DNA of 64,000 nucleotides from contig NZ_JAAORD010000001.1 in NCBI RefSeq assembly GCF_017696205.1, positions 930,001-994,000 on the forward strand, read 5' to 3'. The position numbers were made by a program, and so were the translations under genes. Shown piece by piece: positions 1 through 64,000 of the stretch. The notes under the pieces are model-generated. The model was not told where the DNA came from. It did not search any database and saw only the letters and a list, made by a program, of their open reading frames with translations. The DNA comes from Prochlorococcus marinus XMU1402. Its GTDB lineage: Bacteria; Cyanobacteriota; Cyanobacteriia; PCC-6307; Cyanobiaceae. Position 1 is the stretch's first letter; each line of letters starts with the position of its first letter.

Positions 1-1
1 G

Positions 2-670
2 GAAGCTTTTAAAATTTTGTGGGAATATGACATCGACATTAATAATTTAAAATGTCCAATAACCAAATCAAGTCCATTACAACATAATTGTTCAGGCAAA
101 CATGCCGCGTTTCTTGCTACATGTAAAAAGTTGAATTGGCCATTAGAAAGTTATTTAAAAGGGGATCATCCACTTCAAATAGAAATATTCAGAATTGTTT
201 CAGAATTATTAGAAATCCCCATATCTGAAATAAACGCTGAACGTGATGATTGTGGCGCCCCAACTCTTTACTTAAAACTAATAGAAATGTCAAAGTTATA
301 TTCTCTTCTAAGCAGTTCTGAAAATGCTGAATTAGAGCAAATCAGTAGAGCTATGACAACTAACCCAATGATGATAAGTGACAATAATAAATTTGATACT
401 GAAATAATTAAAGGCTCTCATGGACAGGTTATAGGTAAAGGTGGAGCGGAGGGAATACAGTGTCTATCCAAGGTAAATGAAGGGATAGGACTCGCATTAA
501 AAGTAGAAGATGGTTCAAAAAGAGCAAAACATGCTGTGAGTCTTCACTTACTAAAACAGTTAGAATGGATATCTGACTTAAGGATTCAAGATATTGAAGA
601 AAAGGTACTTAATTTTTCAGAGGGAGTGCGAATTGAAGTACAAGGTCAATTAAAATTCCAAGAATCCTAA
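2..670 (+). CDS. L-asparaginase II family protein (5' end cut by window)
   Basis: The reading frame is already open at base 2, so the true start lies outside the window and the TTG at 17 is only internal. The readable 222 residues match the C-terminal two thirds of the COG4448 type of L-asparaginase: HNCSGKHA, a Cys about ten residues later, the HP.Q segment, RDDCGAPT, and a Gly-rich GKGGAEG segment near the end. Members hydrolyse L-asparagine to aspartate and ammonia in the cytosol. The family call is firm; the substrate is inferred from the family. Confidence 0.85.
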   Translation, partial: EAFKILWEYDIDINNLKCPITKSSPLQHNCSGKHAAFLATCKKLNWPLESYLKGDHPLQIEIFRIVSELLEIPISEINAERDDCGAPTLYLKLIEMSKLYSLLSSSENAELEQISRAMTTNPMMISDNNKFDTEIIKGSHGQVIGKGGAEGIQCLSKVNEGIGLALKVEDGSKRAKHAVSLHLLKQLEWISDLRIQDIEEKVLNFSEGVRIEVQGQLKFQES

Positions 671-715
671 AGAAATAGAAAAAAGAACCCTTTCAGATGT
701 ATGCTATGTATATGA

Positions 716-792
<77 letters not shown>

Positions 793-795
793 TTT

Positions 796-821
796 AAAAG
801 CAGCTAGCAAGCTGCTTTTTT
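796..821 (+). terminator. Rho-independent terminator of tRNA-fMet
   Basis: A perfect 10-bp stem, AAAAGCAGCT at 796-805 and AGCTGCTTTT at 810-819, closes a 4-base loop and runs into T residues, four bases after the tRNA CCA end. Confidence 0.9.
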
Positions 822-907
822 AATTTTTGCAATTAGTCCACAAATTAATAAGACTTAATTAAACCAAGGTATTACTTATCACATAAATAGTTGCTTATCT
901 AAAATTA

Positions 908-1006
908 CTAGAGATCTTTTTGCATGGAAAATTTTAAATCAACTCTCACTATTAAACCAACAATGATAAAAATTATTCCAATGTAAGAGTTTAAAGAAAG
1001 CTCCAA
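908..1006 (-). CDS. Candidate 32-residue one-helix membrane peptide
   Basis: Within the long gap after the tRNA, the minus strand holds a short frame from a TTG at 1006. It encodes a hydrophobic stretch (YIGIIFIIVGLIVRV) with polar ends, like many tiny membrane proteins of this genome. There is no ATG and no clear ribosome binding site. The rest of 822-1162 shows nothing I can support. Confidence 0.25.
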   Translation of the reverse strand: MELSLNSYIGIIFIIVGLIVRVDLKFSMQKDL

Positions 1007-1162
1007 AATATATATAGATTTCTAATAATAACTTTAGCTCATAAATCTTTTTTGCAAAATAGTTTCATAAAAAAGAACATTAAATCAACAGAAATTTAAC
1101 TTTTTGCCATATTGAAAAAGTAAGTTTTTAAAAATATAGTGAAATTAATTATTTGGAAATTA

Positions 1163-1309
1163 ATGCAGGATTTACTACAGCACGATTTAGGTTCCAGTTT
1201 GCTTTCAATAGCAGTTATTCTTGGCTGGCTAGGTTTATTTTTTGTCTTTTTAAGAATATTAACAATTTTAATAAAAAGAGTTCTTGAATCAATATTCAAA
1301 AAATCTTAA
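1163..1309 (+). CDS. Small one-helix membrane protein (48 aa)
   Basis: ATG at 1163 opens a 48-residue frame: a short polar N-terminus (MQDLLQHDLGSS), a hydrophobic segment (LLSIAVILGWLGLFFVFLRI) and a basic tail ending in KKS. The opposite-strand frame over the same bases is Lys/Ser/Asn-rich and looks like its shadow. I do not recognise the family. Confidence 0.5.
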   Translation: MQDLLQHDLGSSLLSIAVILGWLGLFFVFLRILTILIKRVLESIFKKS

Positions 1310-1379
1310 TTATTAAAACAATTTAATAATTAAGGATTTACACCTAAATCATACATCAATAAGTATAATAACCTAAAAA

Positions 1380-1769
1380 ATGTCAATTTTAGATAAGGCC
1401 AAAATAGGTGATTCTGTTCAATTAAGTTTAGAAAAATCAAAAGATAGACTTACTAAAGAAATTATTGCTGCTGTTACCAATTCTTCGGTGGCTACAATTA
1501 ATGATTTTAGAATAACTGATGGCAAAGGTATTGGTGTAGTCGTGCAACTATCTAATGGTAAAGAGCAATGGTTTTTTGAAGATGAAATTGACCTTCTTGA
1601 CGAAAACGGAAATGTAATAAAGAAAGTTAACGATACTAAACAGAAAAATACTTTGATATTCAATACTTTAGGAGGATTAAATTATGAAAATAAGAATAGG
1701 GTTAAAGAGTTAGTTAATCCAGCTAACTTTTTTCTGTGGCTAGTCGTATCCATTAAAGATATTTTTTAA
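1380..1769 (+). CDS. DUF2862-like protein (129 aa)
   Basis: The first ~75 residues look like the cyanobacterial DUF2862 family: an N-terminal IGDSV segment, a D..ITDGKGIGVVVQL strand pair, then WFFEDEIDLLDE. The C-terminus is a looser extension with a hydrophobic FFLWLVVSI. Function is unknown. It lies 78 bp upstream of the ABC exporter operon in the same direction, with no terminator seen between, so co-transcription is possible. Confidence 0.65.
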   Translation: MSILDKAKIGDSVQLSLEKSKDRLTKEIIAAVTNSSVATINDFRITDGKGIGVVVQLSNGKEQWFFEDEIDLLDENGNVIKKVNDTKQKNTLIFNTLGGLNYENKNRVKELVNPANFFLWLVVSIKDIF

Positions 1770-1847
1770 ATATTAAAAAAATTTTTATAAGATAGAGATA
1801 ATTTACTTAAAAGTTAATTACAGATTTAAGAAATTCTAAACTCTGAG

Positions 1848-2843
1848 ATGTTTAAAAATATTATTGAAGTTAGAGATTTGTCAAAGTCGTTTGACATCTC
1901 TTCTAAAGACCCTGGATTAAAAGGGACGATTAAACATTTTTTTAGAAGAGAAACAAAAAGTTTAAAGGTTATAAAAAATGTAAGTTTCGAAATAAAAGAA
2001 GGTGAAATAGTAGGTTTTCTTGGTGCTAACGGAGCTGGGAAAACAACAATTTTAAAAATGCTTTGTGGCTTAATTTATCCAAGCGAAGGTTCAGTTTTAG
2101 TTTCAGGCCATCTACCTTACAGGAGAAAAGAAAATTTCTTAAAAAAGATAACCCTAATAATGGGACAAAAACAACAACTTATTTGGGACCTTCCACCAAT
2201 TGAATCATTTTATTTGAACGCATCAATATATGACTTAGGGAAGAGAGAAGCAAAAAGAAGAATAAAAAAATTATCAGAGATGCTTGAAATTGATTCTGAA
2301 TTATTTATACCTGTTAGAAAACTATCTTTAGGTCAGCGTATGAAAGCAGAATTACTAGCAGCCTTGATACATCAACCAAATATTCTATTTTTAGATGAGC
2401 CCACACTTGGTTTAGATATTAATGCACAAAGAAATTTAAGAAAATTTCTTCAAAAATATAATAAGGAAACTAATGCAACGATATGTCTAACAAGTCACTA
2501 TATGAAAGACATTACATCCCTATGTAAGAGGGTTATATGTGTTCATGAGGGGTCAATTTCATACGATGGAAAACTTGATCTTTTATTAAAAAAACTATCT
2601 CCTGTTAAAGAAATATTAATTGTTTGTCGTTCAGAAGAAGATGCAATTAAATTAGAGAAATCAGGTTTTGCTGTTAAAAATAAAACAAAGAATGAAATTA
2701 CAATAATAGTAGAAAATAACTCTATTACTTCTTCACTGAAAAGCATCCTTAATAATTTTGATATTGAAGACCTATTTATAAATGAACCACCTATAGATGA
2801 AATTATTGGGAAAATATTAATAAAAAAAGATTATGGCATCTAA
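1848..2843 (+). CDS. ABC-2 exporter ATP-binding subunit (COG4586 type)
   Basis: This is the nucleotide-binding subunit of an ABC exporter. Walker A is GANGAGKTT (59-67), the Q-loop is near MGQKQQL (105-111), the signature is LSLGQ (159-163) and Walker B is ILFLDEP (179-185). At 331 residues it has the ~80-residue C-terminal extension usual in this family. Its stop overlaps the next gene by 11 bp, and two DUF990-type permeases follow, the classic COG4586-4587-3694 operon. The substrate is unknown; lipid or drug export has been suggested for relatives. Confidence 0.9.
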   Translation: MFKNIIEVRDLSKSFDISSKDPGLKGTIKHFFRRETKSLKVIKNVSFEIKEGEIVGFLGANGAGKTTILKMLCGLIYPSEGSVLVSGHLPYRRKENFLKKITLIMGQKQQLIWDLPPIESFYLNASIYDLGKREAKRRIKKLSEMLEIDSELFIPVRKLSLGQRMKAELLAALIHQPNILFLDEPTLGLDINAQRNLRKFLQKYNKETNATICLTSHYMKDITSLCKRVICVHEGSISYDGKLDLLLKKLSPVKEILIVCRSEEDAIKLEKSGFAVKNKTKNEITIIVENNSITSSLKSILNNFDIEDLFINEPPIDEIIGKILIKKDYGI

Positions 2844-3627
2844 CTTGATTAAACGTAAATTTTTTACCTTATTAAAGGTTCAATATTCAAACATGTTGGA
2901 ATATCGAATAGAGATTGCATTATGGGCGATTTCAGGAGTTATTCCTTTTTTCATGTTAAATATATGGACCAACAATAACCTTAATGAATACATAAATATT
3001 AGTGATGTCATGCTTTCTAGGTATTTTTTGTGTGCTTTTTTTGTGAGACAGTTTTCCGTAGTTTGGGTTGTATTTAGCTTCGAAGAAGATTCTCTTATGG
3101 GAAAGGTTTCTCCTTACTTAATCCAACCTTTAAATCCATTTTTCAGGTATTTTGCACAGCATCTTGCAGAACAATTAACAAGATTTCCTTTCGCTCTACT
3201 AATAGCAACAATCTTTTTTATTTTTAATCCAGAGAGTATATGGATTCCAAATTTTGGTATTTTATTATTATCGATAATATCAACTTTATTATCTTTCTTA
3301 ATTCAATTTTTAATTCAATCAATAATTGCATGTTTATGCTTCTGGACCGAAAAAGCTTCTTCAATTGAAAGATTATTATTTATCCCAACTTTATTTCTCT
3401 CAGGTCTTTTAGCTCCAGTAGTTTCGTTTCCCGAATATGTTAAATCCTGGATTTATTTAACTCCTTTTCCGTATTTAATAGATTTCCCTGCAAACTTACT
3501 TTCAGGAAATGCAACAAATATCAGTAGTGGCTTTAGTATGCAAATTCTATGGATTGTTTTACTTTTCCCAGTATTTAAAAAAATATGGTCAAAAGGAACG
3601 AAAAAATATACAGCTATGGGATCATGA
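2833..3627 (+). CDS. ABC-2 exporter permease, first subunit (COG4587 type)
   Basis: A 264-residue integral membrane protein with about six hydrophobic segments. The start MASNLIKRKFFTLLKVQYSN and the later SPYLIQPLNPFFRY and PEYVKSWIYLTPFPYLIDFP are typical of DUF990 permeases. It overlaps the ATPase gene before it by 11 bp and the permease after it by 4 bp, indicating translational coupling. Confidence 0.85.
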   Translation: MASNLIKRKFFTLLKVQYSNMLEYRIEIALWAISGVIPFFMLNIWTNNNLNEYINISDVMLSRYFLCAFFVRQFSVVWVVFSFEEDSLMGKVSPYLIQPLNPFFRYFAQHLAEQLTRFPFALLIATIFFIFNPESIWIPNFGILLLSIISTLLSFLIQFLIQSIIACLCFWTEKASSIERLLFIPTLFLSGLLAPVVSFPEYVKSWIYLTPFPYLIDFPANLLSGNATNISSGFSMQILWIVLLFPVFKKIWSKGTKKYTAMGS

Positions 3628-4418
3628 ATTTAAAGAAATATCTTAATGTTTATAAAAAATTTTTACATACCTCTTTAGCTTCTGAATTGGAGTATAAAAC
3701 AAATATATTCATTGATTTAATTACTGCAATTTTAAGTTTAATAGGGAGTATTTTTTTATTATCAATTTTTTTTCAAAACAATAGCAGTATTGGAGGTTGG
3801 GAATTTAAACAGGCACTAATAATTCAGAGTATTTATACAATTTTAAATGGAATAACTAATACATGGTTCAATCCAAATCTTACAGAAATAGTTAAGCACA
3901 TAAGAGAAGGAACTTTAGATTTCGTGCTTTTAAAACCAATTGATAGTCAATTTTTTATTTCATTAAAAAAAATAACTCCATCTGGCTTTTTAGAAATAAT
4001 ACTTGGAATTTGCTTATTGTTATACTGCATAAAAATCAATCAAATAAATATAAATTTAAGTTTTTTTACTTTATGCTTGATCACTATAATTTCATCAATA
4101 TGTATTTTATATAGCTTATGGTTTTTTATTTCTACAACTACTATTTGGTTTGTAAAGACATGGAATGCGACAGAAGTACTAAGATCATTCCTTTACATTG
4201 GAAGATTTCCATTGGATTCATTTTCATTTTCTTTGAGAATATTTTTTAGTGTGTTCATTCCTATTGCATTTATAACAACCATACCTTCTGAAGTTTTCCT
4301 AGGCATATCTCAATTTTGGAAAATATTGCTTGAAGTTACTGTTGCGATGGTATTTCTATTTAGTTCTAGAAAGTTCTGGTTATTTGCATTGAAATTCTAT
4401 TCATCCGCTTCTAGTTAA
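3624..4418 (+). CDS. ABC-2 exporter permease, second subunit (COG3694 type)
   Basis: ATG at 3624 overlaps the preceding stop as ATGA, so I prefer it to the upstream ATG at 3585, which would add 13 residues. The 264-residue product has about six membrane segments and the DUF990-type sequence REGTLDFVLLKPIDSQF. The two permeases would form the channel powered by the ATPase at 1848. Confidence 0.85.
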   Translation: MNLKKYLNVYKKFLHTSLASELEYKTNIFIDLITAILSLIGSIFLLSIFFQNNSSIGGWEFKQALIIQSIYTILNGITNTWFNPNLTEIVKHIREGTLDFVLLKPIDSQFFISLKKITPSGFLEIILGICLLLYCIKINQININLSFFTLCLITIISSICILYSLWFFISTTTIWFVKTWNATEVLRSFLYIGRFPLDSFSFSLRIFFSVFIPIAFITTIPSEVFLGISQFWKILLEVTVAMVFLFSSRKFWLFALKFYSSASS

Positions 4419-4425
4419 AAATATA

Positions 4426-4692
4426 TTATTCAATAAACTCTCTACAAAATTCCCAAATTTTTTGTTTACTTTTTAGTTTAGAAAGTTTAGATAATTCTCT
4501 AAAATTAGATTGAGATGTTTCAACAGATAAAAGACTGCAATTGTACTCAATTTGATAATGTCTTGAAATAACACCTAATTTAAGCACAGTATCACAAAAA
4601 ATGATTATTAGTGCGAAGGTAAAAGATACTCTAAAAAAATTTGATAACCACTTAGTATGTTTATCATTTTCAGTTTTCAATTCAAGCTTCAT
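4426..4692 (-). CDS. Hypothetical one-helix membrane protein (88 aa)
   Basis: A polar N-terminus (MKLELKTENDKHTKW) leads to one hydrophobic segment (VSFTFALIIIFCDTVLKLGV), then a Lys/Ser-rich C-terminus ending in EFCREFIE. Its ATG shares one base with the stop of the gene at 4692-4919 (TAATG), so the two are probably one transcript. Family not recognised. Confidence 0.55.
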   Translation of the reverse strand: MKLELKTENDKHTKWLSNFFRVSFTFALIIIFCDTVLKLGVISRHYQIEYNCSLLSVETSQSNFRELSKLSKLKSKQKIWEFCREFIE

Positions 4693-4919
4693 TATTTAAC
4701 TATGTGTTGGGGACACTTAATTGCAGCAATAGCAACGGCTGTAACTTTAAAATTTTCTGACTTCTCAATAACCTTTTTAACTTCTAAAGGTCCAAATTTA
4801 TTACTTGCATCACTATAAGAAAGAAGCAAAGACTTATAATTATCATGACCTAAATTCCTATATTCACAAAAATTATCTGCAACAAAGTTTAAAAGAGTTA
4901 TTAATGTTAATTCAATCAT
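4692..4919 (-). CDS. Hypothetical protein (75 aa)
   Basis: A small, mostly soluble protein with a mildly hydrophobic N-terminus (MIELTLITLLNFVADNFCEY) and a C-terminus ending KCPQHIVK. It is first in a two-gene minus-strand unit with the membrane protein at 4426, with a TAATG junction. Not recognised. Confidence 0.55.
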   Translation of the reverse strand: MIELTLITLLNFVADNFCEYRNLGHDNYKSLLLSYSDASNKFGPLEVKKVIEKSENFKVTAVAIAAIKCPQHIVK

Positions 4920-5086
4920 TAAAGCTTTTTAATTAACTAAGTTCTTACGAATAATACAATGCATAAAAACTTTAACAAGTTTAATTACAAAAATGATTTG
5001 AATCTTTAAATGGTAAATTTAATCAAATTTTAAAATATTAAATTATTTAGGAATTAGAAGAATAAGAAAGATAAAATTCAAAACAC

Positions 5087-5208
5087 TATAAGTGGTGGTT
5101 AATGTACACTTCGCTAACACTACAGATAGGGGGTTGCAATTTTCAAGAAATTGGTCTAAAAATAAGGTTCCCCATCACCCGGTCTCACTAATGTGAGGCC
5201 TTTTTTTT
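5087..5208 (+). ncRNA. Candidate small RNA or attenuated leader
   Basis: A TATAAG element at 5087-5092 could be a -10 box. Downstream are a possible 5' hairpin (GTGGTTA with TAACAC), a GGGG...CCCC closure around a small AATTT/AAATT hairpin, and a strong terminator at 5181-5208. A 29-codon frame (5102-5191) lies inside, and a hydrophobic frame follows the terminator, so this could be a leader with an attenuator. It lacks the GGAAACA repeats of Yfr2 and the ACTCCTCACAC core of Yfr1. Confidence 0.45.
5181..5208 (+). terminator. Rho-independent terminator
   Basis: GGTCTCAC (5181-5188) pairs with GTGAGGCC (5193-5200), with one G-T wobble, across a TAAT loop and is followed by eight T residues. 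Confidence 0.85.
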
Positions 5209-5322
5209 ATTAAAGTAAAAGTATTTTTTAATACATTAAGTAATCCATTAAATTTATTAACTTTTACTGCTGTTTTTGGTCTTTTTTTGATCACAAGCGT
5301 ATTAGTATTTACAACGAATTAA
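5209..5322 (+). CDS. Candidate 37-residue membrane peptide without a standard start
   Basis: After the terminator an open frame encodes FFNTLSNPLNLLTFTAVFG followed by LFLITSVLVFTTN, ending at 5322, two bases short of the next gene's stop. It reads like a real small membrane protein, but the only plausible start is ATT at 5209, with GAGG at 5195-5198 upstream inside the terminator stem. It may be a gene with a rare start, or a decayed one. Confidence 0.3.
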   Translation: MKVKVFFNTLSNPLNLLTFTAVFGLFLITSVLVFTTN

Positions 5323-5323
5323 T

Positions 5324-6136
5324 CTAAATAAAACTCACTATTGATTTAATAAACAAACTAATTCCAACAAGAAGACATACTATTGTAAAAGTTTTTTTAA
5401 TTAGTTTATTTCCTTTTAGCTGCGATAAATGAGCTCCACAATATCCTCCCGTAAAAGATCCAAATATCAGTAATATTAAAATATTTGAATGAATTGAGCC
5501 TATATTACTCAAAAAAATTGCACCAGTAAAATTCCAAAAAATTCCAACTGTAAAGAATGTCAAACTTATAGCACGAAGAAAATCCATTCCATAGGTTTTT
5601 ACTAAAAGCATCGTTACAAGCAAGCCAGTTCCTGAAGAAATAGAACCATTCAAAATACCAATTATGAAAATTAATATTAGAAATTTAATTTTATGAATTA
5701 AATTAAGTTTATTATTCCAAGATGACTGACCTAAATCTGATTTAAGAAATGAGTAAAATGCTAGTAATATTGAAATTATTGCTAAAATTAAGTATAAATA
5801 TTGTTCTGATATAAATTCCACGATAGAAGCACCAAAAATCACTCCTGGCAATCCAAAAATTAAAATTTGGCAAGCTACACCAATATCATTTTTTAGTGTT
5901 TTGTAATTTCTTAATGAGCCGCCAAGTCCTAAAGCTACTGTTGCTAATTTATGACTAGCCAACGCCTGATAATAAGGAACACCAGATAAAATCAAAGCAG
6001 GTAATTGAATTAGACCTGCTCCACCTCCAGAAATTGCTGAAAAAGTATTAGAAAAGAATGATATCAAAAAAATAGAAAAGCTCTTATAAAGAGATGAATC
6101 AAAGCTATTTACTAATATTGTTAATAAATAAGGCAT
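5324..6136 (-). CDS. TauE/SafE family anion permease
   Basis: A 270-residue membrane protein with about eight hydrophobic segments. The two half-repeats are visible: FFSNTFSAISGGGAGLIQLPAL in the N-terminal half, and FIIGILNGSISSGTGLLVTMLL in the second. Members export sulfite, sulfoacetate or related organosulfonates across the inner membrane; the substrate here cannot be read from sequence. It stands alone on the minus strand. Confidence 0.88.
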   Translation of the reverse strand: MPYLLTILVNSFDSSLYKSFSIFLISFFSNTFSAISGGGAGLIQLPALILSGVPYYQALASHKLATVALGLGGSLRNYKTLKNDIGVACQILIFGLPGVIFGASIVEFISEQYLYLILAIISILLAFYSFLKSDLGQSSWNNKLNLIHKIKFLILIFIIGILNGSISSGTGLLVTMLLVKTYGMDFLRAISLTFFTVGIFWNFTGAIFLSNIGSIHSNILILLIFGSFTGGYCGAHLSQLKGNKLIKKTFTIVCLLVGISLFIKSIVSFI

Positions 6137-6268
6137 TAAATCTAAATACTAATTTTTTATAATTGAATATTATTCTTCTCAAAAAGAAAATATGGCCTGC
6201 ATATTCTAATCTTTTTTTAGTCATAGTTTATAAAAACTGTTATTATCAGAAAAATCATCAAGAACATT

Positions 6269-6610
6269 ATGCATAGACAAGATGCAATTTACCTTGATCA
6301 GCTATGCCCCAAGATAAGTAATAAAAGTTGGAGAGAGTCTCTCCATAGACTTACTAAAAATAAATGTATTTATTGTGGTCAGCCATCAGAATCACTTGAT
6401 CACCTTCATCCAATGTCAAAAGGAGGGAAGAGCAGTACGAGTAATTGTGTGCCATGTTGTTTGTCATGTAATGGTAAGAAATCAGATTCTGAAGTTCTAA
6501 GTTGGTACAGAAAACAAAATTTTTATGATCCCAGAAGGGCTATGGCAATAAGAGCATGGTTTAATGAAGATTTAAAACTAGCATCAGTTCTTTTGAACTA
6601 CTTAAATTAA
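6269..6610 (+). CDS. HNH endonuclease domain protein (113 aa)
   Basis: A compact HNH nuclease: the first zinc knuckle CIYC is at 33-36, the DHLHP core at 44-48, a conserved Asn at 59, and a second knuckle CLSCN at 64-68. There is no extra DNA-recognition domain and no neighbouring integrase or intron. Similar stand-alone HNH proteins occur across cyanobacteria with no known target. The nuclease fold is clear; the role is not. Confidence 0.88.
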   Translation: MHRQDAIYLDQLCPKISNKSWRESLHRLTKNKCIYCGQPSESLDHLHPMSKGGKSSTSNCVPCCLSCNGKKSDSEVLSWYRKQNFYDPRRAMAIRAWFNEDLKLASVLLNYLN

Positions 6611-6692
6611 AAAATAAATAATGAATAAATGAATATTCCTAAAAATTTCACTTAATTATTAAATTCATACTCCTATTTACAGCAAATAATAT

Positions 6693-6887
6693 TTAAATTA
6701 ATATATTTATCTGGGATTTAGTTTTTAAGCTCTTGAAAATAGAAATGTTTGAATAGTCCTCTTTCCACATTATTGGCGAATCTAAAACCTTTCTCTCTGG
6801 TGATTTTACTGAAAAAATCAATCCAAATACAAAAAGTATAGTAATTAAGATTATAGTCATTACTAATTTGTCTGAAATATTATTCAT
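6693..6887 (-). CDS. Hypothetical one-helix membrane protein (64 aa)
   Basis: An N-terminal membrane anchor (KLVMTIILITILFVFGLIF) is followed by a polar tail containing SPERKVLDSP. It is 9 bp downstream of the secreted protein gene at 6897-7319 on the same strand, so the two probably form an operon. Not recognised. Confidence 0.5.
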   Translation of the reverse strand: MNNISDKLVMTIILITILFVFGLIFSVKSPERKVLDSPIMWKEDYSNISIFKSLKTKSQINILI

Positions 6888-6896
6888 TAACTTAAT

Positions 6897-7319
6897 CTAT
6901 TTAGAAAAATTTTTTTCAGGAGTAATTTTTTCATAAATTTCTAGAAAATAAGATTTAAAGTAATTAACTCCCTCTTTTCCAATTAATCCGAATGACCAAC
7001 CACAATCATTTACTACTTGCAATGAAATTTGATTTGCCAAGTCATCTTTTTCAATCCATTTTTTTTGTGGGTTGTATGAAAAAGCTATAATATTTTCTGT
7101 TTTTATAATAGCGGATTTCATTGCTTCATCCTTAGAAAAACCATTTTGAATAGCGTTGCAATATTTTCTTGAAAAATTATTTGATATTCTATTTTGAAGT
7201 AAACTAACACTAGGATCTGACGTATCAAATGCTAAGCCTATTGTAGGATTTAATAGATTAATTACAAATAGAAATAAAACCAGAAAGAATTTTAACAATT
7301 GCCATAAATCAATTCTCAT
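6897..7319 (-). CDS. Small secreted protein, paralogue of the one at 26036
   Basis: A signal-peptide-like start (LLKFFLVLFLFVINLLNPTI ending near GLAFD) precedes a ~110-residue domain with NNFSRKYCNA, a short helix pair, and VVNDCGW. The same layout, F-x4-(Y/F)C-x-A, then G, A and T, and finally NDCG or DNCG, occurs in the protein at 26036-26428, so I take them as one family with two Cys that could pair in the periplasm or lumen. Function unknown. Confidence 0.6.
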   Translation of the reverse strand: MRIDLWQLLKFFLVLFLFVINLLNPTIGLAFDTSDPSVSLLQNRISNNFSRKYCNAIQNGFSKDEAMKSAIIKTENIIAFSYNPQKKWIEKDDLANQISLQVVNDCGWSFGLIGKEGVNYFKSYFLEIYEKITPEKNFSK

Positions 7320-7451
7320 AACTAATATATTAGTCTATTTTTTGTTGTCTTTTAACTTCAATCTTATAATTCTAAAAAACAAAATTTAATTTCAATTTAT
7401 TAAAAATTAATTGTATTGCATTAAGTTCAGTAATAATAGTCTGAGGTTTAT

Positions 7452-7685
7452 TTGACTACAAATATGTACGAAACATTGATGACTTTGCTATTTTTCCCAG
7501 ACTGGACAAATGGACTACCTTCAGACTTTTTAATATTACATTTTTTCGTTGGTGCTGTGATTTTTCCATTCAATATGATTCATGCTAAAGCAAGAAAAAT
7601 TGATAGTCAAAATCCAAAGGAAGCAGCTAATGGTTATAAAAATACTGACACCTCAACATTCTTTGGTTACGAAGAAGTCAGTTAG
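7452..7685 (+). CDS. Hypothetical membrane protein (77 aa)
   Basis: The TTG at 7452 has GAGG 5 bp upstream; an ATG at 7464 (four codons in) is the alternative. The product is hydrophobic around LPSDFLILHFFVGAVIFPFN and ends in a polar segment (NGYKNTDTSTFFGYEE). Not recognised. Confidence 0.55.
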   Translation: MTTNMYETLMTLLFFPDWTNGLPSDFLILHFFVGAVIFPFNMIHAKARKIDSQNPKEAANGYKNTDTSTFFGYEEVS

Positions 7686-7722
7686 ATTTAATTAAAAAGT
7701 TCTCTAAAGAAATAATTAATTG

Positions 7723-7947
7723 ATGATAACTTACCTAATTACAGCATTAGACCTCAAAATTTTTAGTCCGAGTGAACCATTAGGTATTTTGATACTTTTT
7801 TTAGGTTTAGTATTTACTAGTATGATATTTTATATTATTTATGCAGTGAGCACTAATAAAGAATCACTAGAAGATAAAAAAATAAGAACAAAAAAAGAAG
7901 ACCTTAGGAAGGAGAAAATAGGTAGATTATTCCCTAAGAAAAAATAA
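7723..7947 (+). CDS. Hypothetical one-helix membrane protein (74 aa)
   Basis: ATG at 7723 is preferred to the TTG just before it. A hydrophobic segment (LGILILFLGLVFTSMIFYII) is followed by a highly charged Lys/Glu-rich tail ending PKKK, a membrane anchor with a basic cytosolic tail. It lies 37 bp after the previous small membrane gene. Not recognised. The 223 bp that follow show no gene. Confidence 0.55.
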   Translation: MITYLITALDLKIFSPSEPLGILILFLGLVFTSMIFYIIYAVSTNKESLEDKKIRTKKEDLRKEKIGRLFPKKK

Positions 7948-8170
7948 ATTTAATTGTTTTATTACTATAAAGCATTCTATTTATATTTTGGATTATCAAA
8001 TCAGTAGGATCAAAAAACATTAGTTTCAACTCTCTTAAATCAAACATTATTAACTAAAAATTCATAATAACTACTATTTTAAGTTTCTGAGAAATTAGTA
8101 AAGTTATTTATAAACCAAATAATATTTTCATAACTAGGAAAAAATGTTAAAAATGAAGAAATGATTTGAA

Positions 8171-8677
8171 ATGCTAAGAAATTCGCCTCAATATCTATTT
8201 CTTGCTAGTGGTGCAAAAAATGGTGAAGGATTTTGGATTGTGGGAGTCAAAAATTGTGATGAGAATATTTTTGAGGATGAAAATCTTTTAGATTGCCATA
8301 GAAAAGAATTAGTAGGAAATAAATCCGCGAGAGATATTCTTTTCGCTATTAATTTAAATATAAGTAATTTATCAAATGAACTAAGAAACAAAAATTATCT
8401 AATTGAGAGGCCTTCAATGGGAATTTCCTTTGATATCCCACTTGATCTCTTAGAAAAGATTTTTGATTTTTGGCTAGATATTTATAAAAATGAAAACAAT
8501 TGGAAAATTTGCCTAGGCCTTCTCAAAGTTAGAAAAAGAATTTCTTTAACAAATCTAATTAAGAGCCAAAGCCTAAAGGGTAATTCAAAAAAATGGGCTA
8601 TAAAAGTTGAAAATTTGCATACTTATGTACCTAATTCACAAAGAATTAAAAAGCTTAATAACCCTATGTGGAAATAA
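8171..8677 (+). CDS. Hypothetical protein (168 aa)
   Basis: A soluble mixed alpha/beta protein. The N-terminus reads SPQYLFLASGAKNGEGFWIV and the middle carries ERPSMGISFDIP. There are no membrane segments and no metal or nucleotide motif I can name. ATG at 8171 is the only sensible start. Confidence 0.55.
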   Translation: MLRNSPQYLFLASGAKNGEGFWIVGVKNCDENIFEDENLLDCHRKELVGNKSARDILFAINLNISNLSNELRNKNYLIERPSMGISFDIPLDLLEKIFDFWLDIYKNENNWKICLGLLKVRKRISLTNLIKSQSLKGNSKKWAIKVENLHTYVPNSQRIKKLNNPMWK

Positions 8678-8751
8678 TCCTAAATTTAATTAGTCAATAT
8701 ATTTACTTAGTAGAATAATTAAGTGAAAATAAAATTATTTATTAATTAAAA

Positions 8752-8937
8752 ATGAATAAAACATATTCTTTTAGTAATGATCAAATGAACGGAATTGTAG
8801 AAGATACTTACTCCAACATAATAAAAGAATGTGAGAATTTAAAAAAAAATACTAACTGCTCAAATGAGCAGATAATAGCACTTTTAAGTTTATTAGCATC
8901 GCATTATGCAATTACAACTGAAAAAAACAAAAATTAA
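8752..8937 (+). CDS. Hypothetical protein (61 aa), first gene of a nucleotide-metabolism unit
   Basis: A small helical soluble protein (IVEDTYSNIIKECENLKKN, then NEQIIALLSLLASHYAITTE). It is separated by one base from the phosphoribosyltransferase gene, so the three genes at 8752-9789 form a tight operon. No family recognised. Confidence 0.55.
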   Translation: MNKTYSFSNDQMNGIVEDTYSNIIKECENLKKNTNCSNEQIIALLSLLASHYAITTEKNKN

Positions 8938-8938
8938 T

Positions 8939-9328
8939 ATGATCAGTTACTTTACTTGGAGTGAATTCGATAAGAGCGTAGAGCAAATAGCTAACAAATG
9001 TAAGTTTTTAGAGTTTTCGGGAATTTATGGAGTTCCTCGTGGTGGCTTATGTCTTGCTGTAGCACTCAGCCATAAACTAAAAATTGATTTAATACCAAAA
9101 CCAATTAAAAATTCATTAATAGTTGATGATGTTTATGAAACTGGTATTACATTAAACACCTTCAAAGATGTTGAGGGGGCAAAGTTTTTTGTATTATTTA
9201 GTAAAGTTGAACCTGGTTGGTGGAATACCGTTCATATGTCAGAAAAGAAGGAATGGATAGTTTTTCCTTGGGAAAACTCAAAAAATGTACAAAGTGACTT
9301 CAACGAATATCATAAAAAAAGGGGGTAA
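8939..9328 (+). CDS. Phosphoribosyltransferase-fold protein
   Basis: ATG at 8939 is one base after the preceding stop and gives 129 residues. YGVPRGGLCLAVALSHKL is the early PRTase loop, and SLIVDDVYETGITLN is the PRPP-binding motif with two adjacent Asp, a Thr and a Gly. The domain is minimal: after the PRPP motif it ends with a Trp-rich segment (EPGWWNTVHMSEKKEWIVFP). The target base is unknown. The next gene, a nucleoside deoxyribosyltransferase, suggests base salvage or handling of an unusual nucleotide. Confidence 0.8.
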   Translation: MISYFTWSEFDKSVEQIANKCKFLEFSGIYGVPRGGLCLAVALSHKLKIDLIPKPIKNSLIVDDVYETGITLNTFKDVEGAKFFVLFSKVEPGWWNTVHMSEKKEWIVFPWENSKNVQSDFNEYHKKRG

Positions 9329-9330
9329 AT

Positions 9331-9789
9331 TTGAAAAAGAAATTATATCTAGCTAATCCATATGGATTTTCGAAACAAACTAAAAATCTCTTATATGAAT
9401 TTATTAATATCTTCAATGATTTAAATGTAGATGTTTATGAACCTTTTGATAGGACACAACACATAATAAAAAAAGAAGGTGAATGGGCATATGATCTAGC
9501 AAAAAGTAATTTTCATGATTTAAAAAAATGTGATTGCATTTTTGCAATCGTTAATGGAACTCCCCCAGATGAAGGGGTAATGGTAGAACTGGGCATTGCA
9601 ATTGCTCTTAAAAAGGATATCTTTTTATTTAGAGATGATTTTAGAAATTGTTCTGATAGCGATCAATACCCTTTAAATCTCATGTTGTTTCTTGGATTAC
9701 CAAGGAATAATTGGAAAAAATATTATTTTGAATCCCTACAAGACATAAAAAGTAATAAAAAGGGATTTGTACAATGGGCAAAAAAATAA
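9331..9789 (+). CDS. Nucleoside 2-deoxyribosyltransferase family protein
   Basis: The start is TTG at 9331, two bases after the preceding stop; no ATG fits. The protein begins KLYLANPYGFS, has KCDCIFAIVNGTPPDEG and then VMVELGIAIALKK, where the Glu corresponds to the catalytic residue of the family. Members exchange or hydrolyse the base of a 2'-deoxynucleoside or its monophosphate. With its PRTase neighbour it forms a small salvage or clean-up unit. Confidence 0.82.
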   Translation: MKKKLYLANPYGFSKQTKNLLYEFINIFNDLNVDVYEPFDRTQHIIKKEGEWAYDLAKSNFHDLKKCDCIFAIVNGTPPDEGVMVELGIAIALKKDIFLFRDDFRNCSDSDQYPLNLMLFLGLPRNNWKKYYFESLQDIKSNKKGFVQWAKK

Positions 9790-9876
9790 ATTCTTTAAAC
9801 CAAAAATATTAGGATTGAAGCTTTATGGAATAAAAATTCAGATTAGGTGTTAGAATAGAATTTTAGTTAGAAAATT

Positions 9877-10053
9877 TTGACACAAGTAACAGTTGGTGAA
9901 AATGAGGGGATTGAGTCCGCTCTAAGAAGATTTAAAAGACAAGTATCAAAATCGGGTATCTTTGCAGATTTAAAAAGGCTTAGGCATCATGAAACTCCAA
10001 TTGAAAAATACAAAAGAAAGTTGCAACAAAGGAGAAAAGCAAGAAGAAGATAA
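9877..10053 (+). CDS. rpsU: 30S ribosomal protein S21
   Basis: A 58-residue basic protein with the S21 signature: [20 protein letters not shown] near the N-terminus, then [17 protein letters not shown] and an Arg/Lys-rich tail ending KARRR. The start is TTG at 9877. S21 binds the 30S platform near the anti-Shine-Dalgarno end of 16S rRNA. Confidence 0.95.
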
Positions 10054-10119
10054 CTAGTTCAGTTTATAAATATATTGGAAGATATTACTATTAACTTTAA
10101 CTGCTTAAAAGGAATTTAA

Positions 10120-10434
10120 TTATTTCAAATTCTTTAGCTTTTTAACAAGATTTATACCAACACCAGAAACGGCAAGTAGATCTTTTTCATCCGCAGCAAT
10201 AATTGCTTTAGTTGTCTTAAATCCAGCTTCATACAAAGCCTTAGCACTCTTAGCACCTACACCAGGAAGTGTAGTTAAGGTTTCAATACTTTTCTTTGAA
10301 CTAACTTTTTTTACTTTTGTTTTTGAAGATTTTGCTGACTTAGTAGACTTTTTTTGTTTCTTTAAAGGTGTATTAGAAGGTACTGCACTTTTAAATAGAA
10401 TTGATTTAAGTTTACTTAAAAATTTAGAAATCAT
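10120..10434 (-). CDS. Helix-hairpin-helix protein with a basic N-terminal region
   Basis: Residues 1-50 are rich in Lys and Ser (KKSTKSAKSSKTKVKKVSSK), like a histone-type tail. Residues 52-104 hold two helix-hairpin-helix motifs (LPGVGAKSAKALYEAGFKTT and VSGVGINLVKKL) that normally bind the DNA backbone without sequence preference. It could be a small nucleoid-associated protein. Fold likely, function inferred. Confidence 0.75.
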   Translation of the reverse strand: MISKFLSKLKSILFKSAVPSNTPLKKQKKSTKSAKSSKTKVKKVSSKKSIETLTTLPGVGAKSAKALYEAGFKTTKAIIAADEKDLLAVSGVGINLVKKLKNLK

Positions 10435-10570
10435 TGAAGTATATAAGTAATAAAATTAAATCTTAAATTTCTAATAATATTAACTTCCGAAGGAAATTAA
10501 TAATAAGTTTATAGATAATTAAGTAAATTTAATTTATTTACATTTATATAAAGACACATATTTAATATTT

Positions 10571-10663
10571 ATGCAAGCTTACAAACCATCGAAAGATTTT
10601 TTTACATTATTCTTTAATTCATTGAAAAATTTACTTTCCAAAATAGGAATTATTTACTATTAG
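10571..10663 (+). CDS. Candidate 30-residue peptide
   Basis: An ATG frame (MQAYKPSKDFFTLFF... ending KIGIIYY) sits between two genes and stops 37 bp before the kinase start. It is amphipathic and AT-rich. No binding site or family is seen; it may be spurious. Confidence 0.25.
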   Translation: MQAYKPSKDFFTLFFNSLKNLLSKIGIIYY

Positions 10664-10700
10664 TATAAATTAATGCTTGAAAAGTACTAAAAACAATAAA

Positions 10701-11297
10701 ATGAAGCTCATATTTATAAGTGGTCCATCAGGTAGTGGTAAAACAACATTATCAAATCAAATAATAGATCAGATTAAAAATGGAACTGTTTTAAGTACAG
10801 ATAATTACTATAGAACAGGTCTAATAAGTAAATTCTTCTCAAAATTTGTTGAAGGTTATTTCGATAGAAGTATTAGTTTTAACTACAAACTATTTAAAAA
10901 AGATTTTAATTTTATTGTTAAGAATGAAATTTCAATCAATCAGCGTTCATATGACTTCCAAAAAAAAATAATAAAAAATTTCAGACATAAAACAAATAAA
11001 ATTAACTTTTTAATTATAGAAGGAATTTTTGCGAAAGAATTTTCTAACACTTTACATAATCAAAATTATTTTTTTTTGGAATTAAAACTTAATAAAAATG
11101 AGTGTATGAAAAGAGTTGCTAAAAGAGATCTAAAAGAAAGAGGTAAGTCCCAAAAAAAAGCAAAGGAGGATTTTTTACAATCTTGGGATATTTATTACAA
11201 AAAATTTAATAAGATAATTATAAAGAATAATGCAAATCATTTTACTATTACTAAAAAAACTAATATTGAAAGTTTAATTAAAAAAATTTTTAATTAA
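10701..11297 (+). CDS. Uridine kinase-like P-loop kinase
   Basis: ATG at 10701 places the P-loop GPSGSGKTT at residues 8-16, as usual for uridine or phosphoribulokinase-type kinases; the TTG at 10677 would add eight residues. Later landmarks are STDNYYRTG (like the Asp-Tyr substrate motif), FLIIEGIFA (Walker-B-like) and RVAKRDLKERGKS (lid arginines). The 198-residue length fits. Substrate is uncertain. It overlaps the convergent oxidoreductase gene by 8 bp. Confidence 0.75.
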   Translation: MKLIFISGPSGSGKTTLSNQIIDQIKNGTVLSTDNYYRTGLISKFFSKFVEGYFDRSISFNYKLFKKDFNFIVKNEISINQRSYDFQKKIIKNFRHKTNKINFLIIEGIFAKEFSNTLHNQNYFFLELKLNKNECMKRVAKRDLKERGKSQKKAKEDFLQSWDIYYKKFNKIIIKNNANHFTITKKTNIESLIKKIFN

Positions 11298-12450
11298 ATC
11301 TTATTTTTTTTACCAACTCCAAAGCACTTAAGATTGAACCTTCAATCCTGCCAAATCCATCTCCTTCAAACCAATCTCCGCAAAATCCAATTCTATATTG
11401 TCTACTAAATTGAAAAGAAAGTGGGACAGGATTACTTGAGGGTTGTGAAGCTCTCCATTTCATAATAGAGATTTTCTCATTACAAGTTAATTGATTTATC
11501 GTAGAATTATTCTTAAACAGATCATTGAAATTTGAAAATATTTTTTGATTAATTAAATCTTCATCTTTTGCCTTTAAACAAAAATCAATAAAATCTATAT
11601 TTTTTGTATGTATCACAATTCCCAAGTTGTTGTTATTTTGTAGCTGAAAAATAATTCGTTCAAATTTATATTTATTCTCTAGATTTTTTTGTAAATAAAA
11701 ATACCTATTTTTTTTATAATAAACATCTTTATAGTTATACCTTTTGTTTGTATAAATTAAAAAAGTTAACCTTGGAATATATGTTTGTTTATCTAAAAAA
11801 TTTAAAAGTAAATCAATTTTTTTTTCTTTATTTTTTGGAATAGCTTTTCTTAATGGAATTTGATTGATATCTAATATTTTCAATGACCTTTTATGCAATA
11901 ACAAATTTGTTGAACAAATAAGACATTTAGATTTGAATATATCTCCATTTTTTGATGTTAATTTCCATTCATTATTATTAAACTCCAAATCCACAATTAA
12001 AGTTTCAAAATAAAAATCAATTTTTGCCTTTGAATTATTAAACTCAATAATCTTTTGTGATAGTTGACTCATAGAAAATAAAGAAAGATAATTAATCCCA
12101 CAAGTAAATTCTGAATTATAAATATTTTCTTTATTAGTTTCCTGATCTAGATAAACCGATTCAGAATCTTCAATTTTAATAAATTTATTTGCCAATAATT
12201 CATCAATATAATTTTTTAATAAAAGGTTATTTTTTCTATTGCATATATTTAAATTTGGAGCACCATGGTTTAGTTCCCAACCTTTAAATCTTTTACTTAT
12301 TCTCGTACTAGATCTTCCTCCTAGTCCACGACCAACCTCTATTAAGCCAACTTTATTTGTATTATTATTTTGAAGATACTTTGAAGCGAAAACACATGCT
12401 GATATGCCTCCACCTATTATTAATAAGTCGTATGTAAAATCAACCTTCAT
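11290..12450 (-). CDS. FAD-dependent oxidoreductase, renalase-like
   Basis: The N-terminus has the dinucleotide fold YDLLIIGGGISACVFA and the second FAD motif EVGRGLGGRSSTR. The C-terminus RIGFCGDWFEGDGFGRIEGS is the FAD-closing motif of renalase-type flavoproteins. The middle is Lys/Asn-rich and divergent. Plant and cyanobacterial members are poorly characterised, and oxidation of reduced-nicotinamide isomers is known only for the animal enzyme. The MTHFR-like gene lies 20 bp upstream, so the two are probably co-transcribed. Confidence 0.82.
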   Translation of the reverse strand: MKVDFTYDLLIIGGGISACVFASKYLQNNNTNKVGLIEVGRGLGGRSSTRISKRFKGWELNHGAPNLNICNRKNNLLLKNYIDELLANKFIKIEDSESVYLDQETNKENIYNSEFTCGINYLSLFSMSQLSQKIIEFNNSKAKIDFYFETLIVDLEFNNNEWKLTSKNGDIFKSKCLICSTNLLLHKRSLKILDINQIPLRKAIPKNKEKKIDLLLNFLDKQTYIPRLTFLIYTNKRYNYKDVYYKKNRYFYLQKNLENKYKFERIIFQLQNNNNLGIVIHTKNIDFIDFCLKAKDEDLINQKIFSNFNDLFKNNSTINQLTCNEKISIMKWRASQPSSNPVPLSFQFSRQYRIGFCGDWFEGDGFGRIEGSILSALELVKKIRFN

Positions 12451-12470
12451 GAATCTTAATTTGGTAAAAA

Positions 12471-13274
12471 TTATCTTTCATTTCTGAAAAAACTATAAAT
12501 CGAATCAAGTTTTTCTGATGATGAAAAATCAGTTTCAATAACAGGAGTAATATTATTTTTTTTATAAAAAAATACCAAATCCTTTGTAAAATCATAAAAG
12601 TCCTCTAATGAAGATAAAAACTTTTCTGATATGTAAACCCCTTTCCAAGGACGAAATTTAAACCTTGCTATGAATTGTTTTGAAGGTATTAATAAACTAC
12701 CAAAAAGATTTAATTCTTCATTTTTTGCAGCTTTCTTTAGAAAATTCACTTCATTCTGAATTACTTTAATATCTGTGCCATATTGAAACCAAATTGAATT
12801 TATTAATCCTGAAGAAAGTTTCCTTTCGAATCTCTCTCTTTCTGTATAAATATTATAAAAATCTTTCAAGTATGGATTATAAGCAATACCTATTTTAACT
12901 TTTAAATTTTTTTCTTTTTTCAGACTACTTAAAACATTAATTGCATCAAAATTTTTTTTCTTATTAGATCCTGAAACAAGAAGAATTTGATAATTTCTGT
13001 TTGAATAAGAATTTTTTAAAAAATCTAAAAAATCTTGGTATGATTTTTCTTTATTTTTAGAATATTGATGATACAAACTATAGTGATAAGTTACATTAAA
13101 TTCCTTAAAATTTTTAGAAATATATTTAATTGTTGAATTAAATAATTCCTTCTTTACAGGATCTTTACATGGGATATTGATATTCCTTATATTATTATAT
13201 TTACAGAAATTAAGCTTATTTTCTAACTGAGAAATATTTTTAAATGACAATTCAAACCTTATATTATTTATCAT
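12471..13274 (-). CDS. MTHFR-like TIM-barrel protein
   Basis: A 267-residue protein resembling the methylenetetrahydrofolate reductase barrel: NVTYHYSLYHQYS early, then KIGIAYNPY, then SIWFQYGTDIKV with a downstream FGSLLIPSKQFIARFKFRPW. It is shorter and far more divergent than MetF (about 300 residues), with a high Lys/Asn/Phe content. It probably shares an operon with the renalase-like flavoprotein. Fold moderately likely; activity not established. Confidence 0.6.
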   Translation of the reverse strand: MINNIRFELSFKNISQLENKLNFCKYNNIRNINIPCKDPVKKELFNSTIKYISKNFKEFNVTYHYSLYHQYSKNKEKSYQDFLDFLKNSYSNRNYQILLVSGSNKKKNFDAINVLSSLKKEKNLKVKIGIAYNPYLKDFYNIYTERERFERKLSSGLINSIWFQYGTDIKVIQNEVNFLKKAAKNEELNLFGSLLIPSKQFIARFKFRPWKGVYISEKFLSSLEDFYDFTKDLVFFYKKNNITPVIETDFSSSEKLDSIYSFFRNER

Positions 13275-13306
13275 CCATTAGTATTTTAAAATGATACTTT
13301 AACATT

Positions 13307-13540
13307 TTAGCGAAAACATGCATCTGCCACGATCCTGATTTTTGTAAGTATATTTTTATTTTTACTCTTAAAAAGATAGCTTGGTGAAATCTCTAATACT
13401 GCTTTTATAGAAATTTTATCTTCTGATGATTTTGCAATAATATCATTGAAACATTTCCAGTTCTTTGAAATTAATATTCCAGGCCATGATAAGTACAGAC
13501 CTAAAAAAACTCCGGTAAATAGAAAAATAAAATATTTCAT
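13307..13540 (-). CDS. Hypothetical membrane-anchored or secreted protein (77 aa)
   Basis: The N-terminus (YFIFLFTGVFLGLYLSWPG) is a signal anchor; the remainder is short and mixed, with Cys in KCFND and DACFR. It sits 32 bp upstream of the MTHFR-like gene on the same strand and may lead that operon. Not recognised. Confidence 0.5.
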   Translation of the reverse strand: MKYFIFLFTGVFLGLYLSWPGILISKNWKCFNDIIAKSSEDKISIKAVLEISPSYLFKSKNKNILTKIRIVADACFR

Positions 13541-13703
13541 ATTAAAAACACTAATTATGATTAAATGATATGAATAAAAAATAAAGGCACAAGTTTTTAA
13601 GGTAAAAATTAATTAATTTTTTTTTTTTGGGAAATCATCAAATCATAAAAGATTTTGATGAACTCGAGAGGTTAGAATGTCAAAAAGTATTTTTTTTTAG
13701 AAT

Positions 13704-14108
13704 ATGGCAAGCCAAGATTATCTAATTGCAATAGCATTAATTGAACAAAACCATGTTAGAGCAATGCCTCTTGGAGGTAAAGAAATTAAAGATAATTTAG
13801 AAGAACAAGAAAATTTCAAGAGACTTAGTGAAGAGGTTATTTTAAATCTTCTACTAAGGGTTTTCCAAAGGAGTGATGAAGGGACATTGAAAAGAGCCTC
13901 TGAAGATAATGGTTTACTCTTAGTTAATATGCATCCTAAAAGGATGCAAAAAGAGCTCCCTTTTATTAAGTCTGAATGGATAAGAGACGGAGATACAAAA
14001 CAATTCTTGAAGTATCTTGGCAATCTTTCCAAAGAAGTGTGGACGGCATCATTCGTAAAGTATAAAGGTATTGAATTTACTTCTATCTCAAAAAATGAGG
14101 AGATCTAA
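13704..14108 (+). CDS. Conserved hypothetical protein (134 aa)
   Basis: A soluble, mostly helical protein. It begins MASQDYLIAIALIEQNH and has RVFQRSDEGTLKRASEDNG and LPFIKSEWIRDGDTKQF in the middle. Codon usage matches the neighbours. I recognise it only as a cyanobacterial hypothetical. Confidence 0.65.
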   Translation: MASQDYLIAIALIEQNHVRAMPLGGKEIKDNLEEQENFKRLSEEVILNLLLRVFQRSDEGTLKRASEDNGLLLVNMHPKRMQKELPFIKSEWIRDGDTKQFLKYLGNLSKEVWTASFVKYKGIEFTSISKNEEI

Positions 14109-14129
14109 AATAAATTAATAAATATTTTT

Positions 14130-14810
14130 CTAAAGGATTTTTTTCTTTAAATTATTATTTTCTCTATAGACCCTATAACAATTTTTACCATCACCGAAAT
14201 CTATTGAATAATATTCCAAATCATTTTTGATATGTAGTGCACAATTTCCTTCAATACAAATACAAGATTCAATAATTTCTCTCTCAATAACATCATTAAC
14301 ATAAGGTTCTCTATCTTTTTCTTCATCGAAATGTGGACATGCAATACCATCAACAAAGCCTAAGCAATCAATTATTTTCAATTCATGAGCAAAAGAATCC
14401 GTTATTCCCTTATCAAACCAACAAATAGCTCCAGCACTTACACCACTCATTATAATTCCTTTTTCATAAGCATTTTTTAAAATGTTATGTAAATTCCATT
14501 CCTTCCAAACTGCTAACATACTTTTTGTATTTCCCCCACCTACAAAAATGATATCTTGGGTTAAAACTTTTTCTTCTAAGTTTTCTGTTCTTGAGAAAAA
14601 ATCAATATGACTTGTTATGCAATCTAGTTTAGAAAATGCTCTATAAAAATTTAGTTTATACAAAGTACTGTCTCCAGATGCGGTAGGAATAAAGCAAATT
14701 TTTGGATTTCTTTTTCTAATTAGAGAAATAATATATTTTTCTATTTCGAGAGAGCCTAAAGAACGTCCAAAACCTCCTCCCCCAATTGCGACTATATTTT
14801 TGGTATGCAT
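14130..14810 (-). CDS. Peptidase S51 family (peptidase E / cyanophycinase-like)
   Basis: The N-terminus VAIGGGGFGRS, the segment FIPTASGD (40-47), FVGGGNTKSML (89-99), the nucleophile elbow SGVSAGAICWF with Ser125, and CPHFDEEKDRE with His160 match the S51 serine peptidase fold. At 226 residues it is nearer to aspartyl dipeptidase (PepE) than to cyanophycinase. PepE-type enzymes cleave N-terminal Asp-X dipeptides in the cytosol. Its start overlaps the upstream region of the divergent acetyltransferase. Confidence 0.85.
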   Translation of the reverse strand: MHTKNIVAIGGGGFGRSLGSLEIEKYIISLIRKRNPKICFIPTASGDSTLYKLNFYRAFSKLDCITSHIDFFSRTENLEEKVLTQDIIFVGGGNTKSMLAVWKEWNLHNILKNAYEKGIIMSGVSAGAICWFDKGITDSFAHELKIIDCLGFVDGIACPHFDEEKDREPYVNDVIEREIIESCICIEGNCALHIKNDLEYYSIDFGDGKNCYRVYRENNNLKKKIL

Positions 14811-14829
14811 ATTAATAAATCATTTGTTT

Positions 14830-15300
14830 ATGAATTTAAGACAAATTAAGGTAGAAGATCAACTCGAATTAAAGAAGGTTTATTTTGATTCAATTCAATC
14901 ATTAGATGAAAAAATCTACAGTAAAGAACAAAAAATGGCTTGGTCTAGCCAAGCATGGAAAAATCCAAATTTTGATAAGTCAATAACTCAAGGGAAAGGA
15001 TGGCTTTTAATTGAACAGGGAATAATTATTGCATTTGCCACAAGATTTCCTTTAAATAGAATTTCTTTATTCTACTGTAAAGGTAATTTTCAAAGGAAAG
15101 GCTATGGTTCTATTTTGCTTCATAAATTAGAGGATGAAGCTAGCAAAGATGGATTAGATACTCTTTCAACAGAAGCTAGCTTGATAAGTTATACATTATT
15201 TCTCAAAAATGAATGGGAAATTATTCGTAAAGAAAAAGTTACTATAAATAATATTTTTTTTGAAAGATATAAAATGATTAAAAATATAAGAATAAATTAG
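14830..15300 (+). CDS. GNAT family N-acetyltransferase
   Basis: ATG at 14830 begins the domain properly (MNLRQIKVEDQLELKKVYF). The upstream ATG at 14800 lies within the divergent peptidase start and is less likely. The acetyl-CoA loop appears as GNFQRKGYGSILLHKLEDEA (R/Q-x-x-G-x-G/A type), followed by LSTEASLISYTLFLKNEW, typical of the C-terminal GNAT strand. Substrate unknown. Confidence 0.85.
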   Translation: MNLRQIKVEDQLELKKVYFDSIQSLDEKIYSKEQKMAWSSQAWKNPNFDKSITQGKGWLLIEQGIIIAFATRFPLNRISLFYCKGNFQRKGYGSILLHKLEDEASKDGLDTLSTEASLISYTLFLKNEWEIIRKEKVTINNIFFERYKMIKNIRIN

Positions 15301-15306
15301 TTAATA

Positions 15307-15630
15307 ATGTTTAGTAAAAGCAAGGGTTTAATACTTATTCAAAGAATCCTAGTTTGGGCTTTATACTTTTTTTCAGGCTTTATACTTTATTCAAACAAGG
15401 GAATTTTACACTCATTTATAATTACTTTCTCAAGAATTGTTTATCCATTATCTATTTTCTGGTTACAAATAAGAATAAAAAAAAGAAGCAATTTTCTGCC
15501 TATCGATTCCAAAATGACGACTTCGCAGTTATGGTTTAATTTAATACCCGTTATCGCATCACTTTTTACAGTAATTTTTTCTCTAACAAATACATTTTTA
15601 TACCTTCTAGAACAAATAATTAACCCTTAA
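15307..15630 (+). CDS. Hypothetical membrane protein (107 aa)
   Basis: Three hydrophobic segments: LIQRILVWALYFFSGFILY, FIITFSRIVYPLSIFWLQI and LWFNLIPVIASLFTVIF. It starts 6 bp after the acetyltransferase stop, so it is probably in the same transcript. Not recognised. Confidence 0.55.
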   Translation: MFSKSKGLILIQRILVWALYFFSGFILYSNKGILHSFIITFSRIVYPLSIFWLQIRIKKRSNFLPIDSKMTTSQLWFNLIPVIASLFTVIFSLTNTFLYLLEQIINP

Positions 15631-15744
15631 ATTTAATGATTTTTTTTCTTATTGAAGAATTATGCATCTTTTATAAAAACATAATGTAAATAAATTTGCC
15701 TTTTACTTATATTTGTTTAGATTTTAAATAGTGATAAAACAATC

Positions 15745-15897
15745 ATGAAAAATATTTTATTTAAAGGGAACTTTAATTTTGTCAATAAAAAAAAAGAAAG
15801 AAACAACCAAGAATTTTTCTCTTTAAAAATTACAGATAGTTTATATAAAAAAGATATTGGTAAATTTTTAGAGACGCTTTCTTCCCACTTTATCTAG
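15745..15897 (+). CDS. Hypothetical small protein (50 aa)
   Basis: ATG at 15745 opens a polar frame (MKNILFKGNFNFVNKKKERN, then FFSLKITDSLYKKDIGKFLE). It fills most of the gap between neighbours. It looks coding-like but has no recognised relative. Confidence 0.4.
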   Translation: MKNILFKGNFNFVNKKKERNNQEFFSLKITDSLYKKDIGKFLETLSSHFI

Positions 15898-15992
15898 GTA
15901 AAACAGTATATTACTGATCTTCAAATTAAAACACTATCGTTAATAAATGATTTTTTGAAGGATAATATTTAAAGTTTTTAAATAACACTCCA

Positions 15993-16313
15993 ATGCAATT
16001 ATTTCTTGCTGACTGTCAATTCCCAGATATTGAAAATCAAGTAAAAGCTTATCAATTATTTGTGGAAGCTTGGGAAAATGGTGAAATGGCTAAAACAGAT
16101 AAAACAGAAAATTTTGAGATGTTATTTAGAGTACACGCACCTGGAGAAGGGAGAGTAGTTTGTTTATGTAAGGCGCATAGTGATAAGGAAATTTTTGCGC
16201 ATTTTGCCCCTTGGAGAGCAAAATTTGGTATACATATGGAATTTACACCTGTAATAAGTTGTCAAAATGTAGTTGATTACCATAAAGACTTGTTCAAAAC
16301 CTTAGGGCAATAA
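15993..16313 (+). CDS. DUF3303-like protein (106 aa)
   Basis: A compact single-domain protein resembling DUF3303: MQLFLADCQF, FRVHAPGEGRVVCLCKA, then a Phe/Trp-rich HFAPWRAKFG and EFTPVISCQNVV. The family folds like small dimeric alpha/beta barrel proteins; no function is established. Confidence 0.65.
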   Translation: MQLFLADCQFPDIENQVKAYQLFVEAWENGEMAKTDKTENFEMLFRVHAPGEGRVVCLCKAHSDKEIFAHFAPWRAKFGIHMEFTPVISCQNVVDYHKDLFKTLGQ

Positions 16314-16333
16314 CAAAAACAATAAATTTTATC

Positions 16334-16510
16334 GTGATTAAACCTTTCCCCAATCTTATTTATAAAAAAGATAGAAATTTATCTTCTTCAAAAAGTAATC
16401 TTAAGCAAGAAGAAAAAGTTAAATCTAAACCATTAATTATATTTGGTTTTATAATCTCATTAACTTCCATCTTTCTACTTCTATACACCATTAATAATAA
16501 ATTTGGATGA
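16334..16510 (+). CDS. Small tail-anchored membrane protein (58 aa)
   Basis: GTG at 16334 opens a frame with a Lys/Ser-rich N-terminal half (KKDRNLSSSKSNLKQEEKVK) and a single C-terminal helix (PLIIFGFIISLTSIFLLLYT), ending NNKFG. It lies 20 bp after the DUF3303 gene. Not recognised. Confidence 0.45.
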   Translation: MIKPFPNLIYKKDRNLSSSKSNLKQEEKVKSKPLIIFGFIISLTSIFLLLYTINNKFG

Positions 16511-16579
16511 TTTATGAGTAATTAGAACTATTACTAGTTAACAAATATGTTCTATTATTAACTTAAATTAACTAACTAT

Positions 16580-16696
16580 ATGGCATTTAACGAAGGAGGA
16601 ATGGCCTCAGGCCTTCTTATTATTGCAATATCAATTGTTTTTGCAGCCGGTTTTGGATTTTTAGTATTGCACTTTGTACCAGGGACGCCTTTTTAA
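16580..16696 (+). CDS. Small one-helix membrane protein (38 aa)
   Basis: ATG at 16580 gives MAFNEGGMASGLLIIAISIV followed by FAAGFGFLVLHFVPGTPF. The Gly-rich ends and single helix look like low-molecular-weight subunits of thylakoid complexes, but it matches none I know (PsbM, PsbT, PetN, PsaM and Ycf12 were considered). Confidence 0.55.
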   Translation: MAFNEGGMASGLLIIAISIVFAAGFGFLVLHFVPGTPF

Positions 16697-16729
16697 ACGG
16701 AACGAATTTAATCAAAAATCTTGATTATC

Positions 16730-16999
16730 TTAAACATTAACAGTTTCTAAATCCTGCATTTGATTATCATCAGTACTAGATTTCTTTTTTAGCCTGTAGG
16801 CATAAACTAAAGATCCTAAAGCTAAGGTACTAGAGGCTAAAATTCCAGATATCAATATCAAAGCAAAAAGACCACCTATCAATCCTCCTTTTAATCTAAG
16901 CAAATTTGATTTAATTAAAAGAATTAATAAAAAAACAATAGTTGCTTTTAAAGAAGAGATTTTCAAAAAAGTAAATGGATAAAAAGGATTCAACAACAT
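16730..16999 (-). CDS. Hypothetical two-helix membrane protein (89 aa)
   Basis: Two hydrophobic segments (LKATIVFLLILLIKSNLLRL and GGLIGGLFALILISGILASS) and a polar C-terminus (KKKSSTDDNQMQDLETVNV). It is on the opposite strand to the small genes before it. Not recognised. Confidence 0.5.
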   Translation of the reverse strand: MLLNPFYPFTFLKISSLKATIVFLLILLIKSNLLRLKGGLIGGLFALILISGILASSTLALGSLVYAYRLKKKSSTDDNQMQDLETVNV

Positions 17000-17055
17000 T
17001 TCTTAAAAAAAAGATAAGTAGTTATGATTCTAAAAATAAATTAAAAAAAATGCAT

Positions 17056-17082
17056 AAAAAAAGACCCAAATGAGTCTTTTTT
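17056..17082 (-). terminator. Rho-independent terminator
   Basis: AAAAAGAC (17058-17065) pairs with GTCTTTTT (17074-17081) with A- and T-runs on both flanks, so it could act in both directions. It lies 24 bp past the stop of the 45-residue gene at 17106. Confidence 0.75.
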
Positions 17083-17105
17083 AAATGTATATTAAATTTG
17101 TTTAT

Positions 17106-17243
17106 TTATGCATCAGGGTCAAAATTCTTTAGGTTTGGACCCGCAACAAGACCAACTAGACCAAAAAGGACTAAAGAACCAATTCCAAAGCCTGCTGCCC
17201 AAGGATTGAAACCACCTAAAGCAAAAGAAGCTAATAAATTCAT
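17106..17243 (-). CDS. Small hydrophobic protein (45 aa), probable thylakoid or membrane subunit
   Basis: ATG (complement of 17241-17243) gives MNLLASFALGGFNPWAAGFG, then IGSLVLFGLVGLVAGPNLKN and FDPDA. It has its own terminator. The Gly/Ala-rich helix and short acidic tail are not AT-biased filler and differ in composition from random frames here. A longer frame over the same bases (17119-17358) is judged a shadow. Not recognised. Confidence 0.6.
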   Translation of the reverse strand: MNLLASFALGGFNPWAAGFGIGSLVLFGLVGLVAGPNLKNFDPDA

Positions 17244-17447
17244 GATTTAAAACATAATATCTCCGAGTAAGCATACAGATTTTTATGAAAAATATACCTA
17301 TATTGAGACATTTCTTTGTAATTATGTGAATCTTTAAGCTAAATTCCTCTATTAGCAATCCACAAAAATTTTATTTTATATTTTATTATCAAGGAATAAC
17401 CCTTTTGGTAGCATACTTTAAGACGATTAACACTGTATTTTTATCTA

Positions 17448-17828
17448 ATGACTTCCAACTATACCTTTATTTATGATGGAAAATGTCCCTTCTGCAATCA
17501 TTTTGCTGAACTCCTAGAAATCAAAAGCAAGATAACTAATATTAAAATTCTTGATGGTCGTAAGAATTTAACTCTCATTGAATCCCTATTAGAGAAAGGT
17601 TATGACCTAGATAATGGAGCTATTCTATTGAAAGATGAAGATATCTTTCATGGAGCGGAAGCAATTAATACTATTTGCAAACAGATAAGTAACCCCTCAA
17701 GCAGTTTACTTTTATTACTTTCTAGAGTATTTAAATCTAATAAACGAACAAAAATGATATTCCCTTTTTTAATCAGAGCTAGAAGATTAGCATTGATATC
17801 AAAAGGGATATCAACATCTTTAGTTTAA
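17448..17828 (+). CDS. DCC / DUF393 thiol-disulfide oxidoreductase-like protein
   Basis: The N-terminal YDGKCPFC is the DxxCxxC motif that names the DCC family, a thioredoxin-fold group, and CKQISNPSSSLLLLLSRVF lies in the expected second half. At 126 residues it is of normal length. It probably handles thiols in the cytosol or at a membrane face; the redox partner is unknown. Confidence 0.85.
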   Translation: MTSNYTFIYDGKCPFCNHFAELLEIKSKITNIKILDGRKNLTLIESLLEKGYDLDNGAILLKDEDIFHGAEAINTICKQISNPSSSLLLLLSRVFKSNKRTKMIFPFLIRARRLALISKGISTSLV

Positions 17829-17934
17829 AAATAAAAAATTTCTAAATAATTAATAACATATTTATAAGCTTCTGTATCAATCAATGATAAATGATTATAT
17901 CTTAGCTAGAAATAGATAGTAATTCTAAATATTA

Positions 17935-18120
17935 ATGATAGAAAACTTCAATCCCTTTATTTCATTGGGTGGTGACAACCAAAAAGTTAATCATATGGCA
18001 GAAGCAGCACTTGAAATGAATTTAACTTGCAATGATTTAAAGAAGGATTTAAATTTAACTGATGGAGATGTAGTGGATATGTTACAACTAGTCATGGATA
18101 GGTTTAAAAATAGTAATTAA
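17935..18120 (+). CDS. Hypothetical protein (61 aa)
   Basis: A short, acidic, helical protein (MAEAALEMNLTCNDLKKDLN then TDGDVVDMLQLVMDRF). The pattern suggests a small helix-turn-helix-like bundle, without a named family. ATG at 17935. Confidence 0.55.
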   Translation: MIENFNPFISLGGDNQKVNHMAEAALEMNLTCNDLKKDLNLTDGDVVDMLQLVMDRFKNSN

Positions 18121-18166
18121 ATTTATATCGTTATCAATTAATCATTATATATCAAACATTTTTTTA

Positions 18167-18469
18167 ATGAAAACAGTACAAATTGAGTTTTCGAAATATC
18201 AACCAGTTAACTTTTTATGGCCTGAATTAATAGAAGATTACGGATTTGATAAAGCCAGAAAAATAGTTTCTCAAGCTATTGACTTACAAAAAATGAATGG
18301 AACGAAAAATAACACCATGCCAATTATATTTTCAGGAACAGGAGGAATAGCATTAATACCAGTACAACTGGTAGAAAAAGAAGACTTTAAAATTAGCTAT
18401 AAAGATAACCAAGTTTTAATATTTAATCTAAAAAGAAAGTCATTTCAAATTTTAAATGAAGCAAACTAA
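18167..18469 (+). CDS. Hypothetical protein (100 aa)
   Basis: A soluble alpha/beta protein starting MKTVQIEFSKYQPVNFLWPE with FSGTGGIALIPVQLVEKEDF in the middle. It lies between two other plus-strand genes with short gaps. No family recognised. Confidence 0.55.
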   Translation: MKTVQIEFSKYQPVNFLWPELIEDYGFDKARKIVSQAIDLQKMNGTKNNTMPIIFSGTGGIALIPVQLVEKEDFKISYKDNQVLIFNLKRKSFQILNEAN

Positions 18470-18538
18470 TAAACTAAATCAGTAACTTCTCGATAAAGCC
18501 AAAATTACTTTATTATCAAATAAAACAATTAAGTGATA

Positions 18539-19255
18539 ATGGCCTTTGAAGCGACCTACCTTGGATCAAATGGTTGGATTATAAAATTTCAAAAAACCAA
18601 TTTAATAATTGATCCTTGGCTCATAGGAGATTTAATATTTCCACCCGGCGAGTGGTTTTTTAAAGGATCATTAGAAAAAGAAATATTAATAGATAAAGAA
18701 ATAGATATTATTTTGTTAACCCAAGGATTACCTGATCACTGTCATATTCCAACATTAGAAATGTTCAAAAAGGATATTCCTATCATCTGTCCTAAAAGTG
18801 CTATTGAAACATTAGAAAAAATTGGTTTTAGTTCAATTAAAATGCTTAAACCAAATGAAAAGACTAATGAATTTAATTTAAGTTTTGAAGCCACTGCTGG
18901 AGCACCAGTCCCACAAATAGAGAACGGATATATTGTCAAAGACGATCAAGATAATGGGTTTTATATAGAACCCCATGGATATCTTGATGAAAATTTAAAT
19001 GAACAAAATCTTGATGCAGTCATTACTCCTACAAAAAATTTAGAATTACCACTATTAGGTTCTTTTGTGAAAGGCGCTGATGTAATTCCTAAATTGATTA
19101 GCAAATTCAATCCTAAATTTATACTTTCTAGTACCGTGGGGGGAGATGCAAAATATTCAGGTTTTTTAAATAATTTTATTTCAGTACAGGAATATAAAGA
19201 GGAATTAAATTGTAATCTTGTAGATCTTAAGAGCATGCAATCTATTATGATTTAG
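18539..19255 (+). CDS. MBL-fold protein with a degenerate metal motif
   Basis: ATG at 18539 starts MAFEATYLGSNGWIIKF, the first strands of the beta-lactamase fold, followed by LIIDPWL. The place of the usual THxHxDH motif reads LTQGLPDHCHIPTL: the DH pair is kept but the first two His are Gln and Leu. The later GxxGD segment appears as STVGGDAKYSG. It may be a non-hydrolytic or specialised subfamily; substrate unknown. Confidence 0.75.
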   Translation: MAFEATYLGSNGWIIKFQKTNLIIDPWLIGDLIFPPGEWFFKGSLEKEILIDKEIDIILLTQGLPDHCHIPTLEMFKKDIPIICPKSAIETLEKIGFSSIKMLKPNEKTNEFNLSFEATAGAPVPQIENGYIVKDDQDNGFYIEPHGYLDENLNEQNLDAVITPTKNLELPLLGSFVKGADVIPKLISKFNPKFILSSTVGGDAKYSGFLNNFISVQEYKEELNCNLVDLKSMQSIMI

Positions 19256-19325
19256 AATTGATCTATAAAGATCTTTTTTAGTCATTTATCCTGAATGTAA
19301 ATTTATTATAAAAGGAGTACAAAAA

Positions 19326-19691
19326 ATTCATTCATTTTTTATCACCTCGATACTTTTATTAGCTTTAAATAGTAGCTATGTATGTGAAAATTCAAAGCTT
19401 TATCTTGTGATTAGAAATAATATTAATGGCGACTTTTCCAAAGTAGAAAAGATATCTGAGTTAAAGCCAGGAGCATTTATAAACATTAATTGGAATAAAA
19501 AAAAGCTTATGCTTCCATACTCTCTAAGAAAAGACTATATTTCTTTTACAGATAGAAAATGGGACTGGAGGTACCAATTTAATAAGGACGGATCGCCTGA
19601 TATTAATAATCCTTCTTTATACGAACTACTTCCTTCTGGAGAAGTTAAAACACATTTTTGTAAATCAGAAGATAAAAGTTCTAACTTATAA
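19326..19691 (+). CDS. Hypothetical secreted protein, possible ATT start
   Basis: The conservative start is GTG at 19407 (94 residues). The frame is open further up and encodes a signal-peptide-like stretch (HSFFITSILLLALNSSYVC) with no ATG, GTG or TTG, but ATT at 19326 sits 8 bases after AGGAG (19313-19317). The mature part carries PGAFININWNKKKLMLPYSL and DRKWDWRY. Given the signal sequence I favour ATT, with real doubt about the exact start. Function unknown. Confidence 0.5.
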   Translation: MHSFFITSILLLALNSSYVCENSKLYLVIRNNINGDFSKVEKISELKPGAFININWNKKKLMLPYSLRKDYISFTDRKWDWRYQFNKDGSPDINNPSLYELLPSGEVKTHFCKSEDKSSNL

Positions 19692-19741
19692 TTTCTAAAG
19701 AAATGTTCTAGTTTATTTAACTCCTGAAATTATTTATAAAG

Positions 19742-22348
19742 ATGAAAAAACAAACAAGCCAAAAGACTATTTCAAGATATGTGAAACTTGAAGATTACAA
19801 AGTTTTTGATTATGAAATTCCAGAAATCTTTTTGGACTTCGTAATTAAGAAAAATGCTGTAAATGTTACGACCAAACTAAAATTGGTAAAAAAAAATAAA
19901 AATACCAGAAATCTAATTCTTGATGGTACGGATATATTAATAAAAAAAATATTTATAGATGACTCACTACTGGAAAACGAATACTACAAACAGCAAAAAA
20001 ATAACTTAAAAATTGAAAATATAAACAAAGATATTTTTTTATTAAAAATAGAAGGAATAATTAAACCGAAGGAAAATACATCCCTTTTAGGAATGTATGA
20101 GAGCAATGGAATTATAACTACGCAATGTGAGGCAGAGGGATTTAGAAGAATAAGTTTTCACTCTGATAGGCCTGATATTCTAAGCAAATACATCGTGAGA
20201 ATTGAGGCAGACAAGGATGATTACCCTGTCTTACTTTCAAATGGTAACGTCGTAAAAGAAAATAATCTTGCAAATAATCGACATGAAATAATTTGGGAAG
20301 ACCCATATCCGAAACCCTCATATCTATTTGCATTGGTAGCAGGGAAACTTAATTGTGTAAAAGACAATTTCATAACAAAATCGAATAAAAAAGTAAAAAT
20401 AAATATTTATGTTGAGTATGGCGATGAAAAATATGTGCAACATGCAATAAGTTCCTTACAGAAATCTATGAAGTGGGATGAGGATAAATATAACCTTGAA
20501 TACGATTTGTCATTGTTCAATATTGTTGCAGTCAGGCACTTTAATATGGGAGCAATGGAAAATAAAAGTCTCAATATTTTCAACTCAAAACTAATACTCG
20601 CTAATTCTGAAACAACAACTGATGAAGAATTAGAAAGAATAGAGGGTGTAATCGCCCATGAATACTTCCATAATTGGACGGGGAATAGAGTGACTTGTAG
20701 GGATTGGTTTCAACTATCTCTAAAAGAGGGTTTAACAGTATTCAGAGATCAACAATTCACTGCAGACGTTCATAATTGTGAAATTAAGAGACTTGATGAT
20801 GCGAAATTTCTTAGAAGAAATCAATTTAGAGAGGATTCTGGCCCAACATCACATCCTGTAATGCCAGAGAGATACCAAGAAATAGACAATTTCTATACGA
20901 CCACGATTTACGAGAAAGGAGCAGAAATAATTAGAATGCTTAATAAGCTTGTAAAAGATGAAAATTTCTATAGAGGATTTAGTAATTACATCTCTACATA
21001 TGATGGAAAGGCAGCAACAATAGACCAATTTGTCGATAAAATTTTAGAGCACAATAAGGAAATCGATCCTGAAAAGTTTAAAATCTGGTACAAGCAAAAT
21101 GGGACCCCAAAAATTAAATTCAAGAGAATTTGGGATCAAAAAGGCGAAAAACTTACAATTGAAGCCTCACAAAGTAATCCAATAAATAAGAACCCATATA
21201 ATGATTTACCTCTAATAATTCCTATAAATCTGGCTATATTTTGCGGTGAAAATAAAACGATAGAAAAAACAGTTGTTTTAAAAACAAAAAAACAAGAATT
21301 TATTTTTAGGAATGTAAGATCTCACATTCAAATTCCTTTAGTAACTTATTTTCGAGAATTCTCTTCACCTGTTGAGTGGGAATCAGACACTACCTTGGAT
21401 GAACAATTTTTAATCTTAAAATATGAAAAAGATTTTTTTACACTATCTAATACTGTAAAAGTATTTTATAAAAAAATTATTTTATGCAGATTAGATGGAA
21501 AACCAGATCATAAAATTGAAAATAAATTAATAAGCACCTTAATATCATTAATAAAAAATAAAGATATTAATTTATCCCTTTTATCAGAATTATTAAATAT
21601 TCCGACATTTGCTGAAATTGAATCGGAGATAGAAAATATAGACCCTTTAAAGATATATAAAACTATTGACGAATTAAATCATCTATTCGGTACTAAATTA
21701 AAAGAAGAATTACATTTTAAGCTCCAAGAAATAGAAACAAATCTAGATAAAGTTTGGCCAGAAGGTAAAAATGAAAGAAAACTAATCGAAACTATTTGGA
21801 AACTACTCTTAAGCAGTGATGATAAGGAAATTAAAGGCAAAATAATTAATTATGTCGATAGTAATTCGATGACGCTAGCAAAAGCTGCAATGAATTCATT
21901 CAGTAGAATTAATTGTTATGAAAGAAAAATTATTTCAAATATATTCTTCAATAAATGGAAAAATAATAGTGTCGTTTTGGATAGTTGGTTCTCATTTAAT
22001 GCATCTATAGAAATTGATGAAAAAACAAGCAGCATTGAAAAATTATTTGAAAATAAGTTTTTTGATGCAAAATCACCAAACACTTTAAGAGCTATATTAA
22101 ATACATTCGTAACAAAAAATAGTACTTTTCATGCAATTAATGGTTCTGGTTATAAATATATCGCAAAAAAGATAATTGAATTTGATAAATTAAATCCAAT
22201 AGTAATTTCCCGTTTTGTAAAAGTATTTAGTAGATATAATTATTATTCAGAACCTTACAAAAGTAATATGATAGAAACAATAAAACAGATTAAAAAAAAC
22301 AAACTATCAAAAAATACTAAAGAAGTTTTAGATGCAATAATAGAGTGA
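19742..22348 (+). CDS. pepN: Aminopeptidase N (M1 family)
   Basis: An 868-residue zinc aminopeptidase. The exopeptidase motif is NMGAMEN, and the zinc site is HEYFH at 306-310 with the third ligand Glu329 in LKEGL. The following RDQQFTADVHNCEIKRLDD and the catalytic-Tyr region FYTTTIYEKGAEIIRM match the PepN type. It removes N-terminal residues from peptides in the cytosol. Length is normal; the C-terminal helical domain is Lys/Asn-rich, as expected at this base composition. It stands alone. Confidence 0.96.
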   Translation: MKKQTSQKTISRYVKLEDYKVFDYEIPEIFLDFVIKKNAVNVTTKLKLVKKNKNTRNLILDGTDILIKKIFIDDSLLENEYYKQQKNNLKIENINKDIFLLKIEGIIKPKENTSLLGMYESNGIITTQCEAEGFRRISFHSDRPDILSKYIVRIEADKDDYPVLLSNGNVVKENNLANNRHEIIWEDPYPKPSYLFALVAGKLNCVKDNFITKSNKKVKINIYVEYGDEKYVQHAISSLQKSMKWDEDKYNLEYDLSLFNIVAVRHFNMGAMENKSLNIFNSKLILANSETTTDEELERIEGVIAHEYFHNWTGNRVTCRDWFQLSLKEGLTVFRDQQFTADVHNCEIKRLDDAKFLRRNQFREDSGPTSHPVMPERYQEIDNFYTTTIYEKGAEIIRMLNKLVKDENFYRGFSNYISTYDGKAATIDQFVDKILEHNKEIDPEKFKIWYKQNGTPKIKFKRIWDQKGEKLTIEASQSNPINKNPYNDLPLIIPINLAIFCGENKTIEKTVVLKTKKQEFIFRNVRSHIQIPLVTYFREFSSPVEWESDTTLDEQFLILKYEKDFFTLSNTVKVFYKKIILCRLDGKPDHKIENKLISTLISLIKNKDINLSLLSELLNIPTFAEIESEIENIDPLKIYKTIDELNHLFGTKLKEELHFKLQEIETNLDKVWPEGKNERKLIETIWKLLLSSDDKEIKGKIINYVDSNSMTLAKAAMNSFSRINCYERKIISNIFFNKWKNNSVVLDSWFSFNASIEIDEKTSSIEKLFENKFFDAKSPNTLRAILNTFVTKNSTFHAINGSGYKYIAKKIIEFDKLNPIVISRFVKVFSRYNYYSEPYKSNMIETIKQIKKNKLSKNTKEVLDAIIE

Positions 22349-22362
22349 TTTTTTGATAATAT

Positions 22363-22584
22363 TTAACTAGATTTAATAATAACGATTGTAAATATTAATA
22401 ATAAAATAAATAAAGTATAATTATTAATAAAAATATAATTAAATACATTTTTATTATTATCTTTATTCCACTTTTTATTTACGTATTCCTTAGTTATAAA
22501 TTTATTAGGTCTACCACAATATAAACATGTTGGGGAAGTTTTTAAAATTAAATTTTTACATTGGGGGCACTTTTTTTTTTCCAT
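22363..22584 (-). CDS. Zinc-ribbon protein with one membrane helix (73 aa)
   Basis: The N-terminus has two Cys pairs (KKCPQCKNL and PTCLYCGRPNK), a typical zinc ribbon, and the C-terminus a hydrophobic helix (YTLFILLLIFTIVII). A similar zinc-ribbon plus membrane layout is seen at 46858. Function unknown. Confidence 0.65.
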   Translation of the reverse strand: MEKKKCPQCKNLILKTSPTCLYCGRPNKFITKEYVNKKWNKDNNKNVFNYIFINNYTLFILLLIFTIVIIKSS

Positions 22585-22749
22585 AATTTAATCTTACTGA
22601 ATAAAATTGAAATCAGAAACAATAAATAAAATAAGTAATTTAAATTTTATTTATTATATTTTGATTAATTAAGTATCATTGCAATAAAAAAATTGATTCT
22701 AACTATTTAAAAAAATTCAATATAATAAAAAATTATTATTTGGTTTGAA

Positions 22750-22911
22750 ATGTTTGCTATTGCACTTGGATTGTCCCCTGTCGAAAAAATCACTGTTGCG
22801 ATATCTGCTTCAATTTTTATAATTGCCTTTACATGGGTCTCGATTAAGGGAGATTTAAGAAAACTTGCTAATGAACTAATTGAAGATAATGAAAATAATC
22901 AGGATAATTAA
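22750..22911 (+). CDS. Small membrane protein (53 aa)
   Basis: ATG at 22750 gives MFAIALGLSPVEKITVAISA followed by a hydrophobic run (SIFIIAFTWVSI) and an acidic tail (NELIEDNENNQDN). It reads clearly as coding. Not recognised. Confidence 0.55.
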   Translation: MFAIALGLSPVEKITVAISASIFIIAFTWVSIKGDLRKLANELIEDNENNQDN

Positions 22912-22925
22912 AAAAATCTTTTAAA

Positions 22926-23126
22926 CTACTTTGCATGCAAGCTAGGGTAATCAATAATATGCCTAATTTCTTTTAGGGAAGAGCCATAGATTTTTTCACC
23001 ATTTAAGTGAACCCCAATCCATTTTTCTTTTTGATTAAAAAAATTATTTTTAGTATTATCCCTTTCGAGATAATTTTTATTATCCCAATTTAAAGTTATA
23101 TCCCAACCTTTATAATTTTCTATCAT
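22926..23126 (-). CDS. Hypothetical protein (66 aa)
   Basis: A small soluble protein rich in Trp and Asn (KGWDITLNWDNKNYLERD, then WIGVHLNGEKIYGSSLKEI). The beta-strand-like pattern followed by a helix suggests a compact fold. Not recognised. Confidence 0.55.
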   Translation of the reverse strand: MIENYKGWDITLNWDNKNYLERDNTKNNFFNQKEKWIGVHLNGEKIYGSSLKEIRHIIDYPSLHAK

Positions 23127-23219
23127 TGAGAAAGAGAGAACATACTCAAATAATACTCAGAGAAACACTTAACAAAAACAAAGGAAATAAGTATTTTTTT
23201 CGTTATTTTTATTTAATAT

Positions 23220-24395
23220 TTATGTAGTAGTGACTTTTATTTTAAGAGCAGCTTCATCTGCATTTTTTCTAGCCAAATCAATGTCAGAATTTGATGAGAG
23301 AACAACACCCATTCTTCTGCCTTTTCTGGAAACTGGTTTGCCAAATATGAGCACTTTGGTCTTTTCAAATTCTAATGCTTCATTAAGACCCTCATAAATA
23401 GGATTTAGATACTCTTGGTTAGAGAGTATAACTCTTGTTGCAGAGGGCTCTATTAGATCTATACGCGGTATTGGTAAATTCAAAAAAGCCCTTAAATGTA
23501 ATTCAAATTCATTAATATTTTGACTAACTAATGTAACAATACCAGTGTCGTGTGGTCTTGGAGATAATTCTGAAAATATAACCTCACTTCCTTTTACAAA
23601 AAATTCTACTCCGTATAATCCAGCTCCATTAAGGTTATTTAATATTCTACTTGTCATTTTCTTAGCTTCAATAATTAAGAACTCCTTGATCTCTAAAGGT
23701 TGCCAACTACATTGATAGTCTCCATTAGATTGAAGATGTCCAATTGGTAAACAAAAAATATTTTCACCATTTTCTTTTCTTACAGTTAGAAGAGTAAACT
23801 CAAAATCAAAATTAATAAATTCTTCAATAATTACACCTTTAACCTTTCCTCTTGAATTTGCTTGTGCCTGTTTCCAAGCATTTTGTAAATCATTTTTTGT
23901 TTCAACCAAACTCTGCCCTTTTCCTGAAGAGCTCATTAAAGGCTTTAGTAAAAGTGGGAATCCAATTTCATCTGCTTTTTTTTCTAAATCATCAAATTCA
24001 AAAATATAATCAAACTTTGCAGTTTTAATATTTAAATCTTTAGAAGCTAAGTCTCTAATTTTATCTCTGTTCATTGTAATTTCTACAGTTCTGGAATTGG
24101 GAACAATATTGAATCCTTCATCCTCGAGTTCTTTTAGGGCTTCAATTGAAAGTGCCTCTATTTCTGGGACAACATAGTCAGGCTTAAATTCTTTTATAAC
24201 ATTTTTTAAAATATTTTTATCTCCCATATCAATTACTCTTGAATAATCAGCAACTTGCATTGCAGGAGCTTTTTCATATCGATCAATTGCAATTACTTCT
24301 AATCCTAATCTTTTGGATTCTATTACTAATTCTTTTCCAAGCTCGCCACTACCAAGTAATAAAATTCTCTTTTTAGAAAAAATTGATTCTTTCAT
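23220..24395 (-). CDS. purT: Formate-dependent phosphoribosylglycinamide formyltransferase
   Basis: A 391-residue ATP-grasp enzyme matching PurT along its length: N-terminal ILLLGSGELGKELVIESKRL, then AIDRYEKAPAMQVAD, the Gly-rich SSSGKGQS loop, and SPRPHDTGIVTLVSQNINEF near the C-terminus. It makes formyl-GAR from GAR, formate and ATP in purine synthesis, an alternative to folate-dependent PurN. It lies 11 bp downstream of a small membrane gene on the same strand. Confidence 0.96.
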   Translation of the reverse strand: MKESIFSKKRILLLGSGELGKELVIESKRLGLEVIAIDRYEKAPAMQVADYSRVIDMGDKNILKNVIKEFKPDYVVPEIEALSIEALKELEDEGFNIVPNSRTVEITMNRDKIRDLASKDLNIKTAKFDYIFEFDDLEKKADEIGFPLLLKPLMSSSGKGQSLVETKNDLQNAWKQAQANSRGKVKGVIIEEFINFDFEFTLLTVRKENGENIFCLPIGHLQSNGDYQCSWQPLEIKEFLIIEAKKMTSRILNNLNGAGLYGVEFFVKGSEVIFSELSPRPHDTGIVTLVSQNINEFELHLRAFLNLPIPRIDLIEPSATRVILSNQEYLNPIYEGLNEALEFEKTKVLIFGKPVSRKGRRMGVVLSSNSDIDLARKNADEAALKIKVTTT

Positions 24396-24406
24396 ATATA
24401 TAAAAC

Positions 24407-24649
24407 TTATTCCTCATCAGTAGAAGGTTGTGAAGATGTATCTTCTGTAATTTTTTTATCTTTAGAAAAACTAAATAAAAAATTTCTAACATACCAATTT
24501 TGACTTCGCATGCTATTAGTTATTGATCTTGAAATTGCTCCTAAAAAAAAGATTCCAATCATTGCCCAAATAATTCTTTCTAAGGCAATTGCAGGTAAAA
24601 AACCTTGACCGGAATTAATAATTTCAGTAAGTGGGTCTAAAGGGTCCAA
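24407..24649 (-). CDS. Hypothetical one-helix membrane protein (80 aa)
   Basis: The N-terminal part (MDPLDPLTEIINSGQGFLPA) leads into a membrane helix (IIWAMIGIFFLGAIS) and a polar tail ending SSQPSTDEE. It is 11 bp upstream of purT in the same direction. Not recognised. Confidence 0.5.
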   Translation of the reverse strand: MDPLDPLTEIINSGQGFLPAIALERIIWAMIGIFFLGAISRSITNSMRSQNWYVRNFLFSFSKDKKITEDTSSQPSTDEE

Positions 24650-24793
24650 ATTTAAACTTATAATAATATTAATTATAAATGGTTAAATAGAAGAAAAATT
24701 AAAACTTATGAAAGAAATAACCAAAACCACCATATAAATTAAACACAATAAAGTCTATACAATGCTATCTTCAAAGGGTGATTTTTTTTAGAC

Positions 24794-25273
24794 ATGCAAG
24801 TTGACGTACAAAATACTACTGTTCTTTCCGCAGAAGGATCATCCATAAAACTAGGTGAATATTCAGGGGAAGTAATTTTAATTGTTAATGTGGCTAGTTA
24901 TTGCGGAAATACTGCTCAGTATGAGGATCTTCAAAAGCTACATGATTTATATTCAAGCAAAGGCCTAAGAATACTTGCATTCCCTTGTAATGATTTTGGG
25001 AAACAAGAACCTGACACTCTTTCAGAAATAAAAGATTTTTGCACAACAAAATTTGGAATTAAGTTTGAAATATATGAAAAAGTTCATGCCAAAGGCAACA
25101 CCACAGAACCATATACAACCCTTAACAAAGTTGAACCGGGAGGAGATGTTGAATGGAATTTCGAGAAGTTTCTGATAGGAAAAGATAGTAAGGTAATTGC
25201 AAGATTCAAGCCAAGTGTTAAACCATTTGACGAAAACTTAATAGCAGCTATAGAAGTAGCTTTAGATTCATAA
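24794..25273 (+). CDS. Glutathione peroxidase family protein
   Basis: The peroxidatic Cys37 is in VNVASYCGNT, the second conserved Cys65 in AFPCNDFGKQEP with Gln71, and Trp121-Asn122 in WNFEKFLI, so the Cys-Gln-Trp-Asn set is complete. At 159 residues without an oligomerisation loop it resembles monomeric plant and cyanobacterial enzymes, which often use thioredoxin or NADPH systems to reduce lipid peroxides. It is a single gene. Confidence 0.93.
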   Translation: MQVDVQNTTVLSAEGSSIKLGEYSGEVILIVNVASYCGNTAQYEDLQKLHDLYSSKGLRILAFPCNDFGKQEPDTLSEIKDFCTTKFGIKFEIYEKVHAKGNTTEPYTTLNKVEPGGDVEWNFEKFLIGKDSKVIARFKPSVKPFDENLIAAIEVALDS

Positions 25274-25406
25274 AAACCTCTTTATAATTCAAATTAAAAT
25301 ATTAAAAATAAAGACTTTTTATATTTAATTAAAAATAAGCAAATTATTTTTAAATTTTTTTTTAGGATTCAAATTTTTCTATTATTCTTTACATTTATTT
25401 TAAATC

Positions 25407-25988
25407 TTATTTATTATCAGAATCAACTTCTACGTCTATTATTTCATCTTTAACAGTTCTTTTTTTAGGTTTAATTGATTTCACCTCTGGCTCAACTGCT
25501 TCTTCTTTAATTTCACTTTCTTCTGGTTCCTCTGATTTTACTTCTGACTCTATTATTTCTTCTTTAACTTCACTTTCTTCTGGTTCCTCTGATTTTACTT
25601 CTGACTCTATTATTTCTTCTTTAACATCACTTTCTTCTGGTTCCTCTGATTTTACTTCTGACTCTATTATTTCTTCTTTAACTTCACTTTCTTCTGGTTC
25701 CTCTGATTTCACTTCTGAATCTACTGTTTCTTCTTTAACATCACTTTCTTCTGGCTTCTCTGATTTTACTTCTGAATCTACTGTTTCTTCTTTAACTTCA
25801 CTTTCTTCTGGTTTCTCTGGTTTTACTTTTGTATTTACTGAGCTTTGATTTTTATCTTTACTTAAGAGGAACTTTAATAGTTTTTTGAATAATAAGAAAC
25901 CTTTTTCAACTCTTTTTGGACCTAAAATAGAAAGCAAAATTACTAATATTATGAATATTTCAGGTGAATTTAAACCTAATAGTTTCAT
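25407..25988 (-). CDS. TatA-like membrane protein with a 7-unit acidic repeat tail
   Basis: Residues 7-43 look like a TatA/Hcf106 start: NSPEIFIILVILLSILGPKR, then an amphipathic helix (VEKGFLLFKKLLKFLLSK). Residues 53-185 are seven tandem copies of a 19-residue unit of the type SEVKSEEPEESEVKEEIIE, very acidic with regular Lys. It may be a real Tat component, but TatA normally lacks such a tail and no tatC is in view. It could equally be a structural membrane protein. Confidence 0.6.
   Translation of the reverse strand: MKLLGLNSPEIFIILVILLSILGPKRVEKGFLLFKKLLKFLLSKDKNQSSVNTKVKPEKPEESEVKEETVDSEVKSEKPEESDVKEETVDSEVKSEEPEESEVKEEIIESEVKSEEPEESDVKEEIIESEVKSEEPEESEVKEEIIESEVKSEEPEESEIKEEAVEPEVKSIKPKKRTVKDEIIDVEVDSDNK
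25434..25832 (-). repeat. 57-bp in-frame tandem repeat (7 units)
   Basis: Seven consecutive 57-bp units encode residues 53-185 of the TatA-like protein. The inner four (SEVKSEEPEESEVKEEIIE type) are nearly identical at DNA level; the outer units have diverged. This gradient is what slippage or unequal crossing-over would leave, and copy number is likely to vary between strains. Confidence 0.9.
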
Positions 25989-26035
25989 AAAATTTCATAT
26001 TCTATTTATATTTTAGTACATGCTAAAAATTTAAT

Positions 26036-26428
26036 CTAATTATTCTCAAAAGTTGGTAAATAGAGTTCCCTATTTGATGCAATTAAACCTTCTTCTTTAA
26101 AAAAAATCTCTAGGTCTTTTAGATCATTTATATCTACAAATTCACCACAATTATCTAATATATTATTATGGGTGAAATTCCATAAATCAGCCAAATATTC
26201 GTCATCATCAGGAAATGCTACAAATTTCAAATATGTATTATTCAATGCATACTCACTAGCAAAATCAGAATCTAAACCTTCCCTCTTTGCATCACAAAAA
26301 ACTTTAGCAAATCTTTTGCCTACAGAAGTTTGAGCACTTGATAAATCTAAATTACCTTGCATAGCATTTACATTTATTGGTGCAATAAAAAAAATTATTG
26401 GCAGAAAAATAGATACTAATATAAACAA
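26036..26428 (-). CDS. Small secreted protein, paralogue of the one at 6897
   Basis: The start is TTG at 26428 (no ATG follows the in-frame stop). A signal peptide (FILVSIFLPIIFFIAPINVNA) precedes a domain with GKRFAKVFCDA, EYALNNTYLKFVAFPDDD and LDNCGEFVD. The Cys and helix spacing agree with the protein at 6897-7319. An exported small protein of unknown role. Confidence 0.6.
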   Translation of the reverse strand: MFILVSIFLPIIFFIAPINVNAMQGNLDLSSAQTSVGKRFAKVFCDAKREGLDSDFASEYALNNTYLKFVAFPDDDEYLADLWNFTHNNILDNCGEFVDINDLKDLEIFFKEEGLIASNRELYLPTFENN

Positions 26429-26598
26429 GAAAAATTTCCTTTAAAAATTTCAACTCAACATAAACTAGCAAAAAAAGTAATCAATTAGGCATATTTAAGT
26501 AAAAGCACTTCTTATAAATTAAGAAATAAATAGAAAACATAAAATCAGCTCCATATCTGAATTTATAATAAAAAAAGATTAAATAAATTTAAAACTAT

Positions 26599-27606
26599 AT
26601 GTCTTCAAATATAAGGCTAAAAGGAAGGGGAGTTAACAGGATAATTGCTAGTAAAGTAATGCTATCTCCATTAGCAGGAGTTACAGATAACATTTTTAGA
26701 AGACTTGTACGTAAATGGGCTCCAAACTCTTTACTTTTTACAGAAATGATAAATGCAACAAGTCTTAAAAAAGGATATGGCACACAAAAAATCAATCAAA
26801 TAGATTTAGAAGAAGGTCCAATTGGAGTACAAATATTTGATAATAGGCCATATGCTGTTTCTGAAGCTGCAAAACAAGCTGAGGACTCTGGAGCTTTCTT
26901 AATTGATATAAATATGGGATGTCCAGTAAAAAAAATTGCAAAGAAAGGTGGTGGCAGTGCCTTAATTAAAGACCGAAAACTTGCTATAGAATTAGTAAAA
27001 AATGTTGTAAAAGCTGTTAGGGTTCCAGTAACAGTAAAAACTCGACTCGGATGGGATAGTAAAGAAGAAAATATAGAGGATTTCTTATTTAAATTACAAG
27101 ATGCGGGAGCAACGATGATCACACTTCATGGAAGAACTAGAAAACAAGGTTTTTCAGGCAAGTCAGATTGGGAAATGATCGGGAGACTTAAAAAGTTGTT
27201 GGAAATTCCAGTAATTGCTAATGGAGATATCAAAAATCCAGATGACGCTCTTAATTGTTTAAAAAAAACAAATGCTGATGGTGTAATGATTGGACGAGGC
27301 ATTTTAGGATCCCCATGGAAAATAGGAGAAATAGATTATGCCCTTAGAAAAAATAAAAATTTTAAAGAACCAAACACAGAAGAAAAACTATATTTAATTA
27401 TTGAGCATCTTGATGAATTAATAAAAGAAAAAGGAGATCACGGATTGCTAATTGCAAGGAAACATATCTCATGGACATGCAAAGACTTTAAAGGAGCATC
27501 AAATTTGAGAAATAACTTGGTTAGAGCTGTTGACAAAAATGAAGTTAAAAATTTAATAATTAAAATGATTAAAACTTTGAATAATGAAAAAAATAGATTA
27601 GCTTAA
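26599..27606 (+). CDS. tRNA-dihydrouridine synthase (DusB/NifR3-like)
   Basis: A FMN-dependent TIM barrel: VMLSPLAGVTDNIFRRL, the conserved TEMINATSLKKG, catalytic Cys108 in DINMGCPVKKI, VKTRLGWDS, TLHGRTRKQGFSGKSDW and the phosphate-binding GRGILGSPW. It reduces uridines in tRNA D-loops. Length 335 is normal. A DUF2470 gene follows after 18 bp. Confidence 0.95.
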   Translation: MSSNIRLKGRGVNRIIASKVMLSPLAGVTDNIFRRLVRKWAPNSLLFTEMINATSLKKGYGTQKINQIDLEEGPIGVQIFDNRPYAVSEAAKQAEDSGAFLIDINMGCPVKKIAKKGGGSALIKDRKLAIELVKNVVKAVRVPVTVKTRLGWDSKEENIEDFLFKLQDAGATMITLHGRTRKQGFSGKSDWEMIGRLKKLLEIPVIANGDIKNPDDALNCLKKTNADGVMIGRGILGSPWKIGEIDYALRKNKNFKEPNTEEKLYLIIEHLDELIKEKGDHGLLIARKHISWTCKDFKGASNLRNNLVRAVDKNEVKNLIIKMIKTLNNEKNRLA

Positions 27607-27624
27607 AACAAATTTATTTTTTAA

Positions 27625-27882
27625 ATGAAAATTATTAGTAAAGAAACAAGTAAAAGAGTTTGTGATCACATGAACAATGATCATATAGATTCAGTGCACA
27701 AATATCTTATTCATTATGGGAATATATCAAGGTTTGAGAATGCTTATATGGAAGAAATTAATAATAGTTATATAAAAATCAATTACGATGGCCAATCAGC
27801 AATTATCAATTTTAAAAATGAAATATCTGAAGAAGAAATTCATTCAACTTTAGTATCAATGATTAAAGACATTAAAAAATAA
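27625..27882 (+). CDS. DUF2470-domain protein (85 aa)
   Basis: VCDHMNNDHIDSVHKYLIHY is the hallmark of DUF2470, the C-terminal domain of pyridoxamine-phosphate-oxidase-like haem-utilisation proteins, here standing alone. Relatives bind haem or tetrapyrroles through the His-rich helix; that role is inferred. It follows the dihydrouridine synthase gene closely. Confidence 0.85.
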   Translation: MKIISKETSKRVCDHMNNDHIDSVHKYLIHYGNISRFENAYMEEINNSYIKINYDGQSAIINFKNEISEEEIHSTLVSMIKDIKK

Positions 27883-27901
27883 AATAATTTATAAAAAAAT
27901 T

Positions 27902-28066
27902 CTAATTTTTATTTTCATAGTAATCAGTTATCTTTTTACATTCTTCAAATGAAAGCATGCTTAATCTAGATGTGGCTTTTATTTTTAGAATTGCACAAAC
28001 AGCTAATAAGTCCGAGCTATCAACATAAAGTGCTTCAGAAAGTTCTAGGACCCTAAGACCTTTCAT
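27902..28066 (-). CDS. Small soluble protein (54 aa)
   Basis: ATG (complement of 28064-28066) gives MKGLRVLELSEALYVDSSDL followed by LAVCAILKIKATSRLSMLSF and a Glu/Lys/Tyr tail. It is well balanced for a folded helical protein and fills the gap between convergent neighbours. Not recognised. Confidence 0.6.
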   Translation of the reverse strand: MKGLRVLELSEALYVDSSDLLAVCAILKIKATSRLSMLSFEECKKITDYYENKN

Positions 28067-28110
28067 TAGTTTTAAAAAAATCTTTTTCTAAATTATCAAG
28101 AACCTTGAAA

Positions 28111-28347
28111 TCAATGGGCAGCATTTTTCCCTAAACCTGCTACGAATGGAAAAGTTTGTTCATCTCCAAAAATATCTTCTGCTGAAGAATTAGAAATATT
28201 ATTTTTTTTAGTATCAGGCTTAATTTCTTTAATTTCATTAGAAATATTATCTTTAATGTTATTTTCAATTTCTTTTGCTAATAAATTATTCGTATTAGAA
28301 AATATTGAAAAAACTAATACACATAAAAACAAAATAATTCTTTTCAT
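28111..28347 (-). CDS. Small secreted protein (78 aa)
   Basis: I take ATG at 28347 because it starts a signal peptide directly (MKRIILFLCVLVFSIFSNTN, cleaved near LLAKE); an ATG at 28377 would add ten residues. The mature part is Lys/Asn/Ile-rich and ends AGLGKNAAH. Not recognised. Confidence 0.5.
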   Translation of the reverse strand: MKRIILFLCVLVFSIFSNTNNLLAKEIENNIKDNISNEIKEIKPDTKKNNISNSSAEDIFGDEQTFPFVAGLGKNAAH

Positions 28348-28450
28348 AAAAAAAAATTTATCTAATACTATTGTCATATGCCAATAAGGTTATTTAGAAA
28401 AACTAGATAACTTTAAAACAAATCTAAATAAATCAAAATAAAGAAATTAT

Positions 28451-28687
28451 TCATCTTCCCAACTTATTTCTATTTTTAAATCTAATTAAAAAATAAAGAC
28501 CTAGTAATAAAAGAATTGCCAAGGAGTACTGATTAAGAAAAACATAAACTACATAGACGAGAAATGGGAATAAACAAGCCCTCTTGAAATTTAATTTTTG
28601 TTTCTTTGACATATTTTTCCAATTTAAATATTCTTCCCACTGAAAAATCTTCTTCATTTTTCTACTTCTATTTTTACGATTAAACAT
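28451..28687 (-). CDS. Small membrane protein (78 aa)
   Basis: A basic N-terminus (MFNRKNRSRKMKKIFQWEEY) is followed by two hydrophobic segments (FPFLVYVVYVF and SLAILLLLGLYFLI) and an Arg/Lys tail. Not recognised. Confidence 0.5.
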   Translation of the reverse strand: MFNRKNRSRKMKKIFQWEEYLNWKNMSKKQKLNFKRACLFPFLVYVVYVFLNQYSLAILLLLGLYFLIRFKNRNKLGR

Positions 28688-28791
28688 AAATTTATAAATA
28701 TAGTTTTGCTGGATCTTATATTAATAAAATATTAATCTACAATATCAAAATAAGTTTTTTTTCATTGAATAAAAATATTTTTAAATAAAAG

Positions 28792-29211
28792 ATGAACTCA
28801 AAACCAGTTTGGAAAATAGAAAAAATTGTTTTACCTCAACATGCAGATCATGCAGGCGTAATGTGGCACGGTAATTATTTTAATTGGCTTGAAGAAAGCC
28901 GAATAAAAGCATTTTCAGAAGTAGGTATAAGTTATTTCGAACTAACTAAAAATGGCTTAGATTTACCTTTAATCAATACTTCAATAAAATATAAATCTCC
29001 TTTATTCCTTGGTGAAAAAATAATAATCGAGAGCAAATTTAACATTGATAAAAGTCCTAGGATTAATGTAATTTCAAAATTTCTTGACAAGAAAAATCAA
29101 ATCTTAACGATTGGTGAAGTCAATTTAGTCTTAATAAATAAACTGAATTTTTCTATAATAAGAAAAAGGCCAGATTTCCTATCGGAAGCCTTTAGTAAGT
29201 TAAACGGTTGA
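28792..29211 (+). CDS. Hotdog-fold acyl-CoA thioesterase (4HBT family)
   Basis: The family motif appears as HADHAGVMWHGNYFNWLEES, with Asp19 in the catalytic position, and PLINTSIKYKSPLFLGEKII follows, matching 4-hydroxybenzoyl-CoA thioesterase-like proteins. In cyanobacteria such enzymes include the DHNA-CoA hydrolase of phylloquinone synthesis, so that is a reasonable but unproved role. Confidence 0.87.
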   Translation: MNSKPVWKIEKIVLPQHADHAGVMWHGNYFNWLEESRIKAFSEVGISYFELTKNGLDLPLINTSIKYKSPLFLGEKIIIESKFNIDKSPRINVISKFLDKKNQILTIGEVNLVLINKLNFSIIRKRPDFLSEAFSKLNG

Positions 29212-29253
29212 AATTATTATCCGCCAATTGAATGATTTATTAAATTATTAATT

Positions 29254-29451
29254 ATGAATATATTTCAAGTTATTGATTCTTATCAATATGAAATGGAATC
29301 AAGATATCAAGAAAAATCAATGCTTACAAATCTTTTTACAGATCATAAATTTATAGGGTGGTTAGGGTTGTTCATAGTATTTTTCTCTATCTTTGCAATT
29401 TTTGTTTTTCAATTTCTTGAGTGGGAAAGTAATGACAATAATAAAAGTTAA
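29254..29451 (+). CDS. Hypothetical one-helix membrane protein (65 aa)
   Basis: A polar N-terminal half (MNIFQVIDSYQYEMESRYQE) precedes a C-terminal helix (FIGWLGLFIVFFSIFAIFVF) and a short acidic end (EWESNDNNKS). Not recognised. Confidence 0.5.
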   Translation: MNIFQVIDSYQYEMESRYQEKSMLTNLFTDHKFIGWLGLFIVFFSIFAIFVFQFLEWESNDNNKS

Positions 29452-29491
29452 GAAGATTTAATGCTTATAATTCAACTGAATGACTTAAAAA

Positions 29492-29743
29492 ATGGCTATC
29501 TACTTAAAAATAACTAACCCTACAGAGGTTGTAAAAAAAAAGACCTCAAAATGGCTTTCAGATATTACACCTGAAAGAATTGATAGAAAGTTGGTCGAGG
29601 ATGAAGTAATAAAAGGCATTATCGAGCAATTAACATTAGAAGGCATAAAAGGAGAAATATCAGCAATTAATGGTTTTGAAGTAAATGAATCTTCAGTAAT
29701 AACAAAAAATAATTTTGTTATTAGAAAAACAAAAACTTTTTAG
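29492..29743 (+). CDS. Hypothetical protein (83 aa)
   Basis: A soluble protein beginning MAIYLKITNPTEVVKKKTSK with a helical ERIDRKLVEDEVIKGIIEQL and a beta-rich C-terminus. It lies 20 bp upstream of the Mrr-like nuclease in the same direction, so the two may be translated together. Not recognised. Confidence 0.55.
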   Translation: MAIYLKITNPTEVVKKKTSKWLSDITPERIDRKLVEDEVIKGIIEQLTLEGIKGEISAINGFEVNESSVITKNNFVIRKTKTF

Positions 29744-29763
29744 ATCGAAAATAAAAATCAATA

Positions 29764-30630
29764 ATGAAAATTTTTATTTTTATTTTTTTTATCATTCTTT
29801 TAATTTTTATAATTGCAAGGGATTATCAAATTAAAAAGAAAAAGTTTAAATTAAATAATGCCTTAAATTCCAATTTCTTTATTCAAACAATTAATAATTT
29901 AATAGAAGAAAACAAATACAATTTGTTAGAGGAGAGGATCAGATTAAGGGAAATAGATGCCTACGGTAACGAGGATTATAAAAAATGGATTGGAAATCCG
30001 CCCCTTGATGAAAAAGCTATTGAGAAAAATATATTAAATGGTTCTAAGCGATTTAAAGAGGGTATACCATACTTCTGGGAAAAAATAATTTTAAAAAAAT
30101 TTGGCAGTTTGGAATTATTTTTCGAAAAGTGGAGATCATATTGTAATGAAAATCCTACTATTGATGATGAGATAATTGGATCTATTAGAAAGCTCGAGAT
30201 TGAAGATTGGTTTGTATTTATAGCAAGTCAAATAGAGAAATCATGCTTAAACCTAATAGAAAAAAACTACTCAAGTAAAAACAAGGAAAACTACAAAAAA
30301 GGTATTAGATTTGAAAATCATTGTATGGAAATTCTCAAACAAAATGGCTGGGAAGTAAAAGAAACCCCTAATACAGGAGATCAAGGGGTTGACTTAATTG
30401 CTTCAATAAATGATTTGAGAATATGTATTCAATGCAAAGATCATGAAAAAGCTATTGGAAATAAAGCAGTTCAGGAAATTTCAGCTGGTAAATTATTTTG
30501 GAAAGGTACACATGCAATAATAGTCTCAAAATCAGGCTTTACAAAGTCTGCTCATCAATTAGCAAAATCAAATAAAGTGGAACTAATCAATGAATATCAA
30601 TTAAAAGATATAGAAAAGTTTATTGTTTAA
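29764..30630 (+). CDS. Membrane-anchored Mrr-type restriction endonuclease-like protein
   Basis: An N-terminal membrane anchor (IFIFIFFIILLIFIIA) is followed by a helical middle and a C-terminal Mrr_cat domain: GIRFENHCMEILKQNGWEVK, then TGDQGVDLIAS with the catalytic Asp, and RICIQCKDH, where Q-x-K completes the D-QxK active site. GTHAIIVSKSGFTKSAHQLA is typical of the last part. Such anchored nucleases are widespread and thought to act in DNA defence or repair. No methylase is nearby. Confidence 0.85.
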   Translation: MKIFIFIFFIILLIFIIARDYQIKKKKFKLNNALNSNFFIQTINNLIEENKYNLLEERIRLREIDAYGNEDYKKWIGNPPLDEKAIEKNILNGSKRFKEGIPYFWEKIILKKFGSLELFFEKWRSYCNENPTIDDEIIGSIRKLEIEDWFVFIASQIEKSCLNLIEKNYSSKNKENYKKGIRFENHCMEILKQNGWEVKETPNTGDQGVDLIASINDLRICIQCKDHEKAIGNKAVQEISAGKLFWKGTHAIIVSKSGFTKSAHQLAKSNKVELINEYQLKDIEKFIV

Positions 30631-30635
30631 ATAGT

Positions 30636-31040
30636 TTATATCAATTGTGTTAAGCCCTCTTTGTAAAGTAAAAGTGTTGTAAAAATTCCTGAGGCCCACA
30701 TTAAACCTCTAGCTGTTGGGATATTAAATACATATGCACCAATATATAAAAAACGAAAAATAGGGTGAATCAATGCTGCGATTATTGCAATATTAGAGTC
30801 AGTTAAAGTAATCAAACAAAGAAGACATGCTGGTGCATGCAGGGAAATACTTTCCCAACAATTTTGATGACACCAAACTGCCCTTTTCCCAAATGAAGGT
30901 AATTCATCGAATAAAGCCCTTGGAGCAGACATATTTTCAACAGAATAACCTGCTTTAACTCTCCCTATAGTTAATGGAATAATTGATAATAAAACAACTC
31001 CAACTGATAGACAAAGGCTCCAGGCAAAAGCTACTTGCAT
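30636..31040 (-). CDS. MAPEG family membrane protein
   Basis: A 134-residue four-helix membrane protein with the MAPEG pattern: a first helix (LCLSVGVVLLSIIPLTIGRV), the conserved polar loop (FGKRAVWCHQNCWESISLHA with the Glu and Asn region), then AALIHPIFRFLYIGAYVFNI. Characterised members act on eicosanoids or glutathione; bacterial relatives are of unknown function. Confidence 0.85.
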   Translation of the reverse strand: MQVAFAWSLCLSVGVVLLSIIPLTIGRVKAGYSVENMSAPRALFDELPSFGKRAVWCHQNCWESISLHAPACLLCLITLTDSNIAIIAALIHPIFRFLYIGAYVFNIPTARGLMWASGIFTTLLLYKEGLTQLI

Positions 31041-31158
31041 ATGATTTAAATAATATTATTAGCTTAATAATTGAAGCTCATATTCGTGATAAATGAAAAA
31101 TCATTACCATAGATAAAACGTTGCAAAAAATGCTGTAATTTATATAAAAAAATCATTT

Positions 31159-31284
31159 ATGGATATTTCAAAGATAGTTTTAATTTTTGGCATAAGTTTA
31201 CTAATATATTTTGCTTTTCTGTTCTTAGGATTTTTTCTTAAGAATAAAAATCTAAAGGCACAGAATCTAAAAAAAGAAGAATAG
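31159..31284 (+). CDS. Small one-helix membrane protein (41 aa)
   Basis: ATG at 31159 gives MDISKIVLIFGISLLIYFAF followed by LFLGFFLKNKNLKAQNLKKE. A membrane helix with a basic tail; not recognised. Confidence 0.5.
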   Translation: MDISKIVLIFGISLLIYFAFLFLGFFLKNKNLKAQNLKKEE

Positions 31285-31415
31285 ATTATTAACGCCAGGG
31301 AAATTTACTATTTTCTCAATATTTTTATATCTTTTTGGATATATTTCGTGGAAATAAAATTTGATCCAAATAATAATAAGGGATATTTGAAATTAAATAA
31401 GGCAGTTGCTGGTAT

Positions 31416-31709
31416 ATGAAAAAATTTTATAAATTTCTTAAAAGTTTTCTATTTATATCACTTTGGCTTATTTTATCTTCATTTTTAACCAAATATTGGA
31501 ATACCTTACATTGGGAATATATTTACTTAAATTTTAGAATTATATTTGATAAAGAATTTTGGTTTGTTGTAGAAAAAATTCTTTTAGGATTTGATATTGG
31601 TTATTGGCTAGAAGAAGCTCTAAACTTCTTAAGTTATGAAATACCAAAAGAATCATTTAAATATTTACCAATTTATTTCGTATTAAAATCTATTTGGATA
31701 AAGAATTAA
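31416..31709 (+). CDS. Hypothetical membrane protein (97 aa)
   Basis: Aromatic-rich, with a membrane helix (FLFISLWLILSSFL) and further hydrophobic stretches (WFVVEKILLGFDIGYWLEEA). It ends 9 bp before the stop of the convergent PAP gene. Not recognised. Confidence 0.5.
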   Translation: MKKFYKFLKSFLFISLWLILSSFLTKYWNTLHWEYIYLNFRIIFDKEFWFVVEKILLGFDIGYWLEEALNFLSYEIPKESFKYLPIYFVLKSIWIKN

Positions 31710-31718
31710 TTTATATTT

Positions 31719-32261
31719 TTAATAGATTTTAATAAATTCCTTAAAATTCTTGAACAAAGTAGGTGAATTTATTTTTCTTAAAACAAATAAAGTGCCTTTA
31801 TCACCCCTGCAGATTCTAAGCTTATTACTTAAATAAGTTATCTCTAACCACCCTAATTGTTCGTTATTTATTTCTTTCATAGCCTTTATATTTTTTCTTC
31901 CAAATTTAGGACCTATAACACCAGCATGTGTAAATTTGACCCCAATTTTTTTTTCATTTATGTAATTAAGTCTTATTAAAATACCTGTACCGATAATTGA
32001 TTTTATTCCTCTAGGTTTAAGTAAATTAAGACCATTTAAATTAAAGGGATCAAGAATTTGAAGGTTATCTATAAAAGGTGAATATTTTAAAAAAGGACTA
32101 TTAGAACTACTCCACCTAAGCTCCCAAACACCTTTTAAATCATTTCTGTCTTCGCTAAAGGAAAAATTATGATCAACTTCAAGTTGTTCGGCAATAGTCT
32201 TTATACTTTCTGAATTCGGAGATTTAAGAAGTAAATTTAATAAATCATCTTCGGATTCCAT
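31719..32261 (-). CDS. PAP/fibrillin family protein (180 aa)
   Basis: The fibrillin (plastid lipid-associated protein) pattern is visible: DLKGVWELRWSSSNSPFLKY, then LQILDPFNLNGLNLLKPRGI and a later IGVKFTHAGVIGPKFG. It is a lipocalin-like barrel thought to bind hydrophobic molecules at thylakoids. Length is normal. A second member lies at 34690. Confidence 0.8.
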   Translation of the reverse strand: MESEDDLLNLLLKSPNSESIKTIAEQLEVDHNFSFSEDRNDLKGVWELRWSSSNSPFLKYSPFIDNLQILDPFNLNGLNLLKPRGIKSIIGTGILIRLNYINEKKIGVKFTHAGVIGPKFGRKNIKAMKEINNEQLGWLEITYLSNKLRICRGDKGTLFVLRKINSPTLFKNFKEFIKIY

Positions 32262-32339
32262 TTAATAACCGCTGAGTATATAGCTAAGGATAAATACTTA
32301 CCCTCATGTGCTATATTCTACCCAGAATATCTTGATTTG

Positions 32340-32624
32340 ATGACAAAGAGCTATTGGCTAAAGAAAATTTCAATTCCAAATGCTGATTTATTTCTGGAAT
32401 ATATTAGGACAGTATTGCCTTGGATTAAATCTGTGGGAGGAGTAATAGTGAAAAGAGATTTAATACAAGAATCAACCTCAAATGAATGGGATGGAGGGCA
32501 ACTTGGATTAGTAATAGAATTCGAATCAAAATTTGCTGCTAAAAAAGCATTTTATTCTGAAGTATTTCAAAAATATCTGCAGTCCAGAGATTTAATGGAA
32601 CTAGTTACTATAAGTACTCTTTAA
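32340..32624 (+). CDS. DUF1330-like protein (94 aa)
   Basis: ATG at 32340 is preferred to the TTG just before it. WLKKISIPNADLFLEYIRTV, the middle GGVIVKRD, and LVIEFESKFAAKKAFYSEVF resemble the dimeric alpha/beta-barrel DUF1330 fold, whose function is unknown. Confidence 0.65.
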   Translation: MTKSYWLKKISIPNADLFLEYIRTVLPWIKSVGGVIVKRDLIQESTSNEWDGGQLGLVIEFESKFAAKKAFYSEVFQKYLQSRDLMELVTISTL

Positions 32625-32760
32625 AAAATCAACCAATAACGATCTCACACAAACAACTTATAAGTATTTATTACTATTAAATTATTTATGTAATATTTAT
32701 AACTTCACTAGTAATAGCATATTTTGCAAAATTTAATTGTAAAAGTAATTCGTTAATCAA

Positions 32761-32940
32761 ATGAACTATTCAACAGAAAAGGACGATTATTTGATGACAA
32801 CTCCATATACAAAAAAAATTCAGCAAAAATTTGAAAAGGTTAAATCTTTTTTAGAGCAAAATGGTTTTAATCCTTCATCAGAGAGTTTAATGCAAGATAT
32901 AGTTAGCTCAGAAGAATATATTGCTAAAAATGGCTTATAA
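32761..32940 (+). CDS. Hypothetical protein (59 aa)
   Basis: ATG at 32761 gives MNYSTEKDDYLMTTPYTKKI then QQKFEKVKSFLEQNGFNPSS and ends in KNGL. The helical, Lys/Glu-patterned sequence reads as coding. It ends 4 bp before the stop of the convergent psb34. Not recognised. Confidence 0.55.
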   Translation: MNYSTEKDDYLMTTPYTKKIQQKFEKVKSFLEQNGFNPSSESLMQDIVSSEEYIAKNGL

Positions 32941-32944
32941 AATA

Positions 32945-33124
32945 TCAGAATATATTCAAAGTCCTTAAATAATAAAAACCGCCTATTAGAAAAGGTAATA
33001 ATATTCCAATAAATAAAAATATGGATTTCTTTGATTCGCCTTCTGATATGGGGTTAATTTCTGGTTCAATTGCAAAACCATTTTGTCTACCACCGCTTTC
33101 GGTTGTATAACCTTTTTTATTCAT
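32945..33124 (-). CDS. psb34: Psb34-like photosystem II assembly protein (ssl1498 family)
   Basis: The 59-residue product starts MNKKGYTTESGGRQNGFAIE and continues PEINPISEGE, closely matching the N-terminal arm of the ssl1498/Psb34 family (YTTE.GG..N.FA.EP). A single helix follows (SIFLFIGILLPFLIGGFYYL). Psb34 binds the CP47 side of photosystem II during assembly, near where high-light-inducible proteins bind. I recognised it by the arm motif; the C-terminal helix is divergent. Confidence 0.8.
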   Translation of the reverse strand: MNKKGYTTESGGRQNGFAIEPEINPISEGESKKSIFLFIGILLPFLIGGFYYLRTLNIF

Positions 33125-33209
33125 AAGAAAAATAATCTAAGCAGATTATCTCATGTAAAAACTTATTTAAAAAAATTTTTTACATTTAGAATTAAACTAA
33201 TCATATGAT

Positions 33210-33344
33210 CTAATAATTGATTTCGATTTGAGATTTCAATTTGGCAGCTTTTTTTAAAAGACCTACAACTTCCTTACGGCCAGTTGCAAACTCAGCCTTG
33301 TTAAGTAACTCACTATATTTTTTTGTGATTTCTCTATGATTCAT
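33210..33344 (-). CDS. Small basic protein (44 aa)
   Basis: ATG (complement of 33342-33344) gives MNHREITKKYSELLNKAEFA followed by TGRKEVVGLLKKAAKLKSQI and EINY. A charged two-helix peptide with balanced codon use. Not recognised; it could bind nucleic acid or a protein partner. Confidence 0.5.
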   Translation of the reverse strand: MNHREITKKYSELLNKAEFATGRKEVVGLLKKAAKLKSQIEINY

Positions 33345-33430
33345 TTTGAATGTTGTGTTCTACAAATTATAAAGTTACTAAAAATATTTTTTGTATAAAA
33401 GATATCAAAATATAGTTTAAGTACCTTTAC

Positions 33431-33733
33431 CTATTTAAACCAACCTTTTTTCTTTGGTTTAATCTCTTCTTTAATAACTTCTTTTTTTCTCCCAAATAAT
33501 CCCTTTTTTTGGACTGGTAAATTCGCTTCAACAGGTTTAGATTTTCTGTTAAATAAGCCTTTTTTTTGTTCTTTTTTAATTGATTCTTTTGTGTCGGAAA
33601 TCTTTATTTTTTTAGAATTTGATTTTGAATTTTTGGGTTTTCTATCTGCGAATAAAGTTTGATATACAAAAAAACCAAAAACAGCAAAGAAGCCTAATGC
33701 CTGTACTAGAGCAGTTCCAAGATTATCAAACAT
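33431..33733 (-). CDS. One-helix membrane protein with repeated KKGLF motifs (100 aa)
   Basis: A hydrophobic N-terminus (ALVQALGFFAVFGFFVYQTL) precedes a long basic tail. The tail carries a short motif three times: KKGLFNRK, KKGLFGRK and KKKGWFK. It starts immediately upstream of the stop of the gene at 33734 (adjacent bases), so the two are coupled. Not recognised. Confidence 0.55.
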   Translation of the reverse strand: MFDNLGTALVQALGFFAVFGFFVYQTLFADRKPKNSKSNSKKIKISDTKESIKKEQKKGLFNRKSKPVEANLPVQKKGLFGRKKEVIKEEIKPKKKGWFK

Positions 33734-33919
33734 TTAGGCCTCAACTTTGTATAGTGATTCTTTTTCTTTCGCTTCTATGCATTTTTTATCATCAGACAAG
33801 CATTCAATTTCTGCCTTCTTATCAGTATGAGAACTGCAACCACCTGCATTTGCATTAGATATTGAAAATAAAGTTAGGCCCCCTAAAATTAAGGCGCATG
33901 AGATGTTAATCGGTTTCAT
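33734..33919 (-). CDS. Small secreted Cys-containing protein (61 aa)
   Basis: I choose ATG at 33919, which starts a signal peptide (MKPINISCALILGGLTLFSI, cleaved after NANA); an ATG at 33955 would add 12 residues. The mature peptide begins GGCSSHTDKKAEIECLSDDK and has three Cys. Similar Cys/His composition is seen in the secreted peptide at 47158. It is coupled to the gene at 33431. Confidence 0.55.
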   Translation of the reverse strand: MKPINISCALILGGLTLFSISNANAGGCSSHTDKKAEIECLSDDKKCIEAKEKESLYKVEA

Positions 33920-34004
33920 GAGTTTTATTTTTATTATGGAAAAATAATTTCGCAATTGCGAAGATAATCTTCTCTTCTGCTAAAAGTATCCCCTTTTTCT
34001 ATAT

Positions 34005-34184
34005 CTATTTGTAGTAATTAACTAAATCGATAATTAGTATTGCTAGTAATGAAAAACCTAAAATGAAAGGTAAATAAGGATATTTATTTAAAATTTGGTT
34101 TAGTTGATTTTTCGATGTTTGTTTTTCCTTTTTCTTTTCTCTAGGTGGTAAGCCTAACTCTTCCCTTCTCTTAGCTTCTCCCAT
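34005..34184 (-). CDS. DUF2839-like small membrane protein (59 aa)
   Basis: ATG at 34184 gives the family start MGEAKRREELGLPPREKKKE and a C-terminal helix (PFILGFSLLAILIIDLV). MGEAKRR...GLPPR is the recognisable DUF2839 opening. The upstream ATG at 34217 would add 11 residues and is less likely. Function unknown. Confidence 0.75.
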   Translation of the reverse strand: MGEAKRREELGLPPREKKKEKQTSKNQLNQILNKYPYLPFILGFSLLAILIIDLVNYYK

Positions 34185-34309
34185 AATTTTTAAACTATTT
34201 AAGACTATTTTATACACTTAGAAAAAGTAGTGTATTGTTCTTGATTTAAATTATTAACGGTTAATTAAGTTTAAATTTTGGATATATTAAAAATATACAA
34301 AAAAATTAC

Positions 34310-34417
34310 ATGATAGAAGTAGTTTGGTCAGTAAATATAATGATTGCAATACTGATTATTGGTGTTGCCTGGGTTCTTTATTACATATTTACTTATGATC
34401 AAAAATTTACTTCTTAG
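34310..34417 (+). CDS. Small one-helix membrane protein (35 aa)
   Basis: ATG at 34310 gives MIEVVWSVNIMIAILIIGVA followed by WVLYYIFTYDQKFTS, a single helix with an aromatic edge. Its stop is 4 bp before the Nif11-like gene. Not recognised. Confidence 0.5.
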   Translation: MIEVVWSVNIMIAILIIGVAWVLYYIFTYDQKFTS

Positions 34418-34421
34418 ATAA

Positions 34422-34604
34422 ATGTCAGATAAAGATCTAAGTAATTTTCTAAAAAAAATAGAGCAACTTAATCAAATTGCTGAGCTAATAAAAATTAATC
34501 CTAGTAAAAAGTTATCCCTTTCAAAATGCAAGAATCATGATGAAGTAATTAGATTAACCACTGAATGGGGTTTTGATATTGGTAAAAGGTGGGGAGAATA
34601 TTAA
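34422..34604 (+). CDS. Nif11-like domain peptide without core (60 aa)
   Basis: The pattern MS..DLSNFLKKIE, then NHDEVIRLTTEWGFDIGKRW fits the Nif11 leader-like domain. It ends two residues later with no Gly-Gly cleavage site and no Cys/Ser/Thr-rich core, and no lanthipeptide synthetase is in the window. It is therefore either a stand-alone Nif11 protein or a relic. It follows a 35-residue membrane peptide by 4 bp. Confidence 0.7.
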   Translation: MSDKDLSNFLKKIEQLNQIAELIKINPSKKLSLSKCKNHDEVIRLTTEWGFDIGKRWGEY

Positions 34605-34689
34605 TTGATTTTATTACCAGCATTATTAAAATTGCCATCAACTTCAAATTAAATTCCTAAGATTAATTAGTATTTCTTGTATTGGAGTT

Positions 34690-35439
34690 ATGAAAGAAAT
34701 TGGAGAGATAAAGTCAAATATATATAAAATAGCTGCTGTTACAGATAGAGGGCAAAGATTAAATAAATTAATTTCTCCTATGTATGAGGAAAAAGCTAAT
34801 GAAATGGATGAATTGATTGATGCTCTTAAAGACTTTAGTTTTGAAATATCAGAAAAATTATTGTCTGGAGAGTGGGAATTGATTTTTTCTAATGTTGAAT
34901 TATTTCGAAGTTCTCCTTTCTTCCTTGCTATTGAAAAGGCATTAAATGATGAATTTAAAAGTAATCTTTTTTTTAAATTACATCAATTGCAAGTAGGATC
35001 CTATGGCATATCAACTATTGGGAGAATTGCTCAAAAGATTGATTTTGAAAAAAAAGAATTTATATCTACTTTTGACACTACAATATTTGGGCTTACAACT
35101 ATTCCTATCTTAGGTTGGTTCAAACTATTGCCTACTTTTGGTGGAAGAGTCATAACCCTGGCAAGTGATTTAGTTTTAAGGAATAATTTACTTGATATGA
35201 ACTTACAAATGACAAAAGTTTCCAAAGTTGATGGACTTAATAAGATTCCATTATTTAGTGAATTACTTATGGATAGATGGTATCCAGTTAAAGAGGTATG
35301 GAATAAGTTACCTTGGAATAAAGAATCGCCAAATTGCCAGGTTTCAATTGTATATTTAGACGATGAAATGAGAATTATGCAGGATATGTATGGGTCTATT
35401 TTTATTTATATAAGGCCTTCAATTTCCTTGTTGAATTAA
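34690..35439 (+). CDS. PAP/fibrillin family protein (249 aa)
   Basis: A helical N-terminal region (NIYKIAAVTDRGQRLNKLIS) leads to the fibrillin core: LLSGEWELIFSNVELFRSSP, GYGISTIGR-like strands (VGSYGISTIGRIAQKIDF) and a late IVYLDDEMRIMQDMYGSIFI. It is the longer of two fibrillins in this window and probably acts at thylakoid membranes or lipid bodies. Confidence 0.8.
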   Translation: MKEIGEIKSNIYKIAAVTDRGQRLNKLISPMYEEKANEMDELIDALKDFSFEISEKLLSGEWELIFSNVELFRSSPFFLAIEKALNDEFKSNLFFKLHQLQVGSYGISTIGRIAQKIDFEKKEFISTFDTTIFGLTTIPILGWFKLLPTFGGRVITLASDLVLRNNLLDMNLQMTKVSKVDGLNKIPLFSELLMDRWYPVKEVWNKLPWNKESPNCQVSIVYLDDEMRIMQDMYGSIFIYIRPSISLLN

Positions 35440-35494
35440 AATTCAATCTCTAATGATTAATTAAAACACTGAACAATATGACCAGCAGTTAAAT

Positions 35495-35656
35495 TCAAGA
35501 TAATAATCCAGATCCTTTCAAATAAAATTTAAATAAAAGAATCACTAAAAGGTTTACTATTGCTAAGGCTACTAAACCATTTCTGTTTTTTACATCTAAT
35601 TTCTTGACTAAATTAGAAAGATAAACTACTGGATTTTCTGGCTCTTTATTATCCAA
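35495..35656 (-). CDS. Small one-helix membrane protein (53 aa)
   Basis: A TTG at 35656 starts MDNKEPENPVVYLSNLVKKL then DVKNRNGLVALAIVNLLVIL and a short polar end. The acidic start and single helix look coding. Not recognised. Confidence 0.5.
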   Translation of the reverse strand: MDNKEPENPVVYLSNLVKKLDVKNRNGLVALAIVNLLVILLFKFYLKGSGLLS

Positions 35657-35752
35657 ATTTTATTTAAATATTAATTTGACAAGAAAATATCACAGTTTCA
35701 TTTGAAGAATCAAAATTGTAAAGATGAATATCCAAAAAGAAATAAATAATTT

Positions 35753-36127
35753 TTAACCCATAATTCCTGCATTTCTTAAAAACGCTTTACCCATATTGCC
35801 AATTACAAAAAATAGAGACAGATTAATTAAAAGTACTATTAATAATGCCAACATTTTATAGTTTGGATTAGTTGAAATGCCATCAAATCCATTATTAAGA
35901 AATCTTTTAAAAAGTGATTTGTCAATTTTTAGTTTTTGTTGCTCAGAATCAAGTTTTACTTTTTCTTCTGAAGAATCTTGATTACTTGCATTCTCTAGAA
36001 ATTCTGTAAATGCCTTAACATTTTCTTCTTTTTTATTCCCCTCATTAAGATCTTTATTGTCTTCATTCAAATTAGGGGACGATTCGATTGAATTATTTTC
36101 CTCAGGATTAAGTTTTGAATCTTCCAA
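35753..36127 (-). CDS. Acidic tail-anchored protein (124 aa)
   Basis: About 75 residues of Asn/Glu/Asp/Lys-rich low-complexity sequence (LNPEENNSIESSPNLNED and so on) precede a conserved-looking end: FLNNGFDGISTNP, then a helix (LALLIVLLINLSLFFVIGNM). A terminator-like hairpin lies 35 bp upstream of its start. Not recognised. Confidence 0.55.
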   Translation of the reverse strand: MEDSKLNPEENNSIESSPNLNEDNKDLNEGNKKEENVKAFTEFLENASNQDSSEEKVKLDSEQQKLKIDKSLFKRFLNNGFDGISTNPNYKMLALLIVLLINLSLFFVIGNMGKAFLRNAGIMG

Positions 36128-36161
36128 ATTAATAGTAAATGCTAGGATTATATTACACCAT

Positions 36162-36196
36162 AAAAAAAACCCACTCGATCAATTGAAGAGAGGGTT
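36162..36196 (-). terminator. Terminator-like hairpin upstream of the gene at 35753
   Basis: On the minus strand AACCC-T-CTC pairs with GAG-T-GGGTT around an 11-base loop and is followed by eight T. There is no annotated minus-strand gene before it, so it either attenuates the gene at 35753-36127 or ends a small RNA starting around 36200-36300. Confidence 0.5.
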
Positions 36197-36306
36197 AGCT
36201 AAGGTTAAAGTTCTTGTATTGATAATAATTTATTTTAATTAAATTTGCGGTTGTAGAATAATGAAGTTTTAATTTAGACTATATTCAAGGTGAATTTTTC
36301 TTACAC

Positions 36307-36513
36307 ATGTTAGATGCGAATACTAAAAAAGCATGTAAAGATGATCCCTCAATAAGAGAAATTAAAATTAGAAATATAGAACATGCTATTGAACAAGCAG
36401 AATTGATGATAAAAGAATCAAAAATGAGCCAAGAAGAATTAATCTTTTTAAAAAGAAAAATATCGGACTCAAGACAAGATTTAGAGATACTTTATTTAAT
36501 GAAAATTCAATGA
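36307..36513 (+). CDS. Hypothetical helical protein (68 aa)
   Basis: Highly helical and charged, with heptad-like spacing (IRNIEHAIEQAELMIKESKM, then EELIFLKRKISDSRQDLEIL), possibly a short coiled coil. Not recognised. Confidence 0.55.
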   Translation: MLDANTKKACKDDPSIREIKIRNIEHAIEQAELMIKESKMSQEELIFLKRKISDSRQDLEILYLMKIQ

Positions 36514-36628
36514 ATATAAATTTTTTAATCTTTAAAAGGATTGAATTTATGCAAAGAAAATTAATTTGTATATTTGAAGACTTATAAAGTTTAAAGGGAA
36601 TGTAATTATTTGTATAAAAGTTTTATTT

Positions 36629-36730
36629 ATGTCTAAAAATAATCTATATATACCTTTAAAGGTTGTTCCATACATCTTCATTTCAATTACAGCCATAGCA
36701 ATAACAGCAGCTACATATGTAATTACATAG
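36629..36730 (+). CDS. Small one-helix membrane protein (33 aa)
   Basis: ATG at 36629 gives MSKNNLYIPLKVVPYIFISI followed by TAIAITAATYVIT. A strong terminator begins inside the last codons, showing a short dedicated transcript. The size and single helix are like photosynthetic minor subunits, but I cannot match it to one. Confidence 0.55.
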   Translation: MSKNNLYIPLKVVPYIFISITAIAITAATYVIT

Positions 36731-36755
36731 TTCTATAAGCTATGTAAATTTTTTT
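36723..36755 (+). terminator. Rho-independent terminator overlapping a stop codon
   Basis: TTACATAG (36723-36730) pairs with CTATGTAA (36740-36747), followed by a T-rich run. The 5' arm contains the last codons and stop of the 33-residue gene. Confidence 0.8.
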
Positions 36756-36795
36756 AGATATTAAATAAATTAAAATATTTGTAATAACTAATTGT

Positions 36796-37038
36796 ATGAA
36801 TAAATTCAAAATAGCAATTTTTACAATATCAATAATCATATTTTCCCTAATTGGAATTAAAAAATTAATTTATATAAATCAAGTTAAAGATATAAAAAAT
36901 AAAGAAGAATCATTTTTAAATGAATCTATACGTGTTTTAAATGAATGTTTCGATCTAGAAAATAAAAATAAAAGAACTCTTAATAAATCAATTGATTTAA
37001 TTGAGTATTGCTTAAAGGAATATGGATATAAAAACTGA
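36796..37038 (+). CDS. Hypothetical membrane-anchored protein (80 aa)
   Basis: An N-terminal helix (KIAIFTISIIIFSLIGI) anchors a Lys/Asn/Glu-rich helical domain (NESIRVLNECFDLENKNKRT) ending in CLKEYGYKN. Not recognised. Confidence 0.5.
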   Translation: MNKFKIAIFTISIIIFSLIGIKKLIYINQVKDIKNKEESFLNESIRVLNECFDLENKNKRTLNKSIDLIEYCLKEYGYKN

Positions 37039-37165
37039 TTTCAAAACTTGAATGATGAATTTCCTTAATACTCCACTAATATGCAAATAAAAATTTCTCA
37101 TCAATAATCTTGTTATGTTCCATAATTTTTTATTAAAAATATTTTCCTAATTTAATTTTTTTAAA

Positions 37166-37573
37166 ATGACTAAAGTTAAATGTTCTTATTTAGGAAATTT
37201 AAACTGTGAGGCTATTCATCTACAATCTGGAAGTCTTATTAGAACTGATGCACCTTTAGATCACTGCGGTAAAGGTGAAAGTTTTTCCCCAACTGATTTA
37301 TTAGCAACATCTCTAGGTACTTGCCTGCTAACCATCATGGCAATCAAAGCCAATTCGAAAGGCTTTGATTTGAAAGGTATATATTTAAATATTGAAAAAG
37401 TAATGACACAAAATAGCGAGAGGAAGATAAAAGAACTAGTAATAGATATTTTTATACCAGAGAGCACTTCTAATGAAACTATTGATTTTTTGAAAAAAGC
37501 TTCCAAAGAATGTCCAGTTACAAGAAATTTATCTCAAGAAATAGATATTAAAATTAGTTGGCATCATGAATAA
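37166..37573 (+). CDS. OsmC family protein
   Basis: The family landmarks are FSPTDLLATSLGTCLLTIMA, with one reactive Cys, and KKASKECPVTRNLSQEIDIK with the second. Length 135 is normal. OsmC/Ohr proteins reduce organic hydroperoxides with lipoyl or thiol partners; whether this is OsmC, Ohr or a YhfA-like subgroup cannot be settled here. Confidence 0.9.
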   Translation: MTKVKCSYLGNLNCEAIHLQSGSLIRTDAPLDHCGKGESFSPTDLLATSLGTCLLTIMAIKANSKGFDLKGIYLNIEKVMTQNSERKIKELVIDIFIPESTSNETIDFLKKASKECPVTRNLSQEIDIKISWHHE

Positions 37574-37602
37574 ATCTCAAACATAGTAATTACAAAAATA
37601 TA

Positions 37603-37713
37603 ATGAAATACTTTATTGGAATAATAATTCTTTTATTTGGAATATATATAATTGCAGACTTGGCATTAAAGACTAGGTATACAAGAAAAAGACTTTCAAA
37701 AGGGAAAAAATAA
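37603..37713 (+). CDS. Small one-helix membrane protein (36 aa)
   Basis: ATG at 37603 gives MKYFIGIIILLFGIYIIADL, then a basic tail (ALKTRYTRKRLSKGKK). It lies 29 bp after osmC in the same direction. Not recognised. Confidence 0.5.
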   Translation: MKYFIGIIILLFGIYIIADLALKTRYTRKRLSKGKK

Positions 37714-37788
37714 ATCTTTTAAATTTTAATATTGCAGATAAAGTTAATAGATTTATTTTTGCACTAATAATTAAGTCATATTTTAGTC

Positions 37789-38073
37789 TTATTTTTTCAC
37801 TATTTTTTGGTCAATCAAACTAATCAAAGGGATCATGAAATTTACATTTATTCCAACAGTGCACCATGCATAAATAACAAGAAAAAATATTTTTATAAAT
37901 AAATTAGGGGGTAAGGTGAAAAATATTTTGAAAAACCCTCCAATGAATAATACTAATATTCCAATTTGAAAAAGACCTTTGATTATCCATTTAAGTCCAT
38001 TTTTTTTAATGTTTATATAAAACCAGAAAAAAACAAAACTAAATAATAAAAAATATATAAAATTTATGATCAT
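37789..38073 (-). CDS. Hypothetical membrane protein (94 aa)
   Basis: Three hydrophobic segments (FIYFLLFSFVFFWFYINI, GLFQIGILVLFIGGFFKIFF and IKIFFLVIYAWCTVGINVNF). A Fur-family-like palindrome lies 44 bp before its start. Not recognised. Confidence 0.55.
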   Translation of the reverse strand: MIINFIYFLLFSFVFFWFYINIKKNGLKWIIKGLFQIGILVLFIGGFFKIFFTLPPNLFIKIFFLVIYAWCTVGINVNFMIPLISLIDQKIVKK

Positions 38074-38117
38074 CTTTTTGGAGAAAATCTAATAAATTTG
38101 CCATTATCAAGGCATGA

Positions 38118-38129
38118 TGATAATTATCA
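38118..38129. promoter_or_regulatory. Fur/Zur-like palindrome
   Basis: TGATAATTATCA is a perfect 12-bp inverted repeat 45 bp from the start of the minus-strand membrane gene at 38073. It resembles half-sites bound by Fur-family regulators, one of which (zur-type) is encoded in this window. In DNA this AT-rich such a palindrome could be chance. Confidence 0.35.
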
Positions 38130-38213
38130 CTTCTTTATCTGCTAATTTTTTTTAAAAAAGGAAAAGTTATACAAAAAACAATAAAAAAAATTTATTTTTT
38201 TTAACTTTTTATC

Positions 38214-38597
38214 TTAAAACATTTTAGATTTTAGTAAATCAACTCTTTTTTGATTCACTCCCAAATCACTTTCTCCAACTCTTGATTCTGATCTTATTGA
38301 TAAGATGTTTGATTCAGGTAAAAAGGAAACTTCTAAGTCGTCTACATACTTCATCCATTTACTGGTTGCCTCAGCATGAAGATAATCGCCATCAATTTCT
38401 ACAATCTCAGTTCTTGGAGTGTTTTCGATAAATGTTTTAATCTCTTCAAAAGGTTTCTCAATATTATTTACTTCCCATTCTTCTCGTACACAATGAGCAA
38501 TCTCTACACAAGGTTTTAGTTCTATATGTGAGGCAAATGATGAAGAAGGGAATATAAAGCTTGAACAAATTAAAATTGCTAAAAGAAGTATTTGCAT
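38214..38597 (-). CDS. DUF1499 family secreted protein
   Basis: A signal peptide (ILLLAILICSSFIFPSSSFA) precedes the DUF1499 core: KPCVEIAHCVREEW with the two Cys, GDYLHAEATSKWMKYVDDLE, then ILSIRSESRVGESDLGVNQK. Length is normal. Function of the family is unknown; here it is probably lumenal or periplasmic. Confidence 0.85.
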   Translation of the reverse strand: MQILLLAILICSSFIFPSSSFASHIELKPCVEIAHCVREEWEVNNIEKPFEEIKTFIENTPRTEIVEIDGDYLHAEATSKWMKYVDDLEVSFLPESNILSIRSESRVGESDLGVNQKRVDLLKSKMF

Positions 38598-38725
38598 TAA
38601 CAGAAGAATTTAACGATTCATAATCTAACGAATTAAATTACTAATTAGTAATGAAGACCTAACTATTTTATAAGAAAACATATATGTTTTTATATTCAGA
38701 ATTTAATATGTACTTCTAATAATCC

Positions 38726-38828
38726 TCAAAAAAAAAGATCCCTCTAAGAGAGATCTTTTTAAAATTGATTTAAATCAAGTGTTTCCTTGTTTCCACTGAG
38801 ATAAATCAATTCCTCCTACACACTCTTC
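38726..38828 (-). ncRNA. Yfr2-like small RNA
   Basis: On the minus strand the sequence GGAAACAAGGAAACA (38794-38780) is the repeated loop motif I know from the cyanobacterial Yfr2 (Cyano-1) RNA family. It is enclosed by an outer stem TTGATTT/AAATCAA (38803-38809 with 38765-38771) and inner AGTG/CACT, and followed by a terminator at 38730-38760. A TATTAG -10-like element just upstream places the 5' end near 38826. Family recognition is from motif and structure only. Confidence 0.7.
38730..38760 (-). terminator. Terminator of the Yfr2-like RNA
   Basis: AAAAAGATC and GATCTTTTT arms (38752-38760, 38732-38740), an A-C mismatch, then an inner GAG/CTC stem; a T run follows on the minus strand. Confidence 0.85.
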
Positions 38829-38897
38829 TAATATCACACTTAAATTCAAAATATGTAATGTCTAATAGACCTCTATTTTAACTGTCACATCTCAAAA

Positions 38898-38978
38898 AAA
38901 AATACAAAAAGTACTCAAACTTTGCGGCCGAGTACTTTTAAAGTTATCAGAAAAAAGTGTGTGAGGAGTTTCTGATGT
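38898..38978 (-). ncRNA. Yfr1-like small RNA
   Basis: The minus strand contains ACTCCTCACAC (38969-38959), identical to the conserved unpaired core of the cyanobacterial Yfr1 RNA. It sits in a loop closed by ATCAGAAA/TTTCTGAT and is followed by a perfect 10-bp terminator stem (AAAAGTACTC/GAGTACTTTT, 38930-38939 and 38907-38916) with a T run. TAGATT upstream could be the -10. From memory, Yfr1 is usually found elsewhere (near guaB and trxA), so this may be a second or relocated copy. Confidence 0.7.
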
Positions 38979-39050
38979 ATTTAATCTACTCCGTAGGTAA
39001 TTTAAAAGGCTACAGTATAAATTACTAATTAATTAAATCTTTCAGAAAAA

Positions 39051-39239
39051 TTGGACGTTGATGAAAAAAATAATCAAAAAGATAAAAAATTCTTGAAAAT
39101 CATTTACAAAAAAATCTTTTTTATTATTTCGGCAATTGCTCTTTTTTCAGTAATAGTAGGTGTTGTCAAATATTCGCTTACTTATATTGAAAATAATCCC
39201 GAAAAATACTTACCTACACAAAAGCAGGACAAAAATTAA
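39051..39239 (+). CDS. Small membrane protein (62 aa)
   Basis: A TTG at 39051 starts a Lys/Asp-rich N-terminus (MDVDEKNNQKDKKFLKIIYK), a helix (IFFIISAIALFSVIVGVVKY) and a polar end. Not recognised. The start codon is the weak point. Confidence 0.45.
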   Translation: MDVDEKNNQKDKKFLKIIYKKIFFIISAIALFSVIVGVVKYSLTYIENNPEKYLPTQKQDKN

Positions 39240-39304
39240 GTATAAATTCACTTCAAAAAATCTATAAAGTGTCTTAAATATGATCTACATTGACAGCTTG
39301 AGTC

Positions 39305-39448
39305 ATGAAAATCAAAAACACTTCAGTTCTTAATCAGAATAATATTCATTTAAGTCAATTTAAAAATAAGCATAAATATCAAATACTTGAAAATTATTGG
39401 AAGAAAAGAAAGAAAGAATGTGAAAAAAATCTTTCAAAATTTTGCTAA
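39305..39448 (+). CDS. Candidate basic peptide (47 aa)
   Basis: ATG at 39305 gives MKIKNTSVLNQNNIHLSQFK and ends KKECEKNLSKFC, with two Cys in a very basic background. It is 9 bp upstream of the next gene. It could be real but its composition is close to that of random AT-rich frames. Confidence 0.35.
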   Translation: MKIKNTSVLNQNNIHLSQFKNKHKYQILENYWKKRKKECEKNLSKFC

Positions 39449-39457
39449 CCGATAATT

Positions 39458-39706
39458 ATGAATTTTATTTTTTCTTTTTTATTAGCATCTGTAATGTGGG
39501 TACAAGTTCCACAATGGGAAGCTGACTGGTCAAAATGTGCTGTAGATGTTCCCGATTCATCATGTCACTGGTACGTAGCTGCTCCAGATAATACGTTTGG
39601 GGAAGGATTTAATTGGGAAAACGCTCCTTGGTTTGATGCTAATGGATTACAGGATGTAGCAAAAATTGAGAAAGAATCTGTAGTAGAAAAACTTCAAAAT
39701 AACTAA
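39458..39706 (+). CDS. Small Trp-rich secreted or membrane protein (82 aa)
   Basis: A hydrophobic start (MNFIFSFLLASVMWVQVP) is followed by a Trp-rich region with two Cys (WEADWSKCAVDVPDSSCHWY, then NWENAPWFDANG). The composition is far from AT-driven noise, so it is a real gene. Not recognised. Confidence 0.65.
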   Translation: MNFIFSFLLASVMWVQVPQWEADWSKCAVDVPDSSCHWYVAAPDNTFGEGFNWENAPWFDANGLQDVAKIEKESVVEKLQNN

Positions 39707-39789
39707 AGTTTCTATTTCATCAATTAACTTTTAAAAGTATTTAAATCTAGTTGCTTAGTGGTTAAGTTTTGATTAATTAAAAAATTTTT

Positions 39790-39936
39790 ATGCGTTTCAA
39801 AGTAAGTCTCAAAAAAAATGGAAAGGAATTTGATGAAGTTGTTATAGCTAATAATAAAAAAGAGGCTATGGAAGTAGCTTTAAAAAACAATCCAGAAGCT
39901 CAAGCATTAAACTCTGATTGGACATTTAAGATTTAA
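39790..39936 (+). CDS. Small soluble protein (48 aa)
   Basis: ATG at 39790 gives MRFKVSLKKNGKEFDEVVIA, then NNKKEAMEVALKNNPEAQAL and SDWTFKI. A beta-hairpin, helix, strand pattern is apparent. Its stop abuts the znuB stop on the other strand. Not recognised. Confidence 0.6.
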   Translation: MRFKVSLKKNGKEFDEVVIANNKKEAMEVALKNNPEAQALNSDWTFKI

Positions 39937-40722
39937 TTATTTACGAAGTTTAGGAATCAAAAGAGATGCGACACAAATAACACTAATTGCAGGTCCAGGC
40001 GACAAATTAAAGACTATAGAGAGAATAAAGCCCAGAAGTGAGATACATAATCCAAAAAATGAAGACCTCATCATTGCAATTCTTAAACTATGAGCCTTAT
40101 TTAGCCCTAACAGTGTTGGGGTAGAAAGAAGAGCAATAACAAGAATTACTCCCACTGCTGACATTGAACTAACAATTACTAATGCCGTTGTAAAACTCAA
40201 AGCAAGATTTAATAAAGATACGTTTATACCACTCGCGGATGCACCTTCTGGATCTAATCCAACATAAACAACCTTTTCATATCCAAAAGTCATTAAAAGT
40301 ATAAATACTAAAAAAGCAATTAATGTTCTAAGTAAATCTCCAAAATTTGCTGTCAATAAATCGCCAAATAATACTGCCTCCAAATCAATCCTTATTCCGA
40401 GTAGAGGGATTATAAGGACACCAAACCCAAGCATTCCAGCAAGAATAGTATTCATAACTGCTTCATAATTTTCACTTTTTCTATTAGTTAAACTTTCCGC
40501 AATTACTGAGCCCAGAAGACCACTTATAACACCACCAATTGAAGGGTGAATTCCAAGTGCTAATGCGAGAGCAAGTCCAGGCAACACACAATGAGAGATT
40601 AAATTAACTTGTAATAATCTCTTATGAGTGATTAATACAGTTCCCATAGCTGGGCATAAAATCCCAGAGAATATAGTTATTATTAATGGAACCAGCCACC
40701 AGTTGTTATTAATAAAAGACAT
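39937..40722 (-). CDS. znuB: Zinc ABC transporter permease
   Basis: A 261-residue metal-type ABC permease with about eight membrane segments. ILCPAMGTVLITHKRLLQVN near the N-terminus, LIS-HC-VLPGLALA (LISHCVLPGLALALALG) and the coupling-loop sequence GLDPEGASASGINVSLLNLA are typical of the ZnuB/MntB family. With znuC and znuA it forms the high-affinity zinc importer. It is separated from znuC by the opposite-strand regulator gene. Confidence 0.92.
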   Translation of the reverse strand: MSFINNNWWLVPLIITIFSGILCPAMGTVLITHKRLLQVNLISHCVLPGLALALALGIHPSIGGVISGLLGSVIAESLTNRKSENYEAVMNTILAGMLGFGVLIIPLLGIRIDLEAVLFGDLLTANFGDLLRTLIAFLVFILLMTFGYEKVVYVGLDPEGASASGINVSLLNLALSFTTALVIVSSMSAVGVILVIALLSTPTLLGLNKAHSLRIAMMRSSFFGLCISLLGFILSIVFNLSPGPAISVICVASLLIPKLRK

Positions 40723-40778
40723 TATTCGAAAGATTCGGTATGATCAAAAATACGAGGCAAAAAAAGATTTTGGAAACA

Positions 40779-41174
40779 ATGGTAACTAAGTCTGACATTA
40801 CCAAAAGACAAGAACAACTTCTTGAAGAACTTAATAAATGCGAGGATGAATTGAGCGGTCAAGAATTGCATAGGCAGTTGATCACAAAAGGCAAATCTAT
40901 GGGGTTGACCACTGTTTATAGAAATCTGCAAATCTTGATAAAGCATGGATTAATTCGTTCTAGACATCTCCCAACAGGAGAGGTTCTTTACACTCCCGTA
41001 GACAGAGATATTCATCATTTGACCTGTGTTCAATGCGGAGAGACGTCGAAAATGGAAGGTTGTCCTGTTAAAGATATTCATGTCCCTAAAAAAAATCCAA
41101 GAAAGTTTCAACTTTTGTTTCATACACTCGAATATTTTGGCCTTTGCCAAAACTGTTATCAAGCTCAAAATTAA
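40779..41174 (+). CDS. zur: Fur-family regulator, probable Zur
   Basis: The winged-helix part SGQELHRQLITKGKSMGLTT then VYRNLQILIKHGLIRSR is the Fur-family DNA-binding motif. The metal part has HHLTCVQCGETSKM and FGLCQNCYQ, two CxxC pairs forming the structural zinc site. Position inside the znu cluster makes zinc sensing the best guess. I use ATG at 40779; ATG at 40740 would add a basic 13-residue stretch not needed for the fold and start 18 bp from znuB. Confidence 0.9.
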   Translation: MVTKSDITKRQEQLLEELNKCEDELSGQELHRQLITKGKSMGLTTVYRNLQILIKHGLIRSRHLPTGEVLYTPVDRDIHHLTCVQCGETSKMEGCPVKDIHVPKKNPRKFQLLFHTLEYFGLCQNCYQAQN

Positions 41175-41187
41175 TAAGGAACATTTT

Positions 41188-41958
41188 CTAATCACAGAAA
41201 TTATTTTCCTTTATAGAGCTTATGTTTATCGCATCTAATTTATCTTTTATTTGATCAGGACTACCAACTGCTAAAACACTTTTATCAAGAACGATTACTT
41301 GATCGTAGTTATTTAGAGACTCACCCCAATCATGGCTACTTACTAGCAAAGAAAGTCCCGCATCTGCGAGTTGACGAACAATTTTCAGGAAGTCCTCTTT
41401 TGCGGGGGGATCCAATGCCGCACAAGGTTCATCCAGAAGAAATATTTTTGCAGGGGACATAAGAGTTTTTGCTAATAGAGCTCTTTGTTGCTGTCCTCCT
41501 GAAAGAGAATCGAGTCTTCTATTAGCTAAATTAGCAATTCCTACTCTTTGCATTGTCGCTTCTAATTCACAACATTTATTAATCCAAGAATTAGGATATT
41601 CTAGAAGAGCCTTGATTTGAAAGGGGTTATTACTTCTTGATTTTGAATACTTTATTTGACCAAGAGATACCAATTTTTCAACTGTAATGGGAAACTTCCA
41701 ATTCATAGAACTTCTTTGAGGCATAAGTGCCACTAGAGCTCTAGATCTATATAAATTTTCACCGTCTATTTTTATTTCGCCTTTATCTGGAGTATTTTGT
41801 CCTTGCAATATCCTCAAAAGAGTGGATTTACCGGCACCATTTGGACCTACTAGCGCTGTTAGAGTTCCAGGTTTAATCTCAACCGATACCTTATTTAAAG
41901 CTGGCTTACTTTTTTCTGTGTATGCAAATGTTAAATTTTCAGCGACTAAAGTAGCCAT
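41188..41958 (-). CDS. znuC: Zinc ABC transporter ATP-binding subunit
   Basis: A 256-residue ABC ATPase: Walker A VGPNGAGKSTLL, Q-loop LMPQRSSMNWKFP, signature LSGGQQQRALLAKTLM, Walker B IFLLDEPCAALDP. The MNWKFPITV segment is typical of metal importers of the ZnuC/MntA group. It is transcribed divergently from znuA across a 138-bp regulatory region. The zur-type gene lies between it and znuB on the other strand. Confidence 0.93.
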   Translation of the reverse strand: MATLVAENLTFAYTEKSKPALNKVSVEIKPGTLTALVGPNGAGKSTLLRILQGQNTPDKGEIKIDGENLYRSRALVALMPQRSSMNWKFPITVEKLVSLGQIKYSKSRSNNPFQIKALLEYPNSWINKCCELEATMQRVGIANLANRRLDSLSGGQQQRALLAKTLMSPAKIFLLDEPCAALDPPAKEDFLKIVRQLADAGLSLLVSSHDWGESLNNYDQVIVLDKSVLAVGSPDQIKDKLDAINISSIKENNFCD

Positions 41959-41998
41959 TAATTAATCTTCATGAAAAAAGTCACCTTACAAGCTTACC

Positions 41999-42021
41999 AA
42001 TAATACAAGCTGCGTATTATT
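41999..42021. promoter_or_regulatory. Inverted repeat in the znuC-znuA intergenic region
   Basis: AATAATAC and GTATTATT form a perfect 8-bp inverted repeat with a 7-base spacer. It lies 41 bp from the znuC start and may be an operator or part of a promoter for znuC. It does not match the usual Zur box spacing. Confidence 0.4.
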
Positions 42022-42059
42022 TTCATAACATTTGATACCTTTTCTTGCCAGGTGCAATG

Positions 42060-42076
42060 AAAATGATTATCATTTT
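42060..42076. promoter_or_regulatory. Zur box upstream of znuA
   Basis: AAAATGAT-T-ATCATTTT is a perfect 8-1-8 palindrome, of the same TGAT-N-ATCA type as Fur/Zur operators, ending 20 bp before the znuA ATG. Repressor binding here would block znuA directly; the znuC start is 101 bp away. Confidence 0.75.
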
Positions 42077-42096
42077 TAAGTATTTAATAATTATTT

Positions 42097-43632
42097 ATGT
42101 CAATTTTTAAAAGACTTTTATCAAATAAAACATGTTCAAGTAAGTCAATTATTAAAAATTCCGTAATCGCTGGAACGATTATATTTTCTGGTTTTGGGCA
42201 GGATGTAATGGCTAAAGGGAAGTCATACGTAGCAGTAGAACCACTAGTTTGTGATTTAGTTAAATCAATTGCGTTGCCATCTGACGAAGTTACATGCTTA
42301 GTAGATAGAAAACAGGATGTTCATGACTTAAAGATCAATCCAAGACAAGCTCAATTACTAAATAGCGCAGACAAAGTATTCACTCTTGGCAAAGAAATGA
42401 CTCCAAGTATGAGAAATTGGGAAAGTAAAAAAAATACTGTTGTTGTAGGTGTTAGTGCAATAGACGTAGATGATCATTCTGATCATGAAGGTCACGATGA
42501 CCACTCAGACCATGACGATCATGCTGAACATTCAGCTAAGGTAGATGATCATTCTGATCATGGAGGTCATGATGATCATTCAGACCATGGTGGACATGAT
42601 GATCATGCTGAGGGTGCTTTCGAATGGGCAGGTAAATTCCAGCTTTCTAAGGGTTCATACAAATGGTCATTTGAAAAAGTCGATGGCGAATATGCAGATC
42701 CTGCAATGAAGATGGTGATTCTCAAATCTAATGATATAGAAGGGTCTGAAGATTTAGCCAAAGAATTATTAGGATCTAAAGACTCAATAAGCAGAAAAAA
42801 TGATGGAACTTTGATAGCAAGTAATAAAGCTTTTGTTCTTAACTTCGATCAAAGAAAAGAAAGTACTGTTTTTAACGTGGATATCAAAGAAGATGGTGAA
42901 TATATATTTTTTACTGAACACATGCCTTTTGAGTTTGAAGCAACTCAACACTTTTTTAAAGACGTTTCAAATAGTGATGTAGAACCAATAGCACAAGTTC
43001 CAGACGAAGGAGAGGGGCATCATCATCATCATGACCATGGAGGTCTAGATCCACATGTATGGCATGATCCACATAACATCATAAAAATGGGAGATCTTAT
43101 AAGCAAAAGTTTAAAGAAAGATATTTCAGTTTTTAATAGAGGTGACAGAAAACTAATTAATGAAAGATTCGAAAAAGCTGATTCTCTCTTAGAAGGCTTA
43201 GATAGTTGGATCGTCGAACAAGTAAGCTCTATTCCTGAGGAAAACAGAGTAATTGTCTCTAAACACAAAGCAATGGAATACTACGGGGATGCATTTGGTT
43301 TTGAAACCATTAGTTTACTTGACTTTCTTGGAGACTCCTCAAGCTTAAGGCCAGACAACATAAGTTCTACTTTAAAAATGTTAGATGAAGAGAAAGTTCA
43401 GGCAATATTTCCTGAACAAATTCCAGCATCTAAGTTATTAAGGAACTTAAGTAGACAAAGTTCAGTTCCTTTAGCTTCTAATCAAATATTCGTTGATGGA
43501 TTGATGATGGATGGTAATACCGTTTCAGTAGCCGTACACAACACTTGTACAATTGTTGATTCATTAGGTGGAAGCTGTGATAAAGAATCTGGCTCCAATC
43601 TTGAGTCTGAATGGTACAAACTTTCAGATTAA
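42097..43632 (+). CDS. znuA: Zinc-binding protein of the Znu transporter with His-rich loop and extra domain
   Basis: The 511-residue protein is much longer than usual ZnuA (about 300). Residues 20-39 form a signal sequence. The substrate-binding fold begins YVAVEPLVCDLVKSIA with a ligand His in QDVHDLK. Residues 125-170 are a His/Asp repeat (units like DDHSDHGGH). Residues 174-300 are an inserted domain starting AFEWAGKF, with FFTEHMPFEFE near its end. A second His run (GHHHHHDHGG) leads to the canonical LDPHVWHDPHN. The shared inserted domain also occurs in the neighbouring GTPase. Confidence 0.93.
   Translation: MSIFKRLLSNKTCSSKSIIKNSVIAGTIIFSGFGQDVMAKGKSYVAVEPLVCDLVKSIALPSDEVTCLVDRKQDVHDLKINPRQAQLLNSADKVFTLGKEMTPSMRNWESKKNTVVVGVSAIDVDDHSDHEGHDDHSDHDDHAEHSAKVDDHSDHGGHDDHSDHGGHDDHAEGAFEWAGKFQLSKGSYKWSFEKVDGEYADPAMKMVILKSNDIEGSEDLAKELLGSKDSISRKNDGTLIASNKAFVLNFDQRKESTVFNVDIKEDGEYIFFTEHMPFEFEATQHFFKDVSNSDVEPIAQVPDEGEGHHHHHDHGGLDPHVWHDPHNIIKMGDLISKSLKKDISVFNRGDRKLINERFEKADSLLEGLDSWIVEQVSSIPEENRVIVSKHKAMEYYGDAFGFETISLLDFLGDSSSLRPDNISSTLKMLDEEKVQAIFPEQIPASKLLRNLSRQSSVPLASNQIFVDGLMMDGNTVSVAVHNTCTIVDSLGGSCDKESGSNLESEWYKLSD
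42469..42606 (+). repeat. His/Asp-rich coding repeat in znuA
   Basis: A degenerate tandem array encoding residues 125-170, built from GATGATCAT-type units (Asp-Asp-His, Ser-Asp-His, Gly-Gly-His). Such loops in ZnuA are thought to collect or sense zinc. Copy number is likely to vary between strains. Confidence 0.85.
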
Positions 43633-43709
43633 ATTTTTCTAATAAAAACGGTTTTCATTTCTTATGATTACTATTATTAAACTATTGTTTATTTGGTAAA
43701 AATCATTAA

Positions 43710-45065
43710 ATGAGCATCAAAGATAAAGTTCCAGTTACTATTCTCACTGGATTTCTAGGTTCAGGGAAAACTACTTTACTTAATAGAATACTAAGTGAAG
43801 AGCACGGGAAAAGAATAGCCGTAATTGAGAATGAATACGGTGAAGTAGGGATAGATCAAGGGCTCGTAATAAATGCCGATGAAGAAGTGTTTGAGATGTC
43901 AAACGGGTGCATTTGTTGTACTGTTCGCGGTGATTTAATAAGAGTCCTTGGCAACCTTATGAAAAGAAGAGATAAGTTTGACTATGTTTTAGTAGAAACG
44001 ACCGGATTAGCAGATCCTGGGCCAGTCGCACAGACATTTTTCATGGATGAAGAAATTAGTTCTGAATTTACTCTTGATGGAATTGTAACTTTAGTTGATG
44101 CTGCTCATATTGATCAGCAGCTAGGAAGAAGTGATGAAAGTTCAGAACAAGTTGCGTTTGCAGATGTTCTTGTCCTTAATAAAACTGATTTAGTCTCTGA
44201 TGATGCACTAGATACTCTTGAATCGAGATTGAGAGATATGAACCGAATGACTCGAATCATTAGAGCCGAGAATGCCCAAGTACCAATCGAAACAGTCCTA
44301 AATCTAAGTGCATTTGATCTCGATCAAATCCTTAAACGCAGACCAACATTTCTTGAACCAGAATATCCTTTTGAATGGACAGGTGTTTACGACCTTGCTG
44401 CAGGTAAATATGAATTAATGCTAGAAGAAGGTCCCGATCCAGAAATGTCATTAGTAGCTTTCGCTAATCAAGGTGAGAGTGAAGAAGAACTTAAAGATGG
44501 TGCTGAATCCTGCGTAAGACTTTATGCAGAAAAAGCTAAAAGCATAGAACCTGGGAATATCATTCCATTTGGAGAACATATAAACCTTAAATTGGAGGAT
44601 AAAGGAAATAAATCATTCATATTAGATATCGAAAAAGGATCAAAGATAGGTTTATATACACAGCACACTGCTGAAGAATTCAATATGAAAATCATTAAAA
44701 GTGAAGACAATAATTCAAAAGAGATCCCATTTAATATTGAAAGATTCTGGCAAGCCGAGCACGAGCACGATGATGAAGTAACGTCCATTGCAATTGAACG
44801 ATTTGGAGATGTTGATCCAGAAAAACTTAATACTTGGTTGGGCAGACTTCTTTCTGAAAAAGGGGTGGATATATTTAGAACTAAAGGTTTCATTAGCTAC
44901 TCAGGCAACCCACAGAGAATAGTTTTCCAAGGGGTACATATGTTATTTACAGCGCAACCTGATAAGGAATGGGGTAACGAACCTCGTAGAAACCAACTTG
45001 TTTTTATAGGTAGAAATTTGGACGAGAAAGAGATGAAAGAAGGTTTTGAAAAATGCCTGATATAG
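43710..45065 (+). CDS. COG0523 GTPase (CobW-type), probable zinc metallochaperone
   Basis: The G3E GTPase core is complete: GFLGSGKTT (14-22), the metal motif CICC (67-70), ETTGLADP (96-103) and NKTD (157-160). Residues 220-335 form an insert beginning FEWTGVY, with DPEMSLVAF and LYTQHTAEEF, resembling the insert of ZnuA. AEHEHDDE (349-356) precedes the CobW C-terminal domain. Such GTPases supply zinc to client proteins under starvation, and the position after znuA supports that. It overlaps the WD40 gene by 13 bp. Confidence 0.92.
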   Translation: MSIKDKVPVTILTGFLGSGKTTLLNRILSEEHGKRIAVIENEYGEVGIDQGLVINADEEVFEMSNGCICCTVRGDLIRVLGNLMKRRDKFDYVLVETTGLADPGPVAQTFFMDEEISSEFTLDGIVTLVDAAHIDQQLGRSDESSEQVAFADVLVLNKTDLVSDDALDTLESRLRDMNRMTRIIRAENAQVPIETVLNLSAFDLDQILKRRPTFLEPEYPFEWTGVYDLAAGKYELMLEEGPDPEMSLVAFANQGESEEELKDGAESCVRLYAEKAKSIEPGNIIPFGEHINLKLEDKGNKSFILDIEKGSKIGLYTQHTAEEFNMKIIKSEDNNSKEIPFNIERFWQAEHEHDDEVTSIAIERFGDVDPEKLNTWLGRLLSEKGVDIFRTKGFISYSGNPQRIVFQGVHMLFTAQPDKEWGNEPRRNQLVFIGRNLDEKEMKEGFEKCLI

Positions 45066-46111
45066 AATCATTTAGCCCAAGAGGCATGTTCCACGAGGGA
45101 TGGACAGCTGAAGTTAATGATTATGCCATAGTTTGTGGTTGGGCTACTAAAGGAAAGTTATTCATTGTTGGGGATGTAGCAGGAGGTATTTTTGCCTTTG
45201 AAGGAGATACTGGGAAAATTATTTGGAAAAAAGAAAATACACACTCTGCTGGTCTATTAGCAATGTCCATTCATCCAGAAGGAGAGATTTTCGCAACTTC
45301 CGGTCAAGATGGAAATATTCAAATATATAATTGTCACGAAGGTAAAGTAATTAAAACTCTCGATCTTGGCAAGGCTTGGGTAGAGCATCTTAAGTGGTCA
45401 AATGATGGCTTATTTCTTGCAGCAGCTTCTTCAAAAAAAGTATATGTTTTTAATGAAATTGGTGAAGAAAAATGGGTATCAGATGATCATCCAAGCACAG
45501 TGAGTGCAATAAAATGGTCAAATAATAATGAGCTAGCTACAGCCTGCTACGGGAGAGTAACATTCTTTGACATAGTAAATAATAAAACGAATCAAAAGCT
45601 CGAGTGGCAAGGATCATTAGTCTCAATGGAATTAAGTCCTGATGGTGATATAGTCGCTTGCGGGAGTCAAGACAATTCAGTTCATTTTTGGAGAAGATCA
45701 ACCGGAATGGATGCTGAAATGACAGGATACCCAGGAAAACCTAGTCACCTTTCTTTTGACGATAGTGGAAAATTACTGGCAACTAGTGGCAGTGAAAGAA
45801 TTACAGTCTGGAGCTTTATAGGTGACGGTCCCGAGGGAACTATGCCGGGAGAGCTATGGCACCATACCGAACCTATTTCTAGCCTAGCCTTTTCAAATAA
45901 AGGCATGCTTGTAGCTTCCGGATCTAGAGATGGTTCTGTTGTCGCAAGTTTTCTAAAAAAAGACGGTAATGGTGACCCAGTTGGGGCTGCATTCGCAGGC
46001 GATTTAGTGGGTGCACTTTCGTGGAGACCTGATGATTGTGCACTAGCTGCAGTTAACGCAAAAGGTGTAGTAAATGTTTGGAAATTTAAAGTTCGTACTA
46101 ATTCTTTTTGA
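45053..46111 (+). CDS. WD40-repeat protein coupled to the zinc GTPase
   Basis: A 352-residue beta-propeller with seven to eight blades, seen as ATSGQDGNIQIYN, AAASSKKVYVFN, ATACYGRVTFFD, ACGSQDNSVHFWR, ATSGSERITVW and AASGSRDGS-like units and a final AAVNAKGVVNVWKF. There is no signal peptide, so it is probably cytosolic. The 13-bp overlap with the GTPase gene and the same zinc cluster suggest a protein-interaction partner of the GTPase; that is inference. Confidence 0.88.
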   Translation: MPDIESFSPRGMFHEGWTAEVNDYAIVCGWATKGKLFIVGDVAGGIFAFEGDTGKIIWKKENTHSAGLLAMSIHPEGEIFATSGQDGNIQIYNCHEGKVIKTLDLGKAWVEHLKWSNDGLFLAAASSKKVYVFNEIGEEKWVSDDHPSTVSAIKWSNNNELATACYGRVTFFDIVNNKTNQKLEWQGSLVSMELSPDGDIVACGSQDNSVHFWRRSTGMDAEMTGYPGKPSHLSFDDSGKLLATSGSERITVWSFIGDGPEGTMPGELWHHTEPISSLAFSNKGMLVASGSRDGSVVASFLKKDGNGDPVGAAFAGDLVGALSWRPDDCALAAVNAKGVVNVWKFKVRTNSF

Positions 46112-46144
46112 AGGAATTTAAGCAGGAAAATAAAATAATTTAAA

Positions 46145-46300
46145 CTACCAATAGTTAGCTTTTAAATGTCTTTCCATACAAATGACCTCACAGTCATTAT
46201 CTATACCTTTTGGGTGAATATCGCAATATGAGAGACATTGAAAATATTCGTCTATGGGATTTGATTTATCAGTTTTACTAACTTCTTTCGAATGATTCAT
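46145..46300 (-). CDS. Small Cys-containing protein (51 aa)
   Basis: ATG (complement of 46298-46300) gives MNHSKEVSKTDKSNPIDEYF followed by QCLSYCDIHPKGIDNDCEVI and CMERHLKANYW. It has four Cys, two in C-x3-C, and could bind a metal. It lies convergent to the zinc operon. Family not named to me. Confidence 0.6.
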   Translation of the reverse strand: MNHSKEVSKTDKSNPIDEYFQCLSYCDIHPKGIDNDCEVICMERHLKANYW

Positions 46301-46857
46301 AAAAGATTTCCTCAATTATTTAAAATTAAGATAGACGAATTAAATATCAAAAGAAATAAGCAAAACTTACTAAAAATATCTCAAAAAAATTAGCACGATT
46401 AATTACTACTCTCGGACATTTTTAATTAAAAAGCAATGCGTATAAAAACGGATTGTCTTTAGAGAAATATTTTCCTAATTTTATATTGTTGAGTTCTAGG
46501 AGGTCTTTCAAAATGATCGATAGCCTGCCTGAAATTTCGGAATAAACCGAACTAATTTAATTAACTGCTCCAATTATTTTTTATTAATGTCTAAGCTTCC
46601 TTCTTCTGCATCGTTTAGGTGCCCTTTAAGAAACAAGCTTAATTCTAGAGTTTTTGCCCCAGTTAAAGACAATTAGTTAATTTTGGTGAGCATTAGCTTA
46701 ATAGAAGTTAGCAACAAGGATCAATGATTTAGGCGCGTTATTAACTTCAGTAAAAAATATAAGTAAGAGATAAAAGAGGGCTTATTTAAGCTCTCTTTTT
46801 TTTAATAAGATGACTTTCTTCTGATTTTATAGATAATGATTAAAAGAATAAAATAAA
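46301..46857 (+). other. Unexplained 560-bp non-coding block ending in a terminator
   Basis: No gene of usual size fits here. On the plus strand there is a perfect AGGAGGT (46498-46504) 9 bases before a 10-codon frame (46513-46545), whose end overlaps a small hairpin TTCGG/CCGAA (46536-46551). A 29-codon frame (46587-46676) follows, then a strong terminator at 46773-46803. This could be one or two small RNAs, or a leader with short peptides. I see nothing in 46301-46490. Confidence 0.45.
46773..46803 (+). terminator. Rho-independent terminator
   Basis: AAAGAG-G-GCTTA (46773-46784) pairs with TAAGC-T-CTCTTT (46787-46798) including one G-T pair, followed by a T run to 46803. It ends a plus-strand transcript that begins in the non-coding block. 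Confidence 0.85.
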
Positions 46858-47133
46858 ATGGCTAAATATTATTGCCCATATTGCAATCCTAAATATCAAT
46901 TTCAAAAAAAATCCTCAAATGGTACTTTGATTTGTGGCTTGTGTGGAGAGGATCTTGTAAAAAAACCATTTATTAGGTTGAACCAGATAATTGCTTTAGT
47001 TGCTGCGTCATCATTACTTCTACCTTTTATATATACTTTTATTTTTTTAATTAAAAATCAAATAAACCCTCCTAATAAAAATTATCAAGCAAATAGTACT
47101 TTAATAATAATTATCAAAGAAACACTTTCATAA
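46858..47133 (+). CDS. Zinc-ribbon protein with one membrane helix (91 aa)
   Basis: Two Cys pairs (YYCPYCNPKYQ and LICGLCGEDL) make a zinc ribbon; a membrane helix follows (LNQIIALVAASSLLLPFIYT). The layout resembles the protein at 22363-22584. Function unknown. Confidence 0.6.
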   Translation: MAKYYCPYCNPKYQFQKKSSNGTLICGLCGEDLVKKPFIRLNQIIALVAASSLLLPFIYTFIFLIKNQINPPNKNYQANSTLIIIIKETLS

Positions 47134-47157
47134 AATAATTAAAAAAATCTCGAGAGT

Positions 47158-47391
47158 TTAACCTCTACATAGTGATTTATTTAAACAAGAATTTTTACTC
47201 TCAATATTTATTTGATCATCAATATTTTTTAATTTGTTTTTATTGCTTATTACTTTAACTTTTTGGCCGCAATGTTCTTTGCAACCACCATTAAAAAAAT
47301 TATGTGCATACAAATTAGAAATATTCGTAAGTAATAAAAGAAAAATTATTTTATAAATTTGATAAAAATAAGACTTAATTTTTAATATCAT
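47158..47391 (-). CDS. Small secreted Cys-rich protein (77 aa)
   Basis: A signal sequence (IYKIIFLLLLTNISNLYA) precedes FFNGGCKEHCGQKVKVISNK and a C-terminus NSCLNKSLCRG, with four Cys in the mature part. GGC...H recalls the secreted peptide at 33734. Not recognised. Confidence 0.55.
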   Translation of the reverse strand: MILKIKSYFYQIYKIIFLLLLTNISNLYAHNFFNGGCKEHCGQKVKVISNKNKLKNIDDQINIESKNSCLNKSLCRG

Positions 47392-47422
47392 TTTCTCAGA
47401 ATTAGTAAATAAATAATATCAG

Positions 47423-47659
47423 TTAATTCCAAGGAGTGTTTATAAGTCCCCAGATATCGAAGAAGAAAAATAAAACTGCAATAACAACAAGATCCCATGC
47501 TCTTTCCCTAAAAGCCCAAGGCGCAATAAAAACTTCCCCAAGTCCGTGAAGTGCCGCCCCTACTGGTAGATGATCAAGAACCAGCAAACTGTGAGAGAGG
47601 ATAAAAAGAAAGCTTGCGAAATATCTAAAAAAAACAAATTGCCAATTATTAGAACTCAT
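47423..47659 (-). CDS. Small membrane protein (78 aa)
   Basis: Two hydrophobic parts (FVFFRYFASFLFILSHSLLV and DLVVIAVLFFFFDIWGLI) around a conserved-looking loop (LPVGAALHGLGEVFIAPWAF). The low-AT, Trp-rich loop indicates a real gene. Not recognised. Confidence 0.6.
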   Translation of the reverse strand: MSSNNWQFVFFRYFASFLFILSHSLLVLDHLPVGAALHGLGEVFIAPWAFRERAWDLVVIAVLFFFFDIWGLINTPWN

Positions 47660-47787
47660 GCCTTTTAGATTTTTAAGAAATATACTTCAATGATCAAAAT
47701 AATGATATAGATCGATATGAGAGATATTATTTTTGGTAGCCATAAATACGAATAAAGATATAAAGCTAAAGTAAAAGTTACTAAACG

Positions 47788-49230
47788 ATGAAATATATGT
47801 TTTCAAGTTATCAGCCTAAAAATAGTTTTGATGAATACTTTAAGGACAATCTTAACTCTGCCAGAGAAATATTGATTCCCCTTCTTTCATCTTTAGATAA
47901 TATGGGACTTGAAGAATTAAACAGGAATCACTCTGCCGCAAAAAAATTATTATTAAGACACGGTGCAACTTTTAGATTAAACGATTCTGGTTTAAAAGGT
48001 ACTGAGAGAATATTACCTTTTGATCCACTTCCCAGAATAATTAGTAAAGATGATTGGGTAACGTTAGAAAAAGGCCTAAAACAAAGGCTTGAGGCAATTG
48101 ATTTATTCCTTGATGATATTTATAATTCTCAAAAAATAATAAATGATGGAATAATTCCAAGAGAATTAATAGAAACTTCAGAAGGTTGGAGACCTCAGAT
48201 GATAGGTTTCAAACCTCCACTTAATAAATGGTGTCAAATTTCAGGACTTGATTTAATAAGGGATAGAAAAGGAGATTGGCATGTTTTAGAAGATAATTTA
48301 AGGTGCCCTTCTGGGGTTGCTTATTTCTTAGAAAATAGATTAGTCATGAAAAATATTTTTCCTAATCTTTTCTCAGGAAGAATAGTAAAACCAATTGATG
48401 AATATCCATCATATCTTTTAAAAACGCTTCAAGAACTTGCTGTTTGGACTGACACTCCAAAGATAGTTCTACTAACTCCAGGAATTTTTAATAGTGCTTA
48501 TTTTGAACATAGTTATTTAGCTCAAGAAATGGGCATCCAACTAGTTCAAGGTCATGACTTAGTTTGTAATGATGATTATGTATATTTAAAAACTACCTCT
48601 GGATTAAAAAGAGTAGATGTCATTTACAGACGAATTGATGATGATTTCTTAGATCCTCTTAATTTCAGAAAAGATTCCTGCCTTGGTGTTAGCGGATTAC
48701 TTGATGTTTTTAAGGCAGGTCATGTTGCTTTAGCAAATGCACCTGGGACTGGAATAGCAGATGACAAAATGATTTATTCTTTTGTTCCAAAAATGATTAA
48801 ATATTATCTTGATGAAGAAATTATTATTAAAAATGTAGAAACGTATATTTGTCATTATCAAAAGGATCGAGAATATGTTCTAGAAAATTTACCAAAACTT
48901 GTTGTTAAGTCTGTCGCAGAAGCTGGGGGTTATGGAATGTTAATTGGCCCTCACTCAACAACCAGTGAGATAGAAGAATTCGCTTATAAAATTAAAAATA
49001 ATCCCAGAAATTTCATAGCACAACCAACATTAGAATTATCTACTGTGCCATCATTATGTGATGGAGAACTATATCCATGTCATGTTGATTTAAGACCATA
49101 TATCTTAAGAGGAAAAGATTCATGGGTTAGCCCAGGCGGGCTTACGAGAGTAGCATTAAAAAAAGGATCATTAGTCGTTAATTCTTCTCAAGGTGGAGGA
49201 TGCAAAGATACATGGGTTGTAGGTAAATAA
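47788..49230 (+). CDS. Circularly permuted ATP-grasp protein (COG2308)
   Basis: The 480-residue protein has the DUF404/DUF407 pattern: HGATFRLNDSGLKGTERILP, FDPLPRIISKDDW, WHVLEDNLRCPSGVAYFLEN, then YGMLIGPHSTT and PCHVDLRPYILRG. It is the first gene of the conserved trio with an alpha-E protein and a transglutaminase. The permuted ATP-grasp fold implies an ATP-dependent ligation, possibly of a peptide bond; the product is unknown. Confidence 0.93.
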   Translation: MKYMFSSYQPKNSFDEYFKDNLNSAREILIPLLSSLDNMGLEELNRNHSAAKKLLLRHGATFRLNDSGLKGTERILPFDPLPRIISKDDWVTLEKGLKQRLEAIDLFLDDIYNSQKIINDGIIPRELIETSEGWRPQMIGFKPPLNKWCQISGLDLIRDRKGDWHVLEDNLRCPSGVAYFLENRLVMKNIFPNLFSGRIVKPIDEYPSYLLKTLQELAVWTDTPKIVLLTPGIFNSAYFEHSYLAQEMGIQLVQGHDLVCNDDYVYLKTTSGLKRVDVIYRRIDDDFLDPLNFRKDSCLGVSGLLDVFKAGHVALANAPGTGIADDKMIYSFVPKMIKYYLDEEIIIKNVETYICHYQKDREYVLENLPKLVVKSVAEAGGYGMLIGPHSTTSEIEEFAYKIKNNPRNFIAQPTLELSTVPSLCDGELYPCHVDLRPYILRGKDSWVSPGGLTRVALKKGSLVVNSSQGGGCKDTWVVGK

Positions 49231-49231
49231 T

Positions 49232-50173
49232 ATGCTTTTAAGTCGTGTAGCAGAATCTCTATATTGGATCAATCGTTATTTAGAACGTGCGGAAAACATA
49301 TCTCGTTTCGTGGAAGTAAGCGAAGCAATGTCATTAGATTGTCCACCAGGAAGTGCAGAACCTTGGCTCCCATTAATTGATGCATCCAGTGACAGAGAAT
49401 CTTTTGATAAAAGATTCCCGGAGAAAAAGCCTGATGACGTTATTAATTTTTTAATAAGAGATCGTTTAAACCCAAATAGCATAATTTCTTGCATTCAAAT
49501 GGCAAGAGAAAATGCAAGACAAATCAGAGATGTCATGACCACAGAAATGTGGGAACAGATTAATATTTTATATTGGAATATGCAAGAAGGAGAGGCAATA
49601 TGGAATAAACCAAGACAAGAACAATTAAGTGAAATCAGGAGGGAATGTCAGCTTTTTTATGGAATTACAGATGCGACTCTAAGCAAAGATCTTGCCTGGA
49701 GATTTAGCATTCTTGGAAGATTAATTGAAAGAGCTGACAAAACATCAAGGATTTTAGATGTTAAATATTATTTACTCCTACCCAGCTTAGATGAACTTGG
49801 AGGAGTTCTTGATGAGCTGCAATGGATTGCACTTTTACGTTCAGCTGGAGCTTATCAAATGTTTAGGAAAGCCGTGCAAAATTCTATAAAACCTAATTCA
49901 GTTGCGAGATTTCTTTTACTTGATCCAATTTTTCCTAGATCAGTAAGATACTGTCTTGATGGGATAAGCAATACTCTTAAAACAATAGATACCTCTCCAT
50001 CTACTGAAAATCCTTCGGAATTAGAATGCATGAGAGGTTTGCTTAAAGCAAAGTGGAGTTATATCAGAATTGAAGATATAATCAATGATGGTTTACATGA
50101 GGCAATCGATTCATTACAAATGGATTTAAATAAATTAAATGATCTCATTCAAGAAAAATATTTTATTAATTAA
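49232..50173 (+). CDS. Alpha-E domain protein (COG2307, DUF403)
   Basis: MLLSRVAESLYWINRYLERA is the family start and ARENARQIRDVMTTEMWEQI, SILGRLIERADKTSRILDVK and ECMRGLLKAKWSYIR follow, all helical. It begins one base after the ATP-grasp stop. It acts with its neighbours in an unidentified modification system. Confidence 0.93.
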   Translation: MLLSRVAESLYWINRYLERAENISRFVEVSEAMSLDCPPGSAEPWLPLIDASSDRESFDKRFPEKKPDDVINFLIRDRLNPNSIISCIQMARENARQIRDVMTTEMWEQINILYWNMQEGEAIWNKPRQEQLSEIRRECQLFYGITDATLSKDLAWRFSILGRLIERADKTSRILDVKYYLLLPSLDELGGVLDELQWIALLRSAGAYQMFRKAVQNSIKPNSVARFLLLDPIFPRSVRYCLDGISNTLKTIDTSPSTENPSELECMRGLLKAKWSYIRIEDIINDGLHEAIDSLQMDLNKLNDLIQEKYFIN

Positions 50174-50184
50174 TAAGTTTATTA

Positions 50185-51042
50185 ATGAGAATTAAATACA
50201 TTCACAAACTTGAATATAAATATGAAGACCCTGTTCAATTAGGCGAGCATAGATTATGTATAAAGCCAAGGTCAAATGGATTCCAAAAGCTAAAGAATTT
50301 TGAATTAAAAATAACCCCACAACCAGAAATTATTTATCCATTACTTGCTGCCAGCGGAGAAGAGATTAATAGAATCAGATTCAATGGATTAACAGATAAT
50401 TTAATTATTGAATCAATCAGCGAAGTTGAAACTATTAAGCATCCAAACATTATTGATGGAGTTAAAAATAGAGATTTATCATTACCTTTTTGTAGAAGCA
50501 TTATCAACAGAGATTTACAGGGAGCATTAGAAGGATGGATGCCTAATGGACAACACGATCCCTCTGCCGTAGAACTTGCCCAAGAAGCCTTAGCAGGAAG
50601 CATTAATAACGCATTATCATTTACCTACCAGTTAATAGAAATCATTCAAGATCGGGTTAAATATACCAAAAGACATACAGGTCCAGCATGGCCGGCCAGC
50701 AGAACACTTAGAGAACGTATAGGTTCATGCAGAGATTTAGCAATGCTGATGGTTGAAGCTTGCAGGTCCATAGGTATCCCAAGCAGGTTTGTAAGTGGTT
50801 ATCATTTTGAAGATCCGTTACCATCTGAGTTGGATTTACACGCTTGGGCCGAACTATATATTCCAGGTGCTGGTTGGAGAGGTTTTGATCCCAGCGGAAA
50901 AGGATTAATAGATGATAGATATTTAACATTGGTATCTTCTTCAAAATCTAATTTAACTTCTGTAATAACAGGAAACTTTACAGGAAAAAATAATTTAGAA
51001 AATACTTTATCCTGGGAAATCAAACCTCTTGAAATCAAATAA
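50185..51042 (+). CDS. Transglutaminase-like cysteine peptidase (COG1305)
   Basis: An N-terminal beta domain (RIKYIHKLEYKYEDPVQLGE, bacterial transglutaminase N type) precedes the catalytic core: Cys in GSCRDLAMLMVEACRSIGIP, His in DLHAWAELYIPGAGWRGFDP and the following Asp. It completes the ATP-grasp/alpha-E/transglutaminase trio and likely acts as a peptidase or amide-transferring enzyme in the same cellular process. Confidence 0.92.
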   Translation: MRIKYIHKLEYKYEDPVQLGEHRLCIKPRSNGFQKLKNFELKITPQPEIIYPLLAASGEEINRIRFNGLTDNLIIESISEVETIKHPNIIDGVKNRDLSLPFCRSIINRDLQGALEGWMPNGQHDPSAVELAQEALAGSINNALSFTYQLIEIIQDRVKYTKRHTGPAWPASRTLRERIGSCRDLAMLMVEACRSIGIPSRFVSGYHFEDPLPSELDLHAWAELYIPGAGWRGFDPSGKGLIDDRYLTLVSSSKSNLTSVITGNFTGKNNLENTLSWEIKPLEIK

Positions 51043-51167
51043 ACACTAAATTTTTACTCTTTCAAATAACAAAACAATCTAATTAATAATATGTTTCTTT
51101 TTTAGTGTTAATTGATACGTTCTTGGATATATATATCTGTTTTCATTTGTGTAATCTTTAAAGAAAA

Positions 51168-51689
51168 TTGAACTCAAGTTTAGAAATTCCAGTTATCAAA
51201 TCAAACAAATCGAAAATGTTTGAATTGATAAGTTATGAAAAATTTCGCGATACAAAAGATGTAAGATTTTTTGATATTAGTGTTAATGAATCAAACTATA
51301 GAGATCTAGTGATTCACAGTGGGCCTGCAGTTAGTCCTCCAAATGATGAAGATTTTAATAATTGGCAATTTTACATACATCACAATCAAGAGGATAATCT
51401 ATTAGCTATCTCCGGGGGAAGAACATTTTTCCTTGTAAATTTTGGCTGGGATTATCCTTTTTATAAAGTTAGATTAGAATCTTGCGGATATATTCTAAGG
51501 ATACCTAGAGGAACTTTTCATAGATCAGTATCCGACGAAAACGGTTCCATAGTTTTAAATCAAGCCATTAGAGATGAAGGCGGTACAGTTGAATCTGAAT
51601 TCAAGGTAACGAATAGCAAAGATAATAAAAAACTTCTAGATTGTATAACTAATTTAGAACCTAGATTTAAAATTTATAGTGTTAAATAA
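51168..51689 (+). CDS. Cupin-like protein (173 aa)
   Basis: The two strands WQFYIHHNQEDNLLAISGGR and GYILRIPRGTFHRSVSDENG have the spacing and His/Glu/Pro pattern of a cupin barrel. The start is TTG at 51168, with an ATG at 51216 as the alternative. I have no named family and the metal site is incomplete. Confidence 0.55.
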   Translation: MNSSLEIPVIKSNKSKMFELISYEKFRDTKDVRFFDISVNESNYRDLVIHSGPAVSPPNDEDFNNWQFYIHHNQEDNLLAISGGRTFFLVNFGWDYPFYKVRLESCGYILRIPRGTFHRSVSDENGSIVLNQAIRDEGGTVESEFKVTNSKDNKKLLDCITNLEPRFKIYSVK

Positions 51690-51772
51690 TCTTAAAAAGG
51701 AGTTCCAAATTTATATATCAATTTTAAAAATTATCTAATTGTTATAAAATAATAATATTCGGATTATCTAGT

Positions 51773-52291
51773 ATGAAATTTTTTAGTTTTTTAAAATATC
51801 TTTTATGCATAACTTTTTCTTTCTTAGTTTTATCCTCTCCAGTTTTTGCTGGGGCAAATGTAGCTGTTAAAGGCGAGGGAGATGAAGTTCCAAGTTATGT
51901 AAGATCTAATATTACAGGGTTTGATTTCCATGGAGAGGATCTTCATTTGTCATCTATAGCTGGAGCAGTTGCGAGAGACGCAGATTTTAGTGATGTTGAT
52001 TTACATGGGACAACCTTGACCCTATCTGATTTAAAAGGTTCTAATTTAAATGGAATCGACCTGACCGATACTCTTTCTGATCGAGTTAATTTCCAAAAAA
52101 CAGATCTTAGAAATGCTGTTCTAATAAATATGATCGCATCGGGTAGCAGTTTTGCAGGAGCTCAAATAGAAGGAGCAGATTTTTCTTACGCTATTCTTGA
52201 CAGCGAAGATCAAAGAAATCTTTGTGAAATTGCTGATGGGATCAATCCAACAACGGGCGTTTCAACAAGAGAAAGTCTTGAATGTAGTTAG
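51773..52291 (+). CDS. Secreted pentapeptide-repeat protein
   Basis: A signal peptide (YLLCITFSFLVLSSPVFAGA) is followed by about nine A(D/N)LXX-type units: ARDADFSDVDLHGTTLTLSD, then KGSNLNGIDLTD and KTDLRNAVLINMIAS, forming a right-handed beta-helix. Such lumenal proteins are common in cyanobacterial thylakoids. The last ~25 residues (CEIADGINPTTGVSTRESLE) carry two Cys. Confidence 0.88.
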   Translation: MKFFSFLKYLLCITFSFLVLSSPVFAGANVAVKGEGDEVPSYVRSNITGFDFHGEDLHLSSIAGAVARDADFSDVDLHGTTLTLSDLKGSNLNGIDLTDTLSDRVNFQKTDLRNAVLINMIASGSSFAGAQIEGADFSYAILDSEDQRNLCEIADGINPTTGVSTRESLECS

Positions 52292-52300
52292 GAATAAAAA

Positions 52301-52654
52301 TTATAAGTAAACTTTTTTTCCATTATTAAATTTATAAATTCTTTGTTCATCATCTTGAAAAATCATTTCACCATTTAATTTGGATTTCTTAAATTTTGAC
52401 AGTCTTGCTCTGTGTATATTGGATTTTCTATTAATATTTTCTTCATTATCATAAAGCCCGATATAAATATTTAAATTAGGATTCGAAAAGGTTTTTTCTT
52501 CCTCCCTCAAAAAAATTCTTTCAATATTTGTTTGAGTGCTCTGCAGTTTATTTTTAAATTTATCTAATTTTAGATTCTTTGGATTTTTAGATTTAATTTT
52601 TTTGTAGACAAAAAAAATAACTCCTAAAATTAGAAAAAATAAAACTATTTTCAT
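52301..52654 (-). CDS. Hypothetical membrane-anchored protein (117 aa)
   Basis: An N-terminal helix (MKIVLFFLILGVIFFVYKKI) anchors a Lys/Asn-rich soluble part with a beta-like end (GEMIFQDDEQRIYKFNNGKK). It follows the next gene by 3 bp. Not recognised. Confidence 0.5.
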   Translation of the reverse strand: MKIVLFFLILGVIFFVYKKIKSKNPKNLKLDKFKNKLQSTQTNIERIFLREEEKTFSNPNLNIYIGLYDNEENINRKSNIHRARLSKFKKSKLNGEMIFQDDEQRIYKFNNGKKVYL

Positions 52655-52657
52655 TAC

Positions 52658-52849
52658 CTATTTAATTTTTATTTGTATATCTACCCCTAAATTACTTTTA
52701 GTAGTTAATATTTCTTTTTTTAAGAATCCATAAGAAAAAATTCTAGATAAAGTTTTCAAAGATTTAAAAACTAAAAAAACAGTAAATAAAAAGAGAACAA
52801 TAATGTTTTCTATAAGAATATTTTTATTTTTATTATCTAAATTGCTCAT
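52658..52849 (-). CDS. Small membrane protein (63 aa)
   Basis: A helix (LIENIIVLFLFTVFLVFKSL) between a polar start and a basic C-terminus (KKEILTTKSNLGVDIQIKIK). It is immediately upstream of the 117-residue gene and 16 bp downstream of the PfkB kinase. Not recognised. Confidence 0.5.
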   Translation of the reverse strand: MSNLDNKNKNILIENIIVLFLFTVFLVFKSLKTLSRIFSYGFLKKEILTTKSNLGVDIQIKIK

Positions 52850-52865
52850 ATAAATCTTAAATTAA

Positions 52866-53735
52866 TTATTTTTCATCACTATTTGCATATGGTCCGAAAA
52901 ATTCACTGGCGTCTCTTCCCATTACTTTAGCAAGATTTAAACTTTTATCTATATCCCATTTAGATGCCATTCCATAAAGAATCCCAGCAGCAAAAGAATC
53001 GCCACATCCATAAGAGTCAACCTTTAATTTTTTGTTTTTAAGAGCCTTATATCTTCCTCCTGGGAATAGTATGCCTCCCTTCTCACCCTCGGTTTTAATA
53101 GTATATTTGGGTTTTAAAGATAAATCAGAAAAAGAAAAAACTTCCCCGGGGTCAAGATTACTGCCTACTAATCCATCTAAAAGAACATTTGATTTATTAA
53201 TTGTGTTTAATCCCACCCTTGGAGTTGTACACAGTATTGAAGCTGATCTAGCCATTTTAAAAATCTCTGAATCAGATGCTGTAATAAAAATTCCGTCCAT
53301 TTTTTTTAAAATATTCCATTCCAACTTGTCTTTATGAGTTGGAGCTAACCTTTCACCAATAACTGTTATTGCTCTTTCACCTTGAGAGTCAATTAAACTA
53401 AATCCTCTTCTAGTTGGTTTATCACGCCAAGCTACATGCAACTTAATTCCCATATTTGAGAGAATCTTGAAACACTTCTCTCCATATTCATCATTACCTA
53501 ATGACGTAAAAAAATGAATTTGGTTTAAAGTTAAATCAGAAAGTATTTTTGCGATAATGGAGCCACCACCAGCTGGATACTCAAAGGACTTTTCAGAATG
53601 AGAAATGACTCCGGATTTTGGTAATTGATCAACCTTTAAGAAATTTATCCACTCAACATGACCAATCACGGCAAAATTTAAATTTCCCTTTTTAAATTTA
53701 TAGTCTTCAACTTTATTATTGTTTTCAACAACCAT
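52866..53735 (-). CDS. PfkB family carbohydrate kinase
   Basis: The ribokinase fold is seen as FAVIGHVEWINFLKVDQLPK at the N-terminus, the early GGGSIIAKILSDL and the catalytic GCGDSFAAGILYGMA near the C-terminus, with Cys where most members have Ala in GAGD. Length 289 is normal. The sugar or nucleoside substrate cannot be read from the sequence. Confidence 0.88.
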   Translation of the reverse strand: MVVENNNKVEDYKFKKGNLNFAVIGHVEWINFLKVDQLPKSGVISHSEKSFEYPAGGGSIIAKILSDLTLNQIHFFTSLGNDEYGEKCFKILSNMGIKLHVAWRDKPTRRGFSLIDSQGERAITVIGERLAPTHKDKLEWNILKKMDGIFITASDSEIFKMARSASILCTTPRVGLNTINKSNVLLDGLVGSNLDPGEVFSFSDLSLKPKYTIKTEGEKGGILFPGGRYKALKNKKLKVDSYGCGDSFAAGILYGMASKWDIDKSLNLAKVMGRDASEFFGPYANSDEK

Positions 53736-53776
53736 GGGCTTTTAAATACTATTATTAAAAGAAATATTTTTGACAA

Positions 53777-54148
53777 GTGAATTCATTTAACATTTTAAAA
53801 GATAATAAACAGATACTATCTTATCTTTACCTTTTTCTATCAATTTTAGGTGCTGTACTGCCAATGATGGCAAATTTCGAATTTGCTAGGGAATATGGAA
53901 ACAGCTTTGATATAAATAACTTCATTTCTTTAGCGAATGCAAACCCTGCAGCTCAGTCAATTTCTAGAGACTTATTAGTAGGTGCAAGCGCTATTTTTAT
54001 ATGGATTGTAAATGAATCAAAAAAACTAAACATGAAGAATATGTGGGTTGTATACATTGGAACTTTTCTTATAGCCTTCGCATTCTCTGCACCTTTTTTC
54101 TTATTTCTAAGAGAGAGAAGAATTATTGAATTAGAAAGGATTAATTAA
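53777..54148 (+). CDS. DUF2834 family membrane protein
   Basis: Three or four hydrophobic segments and the DUF2834 motif: YLYLFLSILGAVLPMMANFE, then NANPAAQSISRDLLVGASAI and FAFSAPFFLFLRER. The start is GTG at 53777. Its end overlaps the convergent MFS gene by 4 bp. Function unknown. Confidence 0.8.
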   Translation: MNSFNILKDNKQILSYLYLFLSILGAVLPMMANFEFAREYGNSFDINNFISLANANPAAQSISRDLLVGASAIFIWIVNESKKLNMKNMWVVYIGTFLIAFAFSAPFFLFLRERRIIELERIN

Positions 54149-55374
54149 AATAATCTCTTAAATAGAATTGCAAATGCAATAAAGCAACAACATGAAATGG
54201 AAAGCCAGATTATTGAAGCATAACCAAATATATCTAATATTCGACCCGAAATAAATGGTCCAAAAAAATAACCCATAGCGAAACATTGTGATAATAGAGC
54301 AAGTGCAAAACCTTTTTTGTTTGAAGGAGCTATTCTGAATACGACATCTGTTGATGTTGGAAGAAATGAAGCAGTCCCTAAACTTACTAATATCAATGAA
54401 AAAGAAATTAAATAAAAAGCTGGGATTTTTAGATAACTAGAAATAAATAATAAAAATGAAGCGAAAGAGAAATTTATTAAACTAAATTTCAAGCCATATA
54501 ATCTTCCTTTCTTAGATATCCACGAACCGACAGGCCATTGTAAAAACAACAATAAAATTAACTGAATAGAAATTATAAGACTAATAATTTCTTTGCTTAA
54601 TGCATTGCGATAAAATCCACCTTTAACAAGATCCAGAGGCAAAGTTACTTGAATCAGAGCTAAAGAGGTAGTTATCAATAAAATAGATAAAATTATTATT
54701 GTTGAATTCTTATTCCATTTCAATTGTCCCTGATTAATTGGATCTACTAATTTTTTTTGGAAATTTTCTAAGTTACTTTTAATAGAAGAACTATTTCTAG
54801 ATATTAAATATACGATAACTATCATGCAAAATATATCATTAATAAAAATTGATTTAAAATACAAAAAATTTGTCATATACCCCCCTAAGAATACCCCTAG
54901 AAATATTCCTAAAGCCTCTGAACTTCTAACAAGAGCATACGCTTTGCGTGTTTCGATAGGATAGCAAAAATAGGGTACCCCAAACTCGGCAGCAGGCCAA
55001 TATATTCCTGCAGCAGCCCCAACAAGTGATTGTCCAATTATGTACAAAAAAGTATCTATAGAAAAAATGAGGCATAAGCTAGCGGCAATACTTAGTATTG
55101 AAGAAGAAATTATTGGAAATTGTATTTTCCCTGTTTTATTAAGATAATTACCTGTAAAGAGTCTTGTTAGAGTTCCAATTATTGCTGAAATGGTAAACCC
55201 CAAGCCAATATCTGTTGCCGATAATCCTAGGTTATTAAAAATAAGTGATGTTAAATAAATAACACCTCCTGCTCCAAATGCAGCGAAAAATCTTATCTTG
55301 GTTATTAACCTCAAATGATATGGAAACTGAATCCACCAATTTTTGCTAATTTTTAAACTATTTGGACTAATCAC
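54145..55374 (-). CDS. Major facilitator superfamily transporter
   Basis: A 409-residue membrane protein of about 12 segments with MFS landmarks: GFTISAIIGTLTRLFTGNYL, the A-type loop PAAEFGVPYFCYPIETRKAY, and a second-half loop ending WPVGSWISKKGR. GTG at 55374 is the only start near the edge of the frame and lies 2 bp from the GTG of the divergent hydrolase gene. Substrate unknown. Confidence 0.85.
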   Translation of the reverse strand: MISPNSLKISKNWWIQFPYHLRLITKIRFFAAFGAGGVIYLTSLIFNNLGLSATDIGLGFTISAIIGTLTRLFTGNYLNKTGKIQFPIISSSILSIAASLCLIFSIDTFLYIIGQSLVGAAAGIYWPAAEFGVPYFCYPIETRKAYALVRSSEALGIFLGVFLGGYMTNFLYFKSIFINDIFCMIVIVYLISRNSSSIKSNLENFQKKLVDPINQGQLKWNKNSTIIILSILLITTSLALIQVTLPLDLVKGGFYRNALSKEIISLIISIQLILLLFLQWPVGSWISKKGRLYGLKFSLINFSFASFLLFISSYLKIPAFYLISFSLILVSLGTASFLPTSTDVVFRIAPSNKKGFALALLSQCFAMGYFFGPFISGRILDIFGYASIIWLSISCCCFIAFAILFKRLF

Positions 55375-55376
55375 AA

Positions 55377-56927
55377 GTGAAATACATTTTTATAATTTTT
55401 TTTAGTTTTTGTGGTTTATTTTTTAATAATGGTTTAAAGGCTGCTGAAAAGATAAATATTAAGTTTGAAGAGATGGAAATCCCTCTTACTATAGAACAAT
55501 TATCAAAATTAGAAAAATACAAAGATGATTCAACAGAATTATTAGATTGGTTAAAAAAAAATGGATTAATAAGAGTTTTTGAATTATCAAAATTTTTAGA
55601 ATTTCCAGTTTTCAAAGAAGAGGGATTAAATAGAGAAATATTAAGAAGTTGGATAGGACGTAAAATTCTTACAGAATTAAGCAAAAGCATTAAAGTTCCA
55701 AATGACAATAATGGAACAGAAATATATAACACTATAGAAAATTTATTAGATCAAAAAAAAGAAGTTTCAACTTTAGAAATCATAAAGGCATTACCATCTA
55801 AAGAAATTTCACTAGATATTGATAATTTAATTTTAATAATTTCATCTTGGAAAAATGAATTATCAATGCAACAAGAACTTTTATCCAAATTAAATAAACT
55901 TGAAAAAACGAACCATAATTCCTTTAAAAATACTAAAAAAGAATCAACTCAAGATCTAATTAAAATTGATAAAAAAATTTATGCCCCTCACCGAGTAAAA
56001 CCTTTCGAAATTGAAATATGGAAAAACAATAAAACAAAAAATGATAAAGAACTGGTAATTTTTATGCCAGGACTTGGAGGCGAAATTGATAATTTCAAAT
56101 GGATAGGCAACGAATTGGCTAAAAGAGGTTGGCCAATATTATTCATAGATCATAGAGGGAGTAATTTAGATTCATTCATAGAAGTTCTTGAAGGTAAGGA
56201 AACAATACCAGGAAGTGCAGATTTTTTCTTATATAGAATTAAAGATTTAGATGCTGTATTAAAAGCTCATGAAAATGGCGAATTTGATTTACCTAATGAT
56301 TCTTATATTTTAATGGGGCATTCACTTGGTGCTTTAATAGCACTTTTACATGAAGGGAAAAAACCTACTGATCAACTAGAGAAGAAATGTGATTCGGCGT
56401 TGAAAGACTTTGCTGTAACAAATTTATCTAAATTACTTCAATGTCAGTTGAGCGAAATACCATTCCCTAAGAAAAATAACACTAATAAGGCCAGTGCGAT
56501 AATTGGATTTAATTCATTTGGCAGTCTATTGTGGCCGACAGAAAAAAATTCTGGTATAGAGATACCGACTCTTCTGATAGGTGGTACATATGACCTTATT
56601 ACACCGTTAATGAATGAACAATTTAGAGTTTTTACCGCTTTAAATAATCCATCAAATAGATTTCTAATTATTGAAGGAGCAAGTCATTTCTCTCCAATAA
56701 GAATTAATAATAGTTATAAAGAAAATAATGACGTCTTCAAAATAAGTGATTCTTTTATTGGTTCAGAGCCAATATTAGTACAAGATTTATCTGCGAAATT
56801 TATCGTTGAATTTTTAAAAAATATTAAAGAAAAAAAGATCCCTACAGTAGTTAAAAACCAAAGAGATTTGGGACTTAATTTCCATCTTTTAGATCTTAAA
56901 ACAATAAAAGAAATTTCCGAAAATTAG
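55377..56927 (+). CDS. Alpha/beta hydrolase with N-terminal DUF1400 region
   Basis: GTG at 55377 starts a signal peptide (MKYIFIIFFSFCGLFFNNGL to KAAEK). Residues 24-200 match the DUF1400 layout (INIKFEEMEIPLTIEQLSKL). The hydrolase core has LVIFMPGLGGEIDNFKWIGN, the nucleophile elbow LMGHSLGALIALLHEGKK, Asp in the TYDLITPLMNEQF region and His in EGASHFSPI. An exported esterase or lipase is likely. It overlaps the convergent ABC permease by 4 bp. Confidence 0.88.
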   Translation: MKYIFIIFFSFCGLFFNNGLKAAEKINIKFEEMEIPLTIEQLSKLEKYKDDSTELLDWLKKNGLIRVFELSKFLEFPVFKEEGLNREILRSWIGRKILTELSKSIKVPNDNNGTEIYNTIENLLDQKKEVSTLEIIKALPSKEISLDIDNLILIISSWKNELSMQQELLSKLNKLEKTNHNSFKNTKKESTQDLIKIDKKIYAPHRVKPFEIEIWKNNKTKNDKELVIFMPGLGGEIDNFKWIGNELAKRGWPILFIDHRGSNLDSFIEVLEGKETIPGSADFFLYRIKDLDAVLKAHENGEFDLPNDSYILMGHSLGALIALLHEGKKPTDQLEKKCDSALKDFAVTNLSKLLQCQLSEIPFPKKNNTNKASAIIGFNSFGSLLWPTEKNSGIEIPTLLIGGTYDLITPLMNEQFRVFTALNNPSNRFLIIEGASHFSPIRINNSYKENNDVFKISDSFIGSEPILVQDLSAKFIVEFLKNIKEKKIPTVVKNQRDLGLNFHLLDLKTIKEISEN

Positions 56928-57946
56928 TACTCTATTCTTGGATCTAAATAGGCAATTAAAATATCCACGAAGAGATTTAAAGAGACTATTAACATAGAGG
57001 TAAAAATTACAATTCCTTGAACCAATGTATAGTCTCTTTGAGAAATAGCTTCATGTAATCTTAAAGCTATACCTGGCCAGGAAAAAGTTACCTCAAACAA
57101 TAAAGCACCTCCTGCTAATGAGGCCATAGTCAAGCCAGAAATAGTGACAATTGGCAATAGAGCATTAGGCAATGCATGGTTTAAAAATATTTTATTCCTT
57201 GATATTCCTCTACATAAAGCAGCATTTACATAATCACTTTTTAATGTCTTATCCAAATTTACTCTTAATGAGCGGCTGAATATACCACTTAATAAAAAGC
57301 CAAGGGTAATCGAAGGAAGTGCGAGATGATAAAGGCTATCTTTCAAAGCAATAAAATTATTTGAAAGAATACTATCTAAAACAAGAAACCCTGTAATTTG
57401 AGGTTGTTGCTGAAATATTGGAAATCTACCACCAATAGGAGAAATATTAAAGAATACAGAAAATAATAATTGCGCTAACATTGCACCCCAAAAAGGAGGG
57501 ATCGCATATGTAGCAATTCCTAATATTCTCGTAATATAATCAGTCTTTTTCCCTCTATTTCTCAATCCAATTAATCCCAATGGGAATCCTATTAGTAGGG
57601 CACTTAATATTGAAAAGAAACCAAGCTCAAGACTTGCAGGCAACGACTTAAGAATAATATTTAGGACTGGCTCTTGGGTACTAAGAGATTGGCCAAAATC
57701 TAAGTACAATATATTTTTAATATATGAAAAATATTGATTTATTAAAGGTTCATTTAGCCCCAATTTATTTCTTAAAAGTTCCCTAGAAACCTCATCTGCA
57801 CCAGATCCAAGTATTGCATCGACAGGATCGCCTGGTGCAACTCTTAATAAAATAAAAACTAATGAAGAAATTATCCATAACATTATGGGTATTAATGAAA
57901 TTTTTAATAGGGAATAATTTAGTAGTTTATTTAAATTTCTACTCAT
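56924..57946 (-). CDS. Peptide-type ABC transporter permease (DppB/OppB family)
   Basis: A 340-residue permease of the BPD type with about six segments: LVFILLRVAPGDPVDAILGS in the first loop and ALLPIVTISGLTMASLAGGALLF in the EAA coupling region. No second permease or ATPase is adjacent. It overlaps the binding-protein gene by 8 bp. Confidence 0.9.
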   Translation of the reverse strand: MSRNLNKLLNYSLLKISLIPIMLWIISSLVFILLRVAPGDPVDAILGSGADEVSRELLRNKLGLNEPLINQYFSYIKNILYLDFGQSLSTQEPVLNIILKSLPASLELGFFSILSALLIGFPLGLIGLRNRGKKTDYITRILGIATYAIPPFWGAMLAQLLFSVFFNISPIGGRFPIFQQQPQITGFLVLDSILSNNFIALKDSLYHLALPSITLGFLLSGIFSRSLRVNLDKTLKSDYVNAALCRGISRNKIFLNHALPNALLPIVTISGLTMASLAGGALLFEVTFSWPGIALRLHEAISQRDYTLVQGIVIFTSMLIVSLNLFVDILIAYLDPRIEY

Positions 57947-59510
57947 TAATTAACTCAAGATCACTCAATGAAATTATTCCTGCACCATTAAAAATAGGTT
58001 TTGATATTTTATTTTGTGACCATGCTTTTTGAGAGGATATCCAAATAGGGATATAAGGTATTGAACGTGCTGCTATTTTTTCAATTTCAACAAGTTTTTC
58101 TAATCTTTTAATTCCACTTATTTTTTCACTCTCAAGAAATAAACTTTCCACTTTATTAGATCCCCAAAAACTCCCGCTGTAAACAGATTCTCCTTTTTTA
58201 CATATACCATCAACTATTTCATTACAACTTAAAAGAGGGGTGAGATAGGCCTCTGGATCTGAATATGCCCCAGTCCAATCGAGAAGAACTGCCGTATAAA
58301 TTCCTAAACTTAAATTCTTATAAACTGTTGTAGATTCAACCCCATTGAGTTCAATATCAATACAATCTTTCAAAGAACTTTTAATTTCTTCTTGCCATGT
58401 CAGAGCAATAAGCTTGTCAGCTGGTACATTCGATCTATAAGTAAGGGGTATTTTTAGAATATTTCCGTTGCAATAATTTTCTTTTTGCAATAAACTTCTT
58501 GCCTCTAAATAATCGTATTTAGGCCACAGTTCTTGATTATCTTTTTTTAATATCGAAGGAATAATTGATCTAGATGGCTTCCTTAATCCATAACTTACTT
58601 TCTCACTAATCAATTTTCTATTTAGACTTTTTGCTAAAGCCAGTCTTAAATTAGGATTATTTAGAGGATAAGAACTAGTTTTAAGGCTTATAAAACTTAA
58701 TTCAGTGAAAGGGCTATTACCTTCATTAAACTGTTTATTTTTGCTTAAATTATTTAAACTTTTTCTCTGGCTATCATCAATTGAATTTGATAAAAGCACG
58801 TCAATTTGTTTACTTTTTAAAGCCCCAAAAAGAGATGATGAATTTGAATATCCCACAAAATTAACGCCGTTATTTAAGGGCTTTTCACCCCAATAATTCA
58901 AAAATGGATCAATTGCTTGAACTTCATTAGAAAAACTTGTCAGCACATACTTGCCAGTACCAACGAATTTTTCATTTAGAAACTTATCAGAATATTGTTT
59001 GTAAAATTTAGGAGATATTGGAGTTAAATTTACTGATGTGAGTAAACCATTTAAAGAACTTGATGGTTTATTCAAATTTATTTTGACTGAATATTCACTT
59101 GGCGTTTCTATTGATTTAATCTTATTTCCTAAAATATAGTTCATCGTTCCAATTCTTTTGAATCTATCAAAGGTAAACTTCATAGCATTTGAGTTAAACG
59201 CAGTTCCATCGTGAAACAAAACATTCTTTCTTAAATTAATAGTTATTTGAAGTCTATCCTTTGAAATAACTGGCATCCCCGCAGCCAATTGAGGGATTAA
59301 TTCTCCATCAGAATTTAATTCATATAATGTGTCTCCAAGAGAACTGATTAATTGAATTGCTTTAAGAGTATTTGCTCTAGCTGGATCTAAAGATTCAATT
59401 TTTCCAGAACTAGCTACTATGATTTTTTTAGATATTCTTTTTGAGCCGCAAGAATTCTGTAAAAAGGAAATTAAAATAATAAATATTGATAAAACAACTT
59501 TTTCTTTCAT
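57939..59510 (-). CDS. Peptide-type ABC transporter substrate-binding protein (SBP_bac_5)
   Basis: A lipoprotein-like start (LSIFIILISFLQNSCGSKR) leads to the type 5 solute-binding fold: ASSGKIESLDPARANTLKAI, NLRKNVLFHDGTAFNSNAMK and ERLIALTW-like C-domain (PADKLIALTWQEE). Length 523 is normal for oligopeptide or dipeptide binders. It overlaps the small gene at 59507 by 4 bp and the permease by 8 bp, so the three are one operon. Confidence 0.9.
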   Translation of the reverse strand: MKEKVVLSIFIILISFLQNSCGSKRISKKIIVASSGKIESLDPARANTLKAIQLISSLGDTLYELNSDGELIPQLAAGMPVISKDRLQITINLRKNVLFHDGTAFNSNAMKFTFDRFKRIGTMNYILGNKIKSIETPSEYSVKINLNKPSSSLNGLLTSVNLTPISPKFYKQYSDKFLNEKFVGTGKYVLTSFSNEVQAIDPFLNYWGEKPLNNGVNFVGYSNSSSLFGALKSKQIDVLLSNSIDDSQRKSLNNLSKNKQFNEGNSPFTELSFISLKTSSYPLNNPNLRLALAKSLNRKLISEKVSYGLRKPSRSIIPSILKKDNQELWPKYDYLEARSLLQKENYCNGNILKIPLTYRSNVPADKLIALTWQEEIKSSLKDCIDIELNGVESTTVYKNLSLGIYTAVLLDWTGAYSDPEAYLTPLLSCNEIVDGICKKGESVYSGSFWGSNKVESLFLESEKISGIKRLEKLVEIEKIAARSIPYIPIWISSQKAWSQNKISKPIFNGAGIISLSDLELINE

Positions 59511-59794
59511 ATTTCATAATTACTAAGTTTTTCTGAAGAATTATTTGAGCAGAAAATTTGTAAGGTTATTTGATTTATTTCTAAAGCAAATGTTTTTTTA
59601 GAATTACAGGCAAAAGGCCACTCTCTAACCCAACAAATTTTTTTACTTATATTTAAACCAATTACTTGAAAAGTCTTATTGCTATTTTTAATTTTTACAC
59701 AAGCACCTTTATAAAGGTATTCAGAAGAATTTAAATTATTATTTTCACTGTCTAATAGTTTTGAATGAATCATTAAGGTTCTAAAACCAAACAC
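59507..59794 (-). CDS. Hypothetical protein (95 aa)
   Basis: A soluble, beta-rich small protein (YKGACVKIKNSNKTFQVIGL, then KKICWVREWPFACNSKKTFA) with four Cys. It is the first gene of the peptide transporter operon; its stop overlaps the binding-protein start by 4 bp. Not recognised. Confidence 0.6.
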   Translation of the reverse strand: MFGFRTLMIHSKLLDSENNNLNSSEYLYKGACVKIKNSNKTFQVIGLNISKKICWVREWPFACNSKKTFALEINQITLQIFCSNNSSEKLSNYEI

Positions 59795-59843
59795 TTACTT
59801 TCTTCGGTTTACCAAGCTATAAAGAAATTTGCAAACTATTTTT

Positions 59844-61145
59844 TTAAATACAACTTAATTGACTTGCAATAACTTTGACTTCATTAAGCGAATTTATTTC
59901 ATCTTTCGATTTCTCAAAATCTCCATTATTAACCTCATGAGTAATAACGACAATTTCTGCTTTGTCCTCACTTGCATCAAGTTGAACAATTGATTCGATT
60001 GATACATTATTCTTTCCAAAAATATCTCCAATCTTTCCTATGACGCCTGGACTATCAAGACAAATAATTCTAAGGTAATTTTTTTTGTTTATTTGTGAAC
60101 ATTCTATGATGTGGCAGGTTCTCCAGAAATCAAAAGATAACAATGGATCGACTGAATTATTATTTTTTACTGAGGCGGCATGCAGATTTAATATATCTGA
60201 GACTACAGATGCAGCGGTTGGGCCACTCCCTGCGCCTGGACCATACAACATTATCTCTCCTAGAGGATCAGCCTCTATCAATAAGGCATTGTTAACTCCC
60301 TTAACTGTTGCTAATGGATGAGATTTTGGGATCAAAGAAGGGCCTACCCAAATATTCAAAGCAAGTGAATCATTACTATTTGTTTGTCCCCTTTCGGAAA
60401 GCGCTAAAAGTTTTATTTCAAATCCTAATTTATTGGCATATTCAATATCCTTGAGATTAATTTTACTAATACCCTCAGAATGTATCTCCTCTCTTTTGAT
60501 TTTCCCTCCAAAGGCAAGTTCACTAAGGATTGAAATCTTATCAGCAGCATCATGCCCCTCAACATCTGCGGTTGGATCAAATTCTGCGTAACCAAGGCTT
60601 TGGGCCAATTTTAAAGTCTCCTTATAATCAGCTTTTTCATTTGCCATCTTTGAAAGAATAAAATTTGTTGTGCCATTTATTATCCCAACCATTTTTTTTA
60701 TACTGTTACTTTTTAATGATCTTTTTAAGGGTTCAATTATTGGAATCCCTCCGCAAACAGCCGCTTCTGACAAAATATACACTCCTTCTTTAGATGCAGT
60801 TTTATATATTTCTTCTCCATATCTTGCAATCACAGCTTTATTTGCAGTAACAACAGATTTACCTAATTTTAATGATTGCAGAATAATATCTTTCGCCAAA
60901 TCAACTCCACCCATTACTTCAACAATTACATCTATAGAGGGGTCATTAATTAATTTAAATGGATCATCAGTTAACAAATTATTGTCTAGCTCAATACCCC
61001 TTTTTTTATTAAGATCTTTGACTGCTATTTTTGCAATTTCTATTTCTTTTAGGATTGGATGTGAATCAACTTCAGAACTTAATATTTTATAAATCCCTGA
61101 ACCTACAGTTCCAAAACCTACAATCCCAATTTTGCATTTTCTCAT
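59844..61145 (-). CDS. hom: Homoserine dehydrogenase
   Basis: GIVGFGTVGSGIYKIL is the NAD-binding start, VVTANKAVIARYGEEIYKTA and AVCGGIPIIEPLKRSLKSN lie in the middle, and the C-terminus has an ACT domain (YLRIICLDSPGVIGKIGDIF). It makes homoserine from aspartate semialdehyde in the threonine-methionine branch. The ACT domain usually binds threonine for feedback. Length 433 is normal. Confidence 0.96.
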   Translation of the reverse strand: MRKCKIGIVGFGTVGSGIYKILSSEVDSHPILKEIEIAKIAVKDLNKKRGIELDNNLLTDDPFKLINDPSIDVIVEVMGGVDLAKDIILQSLKLGKSVVTANKAVIARYGEEIYKTASKEGVYILSEAAVCGGIPIIEPLKRSLKSNSIKKMVGIINGTTNFILSKMANEKADYKETLKLAQSLGYAEFDPTADVEGHDAADKISILSELAFGGKIKREEIHSEGISKINLKDIEYANKLGFEIKLLALSERGQTNSNDSLALNIWVGPSLIPKSHPLATVKGVNNALLIEADPLGEIMLYGPGAGSGPTAASVVSDILNLHAASVKNNNSVDPLLSFDFWRTCHIIECSQINKKNYLRIICLDSPGVIGKIGDIFGKNNVSIESIVQLDASEDKAEIVVITHEVNNGDFEKSKDEINSLNEVKVIASQLSCI

Positions 61146-61189
61146 TTTTTATTTCTTTTAACTTTGAATTTAATTTTATATTATTAGGC

Positions 61190-61609
61190 CTACAAAAATT
61201 CATTTGCTTGAGACTGCATTTTCAATAAAATGTTTAAAAAACCATTCGAACGTGAAGGTGTTAAGCTTGCTTTCAAACCAGTATCTTCTATAAATTTCTT
61301 ATCTATTTCAACAACTTGATTTGGTGTCAACTCATTTAATCCACTTATTAAAAAGGCCAACAAACCCTTTGTTATGAGAGCATCAGAATATCCTTCCCAA
61401 AATAATTTACCGGCTTTAATAGTTGCCTTAACAAAAACTTCTGAAACGCATCCCTTAACTTTATTTTCTTCTACAAGAATTTCACTATCTGGCTCTTTCA
61501 ATTTTTTGCCTAACCACAAAATGTATTCATATTTTCTTTTTGGATCTTCTGATTTCTTCAACTTTTCTACTAATTTTGATAAATTATTGTATTTTTCCTG
61601 ATTTTCCAT
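61190..61609 (-). CDS. sufE: SufE sulfur-acceptor protein
   Basis: RKYEYILWLGKKLKEPDSEI, the acceptor Cys54 in NKVKGCVSEVFV and KAGKLFWEGYSDALITKGLL are the SufE landmarks. SufE takes sulfur from the SufS desulfurase to build Fe-S clusters. 139 residues is normal. Confidence 0.95.
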   Translation of the reverse strand: MENQEKYNNLSKLVEKLKKSEDPKRKYEYILWLGKKLKEPDSEILVEENKVKGCVSEVFVKATIKAGKLFWEGYSDALITKGLLAFLISGLNELTPNQVVEIDKKFIEDTGLKASLTPSRSNGFLNILLKMQSQANEFL

Positions 61610-61649
61610 TTTTTTAAAGCTATAAATTAATCAATTTAATAATCTCCCA

Positions 61650-62207
61650 TTATACAAATATTTCTTTTTCTGTGATAAATCCAGATAAAGGAATATCCCA
61701 CTCAGCTCTCGTTAATGGAATCGTACTTACGCAATTAGAAGTTAATACTCCAATGCATGGAACATTTCCCCAATCATTATCTCTCCTTAATTTATCAAAA
61801 TAACCGCCTCCATAACCCAATCTTGTTAAATTTTTATCAACCGAAAGACATGGTACAAATATCATGCTTATCTGCAAATGACTCAATGGAGAAGAGTTAT
61901 TTGGACTTAGTATTCCCTCAGAATCTTTGGTAAGAGGTTTTTCGTCCCATGGATAAAATAACAACTCTTTTTTATCTTTACATCTAGGTAAAGCTAAAGT
62001 GAATTTTTTCTTTAGACCTCTAATATCAACTTCATTTTTTAGAGGCCAATATATAGCTAAATAACCAATATTTTTATATCCCTTAACAAATGAATCAATA
62101 TATAATCTTACATTCTTTTCTACATTTTCTCTTTGATCAAGAGATATCCCATCTCTTAGTTTTCTAAACGTATCCCTCTCCAATTTCTTATTTTCAAAGA
62201 TCGTCAT
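61650..62207 (-). CDS. 5-formyltetrahydrofolate cyclo-ligase family protein
   Basis: The N-terminal RKLRDGISLDQRENVEKNVR and the C-terminal signature LTRLGYGGGYFDKLRRD identify the family. It converts 5-formyl-THF to 5,10-methenyl-THF with ATP. Length 185 is normal. It is 8 bp from ruvC. Confidence 0.92.
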   Translation of the reverse strand: MTIFENKKLERDTFRKLRDGISLDQRENVEKNVRLYIDSFVKGYKNIGYLAIYWPLKNEVDIRGLKKKFTLALPRCKDKKELLFYPWDEKPLTKDSEGILSPNNSSPLSHLQISMIFVPCLSVDKNLTRLGYGGGYFDKLRRDNDWGNVPCIGVLTSNCVSTIPLTRAEWDIPLSGFITEKEIFV

Positions 62208-62215
62208 TTAAATTC

Positions 62216-62689
62216 TCAGTTAAAGCCTTCCTCATTTAGTTTTGTGAGTGCTATTGCCAATGCATCTGCTGAATCATCAGGTTTTGGAGGTTTGTTAAGA
62301 TCTAAGTCATACATAACAGCATCAAGAATATCTTTCTTAGATGCCTTTCCAGACCCAGCAATTGTTAATTTTATCTGCGCAGGTGAATACTCACTAACAT
62401 GAATTTTTTTAGAGGCCAATACCATCATAATCACGCCTCTCGCCTGCACCACACTAATGGTAGTGCTTGACTTGTAAAAGAAAAATTTTTCTACTGCCGC
62501 TGCAGTTGGGTTCCAATGATTTATTAATTCATTAAGATCTTGGAATATCTCATAAAGTCTATGTTCTTCTTTTTTATCTTTACATGTCTCAATAACGCCG
62601 CAATCTAATAATATCTTTCTTTCATTTTCTATCTCAATTATTCCATAACCAACTCTAGCTAATCCGGGGTCAATCCCAATTATTCTCAC
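62216..62689 (-). CDS. ruvC: Crossover junction endodeoxyribonuclease RuvC
   Basis: [20 protein letters not shown] supplies the first catalytic Asp, [20 protein letters not shown] the Glu and [15 protein letters not shown] the two last Asp. RuvC resolves Holliday junctions as a dimer. Length 157 is normal. It lies between chlI and the cyclo-ligase with gaps of 5 and 8 bp. Confidence 0.96.
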
Positions 62690-62694
62690 TGTTA

Positions 62695-63783
62695 TTAAGC
62701 TTCAGCAGCCAATTGAAATTTTGAAAGATTTTCTTTTTCATCTAAATCAAATACTTTACAAAAAGCTTGAATAACTCTTTCACCTGAATCAACTTGTTCT
62801 AAGGGGTCTTTTCTAAGCCTATGTCTTAAAGAACAAGAAATAACCCTTGCTATATCATCTTCTTGCACTTCAGTTCTGCCCTCAAATGCTGCAATTGCCC
62901 TTGCTGATCGATTCGTAACAATATCTCCACGTAAACCATCCACATCTAGTTCTCCGCAGATTGCAGAAATATTCAATCTTAAGTCATCGTCCATTTGAAC
63001 AGAATTTAATATTTCTTGTGCTTTAATAACTTTTTGTTGAAGTTCATCCTGTTGTTTCTCAACACTCAATGAAAACTCATCAGGATTATCATCAAAAGAA
63101 GTTCTTTGATCAACTACTTGAACTCTTAATTCAGCATCTCTAACTGTCTTAACTTCAACACTCATTCCAAATCTATCCAATAGTTGAGGCCTTAATTCAC
63201 CTTCTTCTGGATTTCCTGAACCAATAAGGACAAACCTCGCAGGATGTCGAACTGATACCCCCTCTCTTTCAACTGTATTCCATCCGGAAGCGGCCGAATC
63301 TAAAAGTACATCAACTAAATGATCATCAAGTAAATTCACTTCATCAACGTATAATAAACCCCTATTAGCTTTTGCTAATAGACCTGGTTCGAATGCCTTG
63401 ACACCTTCGCTCAAAGCCTTCTCTATATCAATGGTTCCACAAAGCCTGTCTTCAGTAGCACCCAAAGGCAAGTCAACCATAGGTACTTGTTTTTGAGTAC
63501 TCTCTAGATTCTCTCCTTGAGTAATTTTCTCCAAAACTTCTTTACTTTGTAAGTCAGGATCAACTAGTGAACTATTATATGGATCGTCTTTAACAACATC
63601 GATTTCAGGCAACAAATCAGCTAAGGCTCTAATAGTAGTGGACTTTCCAGTCCCTCTATCACCCATTATCATCACTCCTCCAATTCTTGGATCAATAACA
63701 TTTAACAAGAGAGCCAATTTCATTTCTTCTTGACCAATTACTGCTGTAAAAGGAAAAACTCTTCTTTTCTTTGTTGTAGGCAC
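62695..63783 (-). CDS. chlI: Magnesium chelatase ATPase subunit I
   Basis: An AAA+ protein of 362 residues: [20 protein letters not shown], Walker [12 protein letters not shown] (40-50), the Mg-chelatase segments [19 protein letters not shown] and [20 protein letters not shown], and the C-terminal sensor region [20 protein letters not shown]. With ChlD and ChlH it inserts magnesium into protoporphyrin IX for chlorophyll. It opens the run toward ruvC. Confidence 0.97.
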
Positions 63784-63900
63784 AGTTTTAGTTTTCTTAA
63801 ATATTCAAATAATCAATAGATGCTACTTCAGAAAATGTTTTTAGTAAATATCCCTATCAAATTAAAACAAGAAGTGAATAATAACTAATCAAATTTTTAC

Positions 63901-64000
63901 TTACTTATTTTTTTTTGAATTGTTCAAAAACCAGTTTATTTGATGGACAATTCCTCGTAAAACATTTATTTCATGCATTGATGTATTTGCCCTCAAAATA
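63901..64000 (-). CDS. C-terminus of a probable TrmJ/SpoU-type RNA methyltransferase (partial)
   Basis: The last 32 codons of a minus-strand gene are visible, ending at 63901 (…ANTSMHEINVLRGIVHQI then NWFLNNSKKNK). The LRGI-like ending resembles TrmJ-type methyltransferases, which follow chlI in related genomes as I recall. The call rests on a short segment. Confidence 0.5.
   Translation of the reverse strand, partial: ILRANTSMHEINVLRGIVHQINWFLNNSKKNK

Follow-up and report, generated by a model that had tools for sequence, protein, structure and literature searches.

The window, that is the whole stretch of 64,000 nucleotides of Prochlorococcus marinus XMU1402 that was analysed, holds a putative zinc-uptake gene cluster in which two adjoining genes each code for a protein with an inserted domain. 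The features considered here are the following.

39937..40722, minus strand: znuB, ABC-transporter permease (from the ORF list and synteny, named by eye and position)
40740..41174, plus strand: Fur-family regulator, probably Zur (from the ORF list and synteny, named by eye and position)
41188..41958, minus strand: znuC, ABC-transporter ATPase, divergent from znuA (from the ORF list, named by eye on the basis of sequence and position)
42059..42077, plus strand: palindrome GAAAATGATTATCATTTTT, a probable Zur box between znuC and znuA (palindrome match)
42097..43632, plus strand: znuA, encoding a 511-aa zinc ABC-transporter substrate-binding protein with inserted domain (PF01297, E=2.6e-42)
42475..42606, plus strand: tract rich in His and Asp, N-terminal to the ZnuA domain (about residues 127-170; translation)
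42619..42963, plus strand: copy 1 of the shared domain, ZnuA residues 175-289 (FEWAG...FFKD; BLASTP, profiles and model)
43018..43038, plus strand: HHHHHDH tract, C-terminal to the ZnuA domain and ahead of DPHVW (translation)
43710..45065, plus strand: COG0523 (G3E) GTPase of 451 aa with inserted domain (PF02492, E=2.2e-61; PF07683, E=4.1e-25)
43905..43919, plus strand: GCICC motif of the GTPase, residues 66-70 (translation)
44370..44708, plus strand: copy 2 of the shared domain, GTPase residues 221-333 (FEWTG...EEFNMKIIKSED), between G domain and CobW_C (BLASTP, profiles, YjiA alignment and model)
45053..46111, plus strand: WD40 beta-propeller protein (PF00400, E=1.9e-28), the gene overlapping the end of the GTPase gene by 13 bases

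Comparison of loci revealed that the arrangement of znuC beside znuA is kept in related loci. Between both genes resides the sole match in the window to the 19-base Zur-box palindrome when up to three mismatches are allowed, a match which taken alone is weak, as 0.28 matches are expected in the window and 25 of 100 shuffles contained at least one. For Synechococcus WH8102 a Zur box has been published at the equivalent intergenic position, as given in the part of that source considered here (PMC9337993). Altogether, the ORF list and the palindrome search place both domain copies in a zinc setting, in which znuABC occurs together with a Fur-family regulator and a Zur-like box.

The translation of znuA comprises the motifs DVHDL, DPHVW and SKHKA at residues 74, 318 and 388, which we take to provide the His ligands of the metal site, and further the His-rich loop of zinc-specific members, with 14 His located within residues 120-174 and seven within residues 291-322. 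The insert lies inside this loop, just before DPHVW, and the domain copy is flanked by two His tracts. For the GTPase, translation and Pfam identified the motifs GFLGSGKTT (Walker A), GCICC and LNKTD as well as the CobW_C domain, whereby the insert forms the linker between the G domain and the C-terminal domain, with residues 214 and 221 of E. coli YjiA aligning with residues 214 and 354 of the GTPase. The initial annotation had stated that standard ZnuA and CobW proteins are devoid of such an insert, and this holds wherever it was examined: the second ZnuA-family protein of the genome is a frame of 308 aa, only two domain sites exist genome-wide, and YjiA, which aligns with the GTPase at E=5.2e-62, possesses no insert of this kind. 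Directly downstream of the domain-bearing GTPase a WD40 gene was found in 26 of the 27 loci examined, the WD40 protein being the constant partner of these GTPases; in five haloarchaeal and Alicyclobacillus loci (L192, L194, L195, L199, L203) a WD40 homologue was sought and none was found.

Both inserts had been described as sharing an ordered set of features, and all of these, namely FEW-x-G, Gly-x-Tyr, DPAMKMVI or DPEMSLVA, F-x2-DI and FTEH-x3-EF or YTQH-x3-EF, are indeed present in this order. The location of the inserts stood as well, their bounds being refined from residues 174-300 to 175-289 in ZnuA and from 220-335 to 221-333 in the GTPase. When compared directly, the inserts align with BLASTP E=5e-6, 29.3 bits and 25% identity, as against a top score of 24.3 bits for 2000 shuffles of the GTPase insert, and profile-profile comparison yielded a probability of 97% (E=5e-11). 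The check proposed along with the initial claim, namely that a profile from one insert should detect the other, turned out positive in both directions; searched against its whole own genome, the GTPase-insert profile gave two hits only up to E=10, namely its own insert and that of ZnuA (E=3.4e-9). A further profile, built from haloarchaeal and Alicyclobacillus copies only, retrieved from the whole 1.7-Mb genome the two inserts only (E=3e-20 and 1e-14), scoring 56.3 bits for ZnuA and 73.6 bits for the GTPase, while the best of 2000 shuffles per insert, of which 1844 (ZnuA) and 1826 (GTPase) were reported, reached 9.1 and 6.3 bits. A chance likeness of short motifs might be argued from the low direct pairwise identity, but is contradicted by the profile-profile match, by both whole-genome profile searches and by the shuffles, and it was rejected because the haloarchaeal/Alicyclobacillus profile picks exactly both inserts genome-wide; we regard its probability as negligible. 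Judged by their sequences, ZnuA 175-289 and COG0523-GTPase 221-333 are homologous domains.

By the same kind of comparison the domain, which spans about 115 residues, is uncatalogued, being listed neither in Pfam nor in NCBIfam. Searches with the inserts alone remained without match in Pfam up to E=10 and in NCBIfam up to E=1, single members of a set of 16 diverse domain copies hit nine Pfam families, all unrelated, with a best E of 0.013, and the matches of the whole host proteins to family models cover their other parts only. Sequence profiles of PDB entries reached E of about 1 at best. A weak match of the NCBIfam model ZrgA to ZnuA (residues 86-176) was set aside, as nearly all of it lies before the domain. 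The literature search, judged by titles and abstract openings, returned no description of this domain.

Within the domain, the positions E2, D27, H101 and E105 do not vary in any of the 50 copies compared, whereby the profiles used for finding the copies already contained these residues and the count derives from 45 chosen loci, excluding incomplete matches as well as the copies of L193 and L202, which are degraded. The His and the Glu-Phe of FTEH-x3-EF, named initially as candidate ligands, are likewise invariant (50/50), and the initial description, by which proteins of one zinc gene cluster carry one domain on either side of the membrane, was borne out. The equivalent residues are E176, D201, H275, E279 and F280 in ZnuA and E222, D243, H319, E323 and F324 in the GTPase. 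Twelve columns are invariant among 16 copies from archaea to cyanobacteria, and the 14 ZnuA domain copies have a mean column identity of 85%. AlphaFold2 models of the ZnuA domain (pLDDT 75.7, pTM 0.69) and of the GTPase domain (pLDDT 66.6, pTM 0.58) both predict a beta-sandwich with one helix and the same order of strands and helix, as had been anticipated for the structural check, an agreement which is no independent proof, since both models share one 32-sequence set and are of moderate confidence. Comparison with PDB structures gave no clear match (top Z 6.6, to an Eph receptor; Foldseek E above 0.03). The nearest folds are GOLD, Eph-receptor and carbohydrate- or collagen-binding sandwiches, hence mainly protein- or sugar-binding ones, whereby sandwiches of the GOLD/PPC type scored Z 4.9-6.2 amid many unrelated sandwiches and with models of moderate confidence.

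As defined by profile matches, the domain family consists of distantly related copies across archaea and bacteria, including surface and metal proteins. Domain-bearing ZnuA occurs in cyanobacteria and haloarchaea and domain-bearing COG0523 GTPases in cyanobacteria, Pantoea, Paraburkholderia and four distant Cyanobacteriota genomes; every host of a recognised family is either a ZnuA or a COG0523 GTPase. Small haloarchaeal lipoproteins are made up of the domain and His-rich ends, one of them being encoded directly 3' of a urease operon, and in Alicyclobacillus the domain resides, with His tracts around it, in a loop of a membrane protein, the gene neighbourhood of which includes regulators and cation transporters with metal-related annotation. 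Evidence for the wider spread comes from plasmids and Cyanobacteriota genomes, because the best 80 of 272 confirmed loci of the genome-contig scan were all assigned to either Prochlorococcus or uncultured Synechococcaceae, with identities of 96% or more. The phage collections searched yielded no match and the viral contigs searched no confirmed relative. A hit in a genome outside the family (G377, E=0.0018) was dropped as a chance match, as the frame in question resembles by eye an HlyD-type membrane-fusion protein and was missed by the wider profile.

Three genomes of the same genus possess a ZnuA with His/Asp repeats at the place where relatives have the domain, which is thus dispensable there, and in some other genomes the ZnuA domain is doubled. 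The initial annotation had further suggested a matched handover pair or a common docking partner, a proposal that found no support, since the hosts are expected in different compartments, their domains belong to different branches and copies occur singly: of the 85 family genomes listed with a GTPase copy, 18, some of them incomplete, show no ZnuA copy, and on a Halorubrum megaplasmid two COG0523 GTPase genes lie upstream of ZnuA with the domain present once, in ZnuA only. A direct handover between the ZnuA and GTPase copies is hence unlikely.

In the domain tree the ZnuA copies of cyanobacteria form one group with archaeal copies (98/86), and a 96/86 branch separates them from the GTPase copies, with several deep copies on long branches. 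This split of secreted-side from GTPase copies argues against local duplication or gene conversion, by which the insert would have been copied from the neighbour gene within the Prochlorococcus lineage. The genes do adjoin and the inserts are 25% identical, but ZnuA and GTPase copies are both known far outside this lineage, and such an event is considered very improbable. A single origin of domain-bearing ZnuA cores was rejected by the ZnuA core tree (p-AU 0.0014), which comprises 37 ZnuA-type rows, 24 of them without the domain motif, and no domain-less archaeal ZnuA. This indicates that the domain entered the same His-rich loop of ZnuA at least twice, whereby a second insertion is indistinguishable from a transfer of the loop alone by recombination. 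Repeated insertion rests here on the core tree, because in the domain tree alone a single clade of all ZnuA copies was not rejected (p-AU 0.152).

Considering function, the reading that we prefer, with slightly better than even confidence, is that the inserts are ancient relatives of one mobile domain which was repeatedly taken up by metal-homeostasis proteins and which most likely catches or holds metal and raises the local supply for its host. We infer that the invariant Glu, Asp, His and Glu may form the core of a site catching a metal ion, here presumably zinc. In ZnuA, the domain hangs in the His-rich loop between the His tracts and could feed the binding cleft, as has been proposed for the ZinT-like domain and the His-rich loop of AdcA. 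The GTPase domain, placed in the linker of a protein whose G domain carries GCICC, could hold metal or a client during the GTPase cycle, the WD40 protein being the putative steady partner. In favour of a metal role are the invariance of E2/D27/H101/E105, the metal-related hosts, the at least two insertions into the His-rich loop, the alternation with His/Asp repeats and the zinc gene context; only one of the four invariant residues is a His, however, and all four could be structural. In a broader reading, offered tentatively and at somewhat below even confidence, the so far uncatalogued domain would handle metal in general and irrespective of compartment, being inserted by archaea and bacteria into importers, lipoproteins, membrane transporters as well as cytosolic GTPases; it would be built on an E/D/H/E site, would be interchangeable with poly-His loops, and would represent in the GTPase the missing metal- or client-receiving part located between both known domains.

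It would be possible, though we consider it rather unlikely, that the domain is an interaction module which binds no metal but a protein (the WD40 partner, the permease, a client enzyme or another subunit) or a surface polymer, the invariant residues building the binding face or the fold core. GOLD, Eph-receptor ligand-binding and carbohydrate- or collagen-binding sandwiches being among the closest folds would agree with this, as would the WD40 gene following the domain-bearing GTPase, and the use of the domain in both compartments fits such a module as well. Yet the fold matches are weak and may reflect a common arrangement only, no WD40 homologue was found in the five haloarchaeal and Alicyclobacillus loci searched, the secreted copies are flanked by His tracts, and at the same ZnuA locus the domain alternates with His/Asp repeats. 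Improbable to a greater degree is a passive spacer, that is a folded but inert extension which a tolerant surface loop accommodates and which contributes no function; while the absence of the domain from ZnuA in three genomes of the genus and its doubling in others could be so explained, the twelve invariant columns, the conservation among the ZnuA copies and the fact that all hosts of recognised family are metal proteins speak against it.

As a family listed neither in Pfam nor in NCBIfam, the domain represents an addition to zinc biology, and it ties an import protein to an intracellular zinc GTPase in some of the ocean's most abundant photosynthetic cells. As such the domain represents a testable part for two questions, namely the job of the His-rich region in zinc-binding proteins and the way COG0523 GTPases receive metal or recognise clients, for which domain versus His/Asp repeats within one genus provides a natural, ready comparison. 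The part of a review considered here reports the picocyanobacterial ZnuA cluster to be almost absent from Prochlorococcus (PMC8786288), and a clustering of this kind may have missed the ZnuA with inserted domain. Haloarchaeal lipoproteins now termed "hypothetical" could be annotated by the same profile.

Compared with known systems, the ZnuA host resembles the Synechocystis/E. coli type in its PF01297 core, its DVHDL, DPHVW and SKHKA motifs and its His-rich loop, the latter being described for Synechocystis ZnuA in the same portion of the review (PMC8786288), and differs from the other cyanobacterial ZnuA proteins sampled, which fall among the 24 of 37 core-tree rows without domain motif. The GTPase, with GCICC, CobW_C, an adjoining WD40 gene and znuABC nearby, resembles COG0523 subfamily 5, which clusters with WD40 genes and znuABC and includes most eukaryotic members; the part of its description considered here mentions no inserted domain (PMC2770081), and E. 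coli YjiA, the only solved relative at E<=1e-8, is built without one. In strand arrangement the modelled domain is similar to SEC14-like GOLD (Z 5.5-6.2), the p24 GOLD domain 5azw (Z 5.4-5.6) and collagen-binding ColG 1nqj (Z 4.9-5.0), a likeness to GOLD and carbohydrate- or collagen-binding domains that is weak and concerns the models (top Z overall 6.6, Foldseek E above 0.03). Anabaena ZepA, a zinc-uptake exoprotein with the Ig-like beta-sandwich domain A and with COG0523 and ZnuA genes nearby, is likewise a secreted zinc protein with a beta-sandwich in a COG0523/ZnuA gene setting; compared by the part of its description considered (PMC10957091), it differs in its motif H-X2-9-H-F/Y-H, which was not seen in the domain. 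The Pfam ZinT model was matched neither by either insert (up to E=10) nor by 16 diverse copies (up to E=5). A parallel in architecture is streptococcal AdcA, a zinc-specific substrate-binding protein which also combines a His-rich loop with an extra folded domain, both of which aid zinc recruitment when zinc is scarce, according to the part of the source considered (PMC7858048); as far as described there, the AdcA domain is ZinT-like and C-terminal, whereas the domain described here resides within the loop and is found in the GTPase as well.

In the ORF list, the zinc region of the window comprises, in order, znuB (minus strand), a Fur-family regulator gene (plus), znuC (minus), znuA (plus), a COG0523 GTPase gene (plus) and a WD40 protein gene (plus), whereby znuB, znuC and the regulator were named by eye and by place. 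A 19-base palindrome lies upstream of znuA, its end 19 bases from the znuA start, and is probably a Zur box; work on Synechococcus WH8102 places a Zur box between znuC and znuA and describes upregulation of genes around znuA in a zur mutant (PMC9337993). ZnuA possesses the PF01297 core with its His motifs, while Walker A, NKXD, GCICC and CobW_C are all present in the GTPase, and by these motif and profile tests both proteins are assigned to the ZnuA and COG0523 families, respectively. Downstream of the WD40 gene, 46858-47133 encodes a small protein of 91 aa that contains two CxxC pairs and whose C-terminal half is hydrophobic. Each of the two host proteins carries an insert:

42619-42963, plus strand: ZnuA insert, residues 175-289
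44370-44708, plus strand: GTPase insert, residues 221-333

The ZnuA insert is placed in the His-rich loop directly before DPHVW, with His tracts flanking it on both sides, and the GTPase insert occupies what in YjiA is the short linker from the G domain to the C-terminal domain (214 to 221 in YjiA vs 214 to 354 here). The initial annotation had read both inserts as the same extra domain, and the ordered features claimed for them were recovered, in order, within these residues. BLASTP aligned the inserts with 25% identity (E=5e-6), and a profile of 14 ZnuA inserts matched a profile of 18 GTPase inserts with a probability of 97% (E=5e-11). Detection of one insert by the profile of the other was likewise borne out: in the own genome the GTPase-insert profile matched itself and the ZnuA insert (3.4e-9) and no others, and the ZnuA-insert profile scored 22.7 bits on the GTPase insert, the best score on shuffled GTPase inserts being 9.7 (1948 reported of 2000). 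When a profile free of cyanobacterial sequences, made of seven copies from haloarchaea and one from Alicyclobacillus, was searched against the six-frame translation of the own 1.70-Mb genome, two regions matched up to E=10, the GTPase insert at 3.3e-20 and the ZnuA insert at 1.1e-14. No model in Pfam or NCBIfam matched the inserts, and the literature searched, mostly at title and abstract level, showed no account of the domain. In the AlphaFold2 models of both inserts, three strands are followed by a helix and four further strands (pLDDT 75.7 and pTM 0.69 for ZnuA; 66.6 and 0.58 for the GTPase), which gives the same order of strands and helix; this agreement is not independent, since the two predictions shared one set of 32 sequences. 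By these models the fold class is a beta-sandwich, with no family assigned to it; Foldseek gave no match under E=0.03 against the PDB, and no VIA-align match exceeded Z 6.6, the many structures matched including Eph-receptor, GOLD and carbohydrate- or collagen-binding sandwiches. Six residues, E2, G12, D27, H101, E105 and F106, do not vary among the 50 complete, distinct copies taken from 45 selected loci; W3, G5 and P28 occur in 49 of the copies and M30 in 46, whereby finding the copies with profiles biases this set towards conserved residues.

Within the own family (E<=0.1), the ZnuA insert matched in 84 and the GTPase insert in 85 of 300 genomes. Counted on the printed rows, the ZnuA-insert match is strong in 67 of the 84, the remaining 17 being weaker GTPase matches only; thus 67 of 85 genomes hold both copies, 18 the GTPase copy alone and none the ZnuA copy alone, some genomes being incomplete. 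Across the phylum, matches were obtained in 32/386 genomes: 27 of the own family, four distant relatives (G300, G325, G328, G340) and G377, whose match was discarded as chance. Plasmid searches by tblastn returned 8 records with the ZnuA insert as query and 11 for every one of three further query copies, the carriers being haloarchaea, Alicyclobacillus, two Pantoea and one Paraburkholderia; phages gave no match to the domain. In the COG0523 GTPases of Pantoea agglomerans, Paraburkholderia (where the annotation omits the N-terminal part) and the distant Cyanobacteriota, the domain is inserted between the two known ones. Of the 27 loci with a domain-bearing GTPase that were examined, many of which are related, 26 have a WD40 gene after the GTPase gene, among them a degraded locus in Pantoea soli; the remaining one is a contig of 3.8 kb. 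NicO-type transporter genes adjoin such GTPases at L208 3921-4742 (G340), L207 8248-9063 (G325) and L202 7869-8807 (Pantoea soli), and G340 also has a His-rich ZIP-like frame, recognized by eye (L208 2872-3717).

The same His-rich loop harbours the domain in four haloarchaeal ZnuA frames of 512-531 aa, and three further proteins from haloarchaea are made up of the domain, His-rich ends and a signal region in which a GCL lipobox was recognized by eye. One such lipoprotein, from Natrinema versiforme (L197 5872-6423), directly follows a urease operon, a neighbourhood which hints at nickel as its metal. Upstream of znuA, the haloarchaeal plasmid loci L192, L193 and L203 encode two COG0523 GTPases, a molybdenum-cofactor-type protein, an Fe-S scaffold protein and a cobalt-factor II methyltransferase; in Haloarcula halophila this cluster is present twice, the second znuA being broken close to the end of its record. 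A 303-aa protein of Alicyclobacillus curvatus carries the domain, surrounded by His tracts, with hydrophobic stretches on either side; the C-terminal part of this protein gave a sub-threshold MntP match (E=0.0035), and its gene adjoins regulators and transporters annotated as metal-related.

The domain tree of the 50 copies, in which some deep rows have long branches, separates GTPase copies from secreted-side copies (support 96/86), the latter comprising both kinds of ZnuA, the archaeal lipoproteins and Alicyclobacillus; cyanobacterial ZnuA copies and archaeal copies join at 98/86, and a single clade of all ZnuA copies was not rejected (p-AU 0.152). In the ZnuA core tree (37 rows, domain-less archaeal cores left out), domain-bearing cyanobacterial cores cluster with domain-less cyanobacterial ZnuA and archaeal ones lie elsewhere, one origin of the domain-bearing cores being rejected (p-AU 0.0014). 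Taken together, the two trees make it most likely that ZnuA acquired the domain on at least two occasions, in the same loop, whereby transfer of the ZnuA loop alone would look the same as a second insertion. In three genomes of the same genus (G167, G245, G288; loci L252, L253, L254), the orthologous znuA at the same locus is without the domain, DDH and GHSAKK repeats replacing it, and the GTPase copy is retained. G067 (L081 / L022) encodes a 613-aa ZnuA with two tandem copies, and in G078 (L072) an 872-aa ZnuA frame, which could be an assembly artefact, has both the domain and a large part of the C-terminal core in duplicate. From these repeats and doubled domains it follows that the ZnuA loop differs among genomes in its amount of potential metal-binding material. 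At L120, ~5 kb (9008-14160) separate znuA from the GTPase gene and contain another GTPase stretch of COG0523-like type (42% identity) as well as a piece of the znuA 3' end, which suggests an insertion with duplication.

The observation of one domain in both proteins is thus confirmed and extended: the analysis shows that the inserts are homologous, where they lie, which proteins host them, which residues are invariant and that the domain alternates with repeats, and it makes repeated insertion probable. The evolutionary case for an accessory domain of zinc proteins is solid; its function is putative. Most likely the domain would bind metal and so increase the supply to its host protein; in the GTPase the linker position might allow metal or a client to be held by it as the GTP cycle proceeds, with the WD40 protein as conceivable partner. 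The main rival to metal binding is an interaction module without metal. Direct handover between the ZnuA and GTPase copies, among the roles initially suggested, is unlikely since the two are expected to reside in separate compartments and are also found apart from each other. As for known systems, the gene context of COG0523 subfamily 5 includes WD40 and znuABC and matches that of the present GTPase (PMC2770081), a candidate member. ZepA likewise contains a beta-sandwich domain (PMC10957091), with a His motif that is not seen in the shared domain. AztD, another periplasmic zinc chaperone, is a beta-propeller (PMC6689063) and hence differs in fold from the shared domain.
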